Source: Nodosilinea sp. WJT8-NPBG4 (GTDB lineage: Bacteria > Cyanobacteriota > Cyanobacteriia > Phormidesmidales > Phormidesmidaceae). Taken from it: a stretch of 64,000 nt of DNA. The notes beneath the pieces are model-generated. The model searched no databases and was not told where the DNA came from. It saw only the letters and a list, made by a program, of their open reading frames with translations. The stretch's first letter is position 1. Each line of letters begins with the position of its first letter. Shown here piece by piece: positions 1 through 64,000 of the stretch. The translations under genes and the position numbers were made by a program. Location of the stretch: positions 1-64,000 of the forward strand of contig JAHHHQ010000056.1 in the NCBI GenBank assembly GCA_019359285.1, read 5' to 3'.

Positions 1-1
1 T

Positions 2-115
2 CGCAAAACGCTCTGCTATTCCAAGTCTGTAGAAATGCTAGCTCACTCTGTTCGATTGCTACTTCACTACCTCAAGTTCGACGATGTCCCAGTTCCTTCA
101 AGATTCATCTCTTAA
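2..115 (+). pseudogene. C-terminal tail of an IS1-family-like transposase (continues off the left edge)
   Basis: Frame 2 reads RKTLCYSKSVEMLAHSVRLLLHYLKFDDVPVPSRFIS* which resembles the IS1 InsB C-terminus (RKTLCYSKS.EML..S.RLL.HYL....VP.P). Truncated by the window start, so it may be intact upstream. Confidence 0.6.
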
Positions 116-185
116 TTCAGCAACGCCGTAATTTCTACTAAGGAACGTGCATTTAAATAAAGTACTGAGCGTGTCGTCATTGTAG

Positions 186-232
186 GGTGCATGACGCTAA
201 GGCAAGGCTCCGCCAACGCGAAGCAATGCACC
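186..232. repeat. Short intergenic palindromic repeat, GGTGCAT ... ATGCACC arms
   Basis: gggtgcatgacgctaaggcaaggctccgccaacgcgaagcaatgcacc; 7-bp inverted arms at 186-192 and 226-232. Confidence 0.4.
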
Positions 233-319
233 AATAGGAAAGAGGTAGAACTCTAGTCAAAACAAGCTTCAGCAGAGGTTTGATTTAGTACACTTGTTCC
301 AAATCACAATAGGTAGTTA

Positions 320-663
320 TCTATCTCAACTCTGTATGAGGTTGAATACCAGTACTACAAGGCCGGGGTTATGCTGATGGAGTTGAGCCCAGCTAGCATC
401 GCTCAAGGCAGCTTTTCGTGGATGAGAGCAGGCGCGAGTCCTGGCAACTGATGGATGCTGTGGACTCGCTGAATCGGCGATTTGGGGCGGGGACTGTACG
501 CTAGGCGGTGGAGGGATTGCAGCAGGGGTGGAGGACGCAATCTGAATGGCGTTGGCAAATCCGCTCTGAAAGAGCATCGCCCAGGTTTACTACTCGGTGG
601 GATAAGTTGGTGAAGGCTGAGTCGATGGAGGAAGCGCAGGCTAAATGTTTAGAAGCCCGTTGA
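320..663 (+). pseudogene. Degraded C-terminal fragment of a UmuC-like (Y-family polymerase) gene
   Basis: LYEVEYQYYKAGVMLMELSPASIAQG (frame 1), then after a frameshift QLFVDESRRESWQLMDAVDSLNRRFGAGTVR*AVEGLQQGW..SERASPRFTTRWDKL; matches the UmuC KAGVML and DUF4113 (LNRRFG.GTV ... SPR(Y/F)TTRWD) patterns. In-frame TAG at 502-504. Confidence 0.7.
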
Positions 664-734
664 AGCTGTTGCAGCAATAATTAGAAAATAGCTTGTCGTT
701 ACACATTCTCTAAAACTTACTAAAAACATTAACT

Positions 735-1850
735 ATGTCACTTCCAACAGAAGACTTTACCATTGGGGTTGAAGAGGAATATCAAATTATTGATCCCGCG
801 ACTCGTGAACTGCGATCGCGTCAGCAGCAAATTCTACCGATCGCCAAAAAAACGCTTGGTGAAGAAGTACAACCGGAAGCTCAGCTTTCGCAGATAGAGA
901 TCGGTACGCCTGTTTGTCGCTCACTTTCTGAAGTACGTGCAGAACTTGTCCGCTTGCGCCGGGAACTTATTGCTGCCGCTGCCAAAGACGGCAATCAAAT
1001 TGCCGCCGCTGGAACACACCCATTTTCCGAGTGGAAAGAACAGCAAGTCACGCCCAAAGAACGTTATCAAGGGCTGATGCGAGATTATCAACAACTGACC
1101 CGCGAACTCATGATCTTTGGCTGTCACGTACACGTTGGCATCAGCGATCCGGAGATGGCAGTCCAGGTTATGAACCGTTCGCGAATGTGGCTGGCACCGC
1201 TGCTGGCGCTTGCCGCTTCCTCGCCGTTTTGGTTCGGTACGGATACGGGATATGCCAGCTATCGCACGGAGATTTGGGGCCGATGGCCCATATCCGGTCC
1301 ACCGCTAATTTTCTCCTCACACGCCGAATACCAAAAGCTTGTAGAAGATTTGGTCGCAACTGGAGCCGTAGAAGAAGCGACAAAGATTTATTGGGATGCG
1401 CGTTTATCAGAGCGTTACCCAACCGTAGAGTTTCGCGTTACAGATGTCTGCATGACGGTGGATGAAGCAGTAATGGTTGCAGGACTGGTGCGCTCTTTGG
1501 CGCGAACTTGTTACGAACAAGCTCAAGGAGACAAACCATTTCCAGCCCCGCGCCACGAAGTTATACGCGCCGCGCACTGGCGTGCTGCACGCTATGGATT
1601 AGATACAGAGCTGATCGATGTTGAGGCAATGCGTGCTGTTCCAGCACACGAACTCGTTGAAAAGTTTCTAGCCTTCGTACGCCCATCGCTAGAGGAGTAT
1701 GGCGACTGGGACGAAGTTTCATTGCTCGTGCGGCAGACGATGCAGCAAGGCAATGGCGCAGCGCGACAGCGGGAAGTCTACCAGCGTACTGGACGCTTAG
1801 AGGATGTCGTTGATTTCATTGTCGCGCAGACGCTAAAAGGTATTGATTAA
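735..1850 (+). CDS. Carboxylate-amine ligase / glutamate-cysteine ligase family 2 (YbdK-like)
   Basis: 371 aa; FTIGVEEEYQIIDPATREL, CHVHVGI, WGRWPISGPP, VEFRVTDVCMTVDEA motifs of the GCS2/YbdK family. Confidence 0.85.
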   Translation: MSLPTEDFTIGVEEEYQIIDPATRELRSRQQQILPIAKKTLGEEVQPEAQLSQIEIGTPVCRSLSEVRAELVRLRRELIAAAAKDGNQIAAAGTHPFSEWKEQQVTPKERYQGLMRDYQQLTRELMIFGCHVHVGISDPEMAVQVMNRSRMWLAPLLALAASSPFWFGTDTGYASYRTEIWGRWPISGPPLIFSSHAEYQKLVEDLVATGAVEEATKIYWDARLSERYPTVEFRVTDVCMTVDEAVMVAGLVRSLARTCYEQAQGDKPFPAPRHEVIRAAHWRAARYGLDTELIDVEAMRAVPAHELVEKFLAFVRPSLEEYGDWDEVSLLVRQTMQQGNGAARQREVYQRTGRLEDVVDFIVAQTLKGID

Positions 1851-2467
1851 CTTCATTAGGGGTAGCAAAATGTGGATATTGCCATTGTTGGAGACGGTGT
1901 TTCCAATTTAGAACCCCCAGCGATCGATATAGATGATCGATATGGACAGGTAGTTCTTTCTCAATCCCTTGAGGGGGACTGGTCATTACATTGGGTTTTG
2001 GCGTGTCTATTGGCTCGGACTCGGCATAGCCTATGACTCCAAGCCTAGACCCCTACTGTTTTTTCTGAGTCTTGTCAGGGGGTTGGGGGATGTTGGTGGG
2101 CTGGGTGGTGAGAAATGGACCCAGGTGCAACGCTTAGCGAAGCCAGCTTCTCTTCTATCTGGGTCAGTCAGTCAGTTACGACATTCAACGACCCGGAAGG
2201 CTTCTGAGAGGCTAAATATCTTTCCTCTGCAGCTGTGGACAGCAGTTCGCTTAAACTGACCCCCTGCCTTCCGCGACAAGCTCCAGAAATGTCTTTGTCT
2301 CTAGCCTTAGGGCGACTTTGACACGGGTAGTAGGTGGGGTTACAGGGGGCAACGGGATAGTCCAATTTTAGTCCACACGGTGTGCCCCCACCTGATCGGC
2401 CAAATTTCACAAAAACGGTTGAAACGTCCCTATTCTCTGCTAGGATGTGAAACTGCAAATGCAGCAC

Positions 2468-2540
<73 letters not shown>

Positions 2541-2547
2541 TACTTGT

Positions 2548-2697
2548 TGTCGAGTAACGGTTTAGCTGTCGTCGCTAACAGATTAGTGTCGCTTTCACAA
2601 TTTAATTGTCGTCCTAACACATTAGTGACGACAAAGCGTTTTGACTAATCGTTAACGTGCTATCTGTCGCCTTTATGCCGTTGTAATGTCGAGTAAC
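2548..2697 (+). mobile_element. Orphan Tn7/Tn5053-like transposon end (possible type V-K CAST left end)
   Basis: Terminal-type TGTCGAGTAACGGTTTAGC; repeats TGTCGTCGCTAACAGATTAGTG (2567-2588) and TGTCGTCCTAACACATTAGTG (2607-2627) spaced 40 bp; second copy of TGTCGAGTAAC at 2687-2697; starts 8 bp after a tRNA 3' end. Confidence 0.55.
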
Positions 2698-2759
2698 AGC
2701 GTATGGCTTCCCGTTAGCTTGTGCAACCCGTGTGAGCCCCAATCGAGCTTGGCAAGCAA

Positions 2760-3914
2760 CTAGCTTTCTTGTCCCGGTTCACAATCGTCAGAGCATTTGA
2801 CGGTCAAACCCGGCTGGTAGAAACGGTAGGTATTGCGGCCTTGGTCTTTGGCTTGGTAGAGGGCCTGGTCGGCGTGGCGTAGCAGGATGGTGGGGTCGGT
2901 GCCATCCTGGGGAAAGAGGGCGATGCCGATGCTGGTGCCGACTTGTAACCGGTGGTTATCAAGGGTGAAGATAGGTTTCAGGCTCTCTAAAATGCGATCG
3001 CAGGTGCGCTCCACCGCATCTGCCGCGGTGAGCCGAGAGAGCACCAAAACAAATTCGTCGCCACCCCAGCGCACCAGCAGGTCTTCGCTGCGTAGGCATT
3101 GGGATAGGCGCTGGGCCACCCGGTGCAGCATTTGGTCGCCCACCTCGTGGCCCAGGCTATCGTTGATGTCTTTGAATTTGTCGAGGTCTAGAAAGGCTAC
3201 CGCTACCTGGGTCTGTTGGCGATCGGCTTGGGCCAGCGCCTTGGGCAGATAGGTGTCGAGAAAAGTGCGGTTGGGCAGACCGGTGAGCCGGTCGTAGAAG
3301 GCCTGGTGATGAATTCTGGCCTCGTCCTGCTTTTTTTCAGTGATGTCTCGCACCAGCCAGCGCAGGTGTGCCTCGCGACCCTCGCGGCTGATGGAGACAG
3401 TAATGGCCACATCGATACTCGGGCCTTCCCGAGGCAAAAGTTGGGTTTCCCAGGCTTTGGTAGGCAACGCCTGGGCGGAGCGGCTGAGCTGGGCCAACAT
3501 GGCGTAGAGGGCGCGACGGTGCTTAATCGGTAGAAACAGCACCATGGGTTTGCCCACCAGCAACTCCTGGGGCAGGTGCAGCATTGCTGCGATCGCCACA
3601 TTGCCCGCCTGAATGATGCCCTTGGTGTCGCTTACCAGGTAGCCATCGGGGGCGAGGTTGAAGAGGTCTTGGTAGCGCTGGCGCTCGAGCTCTAGCTGCT
3701 GTCGGTGGTCGGCTAGGGCCTGATTTTGCTGAGTCAGCTCTTCGTGGGCGGCACGCAACTCTTCGATCACTAGGCTGAGGTCGTTTAGGGCCATCGCTAG
3801 CAGCTCGGGCTGAATGGGTGATGCGCTGGCGTGCTGTTGTAGTAGTAGTGCCCGTTGCTGTACGGCATCGATGCGCTCAAACATGATATTCATTGCAACC
3901 CGCCCTGACGGCAA
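2760..3914 (-). CDS. PAS domain diguanylate cyclase (GGDEF)
   Basis: PAS region (DLFNLAPDGYLVSDTKG) and GGDEF domain with WGGDEFVLVL active site. Confidence 0.9.
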   Translation of the reverse strand: MPSGRVAMNIMFERIDAVQQRALLLQQHASASPIQPELLAMALNDLSLVIEELRAAHEELTQQNQALADHRQQLELERQRYQDLFNLAPDGYLVSDTKGIIQAGNVAIAAMLHLPQELLVGKPMVLFLPIKHRRALYAMLAQLSRSAQALPTKAWETQLLPREGPSIDVAITVSISREGREAHLRWLVRDITEKKQDEARIHHQAFYDRLTGLPNRTFLDTYLPKALAQADRQQTQVAVAFLDLDKFKDINDSLGHEVGDQMLHRVAQRLSQCLRSEDLLVRWGGDEFVLVLSRLTAADAVERTCDRILESLKPIFTLDNHRLQVGTSIGIALFPQDGTDPTILLRHADQALYQAKDQGRNTYRFYQPGLTVKCSDDCEPGQES

Positions 3915-4573
3915 TCGTCAAGATCTTGGAGCAGTTGGGCATTAGCCTGCACAAGGTCTGCGGTGCGGGCAATGATTAGATCCTGGAGATCGGCGTGGGC
4001 CGTCTGTAGCTGCTGCTCCACACAGCGCTGCTGAGAAATATCTCGGAGCGACCAGAGAATGGTGGCAGCTCCTGGGCGGCTGTCTTTGAGGAAGTTGGTG
4101 GCGATCGCCACCGTAACCGGATCCCCCTGTTGCGATTTGAGGGTGACTTCCCAGGGCTCGGTGGGGTAGGGCTGGTGCAGCCGCTGCTGAAAGTCTGACC
4201 AGTCGCCCTGCTCAATCAGCACCATCAGGGGTTTGCCCACCAGCCCCGCCTGGGGCTGCGCAAACAAGAGTTCTGCCGCCCGGTTGGCGTGATAAATTTT
4301 GCCTTTTTCGTCGGTGACTAGGTAGCCGTCGGGGGCCAGCTCAAACAGGGTGCGGTAGCGTTGGCGCTCAAGATCAACCTGATTCCGGGTGTCGCTGAGT
4401 ATCTGGTTTTGCTCATGCAGCTCCGCATCTACGGCCTGAAGCTCTTCGAGCACGAGGTAGAGGTCTTTGAGGGCCAGCTCTAGCAGGACAGGATCAATTG
4501 GGGTGGTAGTGGCCTGCTCGCGCAGCCGAAGGGCGCGTTGGTAGACTGCCTCGATTTGATGAGAGATACTCAT
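3890..4573 (-). CDS. PAS domain-containing protein
   Basis: LFELAPDGYLVTDEKGKIYHANRAAELLFA PAS core; similar in layout to the N-terminus of the adjacent GGDEF protein. Confidence 0.75.
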   Translation of the reverse strand: MSISHQIEAVYQRALRLREQATTTPIDPVLLELALKDLYLVLEELQAVDAELHEQNQILSDTRNQVDLERQRYRTLFELAPDGYLVTDEKGKIYHANRAAELLFAQPQAGLVGKPLMVLIEQGDWSDFQQRLHQPYPTEPWEVTLKSQQGDPVTVAIATNFLKDSRPGAATILWSLRDISQQRCVEQQLQTAHADLQDLIIARTADLVQANAQLLQDLDDCRQGGLQ

Positions 4574-5005
4574 AAGTCAGCTTCCATAAGGATGGTCGAT
4601 CATCCAAAAAAGCCTAGCAATACCTTCCTTAAGGGTCTAATTTCAGCTTAAAAAGTCGCTTTTTCCTAATCTTTATTATATCAACATGTTTAGCCAGATA
4701 GAGTCACCGGCAGACTGAGATTGCCTTTGACATTAAGGGTAAGGTCAAGCACCCATACTGTTTCTCTCTATACTAGGTCGCCTCAAGGCCTGTAGTTTTC
4801 TACGAAAAAACCTCTATTTTTAATCTTAACTGGGTTTACTTGCTTTGATTTGCCCTTAAGAAATGCTGTTTTTCTTGAGCGTAGTCCGCCCTAGGTTACC
4901 CTGGTTCTACCAATATAGAAGCAGGGGAGTTTTGCTGGTATTTGAACCTTGAGTAACGCGTTCTTAACGTTTTATATGTTAAAAACCATTTTCTGGAAGC
5001 GATCT

Positions 5006-7987
5006 TTATGCGCTGTCAGCAGTGCGATTGATCACAGTTTCAATGGCTAGTAAAACTAAATCGTCGCCGTTGGGCTGGAGCATCTTGCGGGCGTTGAGCC
5101 GCATGGTTTGGGGGCCAATGGTTTCAAAGGTGTGCACGACTTCAAAGTCGTCGACCTGCAAGTTTTGGGGCAGTAGGTCGTGGAGCAGCGATCGCAGCTG
5201 AGGGATATCCCACTGGCCGTTGCCCAGCTCAAAGATCAGCTGCCCCTCGGTGTCGTCGGGGTTGACCTGAAAGGTTTGATAAAACTGCCGATTTGCCGTC
5301 ACCACCCGCAGGTCGTGGGTGAGCACCACCAGGGCCTCGCGCACGGTCTGCACAATGGCGTCGGCGTAGTCGCGGGCCTGGCGCAGCTGGTTGGCGCTGC
5401 GCTTGAGGCTGTCAATATCCACCAGCACCACCACTGCCCCATCGATGCGGTTGTCGAGGGTGCGGTAGGGGCGAATGCGTAGGTCGTGCCAGCGGCCCTC
5501 CTGATCCTGCACCTCCTGGCTGCTCTGCTCTAGGGTATTGATCACCGCTAAAATGCGGGTCTCGAGGTCGGCGATCGCCAGGCGGTGGTTGATGTCGCCC
5601 AGGGGGCGGCCCACATCGCCGGGAATCAGGTTGAACAGGGCGGCTGCGGTGGGGGTAAAGCGGCGAATTCTGAGGTCGTCTTCCAACATCAGAATGGGAA
5701 TGTGGATGCTGCTGAGCAGGTTTTGAAAGTCGTTGCTGATGTGGGTGGTTTCGGAGTTGCGACGGTAGAGTTCGTCGTTGATGGTGCTGAGTTCTTCGTT
5801 GGTGGCCTGAATTTCTTCTTTGGCGGTTTGCAGCTCTTCGTTGGTGCTCTGGAGCTCTTCGTTGCTGGAAAGAATTTCTTCGTTGGCGGCCCTCAGATCC
5901 TGGTTTGTGGCCTCCTGCTCTTGAATGATCGATTGTAGGTGCGATCGCGTGGTGTCGAGATCCTGCTGGAGGGCGAGGTTTTCTTGCCGGTACTGCCCCT
6001 CCAAGTCGGCGACGGGGACAGCGGCCTCGGCGGCGGTGCCGTCTGGCACCAAATCGGTGAAGAGCACTAGATAGTAAGCTTTGCCAGCGGGCTGGGGCAT
6101 GAGGGGCACGACCTCAATTTGCACCGGGCGGCGATCGCCCGCTTCGATCAGCAGCGATCGCCGTTGCACCGCCTGGCTGGTTTGCTGGGCCTGGTAAACG
6201 GCCGTGCGCAGGTCGAGCTGCAGCCCCTCCTTGGCCATGGTGAGCAAATTAAGGCTGGCGCGACCGGGGGCTGGCTCTAGATAAGCCCCCGTCTGCCCGC
6301 GAAACTGCAAAATCTCCAGCCGGTCATTCATCAATACCCCCGCTGGGCCGTAGCGGTTGAGCACCGTCTGGTCAGCCAGGGCGTAGAGGTCGACGTCTTG
6401 GCTGCGTCGGGGTGGGTCGGGCCGAGGGGGCTGAGGGCTGGGGGTGTAGGTGGTGGGGTCAAAGTCAAAGCTCAACGGCAGCGACGACGACTGCTTGGTG
6501 TAGAGCTTGTAGTGACTGTCGACCAGCGAAAACAGGTGGCTAAACTCCCCCGTTGTCTCCGACGACCCCAGCAGCAAAAAGCCGTCGGGCTTAAGGCCGT
6601 AGTGAAACATGGGTAGCACCTTGCTCTGCAAAGCCGCCCCAAAGTAAATCAACACGTTGCGGCAGCTGATTAAATCTAGGCGCGAAAAGGGCGGATCGGT
6701 GATCAGATTTTGGCAGGCAAAAATGCACAGCTCTCGCACCACTTTGTTGATCTGGTAGCCGCCGTCGGTGGGCACAAAAAACCGCTGCAACCGCTCTGGC
6801 GACACGTTGCTCACCTGCACGGGCGAGTACCAGCCCACGCGGGCTACTTCAATGGCCAGCTTGCTGACATCGGTGGCAAAAATTTGAATTGGCGGGCTGA
6901 CGCTGTGGTGGCTGAAATACTCCAGCAGGCAAATGGCAATGGAATAGGCCTCTTCGCCAGTCGAGCAGCCCGCCACCCAAACGCGCAGGGGCAGGTCGGG
7001 GTTGCCTTGGCCGGCTTGGGCCAGCCGTTGGCGATATCTCAGCAGCGCCGGAAACATCGTCTGCTCCAGCGCCGTAAACACTTCCCCATCGCGAAAGAAG
7101 CTGGTTACGCCAATCAAAATTTCCTGGTGCAGGGTCTGCACCTCCTCGAGGTTGGCCTGGAGGTACTGACTGTAGCTCTCCAGGCTCTCCAGGTGGTGCA
7201 GGGCCATGCGGCGAGAGATGCGCCGCATGACGGTGCTGGGCTTGTACTGGGCAAAGTCAATTTTGGTGACCCGCTTCAGCAGGGTGAGAACGGTGTCCAG
7301 CCCGGTGGTGCTTGGGGTCTTCTCCGGGGCCACGAGTTCTACTGGGCTGGGGCTTGTGATGTAGGGGTGGGCACTGAGGCTGGCTAGGGTCTGGGCAATT
7401 TCTTCTGGCGTTTGAATGAAGTCAACCTGCCCGGTGGCGATCGCCGTGTGGGGCATGCTGCTAAATTTTGCCGATGCCTCCGACTGGGAAAAGGTGATGC
7501 CCCCTGCCGCCTTGATTGCCTCTAGCCCCAGGGTGCCGTCGGCATCGGCCCCTGAGAGCACCACGCCAATGGCTTTGTTACCCCGCTCCTGGGCCAAGGC
7601 GTTAAAGAAACTGTCGATCAGGCGGCTGCCGGTGCGCGATCGCGGGCGGGGTCGCAGCCGCAGCTCGCCTGCCACAATGGTCATCGCCGTATTGTGGGGG
7701 ATGACGTAGACGTGGTTGGGGGCGATCGCCACCCCATCGACCACCTCCAGCACCGGCATCTCGGTGGTGCGGCTCATGATCTCGCTCAGCAGGCTGGGCT
7801 GGCTGGGGTCTAAATGCTGCAACAGCACAAAGGCCATGCCCGTGGTGGTGGGCAAATGGCTCAGCAGTTGGGTAAAAGCTTCTAACCCCCCCGCCGACGC
7901 CCCAATCGCCACCACCGGAAACATCTCCTCTGGCTGGGCAGGGGCTGGTGGAGCGTCATCGGCGGGGGAGGGGTGCTGGAGAGCCAT
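5006..7987 (-). CDS. CheB/CheR fusion chemotaxis-type methylesterase/methyltransferase with PAS domains
   Basis: CheB IGASAGGLEAF and LLQHLDPSQPS; CheR WVAGCSTGEEAYSIA and FATDVSKLAIEVAR; coiled-coil ATNEEL repeats; PAS. Confidence 0.92.
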   Translation of the reverse strand: MALQHPSPADDAPPAPAQPEEMFPVVAIGASAGGLEAFTQLLSHLPTTTGMAFVLLQHLDPSQPSLLSEIMSRTTEMPVLEVVDGVAIAPNHVYVIPHNTAMTIVAGELRLRPRPRSRTGSRLIDSFFNALAQERGNKAIGVVLSGADADGTLGLEAIKAAGGITFSQSEASAKFSSMPHTAIATGQVDFIQTPEEIAQTLASLSAHPYITSPSPVELVAPEKTPSTTGLDTVLTLLKRVTKIDFAQYKPSTVMRRISRRMALHHLESLESYSQYLQANLEEVQTLHQEILIGVTSFFRDGEVFTALEQTMFPALLRYRQRLAQAGQGNPDLPLRVWVAGCSTGEEAYSIAICLLEYFSHHSVSPPIQIFATDVSKLAIEVARVGWYSPVQVSNVSPERLQRFFVPTDGGYQINKVVRELCIFACQNLITDPPFSRLDLISCRNVLIYFGAALQSKVLPMFHYGLKPDGFLLLGSSETTGEFSHLFSLVDSHYKLYTKQSSSLPLSFDFDPTTYTPSPQPPRPDPPRRSQDVDLYALADQTVLNRYGPAGVLMNDRLEILQFRGQTGAYLEPAPGRASLNLLTMAKEGLQLDLRTAVYQAQQTSQAVQRRSLLIEAGDRRPVQIEVVPLMPQPAGKAYYLVLFTDLVPDGTAAEAAVPVADLEGQYRQENLALQQDLDTTRSHLQSIIQEQEATNQDLRAANEEILSSNEELQSTNEELQTAKEEIQATNEELSTINDELYRRNSETTHISNDFQNLLSSIHIPILMLEDDLRIRRFTPTAAALFNLIPGDVGRPLGDINHRLAIADLETRILAVINTLEQSSQEVQDQEGRWHDLRIRPYRTLDNRIDGAVVVLVDIDSLKRSANQLRQARDYADAIVQTVREALVVLTHDLRVVTANRQFYQTFQVNPDDTEGQLIFELGNGQWDIPQLRSLLHDLLPQNLQVDDFEVVHTFETIGPQTMRLNARKMLQPNGDDLVLLAIETVINRTADSA

Positions 7988-8610
7988 ACCTGGGGTGGGC
8001 CACGGTCTGATAACTGCGCTGAGCCGGTCTAGATAGTATGACGGCTCGGACCCCTCTATATACCGCGATTTTGCCTACCTGGGCATGGATCCGCGTGCCT
8101 GGGGGGCTATGTGGGCGATCGCGGGTGCAGCTTCGGTCCCACTTTGCCGGAACCTCGGGGTGAAGGTCTAAGTTGTGGCGCTTCTCAATGATTAGTGTGC
8201 GATCGGTCAAAGCTAGTCAATACAAACTAGACTGAAGGTATCCATTGACAAGGCTACCCGTTGCGAGGCAGGCGGCGTAGGTGCCGAGGCAAGCTTTAAC
8301 TCCCAGGTTTAATCCCACAGCGCTTCTAAGTAAATTGCAAAATCCTGTAGGGTTGGCGTTTGCCCTGTGCAGGCAAGCTACCCATGGAAATTGCAAATAT
8401 CAATTTGGACAGTATCCCATTCTTCTGACAGACGAACTTGTGGCCCGCGCCGGGTTAGCCTTAGAGCTACTTGGAGAATGCTTGCTTGGCATTCAGCCCG
8501 CTATTCAGTTAAAGGGTTTTACACCCTGTTTCCAGCGGTGGGCATGGCTCATCCTACTCCTAAGGCAGAAAAGTTATTCAGCTAGACAACAATAAAAATT
8601 TCTATTCCTC

Positions 8611-8640
8611 CGTCGTCCTACCTGTGGGGCGACGTTTTTT
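8611..8640 (+). terminator. Possible intrinsic terminator/attenuator upstream of ftsH
   Basis: cgtcgtcctacctgtggggcgacgtttttt: GC stem with wobble followed by T6. Confidence 0.45.
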
Positions 8641-8744
8641 GGGGTGCTTGAACTTGAGCGCCGCTCTTCATCAATTCAAACTAGAAATCAAACCTCAGAC
8701 CGTCATTTTCAAAGAACTCTCCGCCCCATTGCCAGGTTGCCAAA

Positions 8745-10607
8745 ATGCCCATCAAAGATAAACCGACGCCGCCAAAGTTTCGCCTCTTAAACAATATTCT
8801 TTTGATCTTGGGCGTCGTGTTTCTAGCGGCCAGCTTCATCTTGCCCAGCATCCTTGGGCCACAAATCCCGGGAGTGCCCTACAGCCTGTTTATTCACCAG
8901 GTGCAGGAGGGTGAGGTAGCGCGGGTGCAGGTGAGCGAAAACCAGATTCAGTATCAGCTCAAGCCCGTGGGTGACGAGGAGGCCGGGCAGGTCTTTTCCA
9001 CTACTCCCATTTTTGATTTGAGCTTGCCCAACACCCTTGAAGCCAACGGTGTCGAGTTTGCCGCCACGGCTCCGCCCAAAAATCGCTGGGTGGGCAGCCT
9101 ACTGAGCTGGGTGATTCCGCCGCTGATCTTTGTGGGCATCTGGCAGTTTTTCATCCGTCGTGGCGGTGGCGGCGGTGGCCCCCAGGGCATGCTCTCCATT
9201 GGTAAGAGCAAGGCCAAGGTCTATGTGGAGGGCGACGCCGCCAAGATCACCTTTGCCGACGTGGCCGGGGTAGACGAAGCCAAGACCGAACTGGTGGAGA
9301 TTGTCGATTTTCTTAAAACGCCGGAGCGCTACACCCAGATTGGGGCGCACATTCCCAAGGGTGTTCTTTTGGTGGGGCCACCGGGCACCGGTAAGACTCT
9401 GCTGGCGAAAGCCGTTGCCGGGGAGGCTGGAGTCCCTTTCTTTAGCATTTCAGGCTCTGAGTTTGTAGAAATGTTTGTGGGGGTAGGGTCGTCGCGGGTG
9501 CGTGACCTGTTTGAGCAGGCTAAGACGCAGGCTCCCTGCATCGTGTTTATCGATGAGCTAGATGCGATCGGCAAGTCGCGCAGCAGCAACGGTATGTATG
9601 GCGGCAACGACGAGCGCGAGCAGACCCTCAACCAGCTGCTCTCAGAGATGGATGGTTTTGCCCCTGAAGAAGCCACGGTGATTGTGCTGGCAGCCACCAA
9701 CCGACCCGAAATTCTCGACCCAGCTCTCTTGCGCCCCGGTCGGTTTGACCGCCAGGTGCTGGTCGATCGTCCCGCCCTCTCCGGTCGTGAGGCTATTCTC
9801 GGCATCCACGCCCAGACGGTGAAGCTGGGGGAAGATGTGGATTTGAAGGCGATCGCCACCCGCACCCCTGGCTTTGCCGGAGCTGATCTGGCCAACCTGG
9901 TCAACGAAGCTGCCCTACTGGCTGCCCGCAACTATCGCCCGGCTGTAGCCCAGGCCGACTTTGCCGAGGCGATCGAGCGAGTGGTCGCGGGGCTAGAGAA
10001 AAAAAGCCGCGTGCTCAACGACAAAGAAAAGAAAATCGTCGCCTACCACGAAGTCGGCCACGCCCTGGTAGGTTCCCTCATGCCGGGCAGCGGCAAAGTC
10101 GAGAAAATCTCTATCGTGTCGCGGGGCATGGCGGCCCTGGGCTATACCCTGCAACTGCCCACCGAAGACCGCTTTTTGATGGATGAAGCTGAGTTGCGGG
10201 GGCAGATTGCTACCCTGCTTGGGGGGCGATCGGCGGAAGAAATTGTCTTCAACAGCATCACCACCGGAGCGTCTAACGACTTGCAGCGGGCGACGGATCT
10301 GGCCGAGCAGATGGTAACCGCCTTTGGCATGAGCAAAGTGCTGGGGCCGCTGGCCTATCAGCAGGGAGCACGCCCGATGTTTCTTGACCAGGGGATGGCC
10401 AACGGTCGCCGCACCATGAGCGAAGAGACTGCCCAGGCCATCGATCGCGAGGTCAAAGACATTGTTGAAACTGCTCACCAGCAAGCCTTAGAAGCCATTC
10501 GCCACAACCGCGACTTGATGGAGACCATCACCATGCAGCTGCTGGAAACCGAGGCGATCGAAGGCCAGACATTGCACCATTTACTCGACCAGGCCCAGTC
10601 AGCTTGA
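8745..10607 (+). CDS. ftsH: ATP-dependent zinc metalloprotease FtsH
   Basis: Two N-terminal TM segments, Walker [12 protein letters not shown] region, HEVGH zinc motif. Confidence 0.95.
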
Positions 10608-10688
10608 TAGGCATTCATTAGCTTGCACCGGGGTTAGGGTTTCCCCCCTAACTCTCTACTCCAAAACACCATTTTTTAAGAGGTTAAT

Positions 10689-10988
10689 ATGTCATCTTCT
10701 CTAACCAAAGGCACCCTTGTCACCATCATTGGCGAAGCAGTTCTGCAAAATCGGCTGATTAGCTTGCTGACGGAGCTTAAGGTCTCGGGCTACACCCTGG
10801 TACCTGCCCAAGGCGCTGGCAGCCACGGCAGACGCATGGGCGATATCGCCGGCTATAACACCAATATTGAACTTAAAACCCTCGTCACCGCTGATATCTC
10901 CGATCAGCTGATCGAAGCCCTGAAACCTCTTCAAGAGACCCACGCTCTCGTTGTCTTTCGCCAAACTGTAGAGGGTCTGTTTGACTAA
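10689..10988 (+). CDS. PII-like (GlnB/SbtB superfamily) small signalling protein
   Basis: 99 aa; LVTIIGEAVLQNRLISLLTELKVSGYTLVPAQGAGSHGRRMGDIAGYNTNIELKTLV resembles the PII/SbtB fold with a T-loop region; 81 bp after ftsH, same strand. Confidence 0.65.
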   Translation: MSSSLTKGTLVTIIGEAVLQNRLISLLTELKVSGYTLVPAQGAGSHGRRMGDIAGYNTNIELKTLVTADISDQLIEALKPLQETHALVVFRQTVEGLFD

Positions 10989-11454
10989 GGGGTAGTCGCT
11001 GTTCAGCTTTCTCCTGAAAGGGCGTTTAAAGAGCAGTCTGTTGTAGCTTTAGCCACCTGATAATCTCCCTTGCTCCCTTCAAAAAAGGGTAAGAATTCTC
11101 TTTCTTAAGGAGAATTTAAGCGGAGCTTCACTTTTGCTATAAGGAGCAGGGATTTTTAAACGTTTCTTAAGGCCGCTATGGGTTGGGCCAGGCTATACAG
11201 ACAGCTCAAATCTACGCCGTTTTACAGCACGCCCATACTTGCACTGCCCACTAGCAAACTCTAGACCAGGCATAGCGATCGCGCTCTATTAAGCTGTTTT
11301 AGACTTCAGTTAAGGAAAAAAAACTGCCTAGGTTTCGGTCTAAAACATTGAATCCGTGGCACGTTAAGTCTAGAGCTGTTATAGTTAAAACTGTTAGCCG
11401 CTCATTCGTGACAGATGACCTTAGTTAACTAGTAATAAACCTAGGAACAACCCC

Positions 11455-11856
11455 ATGGCTGACATTGTAGATACTGCTGTAAACGCCGGTTCATTTACTA
11501 CTCTAGTGGCTGCTGTTAAAGCCGCTGGCTTAGTCGACACTCTTAAAGGTGCAGGCCCATTCACCGTCTTTGCACCCACTGACGAAGCCTTTGCTAAACT
11601 GCCAGAAGGCACCGTTGACGGGCTACTCAAAGATGTGGCCAAGCTGAAGGAAATTCTCACCTACCACGTCGTCTCCGGCAAGGTGATGGCTGCGGATGTC
11701 TCTAAGCTCAAGACCGCCACTACCGTCCAGGGCACCGATGTTAAAATCGACGCTTCTAGCGGAGTAAAAATCAATGACTCGACGGTAACCACCGCTGACG
11801 TGGCTACCGACAACGGCGTCATCCACATTATCGACACTGTGCTTATCCCCGCATAA
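11455..11856 (+). CDS. Fasciclin domain-containing protein
   Basis: [37 protein letters not shown]...[10 protein letters not shown]...[11 protein letters not shown]. Confidence 0.93.
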
Positions 11857-11903
11857 GATAGCTGGAGGAAGGATGCGATCGCGCCCCGCCTCTGCACGAC
11901 GAA

Positions 11904-11940
11904 GCAAAAAACTCCCGCCGTATGGCTGGGAGTTTTTTGC
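11904..11940. terminator. Bidirectional intrinsic terminator between convergent genes
   Basis: gcaaaaaactccc / gggagttttttgc, 13-bp perfect stem. Confidence 0.85.
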
Positions 11941-12049
11941 TATTTTTTTAATCTTTAAACAACCGCTTAGGCGTATTAGCTAGCCCCCTAGGGCTATTCG
12001 CAGAACTAGGCGATTGTGACACTCTTGAACAAGAGTTTCTTCTCAGCGC

Positions 12050-15000
12050 TTACTTGCTGCTAATCACGGCCACAATTGTCTTAATTAAATCATCCGGTTC
12101 TACGGGCTTAGTGATATGCTCCTGAAAACCAGCGGCTAGGGCTTGCTGTTGATTTAGCTCTCCAGCATAGGCCGTGAGGGCGATCGCCTTCGGCAACAGC
12201 AAATCTTGAGCCGCCGGGGTTTGTCTCCCTGATTCTCGGAGCTGAGAAACCTGACGCATTAGCTCATAGCCATCCATCTCTGGCATGCCAATGTCGCTGA
12301 GGAGTAGATCGAAGGATGCGGTTGCCAGCTGTCGCAGGGCCTGGCTCGCTGAACTGACGGCGGTTACCTCGGCTCCGGCTTGTTCTACGACAAACACCAC
12401 AAACTCGCGAGAATCAGCGTCATCATCGACGATCAGCACGCGCAGATTTGCCAGAGGGAGATGATCAGACTCAACGCGAATGGAGCTGGTCACGTCCTCA
12501 ACCGGCACCGTTTGCAAGCAAGGCAGTTCGACTGTGAAGGTGGCGCCCTGGTCTTCGCCTGGGCTCTCGACCCAAATTTTGCCGCCGTGGAGAGTGACAA
12601 TTTGCTTGGCGATCGCTAGCCCTAACCCCAACCCGCCAAACTTGCGGGTTGTCGCTCCATCCTCCTGCCGGAAATGCTCGAAGACGTAGGGCAGAAATTC
12701 TGGGGTGATGCCTTTGCCGGTATCGCTCACCTGGAGCCAAGCCTGATGGTTGACTTGGGTGAGGCGAACGTCAACCCTACCGCCAGCGGGCGTAAATTTC
12801 ACGGCGTTGGTCAGGAGGTTCCACACCACCTGTTGCAGGCGGCCTGCATCGCCAACAACCTGACCAACGTTGGGCTCACTGTAAACTTCAATGGCAACGC
12901 GTCTGGCATCTGCCGCTAGCTGTACGGTTTCGATCGCCGACGAAATGATAAACGCCAAGCTCACCGGAGTCGCATTCAGCACCAGTTTGCCCTGCATAAT
13001 GCGAGAAATGTCGAGCAGGTCGTCGATGAGTTGGCACTGAAGTTTGGCGTTGCGCTCGATCGTGGCCAAGGCTTCAGCCGTCCTCACCGGGTCTAGCTTG
13101 CCACCGCGCAACAGTCTAGCCCAGCCCAGGATCGGGTTGAGCGGCGACCTGAGTTCGTGAGACAGAACGGCTAAAAATTCATCTTTAAGTCGGTTTGTCC
13201 GTTCGGCTGCTTCACGGGCGGCTTGTTCTTGCTCCAGCAGTTGCTCTCGTTGTTGCTCGACTTGCAGGCGCTCAGTAATGTCTGTGTTGGTGCCAAACCA
13301 GCGCAGAATGTTCCCTGCTGCATCTCTAACGGGGACGGCGCGAGACAGAAACCAACCGTAGGTACCATCTTGGCTGCGCAGCGGAAAGGTGTCCTCCCAT
13401 TCTTTGCCAGCTTCAATGCAGTCGCGGAAATGCTCGACCACGCGATCGACGTGTTCTGGATGATGAACCTGTTGCCAACCCCAGCCCTGCATTGATTCAA
13501 GGGTGGTGCCAGTATACTCAAACCAGCGGCGGTTGTACCAAAAGATCGAGCCGGTTTTGTCTGCCATCCAAGCAAACTGCGACATCTGATCAGCTAGCAT
13601 CCGAAAGCGTTCTTTACTCTCCCGTAGGTTTTTCTCTGTCTGTTTGCGATGGGTGATGTCTCGGGACACGCCAGCGACGGCTTCGACTGCACCGTCCGCG
13701 TCGAAAAGCGGCACTAAAACATATTCATAGTTGCCTGAACCTGATGCACTGGTGAAGGCTGTTTCATCCTTGAGGGGCTGGCGGGTCTCGATCACCTGTT
13801 GAATCTGAGCGTGGATTTTGGTGGCTAAATCTGCCGGATAGCCGTCTATTTCAAAAAGGGTTTTGCCCAGCACCTCGGCCGAGGTTTTTTGGAAGAAGTC
13901 GAGCAGCTGCGGATTGAAGTAGGTGAAGCGTCCTGCGCGATCGAAGGTGTAAATGAGGTCAGGGACGGAGGTGGCGATCGCGTCAAACCGGTGCAGCTGT
14001 CGCTCTAGCTCGGCGGAGGTTTGCTGTAGGGCTAGCTCGGCGCGGACGCGTTCAACGGCGGCCCAGGTACGCTCGGCGACTTCTTCCACCAGGGCTACTT
14101 CATCTGGGGTCCATACCCGGGGCTGGGCGACGTGAACGGCCAGCCCCGCCACAAACTCACCGTGCTTGATCAGGGGAATGCCGATGTAGGCCCCAATCTG
14201 AACCGCGGCATAGGCCGAGCGCTGAGTTGCAGACAGGTGGGGATCGGCCTGCACATCAGCCACGGCCACGGTGTGACCGGCACGGTAGGCTGCTAGCAGC
14301 GTTGGCCCAAAGGAATCGATCGGGTAGCACCCGGCCATGGCTGAGGCACCGTTGACATAATCTTGCTCAACCATGTAATCGGCCCCGCACACCTCAAAGT
14401 AGGCGACGCGGTTCGCGCCTAGGTATTCACCTAGCACATGGCTGGCGGTAGCCTGCACCTCGACTGGGTCGGCCAGGGAGCGAAGCGCGTCGGTAAGCGA
14501 GACGCGGAACGCATCAAACGCGGCGGTGCGCTGGGAAAATTCTTCGGCCTGCTTGCGATCGCTAATATTTTTGAAGATGATCGCCACTTTTCGCGCTTCT
14601 GGCTCACCCATGCGGCAGGCATACACATCAAACCAGCGATCACCGAGGGTTTTAGAGCTATTTTCAAACCGAGTGGCTTCACCTGTCAGCGCAACTCGAC
14701 CGTAAATCTCAATCCAGTGCTCCTCTAGATTGAGCTGACGCGCTGTTTTACCAACGGCGTGTTGCAGTCCGGTTTGTTGCTTAAAGGCTAGGTTAACTTC
14801 CAAAACGCGGTAGTCGATCGGCCTGTCGTGAGCATCGAGCAGAACTTCAACCACACAAAAGCCTTCATCGATCGACTCAAACAGTGTTCGGTAGCGTTCC
14901 TCAGACTGGCGCAGGGCGGCTTCGGTTTGAATTCGATTAGTGACGTTTCTAAAGTAGACCGTGATTCCGTCTGCGGCAGGATAGGCGTAGACTTCGTACC

Positions 15001-16639
15001 AACAGTTGTGGTCAGGATAAAACGAGACAAACGAAGAAGCAATTCGCTCGCTGGCGGTTTGGCGATAGGCTCGCTCAAATTCCGTGCCGATGGTGCCCGG
15101 ATATACTTCCCAGATCACCTGGTTGAGCAGATCGCCTGGAGTTCGATTAAGAATGCGTTCTGCCTGCGGATTTACGTAGGTAAACCGCCAATCTTGGTCG
15201 AGCGCGAAGAATCCGTCGGTGATGCTCTCCAAGATATTCTGGCTCTGCGCTTCGCTTTCCTGCAAGGCGGCTTCAGCTTGCTTGCGATCGGTGACATTGG
15301 TAAAATAGATAGTGATCCCCCCATCTGCGGCTGGATAGGAGCGCACTTCATACCAGCGATCGTGGTCGGGATAAAACGCCGTAAGTGACTCCGCCACGCG
15401 ATCGCCCATCACTCGCCGATGCAGTTGTTCCAGTTCCCTGTCTGCCAGACCTGGAAATTCTTCCCAAAAATCTTTCCCTGTCAAATCGCCAGAAGCATAG
15501 CCCAGAAGCGTTTCAGCAGTTGGATTCACATAGGTAAACTGCCAGTTCTGATCCAGGGCAACGAAGGCATCACTAATGCTCGCCAGAATATTCCGGCTCT
15601 GCTCCTCGTTTGCCTGCAAGGCTTGTTCTACCCGTTTGCGATCGCTAATATCCCGTGAAACAACCAGCAACTGCTTCGGCTGACCCGAGACATCCAAAAT
15701 AGGGGTCACTACCACGTCCCACCATTTCGGTGTTCCCTTTAAGGTTGGGCAATATCCACTAAACTGACCTGTTCCACCCGCCTTCGCCGTTTCTAGAGCC
15801 TGGGCAGCATTCGCCTGCTCGGAGTCTTGCCAAAACTCAACCCAAGCGGTGCCAAGCAAAGGGGTGAAGTCTTCAACCTCCATCAGACAGCGCCCTGGAC
15901 CATTCATTGAGAGTAGGCAGCCTTCAAGATCGAGGACTTTGATACAGTCAGCACTACTCTCAAAAATACTGTGGTTGAACGCTTCGCTCTCTTGCAGGGC
16001 TTGCTGAGACTGTAAGGCTAACCCAGCCGCCTGACGCAGCTGCATGCTCTGCAACGCCGCCGCCGCAAACCCCGCCAGACCGGTCGCCAAGCGTAGATCT
16101 TCCCTATCAAACAGCCGCTGCTCATTGTGAGACAGCAGCCAAAGGGTGCCGAGCGGTTGATCGTTTACGCAAATCGGCACCAGCAGAGCCTCAACGATGG
16201 GAAGCGGCAACTGACCCAGGTTGGTAAAATAGCGTTCGGGATGGGCATAGAGTTGTGGTTGCCCACAGCGCACCGCCATGCCCCAGGGGCTGAAGTCGCT
16301 GAGCGCTGCCGTTTGTGCCCCGGCACCTGCGATCGCCACCCATCGAAACTCCAAGGAGCCATCGGCGAGGGTCTCCTGCAAGCTCACGCCCACCGTGTCG
16401 GCTGGGCAAAGTTCTTTGATAGTCTGCACCAGGGTTTTGAGCCTTGACTGTGGGTCGTCGGCCAGCTGTTGAGCGAGCGTGGCAAAGGCTTGATTTTCGG
16501 CCTCTGGGTTTGGCTGTCTGACCGGTCGATCTGCTAGCGCTGCGGTGATTAGAACATCTGCTTCGGTCAACACTGAAGTACGCTTTTGGGGTAACCCATG
16601 ATTGGCCAGACCAGAGTGACTTGGAGGGCGGTCAGTCAT
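12050..16639 (-). CDS. Multi-PAS/GAF hybrid sensor histidine kinase with C-terminal receiver domain
   Basis: 1529 aa; GAF, repeated PAS/PAC, HisKA (LSHELRSPLNPILGW), HATPase (GLGLGLAIAKQIV), receiver (VLIVDDDADSREF). Confidence 0.92.
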   Translation of the reverse strand: MTDRPPSHSGLANHGLPQKRTSVLTEADVLITAALADRPVRQPNPEAENQAFATLAQQLADDPQSRLKTLVQTIKELCPADTVGVSLQETLADGSLEFRWVAIAGAGAQTAALSDFSPWGMAVRCGQPQLYAHPERYFTNLGQLPLPIVEALLVPICVNDQPLGTLWLLSHNEQRLFDREDLRLATGLAGFAAAALQSMQLRQAAGLALQSQQALQESEAFNHSIFESSADCIKVLDLEGCLLSMNGPGRCLMEVEDFTPLLGTAWVEFWQDSEQANAAQALETAKAGGTGQFSGYCPTLKGTPKWWDVVVTPILDVSGQPKQLLVVSRDISDRKRVEQALQANEEQSRNILASISDAFVALDQNWQFTYVNPTAETLLGYASGDLTGKDFWEEFPGLADRELEQLHRRVMGDRVAESLTAFYPDHDRWYEVRSYPAADGGITIYFTNVTDRKQAEAALQESEAQSQNILESITDGFFALDQDWRFTYVNPQAERILNRTPGDLLNQVIWEVYPGTIGTEFERAYRQTASERIASSFVSFYPDHNCWYEVYAYPAADGITVYFRNVTNRIQTEAALRQSEERYRTLFESIDEGFCVVEVLLDAHDRPIDYRVLEVNLAFKQQTGLQHAVGKTARQLNLEEHWIEIYGRVALTGEATRFENSSKTLGDRWFDVYACRMGEPEARKVAIIFKNISDRKQAEEFSQRTAAFDAFRVSLTDALRSLADPVEVQATASHVLGEYLGANRVAYFEVCGADYMVEQDYVNGASAMAGCYPIDSFGPTLLAAYRAGHTVAVADVQADPHLSATQRSAYAAVQIGAYIGIPLIKHGEFVAGLAVHVAQPRVWTPDEVALVEEVAERTWAAVERVRAELALQQTSAELERQLHRFDAIATSVPDLIYTFDRAGRFTYFNPQLLDFFQKTSAEVLGKTLFEIDGYPADLATKIHAQIQQVIETRQPLKDETAFTSASGSGNYEYVLVPLFDADGAVEAVAGVSRDITHRKQTEKNLRESKERFRMLADQMSQFAWMADKTGSIFWYNRRWFEYTGTTLESMQGWGWQQVHHPEHVDRVVEHFRDCIEAGKEWEDTFPLRSQDGTYGWFLSRAVPVRDAAGNILRWFGTNTDITERLQVEQQREQLLEQEQAAREAAERTNRLKDEFLAVLSHELRSPLNPILGWARLLRGGKLDPVRTAEALATIERNAKLQCQLIDDLLDISRIMQGKLVLNATPVSLAFIISSAIETVQLAADARRVAIEVYSEPNVGQVVGDAGRLQQVVWNLLTNAVKFTPAGGRVDVRLTQVNHQAWLQVSDTGKGITPEFLPYVFEHFRQEDGATTRKFGGLGLGLAIAKQIVTLHGGKIWVESPGEDQGATFTVELPCLQTVPVEDVTSSIRVESDHLPLANLRVLIVDDDADSREFVVFVVEQAGAEVTAVSSASQALRQLATASFDLLLSDIGMPEMDGYELMRQVSQLRESGRQTPAAQDLLLPKAIALTAYAGELNQQQALAAGFQEHITKPVEPDDLIKTIVAVISSK

Positions 16640-17392
16640 AGTGTCTCTGTCCTCAGCTTGAGCAATATTTGGTCGATAGATCTAGGCCGCGATCGCCCCT
16701 ATCATGCCGCTTAGGCTCAGTTTGCTTTAAGGCCGCAGGTAACAGCTGGATTTGTCCCTCTTTCCAACGATTTGCGCTCTGCGCTAAAACGCTCAACTGA
16801 GTGATAACCTCAACCGGCGAGCGTGCAAACCGCTGCCGAGGCGATCGCATGAAAAAGATTGGCAAACCAAGGCTGCGGAGCGTATTTGTGATTCGATTCA
16901 TCGCAGATCCGTTTGACCACAGCCTAGGCATTTTCACAGATGTACCACAGCATTAGGCAATCTCGACACCCCCTACCGGTGGGTGCCTGTTAAAAAAATA
17001 AGGGTAAGGGCGAATTGGGTAGGTTCATACCCGGATTTGGCAACGCCCTTTAGCCTTTGATCCAAGCTATAGACCTACTGGGCCGTGTGGTTGACCAGGC
17101 TGGCAAATTTCACTGCGACCCCCGACCGCATCCATAGCGGTTATCTGTTCCTTCTGGGTTGAGCTAACGCCTCTGGCTACTGACTACATAAATCGACAGA
17201 GTGCGCGCCAACCAACTAGGTTGAGGCGCACCTTAATTAATCTTAGGGAAACGCCTTGTCCTGCAAGGGTTTCAGCCATGGTAGCTATGGTCCTGGCGGT
17301 AACTAACGGCAACCGCGTTGGGTGCGGCTCTGTCGTCGGCTCGCCTGCTACCAAACGGCCTGGGGTTTTATCATCATAAATATGCTGACCAC

Positions 17393-17653
17393 TTAGCGTT
17401 TTGAAATTTTTCCCAACTCGATCATCATCAGCGCGCCACCACTGGCAAAAGCGCCGGCGAGCATGCCCTGTGCCACCCGCATCTTGGGGGATTTGCTGAG
17501 GCAGTGCCCAGGCATTGTCTGTGATTGGGTACAGGCCTGGTTTTTAGCGCGCGCTGCGCCACCGCCCAAAAGGATACCGGTCGAGATGACCAGGGTAGCG
17601 CCCCACAACATGACATTTTTTTCGCGTTGGATAAACATTTCGGTAGTTGACAA
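17393..17653 (-). CDS. Hypothetical small protein with two predicted hydrophobic segments
   Basis: 86 aa, hydrophobic WGATLVISTGILLGGG and MLAGAFASGGALMMIEL; no family recognised. Confidence 0.35.
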   Translation of the reverse strand: MSTTEMFIQREKNVMLWGATLVISTGILLGGGAARAKNQACTQSQTMPGHCLSKSPKMRVAQGMLAGAFASGGALMMIELGKISKR

Positions 17654-17892
17654 ACGGTTGCTCTAGCATGCCCAACTACATCAATTTTCATAACGCGTGC
17701 CTGCCAGAACCTCCCCAAATTTTATAGGAATGTTGGGCATGGTTATGGTCAGGCGGCTGATAACACCGTGCATGAGGGTGATAGGCTACAGCCGCGATTC
17801 TTGCAAAAAAGCCTAATGAGGTTTTGACTCACAGGCTTTTCTACATCGGGAGAGCCCTAGGGATGGGATGCCATTGTTAAGGCGATCTAGCA

Positions 17893-19551
17893 TCACGACC
17901 CAGAGAGCCATTGACCGAGAATTCCTAAGGGGTTTTGCTGCTGTAAAAACTGGCGAGCGCAGTTGCGGCCCGGCATGCCCGAGATTGAACCTCCAGGATG
18001 GGTGCCTGCCCCGGTTAAAAAGAGCTGCTCAATAGGGGTCTGATAGTTAGCAATCTCTGGCAGGGGGCGAAAGGGCATCATCAAATCTAGCGTCATGTCG
18101 AAGTGGTAATAGTTGCCTTTTTCGACGCCGAGACGAGCGCTAATTTCGGCGGGGCTTTCGACCCGGCGGGCAATGATGGACGACTTGAGGTTGGGGGCGT
18201 AGGTGGCCAGCTTGTTTAGTACACGATCGGCCACCTGCTGTTTGCGGTCTTCGGTCCAGCCGGTGCCCATTAGACCTGTGCCTTCTGCCCCTTTGATGGC
18301 GTAGGGCGCAAAAAACTCAATCCAGAGGGTGTGCTGTCCGGGCGGAGCCAGGGAGGGGTCAAGCAGCGAGGGAATCACCGCATACATTGAGGGATTTTCG
18401 TCGGGGATGCGACCAATGTGGGGATCGCTGTGGGCTAGCTCCACGTGATCGATCGAGTCGGCGATTAAAACAGCCCCAGTCCAGTAGTCATCGCGGTGCT
18501 GGTGATACTCAAAGCGGGGCAGCTCAGATAGGGCACAGTCGATTTTCATAATGGCGTCGTTGTGGCTGGTGACCCGCCGCTGAAGGCGATCGCGCAATAT
18601 CTCATCGGCCTCATCGACATCGGCGGCATCAACTAGTTGAAGAAACACCCGCTTGGCATCCAGGCTAGAAATCACTCCCTTTTGGGCACGATACTCCTCG
18701 CCGTTTGCCACCCTCACTCCCACCGCCTTGCCCTGGTCGATCAAGATTTTGGTAACGGGTTTTTCAGTCCAAATTTGGCCGCCTAGGCTGGTCACTAGCC
18801 GCACCAGAGCAGCGGTCAAGGCACCGGTGCCGCCTTTGGGCCGAGCCACACCAGGATGATGGCGCATAGCCATCATCATGCCTCCGATGGCGCTGGTCTT
18901 TTGGGAGGGGGGCACACTTAGCTCCGAGGCCATGCGGGCTAGAGGAGCCCTGAGAAATTCGGCGTCAAAGTGCTCCTGAATGACATCTTCGGCACTGGTA
19001 AACAGAGTGCGAAACAAATCTAGGGTTTTGCGATCGGAGCCGAGCAGTGAAACCAGGTCTTTGACATTAGTCAGACTGTAGTTGGCAAGAATGTCGATCA
19101 AGGATTTAGGCGGCGCATTGAAGATAGGGCCAACTGCCGAAATTAGGCGCTGCCAAAAGTCGATATACTCCTGATATCGCTGGGCATCTTTGGGGCTAAA
19201 ATAGGCGATTTCTTGACAGGTTTTGTCTACCGATTTGTGGGCAAAGAAGTATTTACCATCGGGATGGGGACAAAACACCAGCGGATCACAAAAGAGGTAT
19301 TCCAGACCATACTTATGCAGCTCTAGTTCCTGCACGACAGGCCCGAGATGGATGAAAGCATGGTCGATCGCACAGAGGTTGAAGTGAAACCCAGGTGCCT
19401 GATCTGGCATGATCTCTTCGGTGGTGGCAGCCCCACCGGGGATTGAGTTTTTTTCTAGCAGTAAAACTGAGTAGCCCGCTTTTAGCAGATAGGCGGCACA
19501 GACCAAGGCGTTGTGGCCAGCCCCAATCAAAATTACGTCGTAGGTTTGCAT
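17893..19551 (-). CDS. crtO: Beta-carotene ketolase CrtO-type FAD oxidoreductase
   Basis: DVILIGAGHNALVCAAYLLKAG dinucleotide-binding N-terminus; GTGLMGTGWTED and TGAGTHPGGSISGMPGRNCAR C-terminus as in cyanobacterial CrtO. Confidence 0.85.
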   Translation of the reverse strand: MQTYDVILIGAGHNALVCAAYLLKAGYSVLLLEKNSIPGGAATTEEIMPDQAPGFHFNLCAIDHAFIHLGPVVQELELHKYGLEYLFCDPLVFCPHPDGKYFFAHKSVDKTCQEIAYFSPKDAQRYQEYIDFWQRLISAVGPIFNAPPKSLIDILANYSLTNVKDLVSLLGSDRKTLDLFRTLFTSAEDVIQEHFDAEFLRAPLARMASELSVPPSQKTSAIGGMMMAMRHHPGVARPKGGTGALTAALVRLVTSLGGQIWTEKPVTKILIDQGKAVGVRVANGEEYRAQKGVISSLDAKRVFLQLVDAADVDEADEILRDRLQRRVTSHNDAIMKIDCALSELPRFEYHQHRDDYWTGAVLIADSIDHVELAHSDPHIGRIPDENPSMYAVIPSLLDPSLAPPGQHTLWIEFFAPYAIKGAEGTGLMGTGWTEDRKQQVADRVLNKLATYAPNLKSSIIARRVESPAEISARLGVEKGNYYHFDMTLDLMMPFRPLPEIANYQTPIEQLFLTGAGTHPGGSISGMPGRNCARQFLQQQNPLGILGQWLSGS

Positions 19552-19565
19552 AGGGTGCTACTCGA

Positions 19566-20057
19566 CTAGCCAGCGCTGGGATTAAGGTCGATCATCTGGC
19601 CGGTGGTGTAGGTGCCAACCGGACTCCAGAGCACGTAGGGCAGGAGGAGCAGGGCAGCATACTCAGAGATCGGAAAAACTATGAGCGTGAGCAGAACGCC
19701 TAAAACCACCCCCAGCCCGCCTAGCACAGTGCCAACTTTCAGGCTTCTAAACCACAGCGTGGCAGGAATATAGGCGACGGTAATGATTTCCACCAATAGA
19801 TAGAAACCCATCAACAGCCAAGTTTTAGAACTACCCGGATCGTCTTGCCAAACATAGGTGGCCGAGAACGCTCCGCAGGCAAAAATCACCGTCCAAATCA
19901 GCGGGATAGCGGGTTCAAAGAAGAGCCACCTAGGGCGATCGAGGCGCTTTCCCCATGAGATATCTCGGGGTCGAATAAAACTGCTACCTAGGGCAACCAG
20001 GAAGGTTATTCCCCCAATTATCATCCAGCTATCGTGCATTTTAGGGTCAGGTCTCAA
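19566..20057 (-). CDS. TspO/MBR family protein
   Basis: Five hydrophobic segments; W-rich, RPRWLFFEPAIPLIWTVIF and PYVLWSPVGTYTTGQMIDLNP. Confidence 0.75.
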   Translation of the reverse strand: MRPDPKMHDSWMIIGGITFLVALGSSFIRPRDISWGKRLDRPRWLFFEPAIPLIWTVIFACGAFSATYVWQDDPGSSKTWLLMGFYLLVEIITVAYIPATLWFRSLKVGTVLGGLGVVLGVLLTLIVFPISEYAALLLLPYVLWSPVGTYTTGQMIDLNPSAG

Positions 20058-20206
20058 CCTGAATGAAACTTTTTGAGGCTAAATGAAGCCTTGTGCATTG
20101 AAAAATTGTTCCAAGTTTTTTCGCCGTCGCCGTCAGTCTTTGGTAGTAATTTACGATTTCTCGCAGGGTAAGGGAATTTAGAAAAATCGCGTCTAAACTA
20201 AACGCT

Positions 20207-21166
20207 TCACGCCCTTGCCGCCTGCGGCAGGGCTGGAGCCAGGACCCGGTCGATCTCCTGCAATACTTCAGAGCTGAGATCAACCCCAGAGGCAGCGGCA
20301 TTGTCAGCCACCTGTTCGGGACGGCTGGCTCCGATAATGGCCGATGTCACCCGCCGATCGCGTAGAATCCAGGCGAGGGCCAGCTGAGCCATGGAGAGGT
20401 TGAGCCCTTGGGCGATAGGCTGGAGGTTTTGCACGGCACTGAGAACGCGATCGCTCCTCAGCTCACTCATAAACCCATTCATTTTGTCGTTGGCAGCGCG
20501 GGAGTCTGAGGGCGGCGGCGCTCCAGGCTTGTATTTGCCGGTGAGCACTCCTTGGGCTAGGGGCGACCAGACAATCTGCCCGATACCGTGGTCGGCACAG
20601 AGGGGAAATACTTCGGCCTCGGGCTGCCGCCACAGCATGGAGTATTGGGGCTGGCTAGAGACAAACTTTTCTACGTTGGGCAGGCCCAGCGCCGCCTGAA
20701 TCTGGGCGGGGCTCCATTCGCTAAAGCCGATATAGCGGGCCTTGCCCTGCTGCACCACCTCGGTGAGGGCGGTCATGGTTTCTTCAAGCGGCGTGTTGGG
20801 GTCGTAGCGATGGCACTGGTAGAGGTCGACATAGTCGGTGCCCAAACGCTGCAAAGAAGCGTCGATTTGTTTGTGAATTTGCGCCGCTGACAGCCCCTTG
20901 TCGCTTGGCGACATGGGGAAAAAGACCTTGGTGGCCAGCACGTAGGAGCTGCGCCCGCGCCCTCGCAATACCTCCCCTAAAAACGACTCAGCGGCCCCGC
21001 GTCCGTAGACATTGGCCGTATCAATGAAGTTAATGCCGACATCAAAAGCCTTGTGTACGCAGGCTTCCGCCTGCTGCCGCTCGACCCCACCGCCGTAGGT
21101 CAACCACGACCCCAGGGCCAGCTCCGAGACGGTGAGGTCGCTGTCTCCCAACTGCCGGTACTTCAT
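20207..21166 (-). CDS. Aldo/keto reductase (Kv-beta-like)
   Basis: MKYRQLGDSDLTVSELALGSW, NFIDTANVYGRGAAE, TDYVDLYQCHRYD motifs. Confidence 0.92.
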   Translation of the reverse strand: MKYRQLGDSDLTVSELALGSWLTYGGGVERQQAEACVHKAFDVGINFIDTANVYGRGAAESFLGEVLRGRGRSSYVLATKVFFPMSPSDKGLSAAQIHKQIDASLQRLGTDYVDLYQCHRYDPNTPLEETMTALTEVVQQGKARYIGFSEWSPAQIQAALGLPNVEKFVSSQPQYSMLWRQPEAEVFPLCADHGIGQIVWSPLAQGVLTGKYKPGAPPPSDSRAANDKMNGFMSELRSDRVLSAVQNLQPIAQGLNLSMAQLALAWILRDRRVTSAIIGASRPEQVADNAAASGVDLSSEVLQEIDRVLAPALPQAARA

Positions 21167-21381
21167 CTTGAATCTCCTTCATCCATCGAATTGAGACAAA
21201 ATCTAGAATTCTAGGCTTGAGTGGACTGGGTTAGTTGCCGGCTTTAACCGTCAACGTTTCTGAGCAACGGGGCTGGGTGACCAATAGAACCCGTGCAAGA
21301 CTTGCTCTGTCGACGGGTTTAGATTATGCCAACCAGCCTATCCGTCCCTCAGCGTTAGCTCGACAGGCATTCTGCCGTCAG

Positions 21382-22332
21382 TTAGGTTCGGTTCCCAAAT
21401 ATGAGTTTGAGCAGCCAATCCGACAAGCTGGGCACGGTGAGGTGGTTAAAGTCTCCCTTCACCTGCTCATAGCCCGGCATGGGTTCAAACAGACCATCTG
21501 GAGCCTGGGGAGCTTTAAGATCGTCGGTGCGCTGACCGCGAAAGCCAACTAAGTTGAGAGCAACGTCCATCAGTCCGGGCGACAACCGCTGGCCCCAGTC
21601 GAGCAAGCGACCGACATCCCCTACGATATAGTCACGAATTGGGTTCTCAGCAGCATAGAGAATGGCGTCGGTGACCAGGCTCGGGTCGTAGTAGGGCGGA
21701 ATGCCTGTGGGCTTGACGCCGACTTTGGTGCGCATGTGGTTGTAAAAGGGAGTGTTGATCACCGCTGGCTTAATGCTGGTGACATTGATGGCAGCTCCTT
21801 CATGCTCTAGCTCTACCCGCAGCGATTCGAGAAAGCCCTCTAACCCGTGCTTAGCCGTGGAGTAGGGGCTCTGCAACGGCAGTGCCCGCCGCCCCTCCAT
21901 GGACGAAATGGCGATCAGCGAACCTCGTCCCGCTTGTTTTAGGTGAGGCAAGGCCACCTTTGCCCCGTAAACCTGACCCATCAGGGTAACGTCAATCACC
22001 CGGCGAAATTCTTCAATGGTCATGGTTTCGAAGGGGGCGAGGATGCCAGCGGCAGCGCAGTGCACCCAGGTGTCGATGCGGCCAAAACTAGCGATCGCGG
22101 CATCGGCGATCGCGCTGACCTGCTCAAATTGGGCTACATCGGCAGTGACGGCGATCGCCTCTCCGCCTAGCTGCTGGATTTCTTTTACCAGCGACGCTAA
22201 TCCGCTCTCGTTGCGTGCCGCCACGACAACTTTAGCGCCGCGCTGGGTCAACTTCAGGGCAGCATCGCGACCGATACCGCTAGAGGCCCCCACTACAACG
22301 ACAACCTGCTGGTTAAGTGGTTTAAGCTCCAT
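21382..22332 (-). CDS. Short-chain dehydrogenase/reductase
   Basis: VVVVGASSGIGRDAA; YSTAKHGLEGF catalytic YxxxK. Confidence 0.93.
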   Translation of the reverse strand: MELKPLNQQVVVVVGASSGIGRDAALKLTQRGAKVVVAARNESGLASLVKEIQQLGGEAIAVTADVAQFEQVSAIADAAIASFGRIDTWVHCAAAGILAPFETMTIEEFRRVIDVTLMGQVYGAKVALPHLKQAGRGSLIAISSMEGRRALPLQSPYSTAKHGLEGFLESLRVELEHEGAAINVTSIKPAVINTPFYNHMRTKVGVKPTGIPPYYDPSLVTDAILYAAENPIRDYIVGDVGRLLDWGQRLSPGLMDVALNLVGFRGQRTDDLKAPQAPDGLFEPMPGYEQVKGDFNHLTVPSLSDWLLKLIFGNRT

Positions 22333-22492
22333 GAAAAATCTCTACACTTCCTTAAATTAGGGCCTCGGACCAAATCTTGAAGTCAACCACCCCCATCGCC
22401 AAAAGAGGCCACGTTATGAAATCAAACGGGGTTTGCCCCAATGGGTTTGGGGGCAGTCAAACTAGCCTAGGATTGAATTGATACAAACTCCG

Positions 22493-23071
22493 TTAGGACA
22501 CGTGGGTTTCACCCGGCCCTACAATCCCTACCTTATGGCGGAACATTAGCTCACCGCCAAACCAACCACTGGCCAGTAGCAGTACCGACACCACCAAAGA
22601 CAACACGAAGCCAGTTGGCAAAATAGCCGTCTCTGGGTTGCCCAACCGCAGCGCAAAGTTGCCAATACTCAATACCAACACCGCCACGTTTAGCCCCATG
22701 TGCAACCAGCCCGCCTGACGTTTGCGCGCCCTGGGAATGCGGACGAAGTCAAACATGCCAATTACGGCGGCGGCGACCCCAGACAGCAGCCCCACCCCTA
22801 GCAGCCAAATCGACGCCTGAGCCCAAAATTCACCTTTGGTTAGCCAGTAGCCCAAGTCGGTACCAGCCACGCCGCTGAGAAATGCGATCGGAAAAATTAC
22901 AATAATCGGATGAATGGGGTGGCCCAAAATAGCGACAGTGCTGGTGATGCCAGTGCCGTGATATTCTGTGGCGCGACTGTCAATCAGCGGTGGAATATTT
23001 GGGTAGGGAACGTCACCACCCTGCTGATTTTGTTGAGTTTCTCGTGTTTCCATGCTGCCTCTTAGGTACAA
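22493..23071 (-). CDS. DUF2231-like membrane protein
   Basis: GHPIHPIIVIFPIAFLSGVAGTDLGYWLT and four TM segments. Confidence 0.75.
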   Translation of the reverse strand: MYLRGSMETRETQQNQQGGDVPYPNIPPLIDSRATEYHGTGITSTVAILGHPIHPIIVIFPIAFLSGVAGTDLGYWLTKGEFWAQASIWLLGVGLLSGVAAAVIGMFDFVRIPRARKRQAGWLHMGLNVAVLVLSIGNFALRLGNPETAILPTGFVLSLVVSVLLLASGWFGGELMFRHKVGIVGPGETHVS

Positions 23072-23569
23072 AACTATACTGTCAATACTCAGCGATCTGC
23101 TGAATTCGTAATGTTAACATTGCTCAAAACCACCAGGATGTCAGTCATTTCGCTCCTGCCAGGAGAAACGGAAAAATCTGTGGATTGACCGAATCCAGGC
23201 AGTACGTTTGTCAGTGAAGGGTAAGACGTGTCGTTGCTAACTCAAAACATCTCCGTCTTGCCCTTACCCGTTTTGACGCAGGCACAGTGCTCAGCCTCCA
23301 AAATTTTGAAGGTAGGAGCTATTTCCTAGCAAAGATTGATAGCCGTTGCTATCCCACTTCGGCTAGGGCTGACTAGGTAGGGTCTTCAACACAAAATGTT
23401 GAAGCTGTGGAGTAGCTCAAGGGTAACCCCTGCTCTACCAGGAGTCTAATCACTGGCCCAGTCTATTTCGTCTTCCTTGGGGAGTATCTGCCTATTCCCT
23501 AGGGAGGAATAAGCAGCGGCAGCAATACCATACCTTAAGGATAGGTTTCAAGATTCTGCTCTACAGGTG

Positions 23570-23605
23570 AAGATGTGGCAAAAACATAACTTTTTGCCAC
23601 ATCTT
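23570..23605 (-). terminator. Intrinsic terminator downstream of the alpha-amylase gene
   Basis: aagatgtggcaaaaa cataac tttttgccacatctt, 15-bp perfect stem. Confidence 0.7.
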
Positions 23606-23710
23606 TGCGTCTTTTGAAAAATCAAGCCTTGAATCTGTCCCTATGTTCAGCGAGGTCGAAGAAGCGAAATCAGTTACTCGGACTACAATTGTTTCCTTCG
23701 CAGCAGCCCT

Positions 23711-25360
23711 CTAAACTAGTACTTTTGCTTCGTATTCGGGTAGGTCCGTTACCCAAACACCATCATGGACTTCGACATCGTAGTCGCTAATCCATTCGTG
23801 CCATGTACTTCCTTGAGGAAAGTTTTGGACTTCGTAGTCAGCTAGATATTGGTCTGAGAAATTGATGACAACAACAACACGCGCTCCCTCATCGTTCCAG
23901 CGAATATAGGCCAGCACTTTAGAGTCTGGATCCTCGTAGAAGAATTCTACATTTTCGGTACGCAGAGCATGGTTGTCTTTGCGCAGATTAATCAGCCCTC
24001 GGTAGTGCTGCATTAGGTCGTGGTTGCGATCGTTCTTCAGCAGTGACCAGTCAATCTTGGCTGATTCTAAGGTTTTGGGCTGGTGGGCTCCAAACTCTTC
24101 TCCCATCCAGATCAAGGGCACGCCCATAGCGGTCATCACCAAAACAGCTCCCAGTTTCGCTCGCTTAAAGGCGGTTTCGTCGAAGATTTCATGGTTGGCA
24201 AGCTGCACCATTAAGCGATCGTGATCGTGGTTGCTCAGGTAGTTAATGGCGTTGACAGCCCCTTGATAGCCCGATCGCTTGGCATCAACTAACTCTTTAA
24301 CGGTTTCTATATCAGTCTCGTCTCCCCACAGCACGGGCCGCAGCTGATGCAGAAATCCATCGCGCCAGCAAGCATCGAGGGGTCCTTCTAAATTGGTGGC
24401 ATCGGGAGATTCGGGAATGAGTTCTCCGATGTTGTAGAAGGGTTTGGGCTGAGCCTGCCTGCTTGTTTCATCAGTGAGCTGTCCCAGAAACTCAAAGTGG
24501 CCCATTTGACTGACGGCATCAAATCGAAAACCGTCGATGTGATACTCCGCAATCCAGAAATGCAGAACGTCTTTGACGAACTCCTGAGCGGGGCATAGAT
24601 TCAAGTTTTCGTCGTAGTGATCGTAATCGAACTCTGGTCCCCAATTTTGTTCAGGGTCTTTAGGTTCGCTCCGATACCAATAGTTGTAATCAATTTTTGT
24701 CAGCGGCGCCTCGGAGCCCGAATGGTTGAGAATAATATCTAGAATGACTCGAATACCCCGAGCATGGCACTCATCTACTAAATGTTTGAAGTCTTTGCTG
24801 CTGCCATAGGCTGACTCTACTGCGAAATAATGGTGAGTGTTGTAACCCCAACCCTGCTCACCGGGAAATTCTTGGATTGGCATCAGCTCAATGGCATTGA
24901 TCCCTAGCTCGCAGAGGTAGTCAAGCTTTTCGGTAATATGCTCAAGCTGTCCGCGCAGATTGGAATCATCCTCTCCGCCAGAAAAATCGCTAACTAAAAT
25001 TTCGTAGATAATCAGCTCTTCGTTTTGTGGTAGCGCTTTATCGTCATGATGCCAAACATAATCGTCAACTATAGGTGCGCCGTCTTTAACACGCAAAACA
25101 GCGGTTTGATTGCTCTCGTCTACGTGACTAGCTTTCGGATCCATGACCTCAATCCACTGATCGGGTTCTAGAAAAAAGCTTTTAGACTGAACCCGAAACT
25201 TGTAGTCGTAGTGACCATCGTCTAAGTCAACTTGGGCACGAAAATAGCCGTCTTCTCCTTTCTCCATAGGGATATCTTCGCCCTTGGTAAAGGAACCAGT
25301 CAAAACTGCGCCCTTGTTATAGGGAGCGAACAGCTTAAACTCAACGGAGGCCATAACCAC
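23711..25360 (-). CDS. Alpha-amylase family glycoside hydrolase (GH13) with N-terminal CBM48-like region
   Basis: GYNTHHYFAVESAYGS, VILDIILNHSG, GFRFDAVSQMG, YLSNHDHD motifs. Confidence 0.9.
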   Translation of the reverse strand: MVMASVEFKLFAPYNKGAVLTGSFTKGEDIPMEKGEDGYFRAQVDLDDGHYDYKFRVQSKSFFLEPDQWIEVMDPKASHVDESNQTAVLRVKDGAPIVDDYVWHHDDKALPQNEELIIYEILVSDFSGGEDDSNLRGQLEHITEKLDYLCELGINAIELMPIQEFPGEQGWGYNTHHYFAVESAYGSSKDFKHLVDECHARGIRVILDIILNHSGSEAPLTKIDYNYWYRSEPKDPEQNWGPEFDYDHYDENLNLCPAQEFVKDVLHFWIAEYHIDGFRFDAVSQMGHFEFLGQLTDETSRQAQPKPFYNIGELIPESPDATNLEGPLDACWRDGFLHQLRPVLWGDETDIETVKELVDAKRSGYQGAVNAINYLSNHDHDRLMVQLANHEIFDETAFKRAKLGAVLVMTAMGVPLIWMGEEFGAHQPKTLESAKIDWSLLKNDRNHDLMQHYRGLINLRKDNHALRTENVEFFYEDPDSKVLAYIRWNDEGARVVVVINFSDQYLADYEVQNFPQGSTWHEWISDYDVEVHDGVWVTDLPEYEAKVLV

Positions 25361-25566
25361 ACCTTTTTCTTCTTAATATGTCTTAATGTGATGATAAAGC
25401 CTCTGTTTTTTTACCTATCCTTGGGCAGAAATTACTTGTGTCGCCTTTCCCTGAGGTTGGTATAGCGAACTGGGGCCAACTACCATAGTTAAGGTGTTGG
25501 GCTAGAGCCGTGCTCACACTGTTGGTTGGTGTGGCACGGCATAATGAGGTCATTCTACGGATTGGG

Positions 25567-26073
25567 TTAATCAGTCTTTGCCATCAGGGTTTGAACGGCA
25601 GTGGTTATCTCTGGGATTGCGATCGCAAGTGACGCAAACGTTGCCAGCGTCGCTACTTGGCAGTACTCACACAGGGCCTTGTTCTCTGCCCATTCTTCCC
25701 GCGCTAGTTCCGCAGTCAAAAAGGCATCAAACAAAAGTTTAGCCCCCATCGCTAAAGGAATCAGCGGCTGCTCTCGCACTCGGTTTTCGCCGCCCATCGA
25801 GGCTAGCCAGGCGGTAATACCGTAGTTGACCGTCATCAATGGTCCATCGGGGCTATTGAAGCGGCTGTAGGCGTACTCAGAAGCATCGACCTTATTAGCA
25901 TCAAAAAGCGGGCCGGGTAGGCTGGGTAGCTCTTTGACTACCCCGGTTTGGTATAGGGTAATGACTTCTCCGATCGCTGCCCCCAGCATGGACAAGCCGA
26001 TGATCTGACGGCGTCTCTCTAGATCGGGGCTGCTCCCTTTGCGGAGTTCGTGACTCAATTGTGTTGGATTCAT
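25567..26073 (-). CDS. Vitamin K epoxide reductase-like membrane protein
   Basis: 168 aa with CEYC motif in a C-terminal hydrophobic region (LCEYCQVATLATFASLAI). Confidence 0.5.
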   Translation of the reverse strand: MNPTQLSHELRKGSSPDLERRRQIIGLSMLGAAIGEVITLYQTGVVKELPSLPGPLFDANKVDASEYAYSRFNSPDGPLMTVNYGITAWLASMGGENRVREQPLIPLAMGAKLLFDAFLTAELAREEWAENKALCEYCQVATLATFASLAIAIPEITTAVQTLMAKTD

Positions 26074-26297
26074 GGGTTTGTTGAGGTTTAGGGTTTAAGG
26101 ACAATGAAAAAAGGAGAATTTTGACTTTTAATTGCTCATTTTTGAGCTTTTTGTTCAAAGCCTAAACTCAGAAATCAAGCTGGTGAGTTTCTAAACTTTG
26201 ATGATTTCCAAAATGAGAAAATTTGAGGGAATACCAAAGTTTAGAGAAGGTAACTTGATTCCTTAAAGGAACTTTAAAGCAACTTTTCGATTCAGGT

Positions 26298-26846
26298 CTA
26301 AGGCTTAGGGTAGACGCCCCAGGTTTGAATATTGTGTTTTATCAGGAGTGGCTCGACCTGGTTAAGGTTGTCCTGGGAGCCATCTATTACCACCATAAAA
26401 TCTTCGCCAAGGAGGCGATCGCTAGCAGCTCCGACCTGATCTTCAGGAAGGCCTAAAGACTTCAGTCTCTCCTTTAAGTTCATGAGTGCGACGGCTCCTG
26501 CCCCTTGCCCAGCCATAACAGTTAAAAAAGCCGTGCCAAGGGCACCGACAGCGATCACAGTCCCAGCGCCTGGTATCGCTAGACTGCTCAACCCACCTAG
26601 CAATCCGCCCCAAAGGGCACCCGTCAAAGCGTCCTCTGACCAGCGCTGGGAGGCATTGATATCCTGGCCCTTGACTCGATGGCCTGTGGTTGCCCCTCCT
26701 GCTACCACATCATTTTTTAGCTGCTTAGCTAAAATCGACACGTGATTCATGGCAAAGCCAGTCTTTTCTAGGGCTCTAACCGCTTGCTCTGCCTGGTCTT
26801 CCTGAGAGAAAAAACCAATGCCTCTATGGGTAAGTTGTGCTGCCAT
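26298..26846 (-). CDS. General stress protein 17M-like, Gly/Ala-rich membrane region
   Basis: RGIGFFSQEDQAEQAVRALEKTGFAMNHVSILAKQ then glycine-rich hydrophobic core; start at 26846 preferred (AGGAG upstream). Confidence 0.65.
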   Translation of the reverse strand: MAAQLTHRGIGFFSQEDQAEQAVRALEKTGFAMNHVSILAKQLKNDVVAGGATTGHRVKGQDINASQRWSEDALTGALWGGLLGGLSSLAIPGAGTVIAVGALGTAFLTVMAGQGAGAVALMNLKERLKSLGLPEDQVGAASDRLLGEDFMVVIDGSQDNLNQVEPLLIKHNIQTWGVYPKP

Positions 26847-27217
26847 TAGGTCTCCTAACCAACCAAATGCAGGCATTGTGTGTGTGCCTGGCTTCATCCT
26901 TTGCCTTTTGCCAGCAATCCTCATCAGCCCGCAGATACAGTCTTTTTTGGGTTCAAGAGTGGTTCTTTAAAGCCTTTGGCGATCGCTCAATCACCTTTCT
27001 CTAACTGATTTCCTTAACCCTCTCACCTAAGTTCTTAAGCATTGGTGTGGTGGTCTTTTTCTAACTAAAGGCAGAGCCGCATCTATGTCTAATCTGCCTC
27101 ACCTGTCAGAGGCTAAACTCGGCTCTGGTGCTTAGGCTGAAGGCATTGATCCCCGTGGATTGCCCTGCTGTGGAGAGCAGCTGCGATCGCAATGTCAGTC
27201 GTCTTGGAGTTCACACC

Positions 27218-28381
27218 ATGACTGCGTCTCAAACTTCAGTTGGCGATCGTCCTGTCTCAGAAGGGGTTCAATCCTCCCCAGAAAACCGAATACGCTACGC
27301 GGTGGTGGGGCTTGGCTGGTTTGCCCAGGCCGCAGCCTTACCCTCCTTCCCCAATTCTGAAAACTCCGAAGTCGTGGCCTTAGTGTCTGACGATCCCGCC
27401 AAGCTGCAAGAACTTAGCCAGAACTATGGAATTCAGCATACCTACAGCTATGAAGAATACGAAGATTGCCTCAGAAGTGGAGCCGTAGATGCCGTCTATA
27501 TCGCGTTGCCCGACCATCTGCACTGTGAGTACACTGTGCGGGCAGCAAACCAGGGCATTCACGTGCTGTGCGAAAAACCGATGGCCACCACCGTAGCTGA
27601 AGGTGAGCGCATGATTCAGGCCTGCCAAAGCAACGGCGTCAAGCTAATGATTGCCTACCGACTCCATCTTGACCCAGCCAATATGCAAGCCGTTGAGATC
27701 GTCCAATCAGGGCAAATTGGGCAACCTCGCATTTTTAATTCCGTCTTCTCGCAACAAGTTAAGGGAGACAATATTCGGCTTCGACAAGCAACCGGCGGTG
27801 GTGCCTTAGAAGACATCGGCATCTACTGCATTAACGCTGCCCGATATTTGTTTCACTCTGAACCCGTTGAAGTGCTTGCTATGGCGGCCAATAACAGCGA
27901 AGAGCGGTTTCGTGAAGTCGACGAAATGATCAGTGTCATACTCCGCTTTCCCGATCAGCAACTGGCAAACTTTACCGTCAGTTTTGGGGCTAGTCCCGTT
28001 TCGACCTATCACATCATTGGCACCAAGGGCGATCTGCGGCTCGAGTCGGCCTATGCGTGGGATGCAGAAATCACCCACCACTTAACCATTAATAACGAAT
28101 CCTCCCAGCAGATCTTTGATCCCCATAGCCAGCTGGCCGCTGAGTTTACCTATTTCTCCAACTGCATTATGCAGAACAAAGACCCGGAGCCTTCGGGGAT
28201 AGAAGGGCTTAACGATATCCGCATCATCCATGCCCTGCATGGATCCATTCGGCAAGGTAAACCCGTCGTTCTTGACCAGATGGATTTTGTCCCGCACCCA
28301 ACAGCTGACCTCATCACGGTTCGTCCAACCAATGCAGACCACGCCGACCTTATCCATGCGGCTAGCCCAGAGGATAGCTAA
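27218..28381 (+). CDS. Gfo/Idh/MocA family oxidoreductase
   Basis: RYAVVGLGWFAQAAALPSF; VYIALPDHLHCEYTVRAANQGIHVLCEKPMA. ORF track start 27128; ATG at 27218 is more plausible. Confidence 0.92.
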   Translation: MTASQTSVGDRPVSEGVQSSPENRIRYAVVGLGWFAQAAALPSFPNSENSEVVALVSDDPAKLQELSQNYGIQHTYSYEEYEDCLRSGAVDAVYIALPDHLHCEYTVRAANQGIHVLCEKPMATTVAEGERMIQACQSNGVKLMIAYRLHLDPANMQAVEIVQSGQIGQPRIFNSVFSQQVKGDNIRLRQATGGGALEDIGIYCINAARYLFHSEPVEVLAMAANNSEERFREVDEMISVILRFPDQQLANFTVSFGASPVSTYHIIGTKGDLRLESAYAWDAEITHHLTINNESSQQIFDPHSQLAAEFTYFSNCIMQNKDPEPSGIEGLNDIRIIHALHGSIRQGKPVVLDQMDFVPHPTADLITVRPTNADHADLIHAASPEDS

Positions 28382-28461
28382 GGTGATTTAGTTAAGTCGT
28401 TTTAAGTCTCAAATTGACTGCACTCAAAGCCAAAATTTTATTTTTCACTAAGGAATAAACT

Positions 28462-28680
28462 ATGCTTACTAATCAACCCACCTTTCATGACGAGCAAAGC
28501 TTGGCAGACGCGGCAGAAGATCTCGGCAATCAGGCTTTACAGCAGGGGTTAATCCACAGCTTTGTCGTGCGCCACTTTGCCGACTCCCGGCAATTCTATA
28601 TTCCCGATGAGCACCAAGAGCCGCTCACGCCAGAGCAAGCCTATTTGCAATTCAAGGCGCTGGTAACATCATCAGACTAA
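28462..28680 (+). CDS. Hypothetical small protein (72 aa)
   Basis: Intact ORF with upstream AGGA, terminated by a strong hairpin downstream. Confidence 0.5.
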   Translation: MLTNQPTFHDEQSLADAAEDLGNQALQQGLIHSFVVRHFADSRQFYIPDEHQEPLTPEQAYLQFKALVTSSD

Positions 28681-28833
28681 CCCTAGCCTAACGAATTGAT
28701 AATTTCGCCAGTTTTCAGTGGAGGCAGCTTCATGAAATAGTGCAAGCGTTCTCGTTCCTTGTCTAAAATTTTTGCTATACAGAGGTAATTAACCGCTGCT
28801 ATAGCACTCGTAAAATTAGCGTTATCACAAATA

Positions 28834-28870
28834 GCGCCGCTGAATGATATTCATTCAGCGGCGCTTTCTC
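28834..28870. terminator. Intrinsic terminator hairpin
   Basis: gcgccgctgaatga tat tcattcagcggcgc followed by TTTCTC; 14-bp perfect stem. Confidence 0.75.
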
Positions 28871-28902
28871 ATAGCGGATTGTTGCCAACTACGTCGTTGT
28901 CA

Positions 28903-29040
28903 CTATTCAGACACTTCGGACTCAGCTTCCTTTTTCTTTTCTTCCCGCTTCTTTTCCCCCTTTTCGTTAATGTTGTCGACAAACTCTGTAATGCGCTCTT
29001 CGTTCTTCTCGGCGTAAGACTTATGCTCTTTATCAGTCAT
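28903..29040 (-). CDS. 45-aa highly charged small protein (absent from ORF track)
   Basis: MTDKEHKSYAEKNEERITEFVDNINEKGEKKREEKKKEAESEVSE*; GAGG 8 nt upstream of ATG; hairpin 28834-28864 just downstream. Confidence 0.6.
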   Translation of the reverse strand: MTDKEHKSYAEKNEERITEFVDNINEKGEKKREEKKKEAESEVSE

Positions 29041-29540
29041 GAGATTAACCTCAGTAGTCAAAATATTCAGGTTTTAGTTTAGCGGCAGCCCTAAGCACTA
29101 CCCTCTACTCAATGAGTGATTTGATCCAAACAATGTTCTACCACAAGGACTAGTACCAATCGAAGTAATGAGTGGCTTACAAGAATTTCGCCTTGTTTCT
29201 GTCAGATAACTAAACTCTACATCCCCCATCTCACACGCTATCTGACCGCAAAGGGGTGAGAAGTCTCTAGATTTTCTGAAGAATATTCTTCAATTGATAA
29301 TTACTTAGGTTTAATTAATTGAGAAGATGCAGATTGCTAGCGATCGCTAACTTGACCAAACCCATTAAGGGCAACGCCTACGAACAGTACCTCACCATGA
29401 GATCTCCTCCTTTCTACAATTTATGATCCCTCTAATGAGCGATAAGGCTAATCGGCCAAAATCTATAGGATGTTAACTAACGCAGCGATCGCCAACTTTG
29501 CAATAGCTGTTGGCTTCGCACAACACGGAGGAAGCATAAT

Positions 29541-30278
29541 ATGGCTTCACAACACAGACGAGCGGTAGGTATTTTCTCCAACCGTCCTAAAACGGCATCG
29601 GCTTTACAGTCTCTTAGCGACTCAGGCTTTGCCATGAGTCACGTGTCGGTAATTGCTAAAGACTCCGAGCGGCAAAGCGCGATCGCAGGGGTTGAAGTAA
29701 CCGACGAGGCTGGCAACCATGCCGACAAAGCTGGTACCGTTGGCGCGGTGACAGGCGGTGTGTTGGGAGGGGTCACCGGTCTACTGGTGGGCCTTGGCAC
29801 ATTAGTTATTCCTGGCGTTGGCCCTGCCGTCCTGGCAGGAGAGGCCGCTGCGGTAATGTCTACGCTGATAGGCGGGGCTGCCGGAACTGCGGCTGGTGGT
29901 GTAGCGGGTGCATTAGTTGGTTTAGGCATTCCTGAGCACCGGGCCAAGCAATACCGCGATCGCATAGCCCAAGGCGAATATCTCGTTATGCTCAAAGACA
30001 CTGAGCCCGAAATTGCTCGGGCAGAACGCACCCTCAGGGCGGCGGGCATTGAAGATTGGGGAGTTTACGAGACTCCAGCCGATGCAGCTTACGCCAGAAG
30101 TGGTTCTCCCAACGCCACATTCAATGGGGCTGCTGATGTCACCCAAGGGCGAGGCAATCCTTACAACCGAGTCGACCATCCCATGGATGAAGCTTACCCT
30201 CACGACGATTCTCGTCGAGGAGGGGAGGTGCCCAAGGCAGCTGGATTGCCCCATGCCTCCAACCCCTTGGAGTCCTAA
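29541..30278 (+). CDS. General stress protein 17M-like, Gly/Ala-rich (paralog of 26298-26846)
   Basis: RAVGIFSNRPKTASALQSLSDSGFAMSHVSVIAKD plus glycine-zipper-like core; GGAGGA upstream of ATG. Confidence 0.7.
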   Translation: MASQHRRAVGIFSNRPKTASALQSLSDSGFAMSHVSVIAKDSERQSAIAGVEVTDEAGNHADKAGTVGAVTGGVLGGVTGLLVGLGTLVIPGVGPAVLAGEAAAVMSTLIGGAAGTAAGGVAGALVGLGIPEHRAKQYRDRIAQGEYLVMLKDTEPEIARAERTLRAAGIEDWGVYETPADAAYARSGSPNATFNGAADVTQGRGNPYNRVDHPMDEAYPHDDSRRGGEVPKAAGLPHASNPLES

Positions 30279-30376
30279 AACGTTGAAAGTTAGCAGCTAA
30301 AAGTTGGGAAATGGGCCATCCGGCCGCGCCCGTGGCTAGCACTGCTAAATGTGCTGTAGTTATTGAGGAAAAACCC

Positions 30377-30802
30377 GTGAATTTCTTAAAGTCTATCCGT
30401 CTTGGGGTAATTGCCCTGTGTTTGGGAGTAATTTTGCTCACCACTAGCGCCTGTGGTAGCGCCACTCAAACCAGTACCGCCCCCAAGCTATCGCCTACTA
30501 GTGCTTACAGTCAGCTCGAACGGGGCGACACCGCTAGCGGTGAAAGTTATGGGCGATGGGTCATGCAAACTGCAAAAGGACTAGTCAGCGATGCCTTTGT
30601 GCGTGACAACAACAAGCTTGGCGTTGTGATCTCACCCGATGTGCAGCCCCGCGAGGTAAAAACCTTAGCCCAGTCATTGGTGCAGGGGTTCCACAAAAAG
30701 TTTCCCAATCGGGATCTGAGCGTCTTGGTCTATGCACCTGACAAAGAGCTAATTTTGACTGCCAAATACGACGATACGACTCGGCAGGTTGAGTACCAAT
30801 AG
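30377..30802 (+). CDS. Putative lipoprotein
   Basis: GTG start with AGGA upstream; signal peptide NFLKSIRLGVIALCLGVILLTTSAC with lipobox TSAC. Confidence 0.6.
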   Translation: MNFLKSIRLGVIALCLGVILLTTSACGSATQTSTAPKLSPTSAYSQLERGDTASGESYGRWVMQTAKGLVSDAFVRDNNKLGVVISPDVQPREVKTLAQSLVQGFHKKFPNRDLSVLVYAPDKELILTAKYDDTTRQVEYQ

Positions 30803-30985
30803 GTGACGACACTCCTTGAGGGCGCGGTTAAATCGAGCTATCAGTCTCGAAAGCGCCCTTCACTGCAACATTCCTACGTTGCTCGAGGAAGGAAAGCTTT
30901 GAATATTGAGGTTTTCTTCAGTCTTGAAGCGCTGTGGAAACCAGTCAACTTGAAATCAAAAAACAAAAATTTGGAGAGTTACGCT

Positions 30986-31504
30986 ATGAGTAGCAGCAAA
31001 GATTATAAACGCGAAATCATGAATGACTTGGCTGGTGGCAATGTCGAAGGCATTGATGCCAAAGCTACCCAGCCCGAGCAAGAGTATGCCAACTTTGATG
31101 ACTTCGCCAATCGTTCATCTCGCAGTGAGCGCCGGGAATTATTTGGGCGCGGGTTTCACCCCGATCGCATACCCACCAGCGAGATGGAGCCTGAGCTGCG
31201 TAAGGCGATCGCTCAAATCAAGCCCCAACAGCGGGACGATGTTGCTCGCGACCTGTTCAAGCATCTCAAAGAACGTGGTCTTCATGATCGAGATCTAGAG
31301 AAACAGCTGGGGCTATCGACCCACCACACTGGCCGCATGAATGAAGACGACGTCTCTAAGCTGGCAGCTTTCGCTTACCACAACCACCCCGATGTCTTTC
31401 AAGAAGTGCTGGCTGACCAGCCTACTATTCTCAAGTTTTTGAGCAATCCAATGGTAGGTGCAGCTGTGGGTGCGATCGCCGCCAAGTGGCTGGGCAAGCG
31501 CTAA
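30986..31504 (+). CDS. Conserved hypothetical protein (172 aa)
   Basis: ATG at 30986 with GGAGAG upstream; C-terminal hydrophobic NPMVGAAVGAIAAKWLGKR. ORF-track start 30803 is too far upstream. Confidence 0.6.
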   Translation: MSSSKDYKREIMNDLAGGNVEGIDAKATQPEQEYANFDDFANRSSRSERRELFGRGFHPDRIPTSEMEPELRKAIAQIKPQQRDDVARDLFKHLKERGLHDRDLEKQLGLSTHHTGRMNEDDVSKLAAFAYHNHPDVFQEVLADQPTILKFLSNPMVGAAVGAIAAKWLGKR

Positions 31505-31655
31505 GAGCCCTCACTCTGTTGCCCAGCCTGGAGCTAGGCTGGGCAGCAAAAGTCTTTCCCTAGCAGTTCTTAGGGGTTGATGCACTCGTGAAAAGCTTAG
31601 GAAAAAGACCTCACTGATGTCCAATGCATCAAGTCTTGAGGTCGCCTACTAATAG

Positions 31656-31690
31656 GAGCCCGCCTGTATAAACAGGCGGGCTCTTTTTTT
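31656..31690 (+). terminator. Intrinsic terminator
   Basis: gagcccgcctgt ataa acaggcgggctc + T7; 12-bp perfect stem. Confidence 0.9.
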
Positions 31691-31705
31691 AAAGAAAACT
31701 ATTAA

Positions 31706-32020
31706 ACACCCAGCGTAGTACCAGATGGCAAGCTGCTGGTCGCCGATCAGCCTGATTACTACACCGCTGAATTTTTAGACGATGGTACGCTGCTGGTGTG
31801 GGCCGACTGTAACCGAGGCCGAACCGATTTCACAACTACCGGCGATCGCACCCTTCAAGTCTCGCCTATTGCAATCACCATAGCTGCCTGACCTGAGGGG
31901 TCGATTGGCAGCGCATTTGTGCAGGCCCTGGGAAACTCAGGCACCTACTTCTTCCAAGACGGCAATCTTTTCGTAGACCTAGCCTTTGACAGCGGCACCA
32001 TTCAGTTTTCTGCTGACTAA
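31706..32020 (+). pseudogene. META/HslJ-like domain remnant with in-frame TGA
   Basis: DGKLLVADQPDYYTAEFLDDGTLLVWADCNRGRTDFTTTGDRTLQVSPIAITIAA*PEGSIGSAFVQALGNSGTYFFQDGNLFVDLAFDSGTIQFSAD*; TGA at 31889-31891 where the family usually has Cys; 5' end truncated. Confidence 0.65.
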
Positions 32021-32111
32021 GGCTTAACGCCAGTAAAAAAGGCAACTGTGGGGTCCAACTTTGTTTGCCCTACAAAACTAGAGTGGGTCAACTAGGCTCG
32101 GAATCATCCTC

Positions 32112-32168
32112 AAATAGATGCCCAAAAGCAGAAGGGTTCAGAAACCCTCTGCTTTTGGGCATCTATTT
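32112..32168. repeat. Long inverted repeat (21-bp perfect stem plus extension)
   Basis: aaatagatgcccaaaagcaga...tctgcttttgggcatctattt, abutting the IS left inverted repeat. Confidence 0.8.
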
Positions 32169-33164
32169 ATATAACCTGAGTTCGGGTTAAGCCGATGGAG
32201 GAAGGGCGAAGTCAAGGTTGAGGGAAGGCTTTTTGGGCTGATGACAGTAGGCAATCAAGCCACAGATGACATTGACCATAAAGTTGATGGGGCTGCGATG
32301 CCTAGAATGCTCAATCTGGGAGATGTTTTTGAGCTGGTCAATGACGGTTTCGACAAGGGCGCGTTTGCGAGCCAGTAACTTGTCAGTAGCCGCATCAGGT
32401 GGTTTTTCATATTGCGCTTGGGTTTAGCAAAGAACTCGATGCCATAGGTCTCGAATAGTCGTTGCGCCAGCGCTGTAGAGACATAGCCTCGGTCAGCGAA
32501 GACCTTGCCATGGAGGTCTTTGAGCAAGTCGTCCACGGGTTTGCGGTCGTCGGTATTGCCGGGAGTAATCTGGATATTGAGCAATTCACCCTGGTCATTA
32601 ACCACCAGATGGAGCTTGAAGCCAAAGAACCAATCGACCGAGGTTTTGCCACGAGCGGCCAGGCCTCGAAACACCTTGTGGCGTCGAATCCGGCGGTTAT
32701 GGCATACCTTGAGGCTGCTGCTATCGATGAAGCTGATGCCGGTACAGGTACCAAAACAGTGCTTCAGATACACGCACAGCGGCAGCAGGGCAGACGGCAT
32801 CCATTCTACAAAGCGGTTGTAGCTGACCAGGCCGGGAAATGCCTCTCGCCAGTGCACACAGACATGCTTGCAGTAGAACGCTTTGTAGGCGGAGCCTTCC
32901 CTCAGGGTAGTTTCGATAGTGCTGCTGGTGGAAGCACACCAAGATTGTCATGATCTCGCTCAAGCTCAGTGACCGCTGACGGTGACGGTGCTGCACGCCT
33001 TCACCCAGTAGCAGGCGGTGCCATTTCGGCTCGAACTGCTGGCAGAAATCATCAATATGGCAAAACAGTTCTTCTAGACTGTCCATAGGAGGGGCCTGCT
33101 GAATCGTTTGGTTGATATCAGCTTACAAAGCCCCTCCTTTCCTTATCTCGAACTGAGGTTATAT
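32169..33164 (-). mobile_element. Decayed IS982-family-like insertion sequence
   Basis: IRs ATATAACCTGAGTTCGGGTTAAG (32169-32191) and rc of 33142-33164 ATATAACCTCAGTTCGAGATAAG (20/23 identical); transposase split over three frames. Confidence 0.85.
32202..33086 (-). pseudogene. IS982-like transposase, two frameshifts
   Basis: N-term MDSLEELFCHIDDFCQQFEPKW...; middle frame VHWREAFPGLVSYNRFVEWMP...[18 protein letters not shown]-term in a further frame [47 protein letters not shown]. Confidence 0.85.
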
Positions 33165-33250
33165 AGGAGCGTTCTATACCTCAGCTGGAACCTGGGCAAT
33201 AGACCAGCATTGGGTAAAGGACCGGGAGCCCCACATCCCTTAGATTGGCT

Positions 33251-33970
33251 CTACTCTAGGGTGACAGCGGGCAGTTCCAAGCAGTAGCCAGCCCCATAGA
33301 CCGTCTTGATAAATTTAGGATGCCGGGGGTCAGGCTCTAGCTTGGTGCGCAGGTGCCGTACGTGAACTCGAATGGTTTCGATATCGTCGTTGGGCTCGTA
33401 ACCCCACACCTCTTGCAAAATTTGGCTAGGAGATACGGTCTGACCATGGCGCTGGAGCAGGCAGTGCAATAGCTCAAACTCCAGATGGGTCAGCTTAACG
33501 GTGCCGTCAAACCAAATTGCCTCATAGCGCTCAGGAATCAGCGTAAGGGGGCCGTAGTTGAGAATTTCGCTGTGTTTAGCCGCCTGGGGAATGCGATCGG
33601 TACGGCGCAGCAGGGCGCGTACCCGGGCCAGCATTTCATCTAGCTCAAAGGGTTTGGTGAGGTAGTCGTCGGCCCCAGCGTTAAAGCCATCGACCTTATC
33701 TTGGGTCTGCGACAGGGCCGTGAGCATCAGCACAGGAATTTCGGCGGTGCGACGATCGCGGCGGAGGCGCTGGCAAACGGTTAGCCCATCTACCTTAGGC
33801 AGCATCAGGTCGAGCATGATCAAATCAGGCAGCAGCTGCACAGCTAGGGCCTGGCCCTTGATACCGTCCCCAGCCTGGTTGACGTCGTAGCCTGCCATTT
33901 CCAAATTGACGGAAACGAGCTCCGCGATCGCGGCATCATCATCAATGACAAGAATACGAGGCATTACCAA
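33251..33970 (-). CDS. rpaA: OmpR-family response regulator RpaA-like
   Basis: [27 protein letters not shown]..., [51 protein letters not shown] closely resemble cyanobacterial RpaA. Confidence 0.8.
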
Positions 33971-34248
33971 CTAGACCTGAAACCCTAAAACAACACTGAC
34001 TCAGCTAGAGGCAAGCCCCAAAGCTTTGAGTAGCCTAGCATCACAACGTAAAGAGCCGTGTCGGAATAATACAATTCCTCGATAAATTATAAGCAGAACC
34101 CTTAAATTTTCCTAAGTAAACCGGGTCGCAGCTCGTTGAGCTTAAGCTTTTCTTTAGATTTTAGAAAAATCTTAGCCGCTGCCATCAGATCTCCAAAGAT
34201 CCACTGACGCAGAAAAACCACTGCTATACCAGTTATTTAGTTTGGAAA

Positions 34249-34320
34249 CTCCCCAGGTAGGATTCGAACCTACGACCAATCGGTTAACAGCCGACCGCTC
34301 TACCACTGAGCTACTGAGGA
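34249..34320 (-). tRNA. tRNA-Asn (anticodon GTT)
   Basis: rc TCCTCAGTAGCTCAGTGGTAGAGCGGTCGGCTGTTAACCGATTGGTCGTAGGTTCGAATCCTACCTGGGGAG; 72-nt cloverleaf. Confidence 0.95.
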
Positions 34321-34527
34321 TTAATCGCGAAGCCGCGAAGCTAATAATAACGATAAGTGTGCAACCTTGACAACCCTCTAGTGAAAATTTCTGGTTGATC
34401 CCAATCTCAGCTATCTGGCGGACAATTTAGGGTTGGCTCCGCGCAGCAGCGCTATGGCTGAATTTTCGTGCTTCCATAGTGGGCCACTCATGGTATATTC
34501 AAAGACTGTGTCGAAATTGTGGTAACC

Positions 34528-34725
34528 ATGCCCAAGCTTAAGTCTCGCAAAGCTGCCGCTAAGCGCTTTCGTCGCAGTGGCAGCGGCAAAATCATGCGTC
34601 GCAAGGCGTTCAAGAATCACATGTTGCAGCACAAAAATGCTGAGCGTCGTTCTCGTCTGTCTAAGATTGCCTTGGTGTCGGAAGAAGACGCTCCCAACGT
34701 GGAGCTAATGTTGCCCTACCTCTAG
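34528..34725 (+). CDS. rpmI: 50S ribosomal protein L35
   Basis: [33 protein letters not shown]. Confidence 0.96.
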
Positions 34726-34779
34726 GTAAGGGCTTTGAGTCTGCTAGTAGTCATTAATAGTTCCAAGGGTTAAACAGTC

Positions 34780-35130
34780 ATGGCACGTGTCAAGCGCGGC
34801 AACGTAGCACGCAAGCGCCGCAACAAAATTCTCAAGCTAGCCAAAGGGTTTAGAGGGTCGCACTCTAAGTTGTTTCGCACAGCCAACCAACAGGTGATGA
34901 AGGCGTTGCGATACGCCTACCGCGATCGCCGCAACCGGAAGCGCGATTTTCGCCGCTTGTGGATCACCCGCATCAACGCGGCTTCTCGCATGCATGGTCT
35001 GAGCTACAGCCAGCTAATTGGCCAACTCAAGAAAGCCAATATCGACATCAACCGCAAAATGCTGGCCCAAATGGCCGTGCTTGACCCCGACGGGTTTGCC
35101 AAAGTGGTTGAAGTCGCCAACCAATCTTAG
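34780..35130 (+). CDS. rplT: 50S ribosomal protein L20
   Basis: [58 protein letters not shown]. Confidence 0.97.
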
Positions 35131-35179
35131 GGATTGGCCCAGACAGTAGGAGCAGTCGTAGTTTAGGCACGGCCGCGCC

Positions 35180-35947
35180 ATGACATGGAACTGGCTTGGG
35201 TTTGTTTTAGCACTGGGGGCGCAGCTAGCTGTGCTCCCAGTTTTTGCTGCGGATCTCGACACCATTCGCGCCCGTGGCCACTTGGTGGTGGCGGTGCGAG
35301 ATGGTTGGCGACCTCTAAGTTTTCGCGATCGCGAAGGCGACTTAGTCGGCTTAGAAGTTGACCTAGCCCACGGGCTGGCGACGGCAATTTTTGCGGATCC
35401 GGCGGCGGTTGAGTTTGTAGTGGTGCCCAACAGCGATCGCCTACCGGCGGTGCTAGAAGATCGGGCTGACATAGCGATCGCCGGCCTCACCCTAACCTCC
35501 GGTCGCCAGCGGCTGGTGAGCTTTAGCCCACCCTACTACCTCGATGGAGCCGCTGTGCTGGTGCGCGATTCCCAGGTGCAGAGCCTGAATGATCTTCAGC
35601 GCCAACGGCTGGGGGTGCTTCAGGGGGCAAGTACCGTGGCGATAGTCCGCTATCTGCTGCCGCTAGCTATCCTCACTCCTCTAAACAGCTATCAAGATGC
35701 CTTTGATCGCCTCAGCACAGGCCAAATTGACGGCTTTGCTGGTGATGTAACAGCGCTGATTGGGTGGCAGCAGGCCCACAGCGGCTATTATTTGGTGCCT
35801 AGCCTGCTGTCAGCTGAACCCCTGGCGATCGCCCTGCCTAAGGGCACTCAGTATAATGAATTGCGTAGCCTGGTCAATCAGACCGTCGTCGATTGGCATC
35901 AAAGCGGCTGGCTAGAAGAACGGACCACCTTTTGGGGGTTGCCCTAG
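35180..35947 (+). CDS. Periplasmic amino-acid-type substrate-binding protein
   Basis: Signal peptide then DLDTIRARGHLVVAVRDGWRPLSFRDREGDLVGLEVDLAHGLA (SBP_bac_3-like). Confidence 0.85.
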   Translation: MTWNWLGFVLALGAQLAVLPVFAADLDTIRARGHLVVAVRDGWRPLSFRDREGDLVGLEVDLAHGLATAIFADPAAVEFVVVPNSDRLPAVLEDRADIAIAGLTLTSGRQRLVSFSPPYYLDGAAVLVRDSQVQSLNDLQRQRLGVLQGASTVAIVRYLLPLAILTPLNSYQDAFDRLSTGQIDGFAGDVTALIGWQQAHSGYYLVPSLLSAEPLAIALPKGTQYNELRSLVNQTVVDWHQSGWLEERTTFWGLP

Positions 35948-35990
35948 CCATGGCAAGATAGGGTAGTTCTCAAGTGCAGACCAAGACCGC

Positions 35991-36530
35991 ATGGAAAACA
36001 GCAACCTGCTCCTTATTTATCTGGGTATTCTGCTGGCGTTGCTGAGCGTTGCCGCCTTTTTTGTGGTGCGCCAGGTAATCAAGACCCGCCGCATCGAAAG
36101 CACTCTGGGGCGACTTCAGTCACGGTTAACCAAAGAAAAGGGCACCGCCCAGGAGTATTACGAGTTGGGCAGTCTATTGCTCGACAAGAAGCTCTACACC
36201 CAGGCCGCCCTCTACCTTCAGCAGGCCATTAAGCAATTGGGTAACGACGAAGCCGAAAACGCCGCCGTGGTTTATAACGCGTTGGGCTACTCCTACTTTG
36301 CCCAAGACCAGTACGACCTGGCCATTCGCAACTACAAAGAAGCGCTCAAAATTTCGCCCGAGTACGTCACCGCCCTCAATAACCTAGGCCACAGCTACGA
36401 GCGCAAGCAGCTCACCACCCAGGCTCTAGAGATGTACGAAGCTGCACTGGCCCTCGAGCCAAAAAATTCCACCGCCCGTCGTCGTTTTGACTCGCTCAAA
36501 AAGCGCGTTTCTCCCGCCGAAAAATCATAG
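35991..36530 (+). CDS. TPR protein, Ycf37-like
   Basis: N-terminal TM then TPRs (YYELGSLLLDKKLYTQAALYLQQAI; NNLGHSYERKQLTTQALEMYEAALALEP). Confidence 0.7.
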   Translation: MENSNLLLIYLGILLALLSVAAFFVVRQVIKTRRIESTLGRLQSRLTKEKGTAQEYYELGSLLLDKKLYTQAALYLQQAIKQLGNDEAENAAVVYNALGYSYFAQDQYDLAIRNYKEALKISPEYVTALNNLGHSYERKQLTTQALEMYEAALALEPKNSTARRRFDSLKKRVSPAEKS

Positions 36531-36612
36531 CTGTGGGGCCAAACTTCCTTTGGCTAAGCCTTCTTTTGGGCAGGCGGTATGAAAATACATTCTGCAGGGT
36601 ATATAAGTAGGT

Positions 36613-36852
36613 ATGGGGATCCTGCTAAGGCAGGTTATTGCACCGATACTCTACCTCTTTCTGCTCTTCATTGTTTTTCAGGGAGTGGTTATGCGCCTCG
36701 ATACTGGTACTCCGCTTACTCGATTTCTCTCAGCGCTAGTGACTATTTTGGCGCTGTTGGCCTTTGGCTTTGTGGCCTGGAAGGCTTTTGACGTTTGGCG
36801 TTCTGACCCGGCAGTGGAAGGCATTCACGATATTCTGCAACCCAAGCAGTAG
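36613..36852 (+). CDS. Small membrane protein, unknown
   Basis: 79 aa, two TM segments. Confidence 0.5.
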   Translation: MGILLRQVIAPILYLFLLFIVFQGVVMRLDTGTPLTRFLSALVTILALLAFGFVAWKAFDVWRSDPAVEGIHDILQPKQ

Positions 36853-36911
36853 CGCCCCTGCCTGGCCCTTGCCTGGTAGGATGTGGAGGTTCTTTGCCCC
36901 ACAGTGTTGCC

Positions 36912-37997
36912 ATGTCGGAGTTAACCGGGCTGCCAGCGCTGCCCACCCGTGCCGATGCTGCCGTTTATCGCATTCTCGATGCCAACCTCGATCGCGCTCG
37001 CGAAGGGCTACGCGTTATCGAGGAATGGTGCCGCTTCGGACTGAATAACTCAGCTCAAACCGAGCAGCTTAAGCACCTGCGGCAAATCTTGGCCCAGTGG
37101 CATACCCCTGAGCTGCGCCTGTGCCGCGACACCCCTGGCGACCCTGGCACCGTTCTCACCCACCCTCAGGAGGCTGAGCGCACCAGTGTAACAGCGGTGC
37201 TCCAGGCCAATTTTTGCCGGGTGCAAGAGGCCCTGCGAGCCCTAGAAGAATATGGCAAACTCTACCGCGATGACCTGGCGGCAGGGTCTAAGGCTATGCG
37301 CTATCAGGTTTACGCTTTGGAGAGTGAAATTCTTGGTGGTCACCGGCTGCAGCGGCTGCGCCAGGGATTGACTTACCTGGTGACATCACCAAACGATCGC
37401 CTGCTGCCCATCGTCGAAGCTGCATTGCAGGGGGGCATTGCCCTAGTGCAGTACCGCGACAAAGATACAGACGACCACCTGCGCCTAGATCTAGCTCAAA
37501 GGCTGAAGGATCTGTGCCACCGCTACGGAGCGCTATTTCTAATTAACGATCGCGTCGACCTCGCCCTGGCTGTGGAAGCTGACGGCGTCCACCTGGGCCA
37601 AACCGACCTGCCCACCGTCACTGCCCGCCAGTTGCTGGGCAGTCAGCGCATCATTGGCCGCTCAACCACCAACCCTGACGAAATGCAGCGGGCGATCGCC
37701 GAGGGCGCCGACTATATCGGCGTTGGCCCGGTCTATGCCACCCCTACCAAACCCGGCAAAGCTGCCGCGGGCCTCGACTATGTGCGCTACGCTGCCGAGC
37801 ACGCTACCGTGCCCTGGTATGCGATCGGCGGCATCAACACCGAAAATTTGAGCGATGTTTTGCAGGCTGGAGCCGAGCGAGTTGCCGTCGTGCGATCGCT
37901 GATCGAAGCCGAAAATCCTACCTTGATCGCCCAGTACTTTGCCGCTCAAACCAACCACCGGCGATCCTTCCACACCGTCGCTGCCCCCACTGGTTGA
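36912..37997 (+). CDS. thiE: Thiamine phosphate synthase with N-terminal extension
   Basis: GIALVQYRDKDTDD, LFLINDRVDLALAVEADGVHLGQTDLP, YIGVGPVYATPTKPGKA, YAIGGI; thiS downstream. Confidence 0.93.
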   Translation: MSELTGLPALPTRADAAVYRILDANLDRAREGLRVIEEWCRFGLNNSAQTEQLKHLRQILAQWHTPELRLCRDTPGDPGTVLTHPQEAERTSVTAVLQANFCRVQEALRALEEYGKLYRDDLAAGSKAMRYQVYALESEILGGHRLQRLRQGLTYLVTSPNDRLLPIVEAALQGGIALVQYRDKDTDDHLRLDLAQRLKDLCHRYGALFLINDRVDLALAVEADGVHLGQTDLPTVTARQLLGSQRIIGRSTTNPDEMQRAIAEGADYIGVGPVYATPTKPGKAAAGLDYVRYAAEHATVPWYAIGGINTENLSDVLQAGAERVAVVRSLIEAENPTLIAQYFAAQTNHRRSFHTVAAPTG

Positions 37998-38114
37998 CCC
38001 GTCATCTAGCTGATTGACTGTCGCAAACAATGGGGTTGAGGTGCAAGGTATAGGGTCTAAGGTTGCCATGCATCCCTGAACCCTAAACCTTATACCCTAC
38101 ACCCGGCTTCCCCC

Positions 38115-38339
38115 ATGACCGACCCTACCACCGACAACTTTCATCTTCTCGTCAATGGCGAATCTCAGCCCTGCGCTCCTGGTACGCTGCTGCCCAATTT
38201 TCTAGAATTATTAGGTCTGAATCCTCGTTTGGTGGCGGTGGAGTACAACGGCGAAATTCTTCATCGTCAATTGTGGGACACCACTTATCTGCGTCCCAAT
38301 GACAAGCTAGAGATCGTCACCATTGTCGGGGGCGGTTAA
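38115..38339 (+). CDS. thiS: Sulfur carrier protein ThiS
   Basis: Ubiquitin-like 74 aa ending VTIVGGG. Confidence 0.9.
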   Translation: MTDPTTDNFHLLVNGESQPCAPGTLLPNFLELLGLNPRLVAVEYNGEILHRQLWDTTYLRPNDKLEIVTIVGGG

Positions 38340-38444
38340 GGCCGCTAGGTACGGGTTTCCGCCGTTAGTTGGCCAAGCAGCAGCAGCACTTCGCGTTACA
38401 TTAAAGACATAAAGCAATCCACGTTAGCACTCCGGTTTTACGCG

Positions 38445-39395
38445 ATGGTTAAACAACTTTTTCAACGCCTTAAGCCGTTTTTGAAACCTTTGATGGCCAT
38501 GGTCTTGGCCGTAGTGTTGGTGTTCGGCACCGCTCAGGGTGCCTGGGCAGCTGCGGGCGGCCGTATGGGAGGCGGTAGCTTCCGGGCTCCGGCCCCTCGA
38601 ATGAGTCCGGCCCCTCGCACCTATGCCCCCGGTGGCGGTGGTGGCTACTATCCCGGCGGTGGTGGCTTTGGCTTTCCGTTTCTATTCCCCTTTATTGGCA
38701 TTGGGGGCGGGTTTGGCGGGTTGTTTACCCTGCTGGTCTTTATCGCCATTGCCAATGTAGTGGTGCGCGGTCTCAGGGGCGCAACCGCTGGTGACGACTA
38801 CGACTATGCCGCTCCTGCTAGCAGCAACCCGCCAGTGTCTATTGCCAAGCTCCAAGTAGGGCTATTGGCCGATGCCCGCGCTCTGCAAGACGACCTGAAC
38901 CGCCTAGCAACTACGGCAGACACTGGTACCTCCCAGGGCTTGGCTAAACTGCTGCAAGAAACTACCCTAGCCCTGCTGCGCCATCCCGACTACTGGGCCT
39001 ACGCCGCCGGCGAAGAAAAGCAAACCCGTCTGATTAGCGCTGAGCAAGAGTTTAACCGCTATACCCTCTCGGCCCGCAGCCAGTTCAGCGCCGAAACCCT
39101 GTCTAACGTCAACAATCAGCTCACCCAGGCTGAGCCCCAGGCTTTGCTGACGGGCGACACCGACCAGGCTCCTGGCGAATATATTCTTGCCACAGTAGTT
39201 GTGGCAACCCAGGGCAAGCTTGACCTGCCCAATGTTTACTCCTCGGCTGACTTACGGCAGGCCCTGAGTCAAATTGGTGCAGTCTCCGGCGAAAACCTAC
39301 TAGCTGTGGAAGTCCTTTGGACGCCTCAGCAGTCGGGGGAGACTCTCAGCGGCGATGAGCTGATTGCTCAGTACCCAGAGCTGAAGCTGATTTAG
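38445..39395 (+). CDS. DUF1517-like membrane protein
   Basis: Signal peptide, RMGGGSFRAPAPRMSP and Gly-rich stretch, TM, then SIAKLQVGLLADARALQDDLNRLA. Confidence 0.75.
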   Translation: MVKQLFQRLKPFLKPLMAMVLAVVLVFGTAQGAWAAAGGRMGGGSFRAPAPRMSPAPRTYAPGGGGGYYPGGGGFGFPFLFPFIGIGGGFGGLFTLLVFIAIANVVVRGLRGATAGDDYDYAAPASSNPPVSIAKLQVGLLADARALQDDLNRLATTADTGTSQGLAKLLQETTLALLRHPDYWAYAAGEEKQTRLISAEQEFNRYTLSARSQFSAETLSNVNNQLTQAEPQALLTGDTDQAPGEYILATVVVATQGKLDLPNVYSSADLRQALSQIGAVSGENLLAVEVLWTPQQSGETLSGDELIAQYPELKLI

Positions 39396-39419
39396 ACCGC
39401 TTTTTGACCTGCTAATGCT

Positions 39420-39456
39420 ACAAAAAAGCCCTTTGTTTACCAAAGGGCTTTTTTGT
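39420..39456. terminator. Intrinsic terminator
   Basis: acaaaaaagccctttg tttac caaagggcttttttgt; 16-bp perfect stem. Confidence 0.9.
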
Positions 39457-39593
39457 GAGGTCTATTGCAGCCGGTGGTTAAGCGAAGTCAAAGCCATCGC
39501 TATGCTTGGAGAAGCACTCCTAAAGTCAATTCTGTCCAGATACCCCCATGGAAGAGTTGGTGAAATCTTAAGAGAATTCTGCGGGAGGTGGCC

Positions 39594-40217
39594 CTAGCGT
39601 TGAAACCAGTTTTGGAGTAGTTCGGGCGATCGCCACAGCAGATAACCCACAAGACCAAAGGTACCGGTAATCAACCCTGTGGCCACGTAGCCCAAAATCA
39701 TTACTACACCATCGGCTTCGAGGGTGGCCACCACAAAGATCAAAATGCCAACTGTGGGGATGGGATTGGTAAAGGGGATCGGACTCATCAACAGCAGCGT
39801 TAGCCAGCTAATACACAACCCGTTGATGTGCCAAACCGAAGGGTTGTTGGCCAGCCCCGGCATGCGAGGCCGCACGAACCGCTCGGTGACACGAGTCACC
39901 CGCTTGAGATTGCTGAGCACCGTTTTGGCCAGCACCGACGGGAACTGAAACTGAGCCACTCGTCGGGGTAGCCAGGGCGATCGCCGTCCCACTGCCATTT
40001 GCAGCGATAGCAGCAGACAGGCCGACCCCAAAATGGTGGTAAACCCCGGCGGCATAGGGAACAAGAACGGCAGCACCAGCAGCCCAATCACCAGACTAAA
40101 GCCCCGCTCGGCGGTTTCATTGAGCACGTGGGCGAGGGTCAGCGGCTGCTCGGCTATGCGCTCTAGCAGGACTTTGATTTCCTGGGAAAAGCTGGCTTGA
40201 GGAGAGTCAGAATCCAT
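39594..40217 (-). CDS. ExoD-family exopolysaccharide synthesis protein
   Basis: GFSLVIGLLVLPFLFPMPPGFTTILGSACLLLSLQMAVGRRSPWLP. Confidence 0.85.
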   Translation of the reverse strand: MDSDSPQASFSQEIKVLLERIAEQPLTLAHVLNETAERGFSLVIGLLVLPFLFPMPPGFTTILGSACLLLSLQMAVGRRSPWLPRRVAQFQFPSVLAKTVLSNLKRVTRVTERFVRPRMPGLANNPSVWHINGLCISWLTLLLMSPIPFTNPIPTVGILIFVVATLEADGVVMILGYVATGLITGTFGLVGYLLWRSPELLQNWFQR

Positions 40218-40240
40218 AGGGGTGAGGAAGTTGGGTGGGA

Positions 40241-43069
40241 TTAAAGCACATGTTTAGATCCTTTGTGCAGACCCGGCTGTTTGCGCCGTAGCGACAGTTG
40301 AATGACCAGTTTTTCGATCTCTAGCCAGGCAAACATTAGGGCGCTAAAGCCAAAGCAAATCGTCAGTTCTGAGGCTGACAGGGGATGAAGGCCGAAAAAT
40401 TGCGCCAGGACTGGAACGTACAGTAACAACACTTGCAGGCCGGTGGTGAGTAAAACCGCACCCCATATGTAAGGATTCGACAAAGGATTGAGCTGAACCG
40501 TTAAGCGGGTGTCTGAGCGAGCCGCTAGGGCATGGCCCATTTGGGCTAGGCAGAGGGTCGTGAATACCATCGTCTTCCAGGTGTCGGGGTCACCGGGATA
40601 GCCGGGGGCAGTGGTATAGCGGTAAGCCCAGCCCATCAGGCCAATCGACAGCACCGCTAGCACGATGCCCACCCGCACCATGTAGGAGCCCAGCCCACGG
40701 GCAAAAATACTCTCGCGCGGATTGTGGGGCGGACGTTCCATGACGTCGGGTTCGGCAGGTTCCATAGCCAGAGCTAGGGCGGGCACGCCGTCTGTAACCA
40801 GGTTCATCCACAGAATTTGCAGGGGCGAAAGGGGCACGCCACCTAGCCCCATAATTGGGGCAGCAGCAATGGTGAGCACCTCGCCAATGTTGCTGCCCAG
40901 AATGTATTTGATGAAGCGGCGAATGTTGTCATAGACCACCCGGCCCTCTTCGGTAGCCGCCACGATGGTGGCAAAGTTGTCGTCAAGCAGCACCATGTCG
41001 CTGGCTTCTTTGCTGACGTCGGTACCGGTGATGCCCATAGCAATGCCAATGTCCGCTTGCTTAAGGGCTGGAGCATCGTTGACGCCGTCGCCGGTCATGG
41101 CGACAAATTCGCCCTGTTTTTGCAGCGCCTGCACGATGCGAAGCTTGTGCTCTGGGGCCACGCGGGCGTAGACGCTGACGTGGGGAACGGTTTGCTCTAG
41201 TTCCTCTGAGGAAAGGTGGCTCAGCTCGCGCCCAGTCATGATAGTGTCGCCGGGTTGGGCGATGCCAAGGGTTTCGGCGATCGCCTTGGCGGTCAGCGGG
41301 TGGTCACCCGTAATCATCACGGGTCGAATGCCAGCCCGCCGACAGTCGACCACAGCGGCACGCACTTCGGGACGCGGGGCATCCAGCATGCCCACGAGGC
41401 CCAGCCAGATCAGGTTTTGCTCCTCGGGCTCTAGGTTGGCGTTGGGATTGGCTACGACGTTTGTGGGCTTCATGGCAAAGCCCAAGACCCGCAGGCCACT
41501 GGAGGCCATAGCGTCGTTGTGGGCCAAAATAGCCTGCCGCTGAGCCTCGGTAAGCGGCACAAGCTGCCCCTCGCCTTGGCTAGTGCTACAGCGTTCTAGC
41601 ACCAGTTCGGCGGAGCCTTTGGTGAACATCACCTGAGGGGGCAGAGGCCAGGCGGCATCGCCATGGGCCTGCACCACGACGCTCATGCGCTTACGCTCTG
41701 AGCTAAAGGGCACTTCGCCAATGCGATCGCTCTGTTGACCCAGCTTCTCTTGATTAAAGCCACCTTTGCCCGCTACGGCCAGCAGGGCTCCCTCAGTGGG
41801 GTCGCCCAGCAGGGTCCAAATGCTGCCGGACTGGCTGAGGTTGGCATCGTTGCACAGGGCGCAGGCCATCAGCAACGCCTGGAGGGACGGGGCGGACTGA
41901 GGAGCTATTGTCGCTCCATTTTCCAGTAGGTCGCCCACTGGCGCGTAGCCCTCGCCGGTCACGTCGTACTGGTGTTCTACGGTCTTGACCTGCTGCACCA
42001 CCATTTTGTTTTGGGTCAGGGTGCCGGTTTTGTCGGAGCAGATGGTGGTGACCGAGCCCAGGGTTTCTACCGCCGGCAGTTTGCGAATCAGGGCGTGGCG
42101 TTTCACCATGCGCTGGGTGCCCAAGGCCAGAGTGACAGTGATGACGGCGGGTAGACCTTCCGGCACCACAGCAACGGCCATACTGAGGGAAACTTCTAGC
42201 AGCTCATCGAACAGGCTGAGGTCGCCGGTGCGCAGCAGCCCCGCCACCACCACTAGGGCTACGAGTACCAGTGACCCCGTCACCAGCACATTTCCCAGCT
42301 GCGCCATGCGCAGCTGGAGAGGCGTGGGCTCTGTCTCCACCGACTGAATCAGGGTGGCAATGCGGCCCAGCTCGGTGGTCATCCCCGTTTGGGTGACCAG
42401 CACGGTACCGCGTCCCTGGAGAACCTCGGTGCCTTGGTAGACCAGATTGAGGCGATCGCCCAGGGCAGACTCTTCCTCTAAAAGCAGCTCAGGCTGCTTG
42501 ATCACCGCCTCGGCTTCGCCAGTCAGGGCCGCTTCGCGCACCTGCAAGTTAGCGGCAGTGAGCAGACGGCCATCGGCGGGCACCTGCACCCCCGCCTCTA
42601 GCAGCACCACATCGCCCGGCACCAGGGCTTTGGCGTCGATTTCTTGCTCTTGACCCTGGCGAATGGTGCGCACCCGGGGGGAGGTCATGTTTTTGAGGGC
42701 GGCCAGGGCTTTTTCGGCCTTACTCTCTTGCAGGTAGCCCAAAATGCCGTTTAGTAGCACAATGGCAAAGATTGCGATCGCATCTTTGGGAAAGCCGCCC
42801 TCGCGCAGATCGAGCACCAGCGACACCAGCGCCACCGCGATCAGCATCAACAGCATGATGTTTTTGAACTGGTCCCACAAAATCTCCCAGGGGCTGCGAG
42901 TTGCCCCCTCCTGAAGCTCATTGGGGCCATAGACCTGCTGCCGGTGCTCGGCTTCGCTAGGGCTTAACCCTTCGGGGCTGCTCTCTAACAGCGCGATCGC
43001 CCGCTCCGGGGTGAGGGTATGCCAAAGGTTAGCAGACGCGCTTTTGCTGGGGATGGTGCTTTGAGCCAC
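40241..43069 (-). CDS. Calcium/cation-translocating P-type ATPase (PacL-like)
   Basis: [45 protein letters not shown]; cation ATPase N- and C-terminal domains. Confidence 0.95.
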
Positions 43070-43159
43070 GGGTGCAATTTACCTCAAAAATCAAGTGCTA
43101 CTATTCGCCAGTATCTAGCCTACCTTTATAGCACTAATAAATAGTGCAGCTTTGCCTTA

Positions 43160-44251
43160 ATGTTCAATCCGTTTGTGCCGCAGTCGCTGATTTGCCGAGA
43201 AAGTGAATTAGAACGCGTCTGCGCCCTGCTCCGTCAAGACAGCGACTTTGTAGTGACCGGCGTGCCGGGCATTGGCCGCCGCACCCTGATTCGCAGCGCC
43301 GCCTGCCAGGAGGGTTCGCGCTGTCTGGAAATCGATCTGCTGCGTTGCCGCAATGCGGGTCAATTTCTGCGGTTTTTGGCCGATGGCATTGTCGACGCTT
43401 TCTCAGAACCGAGTGAAATTGCCCAAATTCAGCAGTGGAGCCTGAATCAACCCCTCAGCGTCGATCAGACCTTAGAAACCGAAGCGCGGCTGGTGTGGCC
43501 CAAAACCCTGGGCAAAGAGTGGCCCTTGTTTGAGGACTTGCTGTCGCTGCCCCAGTACCTGGCAGAATGGCTCAACTGCCAGGTGGTGATTATCTTTCAC
43601 AACTTTCCCCACATTCGCTCTTGGGATCGTCAGGGCAAGTGGGAAAGCCATCTGCGCCAGGAGATTGAGCGGCAGAATCGGGTCAGCTACGCCCTGATCG
43701 CCACCGTGGCCGAACCCTGGATGACCGCCAGTCAGCTGCCGGTGATTGCGCTCACCCCCCTCAGCGATCGCGAGCTACAACCCTGGGTAATTAGCACCAT
43801 GGCCACGGCGGGCCTCAAGTTTGACCCCGAAAGCCAGGCCCTGGAGCTATTTCTCAGCTACGTGCAGGGTCACATGAAGGATGCCATTACCCTGGCCCAG
43901 CGCCTGTGGCTGGGCTGCAATGCGATCGCCTCACCTACCCCAGAGCTAATTCAGGCGCACCTGGTACACAGCACCATGCTGGGTCTAGCCCAGGACATGG
44001 CGGTTGTCTTTGAAGCCCTGCTGCTGCTGCTGCCCTCCACCCAGGCCCGCGTGCTTGAAAGCCTAGCCCTGGACCCCACCGACAGTCCTCAGTCCAACGC
44101 CTACATCAAGAAACACCAGCTCTCGCGGGGCGGTGGCTTGCAGGGGGCACTCACCAGCCTGGAGCAAAAGGGCTTAATCTACGGCCCCCAGTTCGGCTAC
44201 CGGATTGCGTTACCGCTGCTCGATTTTTGGCTTAAACAGCGGCTGCGGTAG
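43160..44251 (+). CDS. AAA/STAND-like ATPase-fold protein with degenerate Walker motifs
   Basis: GVPGIGRRTL in place of GxxxxGK[ST]; VVIIFHNF in place of hhhhDE. Confidence 0.55.
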   Translation: MFNPFVPQSLICRESELERVCALLRQDSDFVVTGVPGIGRRTLIRSAACQEGSRCLEIDLLRCRNAGQFLRFLADGIVDAFSEPSEIAQIQQWSLNQPLSVDQTLETEARLVWPKTLGKEWPLFEDLLSLPQYLAEWLNCQVVIIFHNFPHIRSWDRQGKWESHLRQEIERQNRVSYALIATVAEPWMTASQLPVIALTPLSDRELQPWVISTMATAGLKFDPESQALELFLSYVQGHMKDAITLAQRLWLGCNAIASPTPELIQAHLVHSTMLGLAQDMAVVFEALLLLLPSTQARVLESLALDPTDSPQSNAYIKKHQLSRGGGLQGALTSLEQKGLIYGPQFGYRIALPLLDFWLKQRLR

Positions 44252-44268
44252 TCATACAAATAAGCGAT

Positions 44269-44691
44269 TTAGAGAGCTTCTGCGGCGGTTACCAGTTCAA
44301 AACAGCCCGACACGGAGGCGGGAATGGTGCGGGGGCGATGGCTGACTGCATCGACAAAGACCCACTCGGTTGAGCCGGTTGCTAGCACAGTGTCGTCGCT
44401 GAGGCGCGAAAATTTGTACTGACGAGTGCTGCGGGCTTTGCGCAGGGTGGTGATCCAGGTGGTGAGGCGCAGGCGATCGCCCTCAAAGGCTGGGCGCAGG
44501 TAGGTGATTTGGTGCGATCTTGCTACCCAGGTGGCCCCCAGAGCCTGGGTCTCGGCGGTGCAGCCGGCGCTGGTGGCATGGGCGATCGCGATATCCTGCA
44601 TCCACTGCACGTAGGCGACGTTGTTGACGTGGCCGTTGCCATCGACCACCTCAGGCGGCACAACAAATTCGTGGTGGTAGAAGGTTTTCAT
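44269..44691 (-). CDS. Acyl-CoA thioesterase (YbgC/4HBT-like)
   Basis: VVDGNGHVNNVAYVQWMQDIA hot-dog active-site segment. Confidence 0.88.
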   Translation of the reverse strand: MKTFYHHEFVVPPEVVDGNGHVNNVAYVQWMQDIAIAHATSAGCTAETQALGATWVARSHQITYLRPAFEGDRLRLTTWITTLRKARSTRQYKFSRLSDDTVLATGSTEWVFVDAVSHRPRTIPASVSGCFELVTAAEAL

Positions 44692-44988
44692 AGCAGAGCA
44701 ACTTCGCCGTTCGATAGTGGTTGTTCCGGTAGCCGAATAGCTTCGAGAATGGCCCCAGGAATAGAGAGTCGCAAGCTCATCCGTGGGAACGTTAAGGAGC
44801 TACTCAGGATTCTATCTAGCTTTGCTGACAGGACGGGTATACGCAGAAGACGAGTGTGGCATAGCGTAACGCACTGCCAATAATTTTGGATATCACAATA
44901 AGTGAAATGGCCTATTTCTGATCAGAAGACAGATTAAAGTCGCAAACGTTTTAGAACCAAAAGCATGGCCTGCGCTAACCATAATTAA

Positions 44989-45908
44989 TCATGAAGCTCG
45001 TTTTTCAAGCTGCAATATCAAGCGCATAAAGCTGCCTGTGAGATAGATCATGAACTCTACTTCATTAACAGAAAAATCTTCGTTATGTTTGACGGCATTA
45101 TTTTGATAAATCTGATATGAACTTAAAAGTTTCTCGTAAAGATTAACTACCTGCTTGTGTAAACCTTTGTCCTTGAGCCAGGCAGTAACTCATCTTTTTG
45201 ATTCTCTAGCGATTTCTGATTCTTAAGAACTATCTTTAGAAGCTGTTCAAGTGAAAATCGAAGATCGTCAAGCAAATTTCTGTATTGACTTGCTTTGCCA
45301 CTTAGATGAATAACCAATGCTCTCTCAAAGGGCTTGGCTACACTTGGATAGTCCTCAAGCATAGAAAGAGTGAGATCAATCACACCTTCGTCTATAAAAG
45401 GGTCAACATTTGGGTAAACAGTGTATTGATTACCTCTTCTGTAAACTGTAAAGCTAGCGCTTGGGGTTAGTATCGATATCTTCCTAATTACTTGGGCTAT
45501 TTCTAAAGCCATATCTCTGGCATCGTGGCACTTTGATTCCAACGCCCAGAAGAGTATTTGGACAACCAAAGCCAGTTCTTGAGGGGTCTCACAGGCATCA
45601 ATGCATCTATATACGTGTGTGTCACCAGATCCTGGGTTCGTATAATCATCAAGCCGACGCGAATTAAATGATTCAGAAATTACGGAAAGCCTTGGCTTTG
45701 CCACCCTGACATGAGGCTTGCCTCCCTTCTCAAGATTGATACTTTCAAGAAAATATTTATCAACGCTTGGATTTTCAGCTAGGTAGTCACCAGCAAACCT
45801 GTTAATGACGTCAATTAGCCTATTTTTAAATTTCAAGAATTCCTCTTCGTAACCTAAATTGATGTTCCAGCGTTTGTAATAATTTTTCAATCTCTTTTCG
45901 ATTTGCAT
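44989..45908 (-). pseudogene. Hypothetical protein interrupted by a frameshift near its C-terminus
   Basis: ORF 45147-45908 plus continuation in another frame: VTAWLKDKGLHKQVVNLYEKLLSSYQIYQNNAVKHNEDFSVNEVEFMIYLTGSFMRLILQLEKRAS*. Confidence 0.6.
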
Positions 45909-46106
45909 GCCAATTTTCTAATGCCAACCCATCATGATATGGATCCTTATTAATATATTCCCTACTGAAAAGTTTAACTAATTGGCTGGTGATTAGGACC
46001 GAAAATTTCCTGTTGAAGCCGCCACCCATGACGTGAAAAGCCACGAATGCGATCGCCCCCTCCTTCCCCCCGCCATAATAGAACCAGCCCTACTCCCGGC
46101 AATTCT

Positions 46107-46706
46107 ATGGCGAAACTCTGGCCCTACGCCACCCCCGGCATTCCCGACCACCTGTTTGAGCAGTTGCCCGGCATTCCCCTCAGCAGCAGGGAGGTGCGGC
46201 TGCTGCTGCTGGGTTACCTGCGGCTTAAGCCCAAGGATGTGCTGTGGGATATTGGCGCCGGCACCGGCACCCTGGCGATTGAAGCGGCGCTGATGTGTCC
46301 CGGTGGCAAAGTGGTAGCGGTTGAGCGCGACGAGGATGTGGCCGATTTAATTCGGCGCAACTGCGATCGCTTTGGCCTCGCCAACGTACAAGTCATTCAG
46401 GGCAGCGCCCCCAGCTGTTTGAGCGAGCTGCCTCACCACCCTGACTGCATTTTTGTTGAAGGCGGGCGCAACCTCAAAGAGATTTTGCTGTCCGCCTGGG
46501 ACTACCTGCCATCACTGGGGCGGGTGGTGGTGACGGCAGGCAACTTGGAAACCCTCTACGTGGTGTCTGAGACCTTTGCCCACCTAAGGGTACGCAACAT
46601 CGAGGCCGCCCAGCCCGCCGTCAACCGGCTAGAGACCAAGGGCAACTACCAGGTGTTTACGGCGGTAGACCCGATCTTCATTCTCAGCGGCGAAAAGTAT
46701 GAGTGA
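46107..46706 (+). CDS. cbiT: Precorrin-6B C15-methyltransferase (CbiT)
   Basis: PGIPDHLFEQLPGIPLSSREVRLLLLGYLRLKPKDVLWDIGAGTGTLAIEAA; AdoMet motif. Confidence 0.88.
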   Translation: MAKLWPYATPGIPDHLFEQLPGIPLSSREVRLLLLGYLRLKPKDVLWDIGAGTGTLAIEAALMCPGGKVVAVERDEDVADLIRRNCDRFGLANVQVIQGSAPSCLSELPHHPDCIFVEGGRNLKEILLSAWDYLPSLGRVVVTAGNLETLYVVSETFAHLRVRNIEAAQPAVNRLETKGNYQVFTAVDPIFILSGEKYE

Positions 46707-47637
46707 TAGCAAGGCCAGTGGGGTTGCCTCACAGTTAAATTCGCTAGAGCGATTTCGAGGCTGTCTATTAGGTCTAGCCATCGGTGATGCGATCGGCACC
46801 ACGGTCGAATTTCAGCTCCGTGGGTCGTTTCCACCCGTCATAGACATGGTCGGCAGTGGTCCTTTCAACCTCAAGCCCGGTCAGTGGACCGACGATACCT
46901 CTATGGCTCTGTGCTTGGCCACTAGCCTAATTGAGGTTGGTGCCTTTGACGCCACAGATCAAATGAATCGCTACTGCGATTGGCACGATAATGGTTATTT
47001 CAGCAGCACCGGCGACTGCTTTGATATTGGCAACACGGTCAGGCAAGCTCTGTCTCAATACAAAACCTCCGGCAATCCATTCAGCGGTTCTACTCATCCC
47101 AGATCTGCTGGAAATGGTTGTCTAATGAGGCTCGCGCCCATCCCGATGTTTTATTTTCCCGATCGCGATCGCGCCATCCAGTTTTCGGGCGAGAGTTCTC
47201 GCACAACCCACGGGGCACCAGAATGTATTGAAACCAGTCGTCTGTTTGGAAATATGTTGTTCCGAGCGCTCTCAGTCGCTAGCAAAACCGAAATTCTTTT
47301 TGACGATGACTTGGAGGCAATTGCATCTCAATCCGTTCAAGCCATTGCTGATGGCGAATATCAACGCAAGCGAGTCGATGATATTCGGGGCACAGGGTAT
47401 GTCGTAGATAGTCTAGAAGCGGCGCTGTGGTGTTTTTGGTCAACGAAAAGTTACGAACAAGCCATCCTTGCGGCAGCCAATCTTGGTGATGACGCCGACA
47501 CAACCGCCGCTATTTGTGGTCAAGTAGCTGGAGCCTACTATGGAGAATCGGGCATACCAACTTCTTGGCTTGAACAACTCGCCATGGGCGATCAAATTAC
47601 TGAGCTTGCCGAGCGATTACACACCGCTACGCCATAA
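46699..47637 (+). CDS. ADP-ribosylglycohydrolase family protein
   Basis: RFRGCLLGLAIGDAIG, WTDDTSMALCLATSL, LGDDADTTAAICGQVAGAYYG. Confidence 0.93.
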   Translation: MSDSKASGVASQLNSLERFRGCLLGLAIGDAIGTTVEFQLRGSFPPVIDMVGSGPFNLKPGQWTDDTSMALCLATSLIEVGAFDATDQMNRYCDWHDNGYFSSTGDCFDIGNTVRQALSQYKTSGNPFSGSTHPRSAGNGCLMRLAPIPMFYFPDRDRAIQFSGESSRTTHGAPECIETSRLFGNMLFRALSVASKTEILFDDDLEAIASQSVQAIADGEYQRKRVDDIRGTGYVVDSLEAALWCFWSTKSYEQAILAAANLGDDADTTAAICGQVAGAYYGESGIPTSWLEQLAMGDQITELAERLHTATP

Positions 47638-47667
47638 CGCCCCTTCATACCACTTATATTCTGTAGA

Positions 47668-47700
47668 CCCCCCTCTTAGGAAGACAGAGGGGGATAAATT
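47668..47700. terminator. Weak putative terminator between convergent genes
   Basis: ccccctct ... agaggggg 8-bp stem then ATAAATTT. Confidence 0.4.
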
Positions 47701-47734
47701 TGGCCTATCTTACAAGCATGGAAAAACGCTAGAC

Positions 47735-48091
47735 CTACGCTTCCAGTACCCGCTGAATGCGGCGCTCTAGCTGATCGAGATCGAGCCCACCTTCGTCGCG
47801 GCTGATGCGGCGTACCGTTGAGTTGACTTTCAACAAGTCCTCTAGCAGGTCAGTCAAAATTTCCTGCTGCTGCCGCGACTGAATTACCTCACGCGGCTCT
47901 TGCACCAAATCGCGCACGATGGTGTCTTCTGCCCGCGAGGCTACAACGGGATCGGTGTGCCCTTCTAAATACACAAACGTCCGTCGCCCTGGACCACGCT
48001 CTTCCTCAACCGGCTGCAGCGATGTCACCTGATCCGATCGCACATATTTGCCAAAACCTAAGTGTACTAATACCGATGATTGAATCTTCAT
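47735..48091 (-). CDS. Conserved hypothetical protein (118 aa)
   Basis: Intact ORF; LGFGKYVRSDQVTSLQPVEEERGPGRRTFVYLEGHTDPVVASRAEDTIVRDL vaguely RemA/DUF370-like, not asserted. Confidence 0.5.
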   Translation of the reverse strand: MKIQSSVLVHLGFGKYVRSDQVTSLQPVEEERGPGRRTFVYLEGHTDPVVASRAEDTIVRDLVQEPREVIQSRQQQEILTDLLEDLLKVNSTVRRISRDEGGLDLDQLERRIQRVLEA

Positions 48092-48221
48092 ACTGCGTAT
48101 TACGTCTACTACCGTTATATCCCTATGATAAAGACTTTTCAGAATCGCTGGAAGTAAAGACAGGAGAGGATTTCACGGTATTTTAGGTAGGGGTTTACAC
48201 GACGTTTGTAAAGGTGGCAAA

Positions 48222-49259
48222 ATGCCCTTTTCAACCCAGCATCCCAGTCGCCACGTCTGGGATTTTTGGTATCGATTTGACCCAGAAGCCAAATTCTTTC
48301 ATGTTTTCTACCTAAATGCCGATCGAGCCCTCGTAGCGTCAGAGCAGCACCATTACGCCTCCTGCGTAGGCTACGCCACCACCACAGATTTTGTCTCGAT
48401 CGATTGGGGCGATGAGAGCAGTTTTGACGTGCTAAAGCCTCCTCCAAATCATTGGGCAAATACCTGCATCTGGAGCGGAGATATCATCAAAGCTCAAGAC
48501 AGCTATCTCATATTTTTTACATCGAGAGAGCGTTATCAAGATAATGGCATGACCCAGAGCATAGGCGTTGCTCACACCAACGATCTGTTCTCTAATCAGT
48601 GGCATTTCTTTAACACCCAGCTAAAGCCAAAACTCTTCTATCAAGCCCGAAGTATTGCTGACGATCTCACCATTCACGCCTGGCGAGATCCATTTTTATT
48701 CCGACATCGAGCCAGCCGCCAAATTTTTATGCTGGTGTCAGCCAAGGCATTGAATGGCCCGATGGGCAGGAGTGGGGTAATTGCCCTATTGCAAGTTGAC
48801 GACGACAACTTTGCCCAAGCTGTGCGCGGAGATCGTGAATGGCAATACCTCCCGCCGCTGTTAGAACCTGGCTACTACTCTGAGATGGAAGTGCCACAGC
48901 TCTATCAACATGCTGAAGATAGCTATGAGTTGGTGTTTTCGTGCTGGGCAAAATACGATTTTTCAGCCGTTACAGGAGGGTTAGGTGGCTTCCAGGGCAT
49001 CACTATTCCCCCACTTTGGACGCAGGAGCGCGATGGTCAAAGACCGGTTCGAGAGGGCGATCGCACCCCATTGCCCCTATCCAGCCAAGCTATTCATGTG
49101 CTGGCCCCAGAGACTCAAGGGCTCTATGCCTGTCGTATCGTGCCTGAACTGGGCGGTGAAATCATTGGCTTTGATATTCAAACGGGCGGCATCCGCCGCA
49201 GTGGTGTGCAGACTAATCTGGCCTCAATGGACCGTGACTTTTCTGATTTAGTAGTTTGA
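48222..49259 (+). CDS. Five-bladed beta-propeller glycoside hydrolase-like (GH32/43/68 clan)
   Basis: HVFYLNADRA, WANTCIWSGDIIKAQDSYLIFFTSR, WRDPFLFRH, EMEVPQLY. Confidence 0.65.
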   Translation: MPFSTQHPSRHVWDFWYRFDPEAKFFHVFYLNADRALVASEQHHYASCVGYATTTDFVSIDWGDESSFDVLKPPPNHWANTCIWSGDIIKAQDSYLIFFTSRERYQDNGMTQSIGVAHTNDLFSNQWHFFNTQLKPKLFYQARSIADDLTIHAWRDPFLFRHRASRQIFMLVSAKALNGPMGRSGVIALLQVDDDNFAQAVRGDREWQYLPPLLEPGYYSEMEVPQLYQHAEDSYELVFSCWAKYDFSAVTGGLGGFQGITIPPLWTQERDGQRPVREGDRTPLPLSSQAIHVLAPETQGLYACRIVPELGGEIIGFDIQTGGIRRSGVQTNLASMDRDFSDLVV

Positions 49260-49474
49260 AATGAGCTAGCACCCTGAGAATTGCTAGCAGCTGTAAGCAA
49301 TCTTCTAGTTAGTTCCAAAAAACGTTGCCGATGACTTCGCTCAGGAACGGTTTACGGTGTTCAGCACACGTATATATCAATGCATATATATGCTGCCTTG
49401 TCTGCCGCTCCTCATCCCCTGGTCTTAACCGACTGTAGTAGGATCGGGACATCTCAGCGCCAGCACCCAACCCA

Positions 49475-50857
49475 ATGCAGAACTCAGGCTTTTTTCGCAG
49501 CGCCCAGCGGTGGGTTTCTCGCACACCCGAGCGTGCCCTTAACCAGGCCTATGAAGCCGCCCAAATGATTGAGGCGATCGAGCGTGAGTACTTTGGTGGC
49601 AACCCGATCTCGCCCCGCTACGGCAGCTACGGCGACAGCGCCATCGCCTACTTCCAGGGTGAGCTAAAAAAATACCTGAACCTAATCAAGGTTCGCATGG
49701 CTGTGTTTCGAACCAGTCGATCGCTCGTGCGGGTCACTGACCCCAGGGTGACAGAGGTGCAGCTACCTGCTGCTGGGGCCGATGAGCTAGCCGTCAGCGT
49801 GATTGACCAGCAGGCGATGTTTTTTCGCAAGCTCCAGCTGATCGACGACGTGCTGGCCCGCTACGCCAGCCTCGACACCAACCCCGAACGGGTGATCACC
49901 CTCGCCAACGGGGCCAGCGGCAGCTTAGAGCCCGCTCCTTCGGGCCAGGTGCTGCGATCGCGGACTGACCAGGCGCGGGATGGGCAGCTGTTAACCGGTC
50001 CAAACGGGCTGACGCCCATCACTCCTCCCCAAGACGGCACCCGGGCAGCGGGCCTCTCCGACCGGGCCAACGTGCTGCCCCGCTCCATTCTCCGCACCGT
50101 CGATCGCATTCGCCAAGACCTCGACCCCAACGCCGAGCAGGAGATAGTTAAGGAGTTCCGCAACTCTAAAGCCAAAACCACCGCCGCCATTCGGTTTGTG
50201 CTGCTGCTGGTGATTGTGCCGCTGCTGACCCAGCAGTTTACCAAAGCCTTCATCGTCGGGCCGATCGTCGATCGGGTGAGGGCCGGGGGCGAAGAAATCG
50301 AAGTCTTTCTCAATCCCGAAATGGAGGAAGAAGCCCTCCACGAGCTTCAGCAGTTTGAAGAGCGTCTGCGCTTTGAGGTGCTAATCGGCAAAGTCCCAGC
50401 TCTATCCGAGCTGAATATCGAAGAGCGAGTTCGCGATAAAGCCGCCGAAGTCGAGGAAGAGTACCGCGATCGCAGCGCTAGCTCCGTCAAAAACGTGTTT
50501 TCTGACATTTTGGCGGCGATCGCCTTTGCCCTGCTGCTGATTTACCGCAAGCAGGACGTAGCCAACATCAAAGCCTTCATGGATGAGATCGTCTACGGCC
50601 TCAGCGACAGCGCCAAAGCATTCATCATCATTCTCTTTACCGACACATTCGTCGGCTTCCACTCGCCCCACGGCTGGGAAATCATCCTAGAAGGGCTCTC
50701 GCGACACCTAGGCCTACCCGCCAACCGCGACTTCATCTTTCTATTCATCGCCACCTTCCCAGTCATCCTCGACACCATCTTCAAGTACTGGATCTTCCGC
50801 TATTTGAACCGGATCTCACCCTCGGCGGTAGCGACTTACAAGAACATGAACGAGTAG
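49475..50857 (+). CDS. pcxA: Proton extrusion protein PcxA (CemA/CotA family)
   Basis: 460 aa; SVKNVFSDILAAIAFALLL...MDEIVYGLSDSAKAFIIILFTDTFVGFHSPHGWEIILEGLSRHLGLP...DTIFKYWIFRYLNRISPSAVATYKNMNE. Confidence 0.93.
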   Translation: MQNSGFFRSAQRWVSRTPERALNQAYEAAQMIEAIEREYFGGNPISPRYGSYGDSAIAYFQGELKKYLNLIKVRMAVFRTSRSLVRVTDPRVTEVQLPAAGADELAVSVIDQQAMFFRKLQLIDDVLARYASLDTNPERVITLANGASGSLEPAPSGQVLRSRTDQARDGQLLTGPNGLTPITPPQDGTRAAGLSDRANVLPRSILRTVDRIRQDLDPNAEQEIVKEFRNSKAKTTAAIRFVLLLVIVPLLTQQFTKAFIVGPIVDRVRAGGEEIEVFLNPEMEEEALHELQQFEERLRFEVLIGKVPALSELNIEERVRDKAAEVEEEYRDRSASSVKNVFSDILAAIAFALLLIYRKQDVANIKAFMDEIVYGLSDSAKAFIIILFTDTFVGFHSPHGWEIILEGLSRHLGLPANRDFIFLFIATFPVILDTIFKYWIFRYLNRISPSAVATYKNMNE

Positions 50858-51399
50858 GTGAGCGGGGAGATGGGGAAGGTGAGGGAGATGAGGATGCAAT
50901 AAGAGGCCGATCGCAATCACCCAAATGCCAATTCGCAAAACAAAGGTTTAAACCGATGATCAGCCTATCCTTTCCGTGGGGTGAAGGGCGGCGGAACGCC
51001 ATTCTCGACGGGGGTCTGGGGCCTGCGAAATGGCCCCAGCGGTAAATCTGGCTTTTGACCCCAATTGTGCGCCGCGTATCCCCGATTTAGCACGACAGAT
51101 ATTGCACTAGGCAAGTGCAATTTGCCCCTACAGAATTGCGATCGCTCCCCATCCTGCCCTCCTCCCTAAGCAACATTTCACGCCTCCCCACGCTCTACCG
51201 ACAAGCAGAACAAAATCCTCTCAGCAAGGATTAGCATTTCACAAAAACAAGACTGATTCCTACCTTACCAGTAAGGGAATCTGCCCACATTTAAGATAGC
51301 CCTAGCTATTGATAGCTCTGATACCTACCCTATAGAGAGCAGCTTGTTATGCTCAACCTGCGGCCAGCACAAAGGCTACCCAAGCGCTAAACTCTAACC

Positions 51400-51945
51400 G
51401 TGTCGTTCCCCTTGTCGCTCAAGCCCCCTACCCCCAAGGAAAGCCCCGTGTTTGAGTACCTGCCCCCTCTCAACGACCACAATCTTCCCTACCCCGACAC
51501 CATTCACCCGATTGTGGTGCACTTCGTGATTGCGATGGTGCTGTTTGCCGTCTTCTGCGATCTAGTGGGTTATTTAACCAAAAACACCCGCCTGTTTGAA
51601 GTGGGCTGGTGGAACATGGTATTCGCCACAGTGTCTATCTTCATCGCCATTATCTTTGGCCAGATCGAAGCCGGTCTAGCAGAACCCTACGCCGCCGCCG
51701 TCAACGACCTGAACTTACACACCCTGATTGGCTGGTCACTTTCGGGCATCATCGCCGCTCTGACCGGCTGGCGCTACATTATTCGCATTCGCACCCCTGA
51801 CCAGTTGCCCATGCCCTACCTAGGCTTAAACGTGCTGCTAACTGGGATTGTGCTCTTCCAAGTTTATTTGGGCGACAAGCTGGTTTGGGTTTATGGGCTG
51901 CACAGCGCGCCCTTAGTAGAAGCCACCCGGGGAGGTCTACTGTGA
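51400..51945 (+). CDS. DUF2231-like membrane protein (first of tandem pair)
   Basis: LPYPDTIHPIVVHFVIAMVLFAVFCDLVGYL, four TM segments. Confidence 0.8.
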   Translation: MSFPLSLKPPTPKESPVFEYLPPLNDHNLPYPDTIHPIVVHFVIAMVLFAVFCDLVGYLTKNTRLFEVGWWNMVFATVSIFIAIIFGQIEAGLAEPYAAAVNDLNLHTLIGWSLSGIIAALTGWRYIIRIRTPDQLPMPYLGLNVLLTGIVLFQVYLGDKLVWVYGLHSAPLVEATRGGLL

Positions 51946-52532
51946 TTGTTTGGTCTTTGGTGGCTAAGACAGGGCCTAACGATCTGCCGTACGCCATTCC
52001 CATTCACCCCAACCTGGTGCATTTGACGCTGGGTCTGTTTATTGTGGCGATTGGCTTTGATATTGTGGGGGCGCTGTTTCCTCTAGAAAAGCGGGTGTTT
52101 AAGTTTTTGGCGATTCCGGCCACCCGCTCCAACTTGTTTGATGTGGGCTGGTACAACATGGTGGCCGCTGCCATCATCACCTTCTTTACTGTTGCTGCTG
52201 GCTTTTACGAAATTTTGCTGGCCGACATGTCGGTGCCTGGGGTCAGTGCCTGGGGGCTAGGGATCAAAGACACCATGGTCTGGCACGGTCTGGGGGGCGT
52301 GCTGATCCTGACGCTGATTGTAGCTATGACCATATGGCGAGGGTTTCAGCGCTATCTGTGGCGGCAAGACCGGGCCCGGCAGGTGCAGTGGAGCTACCTT
52401 TTACTGGGACTAGTCGTCTTTGCGCTGATGTTTGCTCAGGGCACCCTGGGCGCTCACCTGGGAGGTGATTTTGGGGTGCATGTCACGGCCGATCAACTGC
52501 TGCGATCGGGGGGCAACCCCAACCAGATCTAG
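51942..52532 (+). CDS. DUF2231-like membrane protein (second of tandem pair)
   Basis: GTG start overlapping preceding TGA (GTGA); LPYAIPIHPNLVHLTLGLFIVAIGFDIVGALF. Confidence 0.8.
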   Translation: MIVWSLVAKTGPNDLPYAIPIHPNLVHLTLGLFIVAIGFDIVGALFPLEKRVFKFLAIPATRSNLFDVGWYNMVAAAIITFFTVAAGFYEILLADMSVPGVSAWGLGIKDTMVWHGLGGVLILTLIVAMTIWRGFQRYLWRQDRARQVQWSYLLLGLVVFALMFAQGTLGAHLGGDFGVHVTADQLLRSGGNPNQI

Positions 52533-52547
52533 AGGAACCACAGCGAT

Positions 52548-53510
52548 ATGACGACACCGACAACACCGGAAAAACCCCGCAGCCTTTCCTTTCGCACCGT
52601 TGCCCAGCTGGTCGCCTTGGTGATCGCCGATGCCGCAATCAGCGTTTGGGTCGGTCGCCAGGCTTATCTCTGGATGCCGCCCCAGGCCTCAGCCGAGGCA
52701 TTGCTGGTCGACGACCTGTTTGGCTTTTTGACCACCATCGGCAGCTTCATCTTTTTGGGCGTCACCACTGCGCTGCTGTACTCGGTGCTGTTTCAGCGGG
52801 CGGACAAGTACGACATCAGCGATGGCCCCCCGGTCGAAGGCAACCTGCTGGTCGAAGTTCTCTGGACCACGATTCCTTTGGGGCTGGTGATCTGGATTGC
52901 CACCTACAGCTACCAGATTTACGACCAGATGGCGATTCTCGGCCCGATGGAGCACATGAACCACGTGCCCAACCTGGGCCTGATGCCCCCCGCCGAGGCC
53001 GCAACCCTGCCCGCCGTGCCCGAGAAAACCCCGATCGAAGTCCATGTGCGCCAGTGGGCCTGGGAGTTTCACTACCCCGATCAAAACATCATCAGCACCG
53101 AGTTGCACCTGCCGGTGAACGAGCGGGCCAGGTTAAAGCTGATTTCTGAAGACGTACTGCACGGGTTCTACGTGCCCGCCTTTCGCGTCAAGCAGGATGT
53201 GATTCCCGGCAGCACCATCGACTTTGGTTTTATGCCCATCCGCGAGGGGCGCTACCGGCTGCGCGACTCTGACTACAGCGGCACCTACTTTGCCGCTAAC
53301 CAGGGCATTGTGGTGGTTGAGTCGGCCGAGGCCTACCAGCAGTGGCTGGCCACCGCCGCTCAGCAGCCCCTCACCGAGGCTGACAATCGCGCCTTTCGCG
53401 AATTCACTAAATTGGGCGATCGCCCCATCAGCGCCGGCTGGAAAACCGTCGAACCGGCTCCACCACCCCGTGTAAATTTTGCCAGCTCTGAGGAAGATAG
53501 CTATGAGTAA
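52548..53510 (+). CDS. ctaC: Cytochrome c/quinol oxidase subunit II, CuA-less (ARTO-type)
   Basis: TM pair and cupredoxin domain VRQWAWEFHYPDQN, VLHGFYVPAFRVKQDVIPG; CuA Cys region replaced by RDSDYSGTYFAANQGIVVVES. Confidence 0.88.
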   Translation: MTTPTTPEKPRSLSFRTVAQLVALVIADAAISVWVGRQAYLWMPPQASAEALLVDDLFGFLTTIGSFIFLGVTTALLYSVLFQRADKYDISDGPPVEGNLLVEVLWTTIPLGLVIWIATYSYQIYDQMAILGPMEHMNHVPNLGLMPPAEAATLPAVPEKTPIEVHVRQWAWEFHYPDQNIISTELHLPVNERARLKLISEDVLHGFYVPAFRVKQDVIPGSTIDFGFMPIREGRYRLRDSDYSGTYFAANQGIVVVESAEAYQQWLATAAQQPLTEADNRAFREFTKLGDRPISAGWKTVEPAPPPRVNFASSEEDSYE

Positions 53511-55188
53511 TGCGTCGCTCGATGCGATCGCCGCCAAGAGCGATCAGCCGTTTCCCGGTGCTCCCAACAACTGGCGACGGTTTTTCAGCTTCAGCACCGA
53601 CCACAAGGTGATTGGCATTCAGTACATGGTCACCGCCTTTGTGTTCTTCCTGATCGGCGGGCTGCTGGCTATGGTCATGCGGGGTGAGCTAATTACCCCC
53701 GAGGCCGACTTGGTCGATCGCACCGTCTACAATGCCCTGTTCACCATGCACGGCACCATCATGCTGTTCATGTGGACCTTCCCGATGCTCAACGGGTTGT
53801 CCAACTACCTAGTGCCCTTGATGATTGGGGCGCGGGATATGGCCTTCCCCCGGCTCAACGCCGCCGCTTTCTGGCTAGTGCCGGTGTTTGGCACCCTGCT
53901 GATGGTCAGTTTCTTTGTGCCGGGCGGGCCGTCGCAGTCGGGCTGGTGGGCCTACCCCCCGGTCAGTCTGCAAAATCCCACCGGCAATCTCATTAACGGC
54001 CAGGTGCTGTGGCTGCTGGCGGTGGCCCTCTCGGGCGTCTCCTCGATTATGGGGGCGGTCAACTTTGTCACCACCATCTTTCGCATGCGCGCCCCAGGCA
54101 TGGGCTGGTTTAGAATGCCCGCCTTTTGCTGGACGGTGCTCAGCGCCCAGATGATTCAGCTTTTTGGTTTGCCCTCCCTGACAGCGGGGGCCGTGATGCT
54201 GCTGCTGGATTTGACGGCAGGCACCAGCTTTTTCGACCCGGCTAAGGGCGGCGACCCAGTGCTGTATCAACACTTCTTTTGGTTCTACTCCCACCCGGCG
54301 GTTTACGTGATTATTCTGCCGATCTTTGGCACATTTTCTGAGATTTTTCCGGTCTACGCCCGCAAACCCCTGTTTGGCTACCGATTTGTGGTGGTGTCTT
54401 CGGTGATCATCACCGTGCTCAGCGCCATGGTGTGGGTGCACCACATGTTTGCTAGCGGCACCCCCAGCTGGATGCGGATGCTGTTTATGTTCTCCACCAT
54501 GCTGATTTCGGTGCCCACCGGGGTAAAGGTATTTGCCTGGGTAGCCACGGTATGGGGCGGCAAACTGCGGCTCGATACTCCCATGTTGTTTGCCCTGGGC
54601 GGCCTGGTCTGCTTTTTGTTTGCGGGCATTACCGGCGTCATGCTGGGGGCCGTGCCCTTCGACATCCACGTCAACAACACCTACTTTGTGGTGGGCCATT
54701 TCCACTACGTGATCTATGGCGCTACGGTGATGGGTATCTACGCCGCCATCTACCACTGGTTCCCTAAGATGACGGGCCACATGTATTACGAGGGGCTGGG
54801 CAAGCTGCACTTTGCCCTCACCTTCATCGGCGTCAACCTCAATTTCTTCCCCATGCACCCTCTGGGGCTAATGGGTATGCCCCGACGGGTAGCCTCCTAC
54901 GACCCCGAGTTTGCCTACTGGAACGTGATTGCTAGTTTGGGTGGCTTTTTGCTGGGGGTTTCAACCCTGCCCTTTATTCTCAATATCGTGAGCTCCTGGG
55001 TGCTGGGCAAGCGAGCCCCGGCCAACCCTTGGAATGCGATCGGTCTGGAGTGGCTGATTTCTTCGCCGCCGCCGGTCGAAAATTTTGAAGAAATTCCGAT
55101 TGTCGTGTCTGGCCCCTACGGTTATGGCTCCGATGAATCTTTAGTTGCCAACAATCCCGCTGGAGAGTTGATCAGTGAGCACAGCTAA
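53503..55188 (+). CDS. ctaD: Heme-copper oxidase subunit I
   Basis: FTMHGTIMLFMW, FWFYSHPAVYV, WVHHMF, VVGHFHYVIYGA. Confidence 0.95.
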   Translation: MSNASLDAIAAKSDQPFPGAPNNWRRFFSFSTDHKVIGIQYMVTAFVFFLIGGLLAMVMRGELITPEADLVDRTVYNALFTMHGTIMLFMWTFPMLNGLSNYLVPLMIGARDMAFPRLNAAAFWLVPVFGTLLMVSFFVPGGPSQSGWWAYPPVSLQNPTGNLINGQVLWLLAVALSGVSSIMGAVNFVTTIFRMRAPGMGWFRMPAFCWTVLSAQMIQLFGLPSLTAGAVMLLLDLTAGTSFFDPAKGGDPVLYQHFFWFYSHPAVYVIILPIFGTFSEIFPVYARKPLFGYRFVVVSSVIITVLSAMVWVHHMFASGTPSWMRMLFMFSTMLISVPTGVKVFAWVATVWGGKLRLDTPMLFALGGLVCFLFAGITGVMLGAVPFDIHVNNTYFVVGHFHYVIYGATVMGIYAAIYHWFPKMTGHMYYEGLGKLHFALTFIGVNLNFFPMHPLGLMGMPRRVASYDPEFAYWNVIASLGGFLLGVSTLPFILNIVSSWVLGKRAPANPWNAIGLEWLISSPPPVENFEEIPIVVSGPYGYGSDESLVANNPAGELISEHS

Positions 55189-55780
55189 CCTCGATCCCAC
55201 CCTCAATACCCACAGCGCCCACGCCGCCGAGCACGAAGAAGAAGACCATCGCATGTTTGGCTTCATCATCTTTCTGCTGTCAGAAAGCGTGATTTTCTTG
55301 AGCTTTTTTGTAGGCTACATTGTCTACAAAACCAATCTTACCGACTGGTTGCCGGCAGGCGTCGAGGGTCTAGAGGTGCGCGAACCGCTGATCAATACCA
55401 TCGTGCTGGTGTCGAGCAGTTTTGTGATTTACTTTGCCGAGCGGTTTTTGCGCAAAGAAAATCTCTGGGGCTTTCGCGCCTTTTGGCTGTTGACCATTGC
55501 TATGGGCAGCTTCTTTCTCTACGGCCAGGCGGTGGAGTGGATGGGGCTGCCCTTTGGCTTTACTGACGGTGTGTTTGGTGGCACCTTCTACCTGCTGACC
55601 GGCTTCCACGGCCTGCACGTGATGACTGGCGTGCTCTTGCAGGGGATTATGCTGGGGCGATCGTTTTTGCCCAACAATTATGCCGGGGGCGAGTTTGGCG
55701 TGGCAGCAACCTCGTTGTTTTGGCACTTCGTCGACGTAATTTGGATCATCCTGTTTATCTTGATCTACGTTTGGCAGTAA
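55175..55780 (+). CDS. ctaE: Heme-copper oxidase subunit III
   Basis: FGFIIFLLSESVIFLSFFVGYI; GTFYLLTGFHGLHVMTGV; SLFWHFVDVIWIILFILIYVW. Confidence 0.94.
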   Translation: MSTANLDPTLNTHSAHAAEHEEEDHRMFGFIIFLLSESVIFLSFFVGYIVYKTNLTDWLPAGVEGLEVREPLINTIVLVSSSFVIYFAERFLRKENLWGFRAFWLLTIAMGSFFLYGQAVEWMGLPFGFTDGVFGGTFYLLTGFHGLHVMTGVLLQGIMLGRSFLPNNYAGGEFGVAATSLFWHFVDVIWIILFILIYVWQ

Positions 55781-55856
55781 TCGACTATTCAAAAACCGGC
55801 AGTCGGGTGTTACAGGCTACTTAAAGAAGAAATTCTGACGCTCCCTGAAAGCTCCA

Positions 55857-57383
55857 TTGGTAAGGAATCCCATGATTATCGACGACCAGCACTACGACGT
55901 GATCATTGTCGGTACCGGAGCGGGGGGCGGTACTTTGGCACGCAAGCTTGCGCCCTCGGGTAAGCGGATTTTGCTGCTAGAGCGCGGCAGCGCGATGCCC
56001 TTGGAAGAGCAAAATATCAGCGATGTGGATATCTTTGAAAAGCAGCGCTACCACGCTCCCGAGCAGTGGTACGACGGCGAGGGTGAACCCTTTACGCCAC
56101 AGATGAAGTATGCGATCGGTGGCAACACCAAGATCTACGGGGCTGCCCTGCAGCGCATGCGTGAAAAAGACTTTGAAATGGTGAATCACCAAGACGGCCC
56201 TTCGCCTGAGTGGTGCCTCAAGTACAGTGACTTTGAGCCTTACTACACCGAGGCGGAGGCGATGTATCAGGTGCATGGTCAGGGTGGGATAGATCCTACT
56301 GAGCCAAGCCGAAGCGGGGATTTTGCCTATCCGCCGATCGCCCACGATCCCACCATTCAGCCCGTAGTAGAGGGCATTGCTAACCAAGGTTGCCACCCCT
56401 ATCCGCTGCCGATATCGCTATCGCTGCGGGAGGATGACCCGACCGGGGATGCTGAGGTGTTTGGAGTCAATCCGGCTTTAGATTTTGGCAACGTTACCCT
56501 CAAGACCTCGGCTAAAGTTACCGGCATTCTCACTAACCCGGCGGGGACAGCGGTCAAGGCGGTGCAGGCCGAGATCAACGGACAGCTCTATATCTTTATG
56601 GCCAACATCGTTGTGCTGGCCTGCGGGGCCGTGAATTCGGCAGCGCTGCTGCTGCAATCGGTCAACGAGAAGCACCCCCACGGGTTGGCAAACAGCTCTG
56701 ATCAGGTGGGTCGCAACCTGATGAAGACTCAGCTGAGTTCGATTGTGCAGGTCACGGCCCAGTCCAACTCTGGAAAATTTCCGCGATCGGTGGGCATCAA
56801 CGACTACTACTGGGGCGACAGCCAGGTCGACTATCCCATGGGCCACATACAAAACATGGGCGGAGTGCTGCAAGACGCCATCTTTGCCGAGTCGCCGCCG
56901 GTGCTCTCGCTGGTTACCAAGTTTATGCCCAACTTCGGGCTAAAGCAGCTGGCGACGCGATCGATCGCCTGGTGGGCCATGACCGAGGTGCTGCCCGACC
57001 CCAAAAACCGGGTGACGGTGAAGGACGGCAAGCTCTCGGTGGCATTCACCGCCAACAACGCCGAAGCCCACGATCGCCTCGTGTATCGCTGGCTCGACGT
57101 GCTCAAGTCAGTCGAAAAAGACAGCAGCCTGTTCTCGCGATCGGGCCTGCACCCGCGCGGCGAGGTGCCCCAGTCGGTGATGGCTTACCAGTGTGGCACC
57201 TGCCGCATGGGCACTGACCCCACCAACTTCGTACTCGACGTTAACTGCCGCGCCCACGAGCTCGATAACCTCTACGTGGTCGACAGCAGCTTTATGCCCT
57301 CCAGCGCCAGCGTGGGGGTAGCGCTGACGGTGATTGCCAATGCCCTGCGAGTGGGCGAGCATCTGCTGGAGAGGCTGCGGTAA
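55857..57383 (+). CDS. GMC family oxidoreductase
   Basis: YDVIIVGTGAGGGTLARKLAPSGKRILLLERG; VVDSSFMPSSASVGVALTVIANALRVGEHL. Confidence 0.9.
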   Translation: MVRNPMIIDDQHYDVIIVGTGAGGGTLARKLAPSGKRILLLERGSAMPLEEQNISDVDIFEKQRYHAPEQWYDGEGEPFTPQMKYAIGGNTKIYGAALQRMREKDFEMVNHQDGPSPEWCLKYSDFEPYYTEAEAMYQVHGQGGIDPTEPSRSGDFAYPPIAHDPTIQPVVEGIANQGCHPYPLPISLSLREDDPTGDAEVFGVNPALDFGNVTLKTSAKVTGILTNPAGTAVKAVQAEINGQLYIFMANIVVLACGAVNSAALLLQSVNEKHPHGLANSSDQVGRNLMKTQLSSIVQVTAQSNSGKFPRSVGINDYYWGDSQVDYPMGHIQNMGGVLQDAIFAESPPVLSLVTKFMPNFGLKQLATRSIAWWAMTEVLPDPKNRVTVKDGKLSVAFTANNAEAHDRLVYRWLDVLKSVEKDSSLFSRSGLHPRGEVPQSVMAYQCGTCRMGTDPTNFVLDVNCRAHELDNLYVVDSSFMPSSASVGVALTVIANALRVGEHLLERLR

Positions 57384-57388
57384 ACGCC

Positions 57389-58096
57389 TTAAGTCACTAG
57401 GGTGACGGTGCCGGTATCGAGGTCGTAGCGGGCACCAACCACCTGAAGCTGGCCCGACCGCTGGCGATCGCGCACCAGCGACGACCTCAACACCTGCTCG
57501 ACCTGGTAGCGCACGTTGGCCGTCACGGCGTTGTCCACTGCATCCCCAGGCTGCCCCTGCACCTGGTTCACCGCCGGCAAAATTGCCTGGACAAAGGTAC
57601 CGATATCTCCCGGTAGCGGTTCATTTTTTACGGCTGCTGTCACTGCGCCACAGCGCTCATGGCCCAGCACCATCAGCAGTGGAGTTTCCAGCAGCTCCAC
57701 TGCATACTCAATGCTGCCCACCACCTCAGGCGTGGCAATATTGCCCGCCACTCGCACATCAAAGATGTCGCCTAGGCCCTGATCAAAGATGATCTCAGCC
57801 GCCACCCGCGAGTCGGCACAGCTGAGCACTGTGGCGAAGGGATGCTGGGACTGAGTCAGTTCTAGCACCCGCTCCTCCGACTGGTCGGGGTGTTCGAGGT
57901 GGTGCCCAGTAAACCGCTGGTTACCGTTTAGCAACCGCTGCAGCGCCTCATCAGGGCTGAGGGATGACGGTGCTAACGTCGCCCCCGCTGCCGATTTCAT
58001 CGGCCAGAGCGCTGGGCTCAGCGCCGCTAACCCCAATAATCCACCGCCAAAAGTCAGCACCCGACGGCGATCAATACCTCTATCGCTATGGTCCAT
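57389..58096 (-). CDS. Beta-carbonic anhydrase with Tat-type signal
   Basis: RRRVLTFGGGLLGLAAL twin-Arg signal; CADSRV, GHERCGAV zinc motifs. Start at 58096 (MDHSDRGIDRRR) preferred. Confidence 0.88.
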   Translation of the reverse strand: MDHSDRGIDRRRVLTFGGGLLGLAALSPALWPMKSAAGATLAPSSLSPDEALQRLLNGNQRFTGHHLEHPDQSEERVLELTQSQHPFATVLSCADSRVAAEIIFDQGLGDIFDVRVAGNIATPEVVGSIEYAVELLETPLLMVLGHERCGAVTAAVKNEPLPGDIGTFVQAILPAVNQVQGQPGDAVDNAVTANVRYQVEQVLRSSLVRDRQRSGQLQVVGARYDLDTGTVTLVT

Positions 58097-58107
58097 AACG
58101 CAATTCC

Positions 58108-58419
58108 TTACAGCGACGCCACACATTTCACGGAACGGATTTCCATTACATCGGAGATGTAACAGGTGCCGCCAAATTTGTTCAGCAGCGGCCGCACGTT
58201 CTCGGCCACGGTTTTGATTTCGTCAGGCATGCAAAACGCGACGATGTAGACGTTGTCAAGCATGGTCATGTCGAGGTCTTCGCTGCCGCCTCGCAGCCCC
58301 TCGCCCTCTACGTTGCGAATCACCGCGTGACCGTGAACTCCTGATTTTTTTAGGCTCTCTAAAATCTTGGCCAGCTCAAAGGAGTTGGCAATAATCTCAA
58401 TTTTTTTTACAAGGTGCAT
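58108..58419 (-). CDS. PII-like (SbtB/CPII-like) protein
   Basis: 103 aa; KKIEIIANSFELAKILESLKKSGVHGHAVIRNVEGEGLRGG...; adjacent to SbtA-like permease. Confidence 0.75.
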   Translation of the reverse strand: MHLVKKIEIIANSFELAKILESLKKSGVHGHAVIRNVEGEGLRGGSEDLDMTMLDNVYIVAFCMPDEIKTVAENVRPLLNKFGGTCYISDVMEIRSVKCVASL

Positions 58420-58422
58420 GGC

Positions 58423-59397
58423 TTAGCTCCACAACAGGTTAATGCCGTACAGATAAAGCGGAATTCCGACAGTAATGTTGAACGGAAACGTGACCGCTAA
58501 AGCCGTAGAAACGTACAGGCTCGGGTTGGCCTCGGGCACCGTTAGCCGCATGGCTGCTGGCACCGCAATATAGGATGCGCTGGCACACAGCACAGCAAAT
58601 AGGAGGGCATTACCTTGGGACATATTGATCGCCCTGGCGATTAGCAATCCAACGCCTGCATTCAGTATTGGGATCAGTATGGCAAATGAAATTAGGAACA
58701 AGCCGGTTTTTTGCAAGTCTTTAATGCGCCGAGCCGCGACTAGGCCCATGTCGAGCAAGAAGAAGGTCAGCACCCCGTAGAACATCTGCTGGGTGAAGGG
58801 CGACAAGACTTCCCAACCGTGCTCTCCAGTGAGCACACCGATGATTAAGCTGCCGACCAGCAGAAAGACCGAGCTGTTGAGAAAGGCATCTCGCAAAACC
58901 TCAGACCAAACAAATTCTCGATTTTCGTCCCTAGCGAAGAAATTTACTAGAATCAGCCCGACAATGATGGCGGGGGATTCCATTAGGGCCAGGGCGGCCA
59001 CCATAAACCCGTCAAAGGGCATGCCCAACTCGGTGAGGAAGGCGCTGGCCGTAATGAAGGTAACGGCGCTGATCGAACCGTAGGTGGCTGCGATCGCTGC
59101 TGAGTCGTAGGTGTCGAGCTTCAGCCGCAGAATAAAAAACGTGTATAGCGGCACGACGCAGGCCATTACGATCGCCGCCAAAATCGTCAGAACTACCTGC
59201 TGGTTGATACCACTTTTGGTTAGCTCAACCCCACCTTTAAACCCAATCGATAACAGCAAATACAGAGAAAATAGCTTTGGAATTGGCGGCGGGATCTCTA
59301 AATCAGATTTGACTAAAACAGCTATCATTCCCAAAAAGAAAAATAGCACCGGAGGATTCAGAATGTTGGACATGATCAAGTTGGCATTCATGTCCAC
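58423..59397 (-). CDS. Sodium-dependent bicarbonate transporter superfamily permease (SbtA-like)
   Basis: IPPPIPKLFSLYLLLSIGFKGGVELTKSG; ASASYIAVPAAMRLTVPEANPSLYVSTALAVTFPFNITVGIPLY. Confidence 0.85.
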   Translation of the reverse strand: MDMNANLIMSNILNPPVLFFFLGMIAVLVKSDLEIPPPIPKLFSLYLLLSIGFKGGVELTKSGINQQVVLTILAAIVMACVVPLYTFFILRLKLDTYDSAAIAATYGSISAVTFITASAFLTELGMPFDGFMVAALALMESPAIIVGLILVNFFARDENREFVWSEVLRDAFLNSSVFLLVGSLIIGVLTGEHGWEVLSPFTQQMFYGVLTFFLLDMGLVAARRIKDLQKTGLFLISFAILIPILNAGVGLLIARAINMSQGNALLFAVLCASASYIAVPAAMRLTVPEANPSLYVSTALAVTFPFNITVGIPLYLYGINLLWS

Positions 59398-59756
59398 CTC
59401 TTCTGATGCAGATATTGCCGAAACTTAAACAAACTTTGCATGCTGTCAACTATTATTGCCCTACGCCCCCATGGTGTATCGCGTCGAATCCCCTCCTGTC
59501 AATGGTTTCGTGAAAATCTTTGCCGATCTGCCAACGGGTAGAACGGTCGTTTTTTGAACTGTTCGAAACCTTTTTAGAAATATTGAAAAGGCAGAGCTAT
59601 TAAGGAGTCGGTGGAAAGTTTTGGGTTATTCACTATTTTATCCTTGTCAAAATGCTCATGAGAGATGGGTAATGCTGAATTCTACTTAAACTCTATTCAA
59701 AACAGTATGCTCGACGGGGGCAGCGGGTCGAACTTACACCAATAGCTAAACTGCTC

Positions 59757-59790
59757 AAAAAAAAGGAGCTAGCCGCAACGGCCAACTCCT
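59757..59790 (-). terminator. Intrinsic terminator downstream of HCP
   Basis: rc AGGAGTTGGCCG TTG CGGCTAGCTCCT + T8. Confidence 0.7.
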
Positions 59791-59997
59791 AAAATTTATT
59801 GTTCTGTCAAATTCAAATATGCAGATTGGGCAAAGTGCTAGCGGAGCCTCGCAAAGCCAATTGTTGCTCAGCCAGAATCCACTTACCCGGCTACAAACAT
59901 GTCGACTTCTGATGTGAATAGACGGCAGTAGCTAACTACAAATTATTTGTTAGCCGGTGCCCATCGGGGGCATCTGCTGCTACCCGAGAGTGACCTT

Positions 59998-60450
59998 TTA
60001 CGCACCCATGCCGGTAACTGCGTCGCGGGTAAAGGTAATCCGCTGCTCAAAGTCTAAGGCTTTGATTTGATCGACAAACCCCTGGGTGTGCTCAGGCAAA
60101 GAGTAGTCGCTGGGGACGTTAATGATCTCGCCCGACTCCATACCCTGGGCCAGTAGTAGCCAAGTCTCTAGCTTCGACGAGGGGCTGAGGGCACCATACT
60201 GTTTGCTGATGTCGGTATCAGCTCGGTTGGCGATATCACGCTGAGCTTGAAGTTGGTCATCTTTGGACAGAACGACTATGTGGTCGTAGAGGGTTTGGCC
60301 CATTCCTTCTACCTTGCTGTCGGGGTTAGGATTGAGCTGATCTTTGATGTCCAAATAGCCGTACCACAACAGCGCTAGCTGGGTGTCAGCATCGAAGTTT
60401 TCAAACTGTTGTAGAGGCTCTTTAATCGTGTCTAGAGTTGAGTTAGTCAT
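59998..60450 (-). CDS. Helical carotenoid protein (OCP N-terminal domain homolog, stand-alone)
   Basis: FDADTQLALLWYGYLDIKDQLNPNP... SSKLETWLLLAQGMESGEI...; 150 aa, no C-terminal NTF2-like domain. Confidence 0.85.
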   Translation of the reverse strand: MTNSTLDTIKEPLQQFENFDADTQLALLWYGYLDIKDQLNPNPDSKVEGMGQTLYDHIVVLSKDDQLQAQRDIANRADTDISKQYGALSPSSKLETWLLLAQGMESGEIINVPSDYSLPEHTQGFVDQIKALDFEQRITFTRDAVTGMGA

Positions 60451-60723
60451 GGGGACTTCCTGTGTAAGGTTCTGCGCTGTGCTTTTCCGCCAAAACCTGA
60501 GTTCAAGCTGAACTAAAGTTTTGAAAAGGTTAGCCGAACAACGCTTTCGTTACAGACCTTAACGATTAAAGGCAAGTGATGTTGTCTGCCAGAAGGGATA
60601 ACCCATAAACCTTCGATTTGACAGAGTGACAAGGTTGCACAGGAGACCTTAGGGGGGCAAGAGGCGGCGATCGCCTCCAAACGCTTTTTAACGGCGTGCT
60701 TGGACTCACACTTGCGCTATTCC

Positions 60724-61410
60724 CTAGGCCGGTACCGGAGTTTCGTACTGAGCTGCTAGGGCGCTGAGCAGCGCCTCGGTATGCCCCGTCCAGCCGATGA
60801 TGCCATCCTGGGCGCGCACCATTTCGAGGGTGGACTGCTTAAATTCGGGAAAATAGCTCTCGGTGGCGTCTTCGACCAGCAGACATTCGTAACCCCGATC
60901 GTTGGCCTCTCGCATGGTGGTCTGCACGCAGACCTCGGTGGTAACGCCGGTAACAATCAAGTGGGTGATGTCTTGGGCTTTGAGGTGAGCTTCTAGCTCA
61001 GTGGCGTAAAAGGCTCCCTTGCCCGGTTTGGGAATGATCACCTCGTTGGGCAAGGGCGCGAGTTCGGGGATGATGCCGTTGCCCGGTTCGCCCAGCACCA
61101 AGATTCGCCCCATGGGGCCGCGATCGCCGATTTTGAGCGAGCCATTGCCGCGATCGCGCTTCGACGGGGGACAGTCTGACAGGTCCGGCAGATGCCCTTC
61201 TACAGTCTGAAAAATGGGCAGATGGTAGCGCCGAAACGCCTCCTGCAACGCCTGCACGTTGGGAATGATCGACCGCAGCAGGCTGACATCGTTGCCTAAG
61301 GCATCGCCAAAACCGCCGGGCTCGATGAAATCGCGCTGCATGTCGATGATGAGCAGCGCTAGGCCGGTGGTGGGTAGGGGGTAGGGGTAGGGAATGGCGG
61401 GTAGGGGCAT
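60724..61410 (-). CDS. Isochorismatase-family cysteine hydrolase
   Basis: [51 protein letters not shown]. Confidence 0.93.
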
Positions 61411-61466
61411 GGTGGATGGGTAGGGGGTGGAGGGGTAGGGGGTGGGCGGGTAAGGGGTGGGTGGCG
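61370..61466. repeat. G-rich GGGTAGG-type low-complexity repeat tract
   Basis: gggtagggggtaggggtaggg...ggtggatgggtagggggtggaggggtagggggtgggcggg. Confidence 0.75.
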
Positions 61467-61472
61467 TCTGCT

Positions 61473-61820
61473 TTAGGTTTCGATCTCGATGGGTTTGGCC
61501 CAGATGGCGAGGACGATGCAGCCCTCGGCGCTGCTGACGGTGTGGCGGGTGTCAGGCGGATTGATAACTAAGGTGCCAGCAGTATAAGTGCCGTTGTCGT
61601 CAGATTGGGAGCCTGACAGCACCAAAATATGCTCAAACCCGGTGTGCAGGTGACGGGGAACTGAGGCTCCAGGCTGGTAGCGCAGCAGCGCGGCACCGGT
61701 CCCATTGGGTTCGGCGGGGTAAAGCCGATGGATATCGACCCCCGGGCGAAACGGCTCCCAATCTAGCGCCGGGTCAACCGCCATCGTTTTCAGATCGCGC
61801 AAAACAATCGGTTTTAGCAT
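61473..61820 (-). CDS. Cupin domain protein
   Basis: [48 protein letters not shown]; start at 61820 avoids a repeat-encoded N-terminus. Confidence 0.88.
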
Positions 61821-61870
61821 AACTCTCCCACTCATCCACCCTCCTACCCATCCACCTATCCACCCGTCCA

Positions 61871-63415
61871 CTAATGCCCAGCCATTTTGTGGCCTAGGGT
61901 TTTGATGTCAGCGGCGGCGGTGGGGCTTTCGTAAACCAGCTCGCCGCCGCTGATCACAAAGATGCGATCGCTCAGCTTCAGCAGCTCATCCAGGTCTTCG
62001 CTGACCAGCAGCACCGCCACACCGCGATTGCGGGCGGCGAGGATCTGGCTGTGAATGTAGTCAACTGCCGAAAAGTCGAGACCAAAGCAGGGGTTAGCGG
62101 CAATCAACAGGTTGATATCCTTCGACGACAGCTCGCGGGCCAGCACGGTGCGCTGCACGTTGCCGCCGGAGAGATGGCCCACTGGGGTATCCACCGACGG
62201 GGTTTTGACCGAAAATACCTGGACTAAACCCTCTGCCATGCGCCGAATGCTGCTGAGGCTGAGCAGCCAGCCGCGCCGCGCCTGGGGCGGGCAGTCGAAG
62301 GTACGCAGGGCCATGTTTTCGGCTACGCTCATGTGAGGCACGCAGGCGTTGCGCAGCGGTTCTTCGGGCAGGGTGTAGACCTGGTGGCGGGCCATTTCTT
62401 TGCGGGTCGACTGGTAGGGCTCGCCGTTGACGAGAATGTCGCCGCTGTGGCGGGGGCGCTGACCCGCCAGCACTTCCACTAGCTCGCGCTGGCCGTTGCC
62501 CGAGACGCCCGCGATGCCCACAATTTCACCGCTCTTGACGATCAGGCTGGCGCTGCACACGGCGGGTAAGCCATTGTCGCGATCGGCGCACAGGTCTTTG
62601 AGCTCTAAAACGGGCCGCGAGTCGGCGATCGCGACTTTTTCGACCGGCGTGGCTTCGGTTTTTTCGCCCAGCATCATATGGGCCATGTCATCGACGGTTA
62701 AATCGCGCACGTAGCCGTGGCCCGCCAGCTTGCCCTTGCGCAACACCGTCACCTCGTCGGTAAAGGCCATCACCTCGCGAAACTTGTGGGAAATCATCAG
62801 CACGCTGAGGTGGCCAGCGGTGACTTCTTCCCGCAGCAGGCCCAGCACCTCATCGGCTTCGTCAGGAGTAAGCACCGAGGTGGGCTCATCGAGAATCAGC
62901 ACCCGGCTATTTAGGTAGAGCTGCTTGAGAATTTCGAGCTTTTGCTTTTGGCCCGCCGCCAGCTGAGAGATCGGGGTGCGCAGATCGATCTGAAAGGGGG
63001 AGGTGGCCATAAAGGCGTCGAGGCGATCGTACTCGGCTTTCCAGTTGATCCACTGGGGGCTGTCGTAGCGCGATAGCACCAGGTTTTCGGCCACGGTCAT
63101 GGCGGGCACCGAGGTGAAGTGCTGGTAGACCATGCCCAGTCCAAAGTGGTGGGCATCCTTGGGGCTGTCAATATCGCGGCATAGTTTATCGACCAGTACT
63201 TTCCCCGAGGTGGGGGTGTAAAAGCCCATGATGCATTTCACCAAGGTGCTTTTACCTGCCCCGTTTTCGCCCAGCAGGGCGTGAAAGCTGCCGGGGGTGA
63301 CTTTGATCGAGACCTGGTCGAGGGCGGTGAAGGTGCCAAAGCGTTTGGTGAGATTGATCACCTCTAGCTCGGGCGGGGCGGTTTTGATCTGCGGTGCAGC
63401 AACTGCGGTTTTCAT
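61871..63415 (-). CDS. ABC transporter ATP-binding protein, tandem ABC domains (BMP/nucleoside or sugar type)
   Basis: Walker A GENGAGKST; LDEPTSVLTPDEADEVL; second domain LSGGNVQRTVLARELS. Confidence 0.92.
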   Translation of the reverse strand: MKTAVAAPQIKTAPPELEVINLTKRFGTFTALDQVSIKVTPGSFHALLGENGAGKSTLVKCIMGFYTPTSGKVLVDKLCRDIDSPKDAHHFGLGMVYQHFTSVPAMTVAENLVLSRYDSPQWINWKAEYDRLDAFMATSPFQIDLRTPISQLAAGQKQKLEILKQLYLNSRVLILDEPTSVLTPDEADEVLGLLREEVTAGHLSVLMISHKFREVMAFTDEVTVLRKGKLAGHGYVRDLTVDDMAHMMLGEKTEATPVEKVAIADSRPVLELKDLCADRDNGLPAVCSASLIVKSGEIVGIAGVSGNGQRELVEVLAGQRPRHSGDILVNGEPYQSTRKEMARHQVYTLPEEPLRNACVPHMSVAENMALRTFDCPPQARRGWLLSLSSIRRMAEGLVQVFSVKTPSVDTPVGHLSGGNVQRTVLARELSSKDINLLIAANPCFGLDFSAVDYIHSQILAARNRGVAVLLVSEDLDELLKLSDRIFVISGGELVYESPTAAADIKTLGHKMAGH

Positions 63416-63448
63416 AGGGGAGTAGGGAGTAGGGAGTGATGGGGAGAT

Positions 63449-64000
63449 TTAAGAAAAAGTAGGATGTGCTTGCGAAACAACCGTAGGGTGGGCACTGCCC
63501 ACCATTTCCCCCAAACTCATCTCAGATTGGGCCAAAGCCTCGATCAGGGCTTCGGAATGGGCTACAGCACCGAACACACCGCCCTGCATTTTGACCATTT
63601 TCAGCGCGGCCAAGTGGTTGCCGTAGTCCGTAGCGCCGGTGCAGTCAGACAGCAGCAGGCACTCGTAGCCGCGATCGTTGGCGTCGCGCATGGTGGTGTG
63701 GACGCACACATCGGTGGTGATGCCCGCCAGAATCAGGTTGCGAATGCCTTTGCGGGTGAGAATTAAATCCAGATCGGTGGCGTAGAAGGAGCCTTTGCCG
63801 GGTTTGTCGATCACCACTTCGCCGGGTAGGGGTTGCAGCTCGGGGATGAGTTCCCAGCCGGGTTCGCCGCGCACCAAAATGCGCCCGCAGGGGCCAGGGT
63901 CACCAATGCCCGCGCCAATCTGGCGCGATCGCCACTGTTTGTTTTCCGGCAGGTCTGCGAGATCGGGGCGATGGCCCTCGCGGGTGTGGATGATGGTGAA
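63449..64000 (-). CDS. Second isochorismatase-family cysteine hydrolase (truncated at window end)
   Basis: [33 protein letters not shown]; frame remains open upstream of the listed ORF to the window edge. Confidence 0.88.

Follow-up and report, generated by a model that had tools for sequence, protein, structure and literature searches.

Putative inert remnant of a type V-K CAST left end beside tRNA-Val(UAC) in a cyanobacterial genome

Type V-K CASTs share a layout of tRNA, left end (LE), anchor spacer, array, cas12k, cargo, tniQ/tnsC/tnsB and right end (RE), with a PAM distance of 46-82 nt, and degenerate copies of cas12k have also been reported (PMC9938897). These elements use tRNA attachment sites, move replicatively, change attachment site frequently and show apparent target immunity (review PMC11406308). 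TnsB binds each repeat, independently at LE and RE (PMC9527255). The prototype V-K CAST, ShCAST (Tn7747), resembles the locus described here in that, according to the literature and the left end given for it in a preliminary description of our locus, the LE lies by a tRNA, TnsB sites recur every ~20 bp and a GTN PAM lies ~60 bp away. It differs in being complete and active, and its terminus, as given in that description, is TGTACAGTGA and not TGTCGAGTAA.

Two other systems are useful for comparison. The V-K CAST of Nodosilinea nodulosa PCC 7104 (NZ_JH976537.1; L151; G002:C1:~324000) shares with our locus the tRNA-Val(UAC), the left-end type, the register of sites and the place of the anchor spacer. 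However, it continues into a full anchor, R*, an array and a 652-aa cas12k frame, whereas ours breaks off after 6 nt of anchor; the N. nodulosa PCC 7104 genome likewise yielded no tnsB of matching type. The V-K CAST of Tildeniella torsiva (JAHHIH010000003.1; L150; G027:C30) shares the TGTCGAGTAACGG terminus (83% identity over 71 nt), but it sits at tRNA-Val(CAC) with another guide and, unlike our copy, retains array, cas12k and tnsBC-tniQ.

The stretch of DNA analyzed, here called the window, spans the initial 64 kb of contig C56 (87.9 kb) in a cyanobacterial genome of 5.9 Mb (G000); its relevant features are listed in Table 1. The preliminary description had placed a transposon end directly after tRNA-Val, and TGTCGAG indeed opens 7 nt past the tRNA 3′ end. 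The two direct repeats on which that description relied (2567-2588 and 2607-2627, 40 bp apart) are also present, but the sites at 2548 and 2587 had been overlooked, and the array comprises four TnsB-type sites. Their register (+0/+19/+39/+59) has a single occurrence in the window, was seen in none of 200 first-order Markov random windows, and recurs in V-K left ends of many genera. A chance origin of this pattern is excluded.

Table 1. Features at the tRNA-Val(UAC) locus, in window coordinates
Feature	Position	Strand	Basis
tRNA-Val (anticodon TAC; UAC), attachment gene	2468..2540	+	ARAGORN
GTA, GTN PAM for V-K anchor targeting	2486..2488	+	Sequence; placed via 17-nt anchors in relatives, including N. 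nodulosa PCC 7104, at tRNA offset 21
Anchor protospacer GAGCGCCTGCCTTACAA within tRNA-Val	2489..2505	+	Exact match to anchor spacers of CASTs at tRNA-Val(UAC) in related genomes; unique in own genome
CTTGT, expected position of 5-bp target duplication	2543..2547	+	Sequence; partner copy not identified, right end absent
Left end of V-K CAST with its four TnsB-type sites (starts 2548, 2567, 2587 and 2607)	2548..2627	+	HMM, register, 80% identity to N. nodulosa CAST
Sub-terminal left end, between TnsB sites and anchor spacer	2628..2680	+	Alignment with N. nodulosa PCC 7104; G011 shares 2621-2669
TTGTAA, last 6 of 17 nt of anchor spacer, reverse orientation	2681..2686	-	G002 goes on TTGTAAGGCAGGCGCTCCTTTCAATCC; the window breaks off past TTGTAA and lacks the R*, array and cas12k that would follow
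TGTCGAGTAAC, exact 11-nt copy of left-end terminus	2687..2697	+	Scan; begins exactly at the break; just two copies of the 11-mer in the window
Ordinary flank	2703..2759	+	blastn and alignment: homologous to G006:C219, there after a 3′ tRNA-Val fragment without the window left end
PAS/GGDEF protein gene, conserved right-hand neighbor in relatives	2760..3914	-	ORF; genus search

We collected 80 named Cas12k-flanking loci, in most of which tRNA, left end and 17-nt anchor spacer could be located, and built a left-end HMM from those outside the genus. This profile, which represents TnsB-site arrays more than exact termini because automatic start calling frequently fell on the second TnsB site, gave a single significant match in the 64 kb (2567-2633, E 5.6e-10; next E 3.8); the best match in the reversed window had E 1.2. 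In a blastn comparison of 2548-2686 with the Cas12k loci, N. nodulosa PCC 7104 matched with 80% identity over 139/140 nt (E 5e-30), and further matches fell at left ends of Tildeniella, Aphanothece, filamentous cyanobacterium CCP2, Nostoc and others. Both methods support the V-K assignment of the preliminary description, and CAST homology reaches 2686 rather than ending at 2640 as first drawn. A search of a plasmid collection gave no match.

The segment has a TGT terminus and TnsB-type sites spaced ~20 bp apart, as would be expected of a V-K left end. It lies 3′ of the tRNA, which points into it, and is 59 nt from the GTN PAM, within the 46-82 nt range; the computed distance is 61 nt at a second left end in the same genome (contig C44) and 64 nt in N. 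nodulosa. In a whole-genome search allowing ≤2 mismatches, the tRNA-Val at 2468-2540 was the sole match to its anchor protospacer. From its sequence, we identify 2548-2686 as the left end of a type V-K CAST beside tRNA-Val(UAC). The earlier proposal of a solo V-K end is supported by the HMM, the identity to N. nodulosa, the cut anchor spacer, the PAM spacing and the presence/absence pattern among relatives, and the vaguer Tn7/Tn5053-like alternative is not needed.

The left end of N. nodulosa reads ...CGCCTTTATGCCGTTGTAA|GGCAGGCGCTCCTTTCAATCC, in which the bases past TTGTAA complete the anchor spacer (reverse complement of GAGCGCCTGCCTTACAA) and lead into R*. The window reads ...CGCCTTTATGCCGTTGTAA and then TGTCGAGTAACAGCG, and its alignment with N. 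nodulosa holds through base 2686. This departure directly after TTGTAA indicates that the element was cut within its own homing guide, with 6/17 nt kept. For the 11-nt terminus copy at 2687, the best candidate source is another V-K element that inserted into the anchor before a deletion took place. That 2687-2697 might be native was also weighed, given that G006 has a TGT start there as well; the 11-nt identity to the terminus, starting exactly at the break, speaks against this. Sites elsewhere in the genome that match TGTCGAGTAAC with 1-2 mismatches were at chance level and fewer than for a control pattern; one such site, C4:36015, reads as coding sequence by eye.

Other parts of a CAST were missing from the contig. 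The right-end query ACACTTGT found no matching junction downstream; its one match is unrelated and lies on the opposite side of the tRNA from where a right end would be expected. The HMM detected no further left- or right-end-like cluster over the 87.9 kb; this search relied on site similarity because the right end of this subgroup was recovered intact from no relative (that of G027 looks damaged). Of the 17-nt anchor spacer, the left end retains just 6 nt, and the truncated repeat R* that would accompany it is lacking. Neither a CRISPR array, a tracrRNA nor cas12k was found beside the left end, where flank and GGDEF gene come directly after. No tnsB-tnsC-tniQ, and no right end with a 5-bp target duplication, was found on the contig, so the absence of transposase genes, cas12k and CRISPR array near the end, first remarked from the window, holds for all of C56. 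Apart from the tRNA target, a guide for tRNA-Val(UAC) was absent from the rest of the genome at ≤2 mismatches.

The genome-wide search for matching ends and machinery that had been suggested at the outset revealed related parts on two other contigs. On C44, tRNA-Val(CAC) is accompanied by another left end, 78% identical to the window end over 72 nt; the remaining weak DNA matches of the search that gave this identity had E-values at chance level. Alongside the C44 left end are an anchor spacer, GCGCGCTTCCTTCACAC, matching tRNA-Val(CAC), and a few CRISPR-like repeats. C44 also carries the only Cas12k in the genome (NCBIfam NF038191, E 3e-194; PDB ShCas12k match), which is N-terminally cut and starts at profile position ~148. 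Upstream of it, at the contig start, an IS5-like transposase frame begins (MPTRRYALRDDQWERIKDWLP); Cas12k was therefore probably split by an IS. The sole V-K TnsB in the genome belongs to a tnsB-tnsC-tniQ set at the start of another contig (G000:C1:71-3104; L019). These genes are 92-94% identical to CAST genes of G012, which represent another V-K subgroup, and the C1 TnsB is about 44-46% identical to its Tildeniella CAST counterpart; the Cas12k of that CAST shares 89% identity with the one on C44. Because the C1 transposase genes and the C44 Cas12k differ in subgroup, no complete matched CAST is visible in the assembly; the cognate Cas12k of the C1 subgroup is missing from it.

On C1, tnsB-tnsC-tniQ is followed by a tyrosine recombinase-like gene, an apparent CRISPR array and other cargo-like genes. 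Two more Tn7-like TnsB/TnsC/TniQ loci occur at G000:C49:~2400-6800, with two TniQ genes, and C58:~1000-4700. The V-K left-end HMM gave no match on C49:1-15000 or C58:1-8000.

Occupancy of the site was assessed in a genus set of 28 genomes, including N. nodulosa PCC 7104 (G002), Nodosilinea sp. FACHB-131 and Tildeniella torsiva (G027). tRNA-Val(tac) was readable in 26 of these, one of them with just 3 nt after it. In 12 of the 26 it is followed by V-K ends, which fall into at least three types and include several orphans; the site is an insertion hot spot. The window type occurs in G000, G002 and G011 (decayed), the TGTACGTTCG type in G001, G004, G005, G013, G014 and G027, and the TGTACAGTGA type in G015, G018 and G022; types were assigned by eye from termini, and clear profile scores were confined to the window type in G000 and G002 and the TGTACAGTGA type in G015 and G022. 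G001 and G018 have no V-K Cas12k or TnsB genome-wide, no anchor was present within the 320 nt read in G005, and the anchor is missing in G000 and G011. Ends without anchor or machinery in these five genomes indicate that orphaning is common. A TGTACG-type CAST in G014 has its right end ~91 kb from the tRNA, directly against a window-type left-end remnant (AACGATTTAG...), and in G027 a 10-nt window-type terminus precedes a TGTACG-type end, which points to successive insertions at one site.

Several other arrangements were observed in this set. Stacked CASTs, with a right end directly before another V-K left end or remnant, occur at G012:C44 (L139) and G014:C1:~851200 (L069). Stubs of a V-K terminus, 5-10 nt long, lie between tRNA and intact left end at L157, L158, L170, L195, L224, G027:C37 and G014:C7, as if an incoming CAST had landed a few bases within one already resident, or an insertion had been aborted. 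Isolated 3′ pieces of tRNA-Val(tac), 47-52 nt long and 98-100% identical, are found at G006:C219:566-612, G003:C2:77140-77191, G017:C235, G017:C42 and G016:C272, and have the form usually left when integrase-type islands at tRNA-Val(tac) duplicate their attachment site. A full 17-nt reverse anchor copy (TTGTAAGGCAGGCGCTC) lies 133 nt after tRNA-Val(tac) on G017:C273 (L051); no left end was recognized around it, and that genome has no V-K Cas12k or TnsB.

Gene-less elements were also seen. A 208-bp element with inverted V-K-like ends, G018:C46:29362-29569 (L050, minus strand), directly follows tRNA-Val(tac), and relatives of 208-212 bp, or a 150-bp deleted form, occur at other sites in G018, G013, G011, G012 and our own genome (C74:36957-37106). 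The element looks like a MITE-like V-K derivative. A 5-bp target duplication was not seen at any copy, and empty-site searches gave no alignment across a junction, the flank pair of the G000 C74 copy being only partly in the query. A small literature search found no paper on orphan V-K ends or miniature V-K elements.

The 139-bp segment is very probably the remnant of a V-K CAST that inserted at tRNA-Val(UAC), lost the rest of its body by a later deletion and is now inert. A V-K CAST would have inserted ~59 bp past the GTA PAM in the tRNA, guided by a 17-nt anchor crRNA encoded near its own left end; this crRNA-guided step is attributed by analogy with the family. A later deletion would then have run from within the anchor spacer into the right flank, removing guide, array, cas12k, cargo, transposase genes and right end. 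The tRNA-side end probably survived because further leftward deletion would destroy the sole tRNA-Val(UAC) gene, which is single-copy in the assembly and presumably essential. The remnant keeps TnsB-type sites; its partner end, guide and cognate machinery are gone, and it is inert. This is ordinary decay of a known element type. The tRNA and the GGDEF gene are separated in the sister species G011-G014 by a native stretch of ~4.5 kb, which encodes a NACHT-like NTPase and response regulators (named by eye). Its absence from the window is what a deletion reaching beyond the CAST into the flank would produce, but G006 likewise lacks it, so the absence could be ancestral. In addition, the deletion end coincides with the 11-nt terminus copy at 2687, and a single simple deletion does not explain everything.

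That copy invites a tentative elaboration, to which we give somewhat less than an even chance: a sibling left end joined into the first anchor spacer at 2686/2687, and a deletion then removed both bodies and left an 11-nt stub. TGTCGAGTAAC begins exactly at the break, 5-10 nt terminus stubs beside another left end are frequent at V-K sites, and G014 and G012 contain CASTs stacked one after the other; on the other hand, an odd place of insertion, not at the tRNA distance, would be needed, and the deletion would have to stop 11 nt within the newcomer. Such a second insertion refines the decay explanation and does not compete with it. A non-autonomous mini-CAST with both ends, moved in trans by another CAST, is brought to mind by the gene-less 208-bp pair of ends at tRNA-Val(tac) in G018 and its relatives at other sites. 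It is nevertheless highly improbable: no inverted end follows in the window, 2687-2697 is in direct orientation, the HMM shows no second cluster on the contig, and homology to the G006 GGDEF flank is back by 2703. The small non-autonomous derivative entertained in the preliminary description is likewise unsupported, as no right end was found.

That the segment is the left end of a complete CAST, with body and right end far off or lost to assembly, we find hardly credible. Parts are indeed scattered over contig edges, with tnsB-tnsC-tniQ at the start of one contig and Cas12k at that of another. However, V-K elements keep anchor, array and cas12k beside the LE (PMC9938897), as seen in N. nodulosa, whereas here contiguous sequence runs straight into the GGDEF flank; moreover, a tRNA-Val(UAC) guide is absent from the whole assembly, and the C1 transposase genes belong to a G012-like subgroup whose TnsB is only 46% identical to that of the CAST with the closest Cas12k. 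A conserved, non-mobile part of the tRNA-Val locus, such as a trailer, terminator or processing signal, might be suspected from a start 7 nt past the tRNA, but this was tested and rejected, with next to no chance of being correct: downstream sequence differs among relatives, more than half of which have no CAST end while others carry CASTs of other types. The preliminary description had regarded conservation of the same sequence in strains without transposon history as fatal to its proposal; relatives instead show other sequences, other CASTs or nothing.

It is very unlikely, although conceivable, that the solo left end was kept because bound TnsB blocks new V-K insertions at tRNA-Val, a form of fossil-end target immunity. 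If true, orphan ends at attachment sites would act as vaccination scars against related CASTs. Ends alone do not justify calling a CAST present. Decay at this locus illustrates one way in which V-K CASTs can die: the private homing guide is severed, and the end beside a presumably essential tRNA remains. Orphan ends of this kind let the history of CAST insertion be read, and in this genus they reveal one tRNA struck repeatedly, by at least three left-end types.
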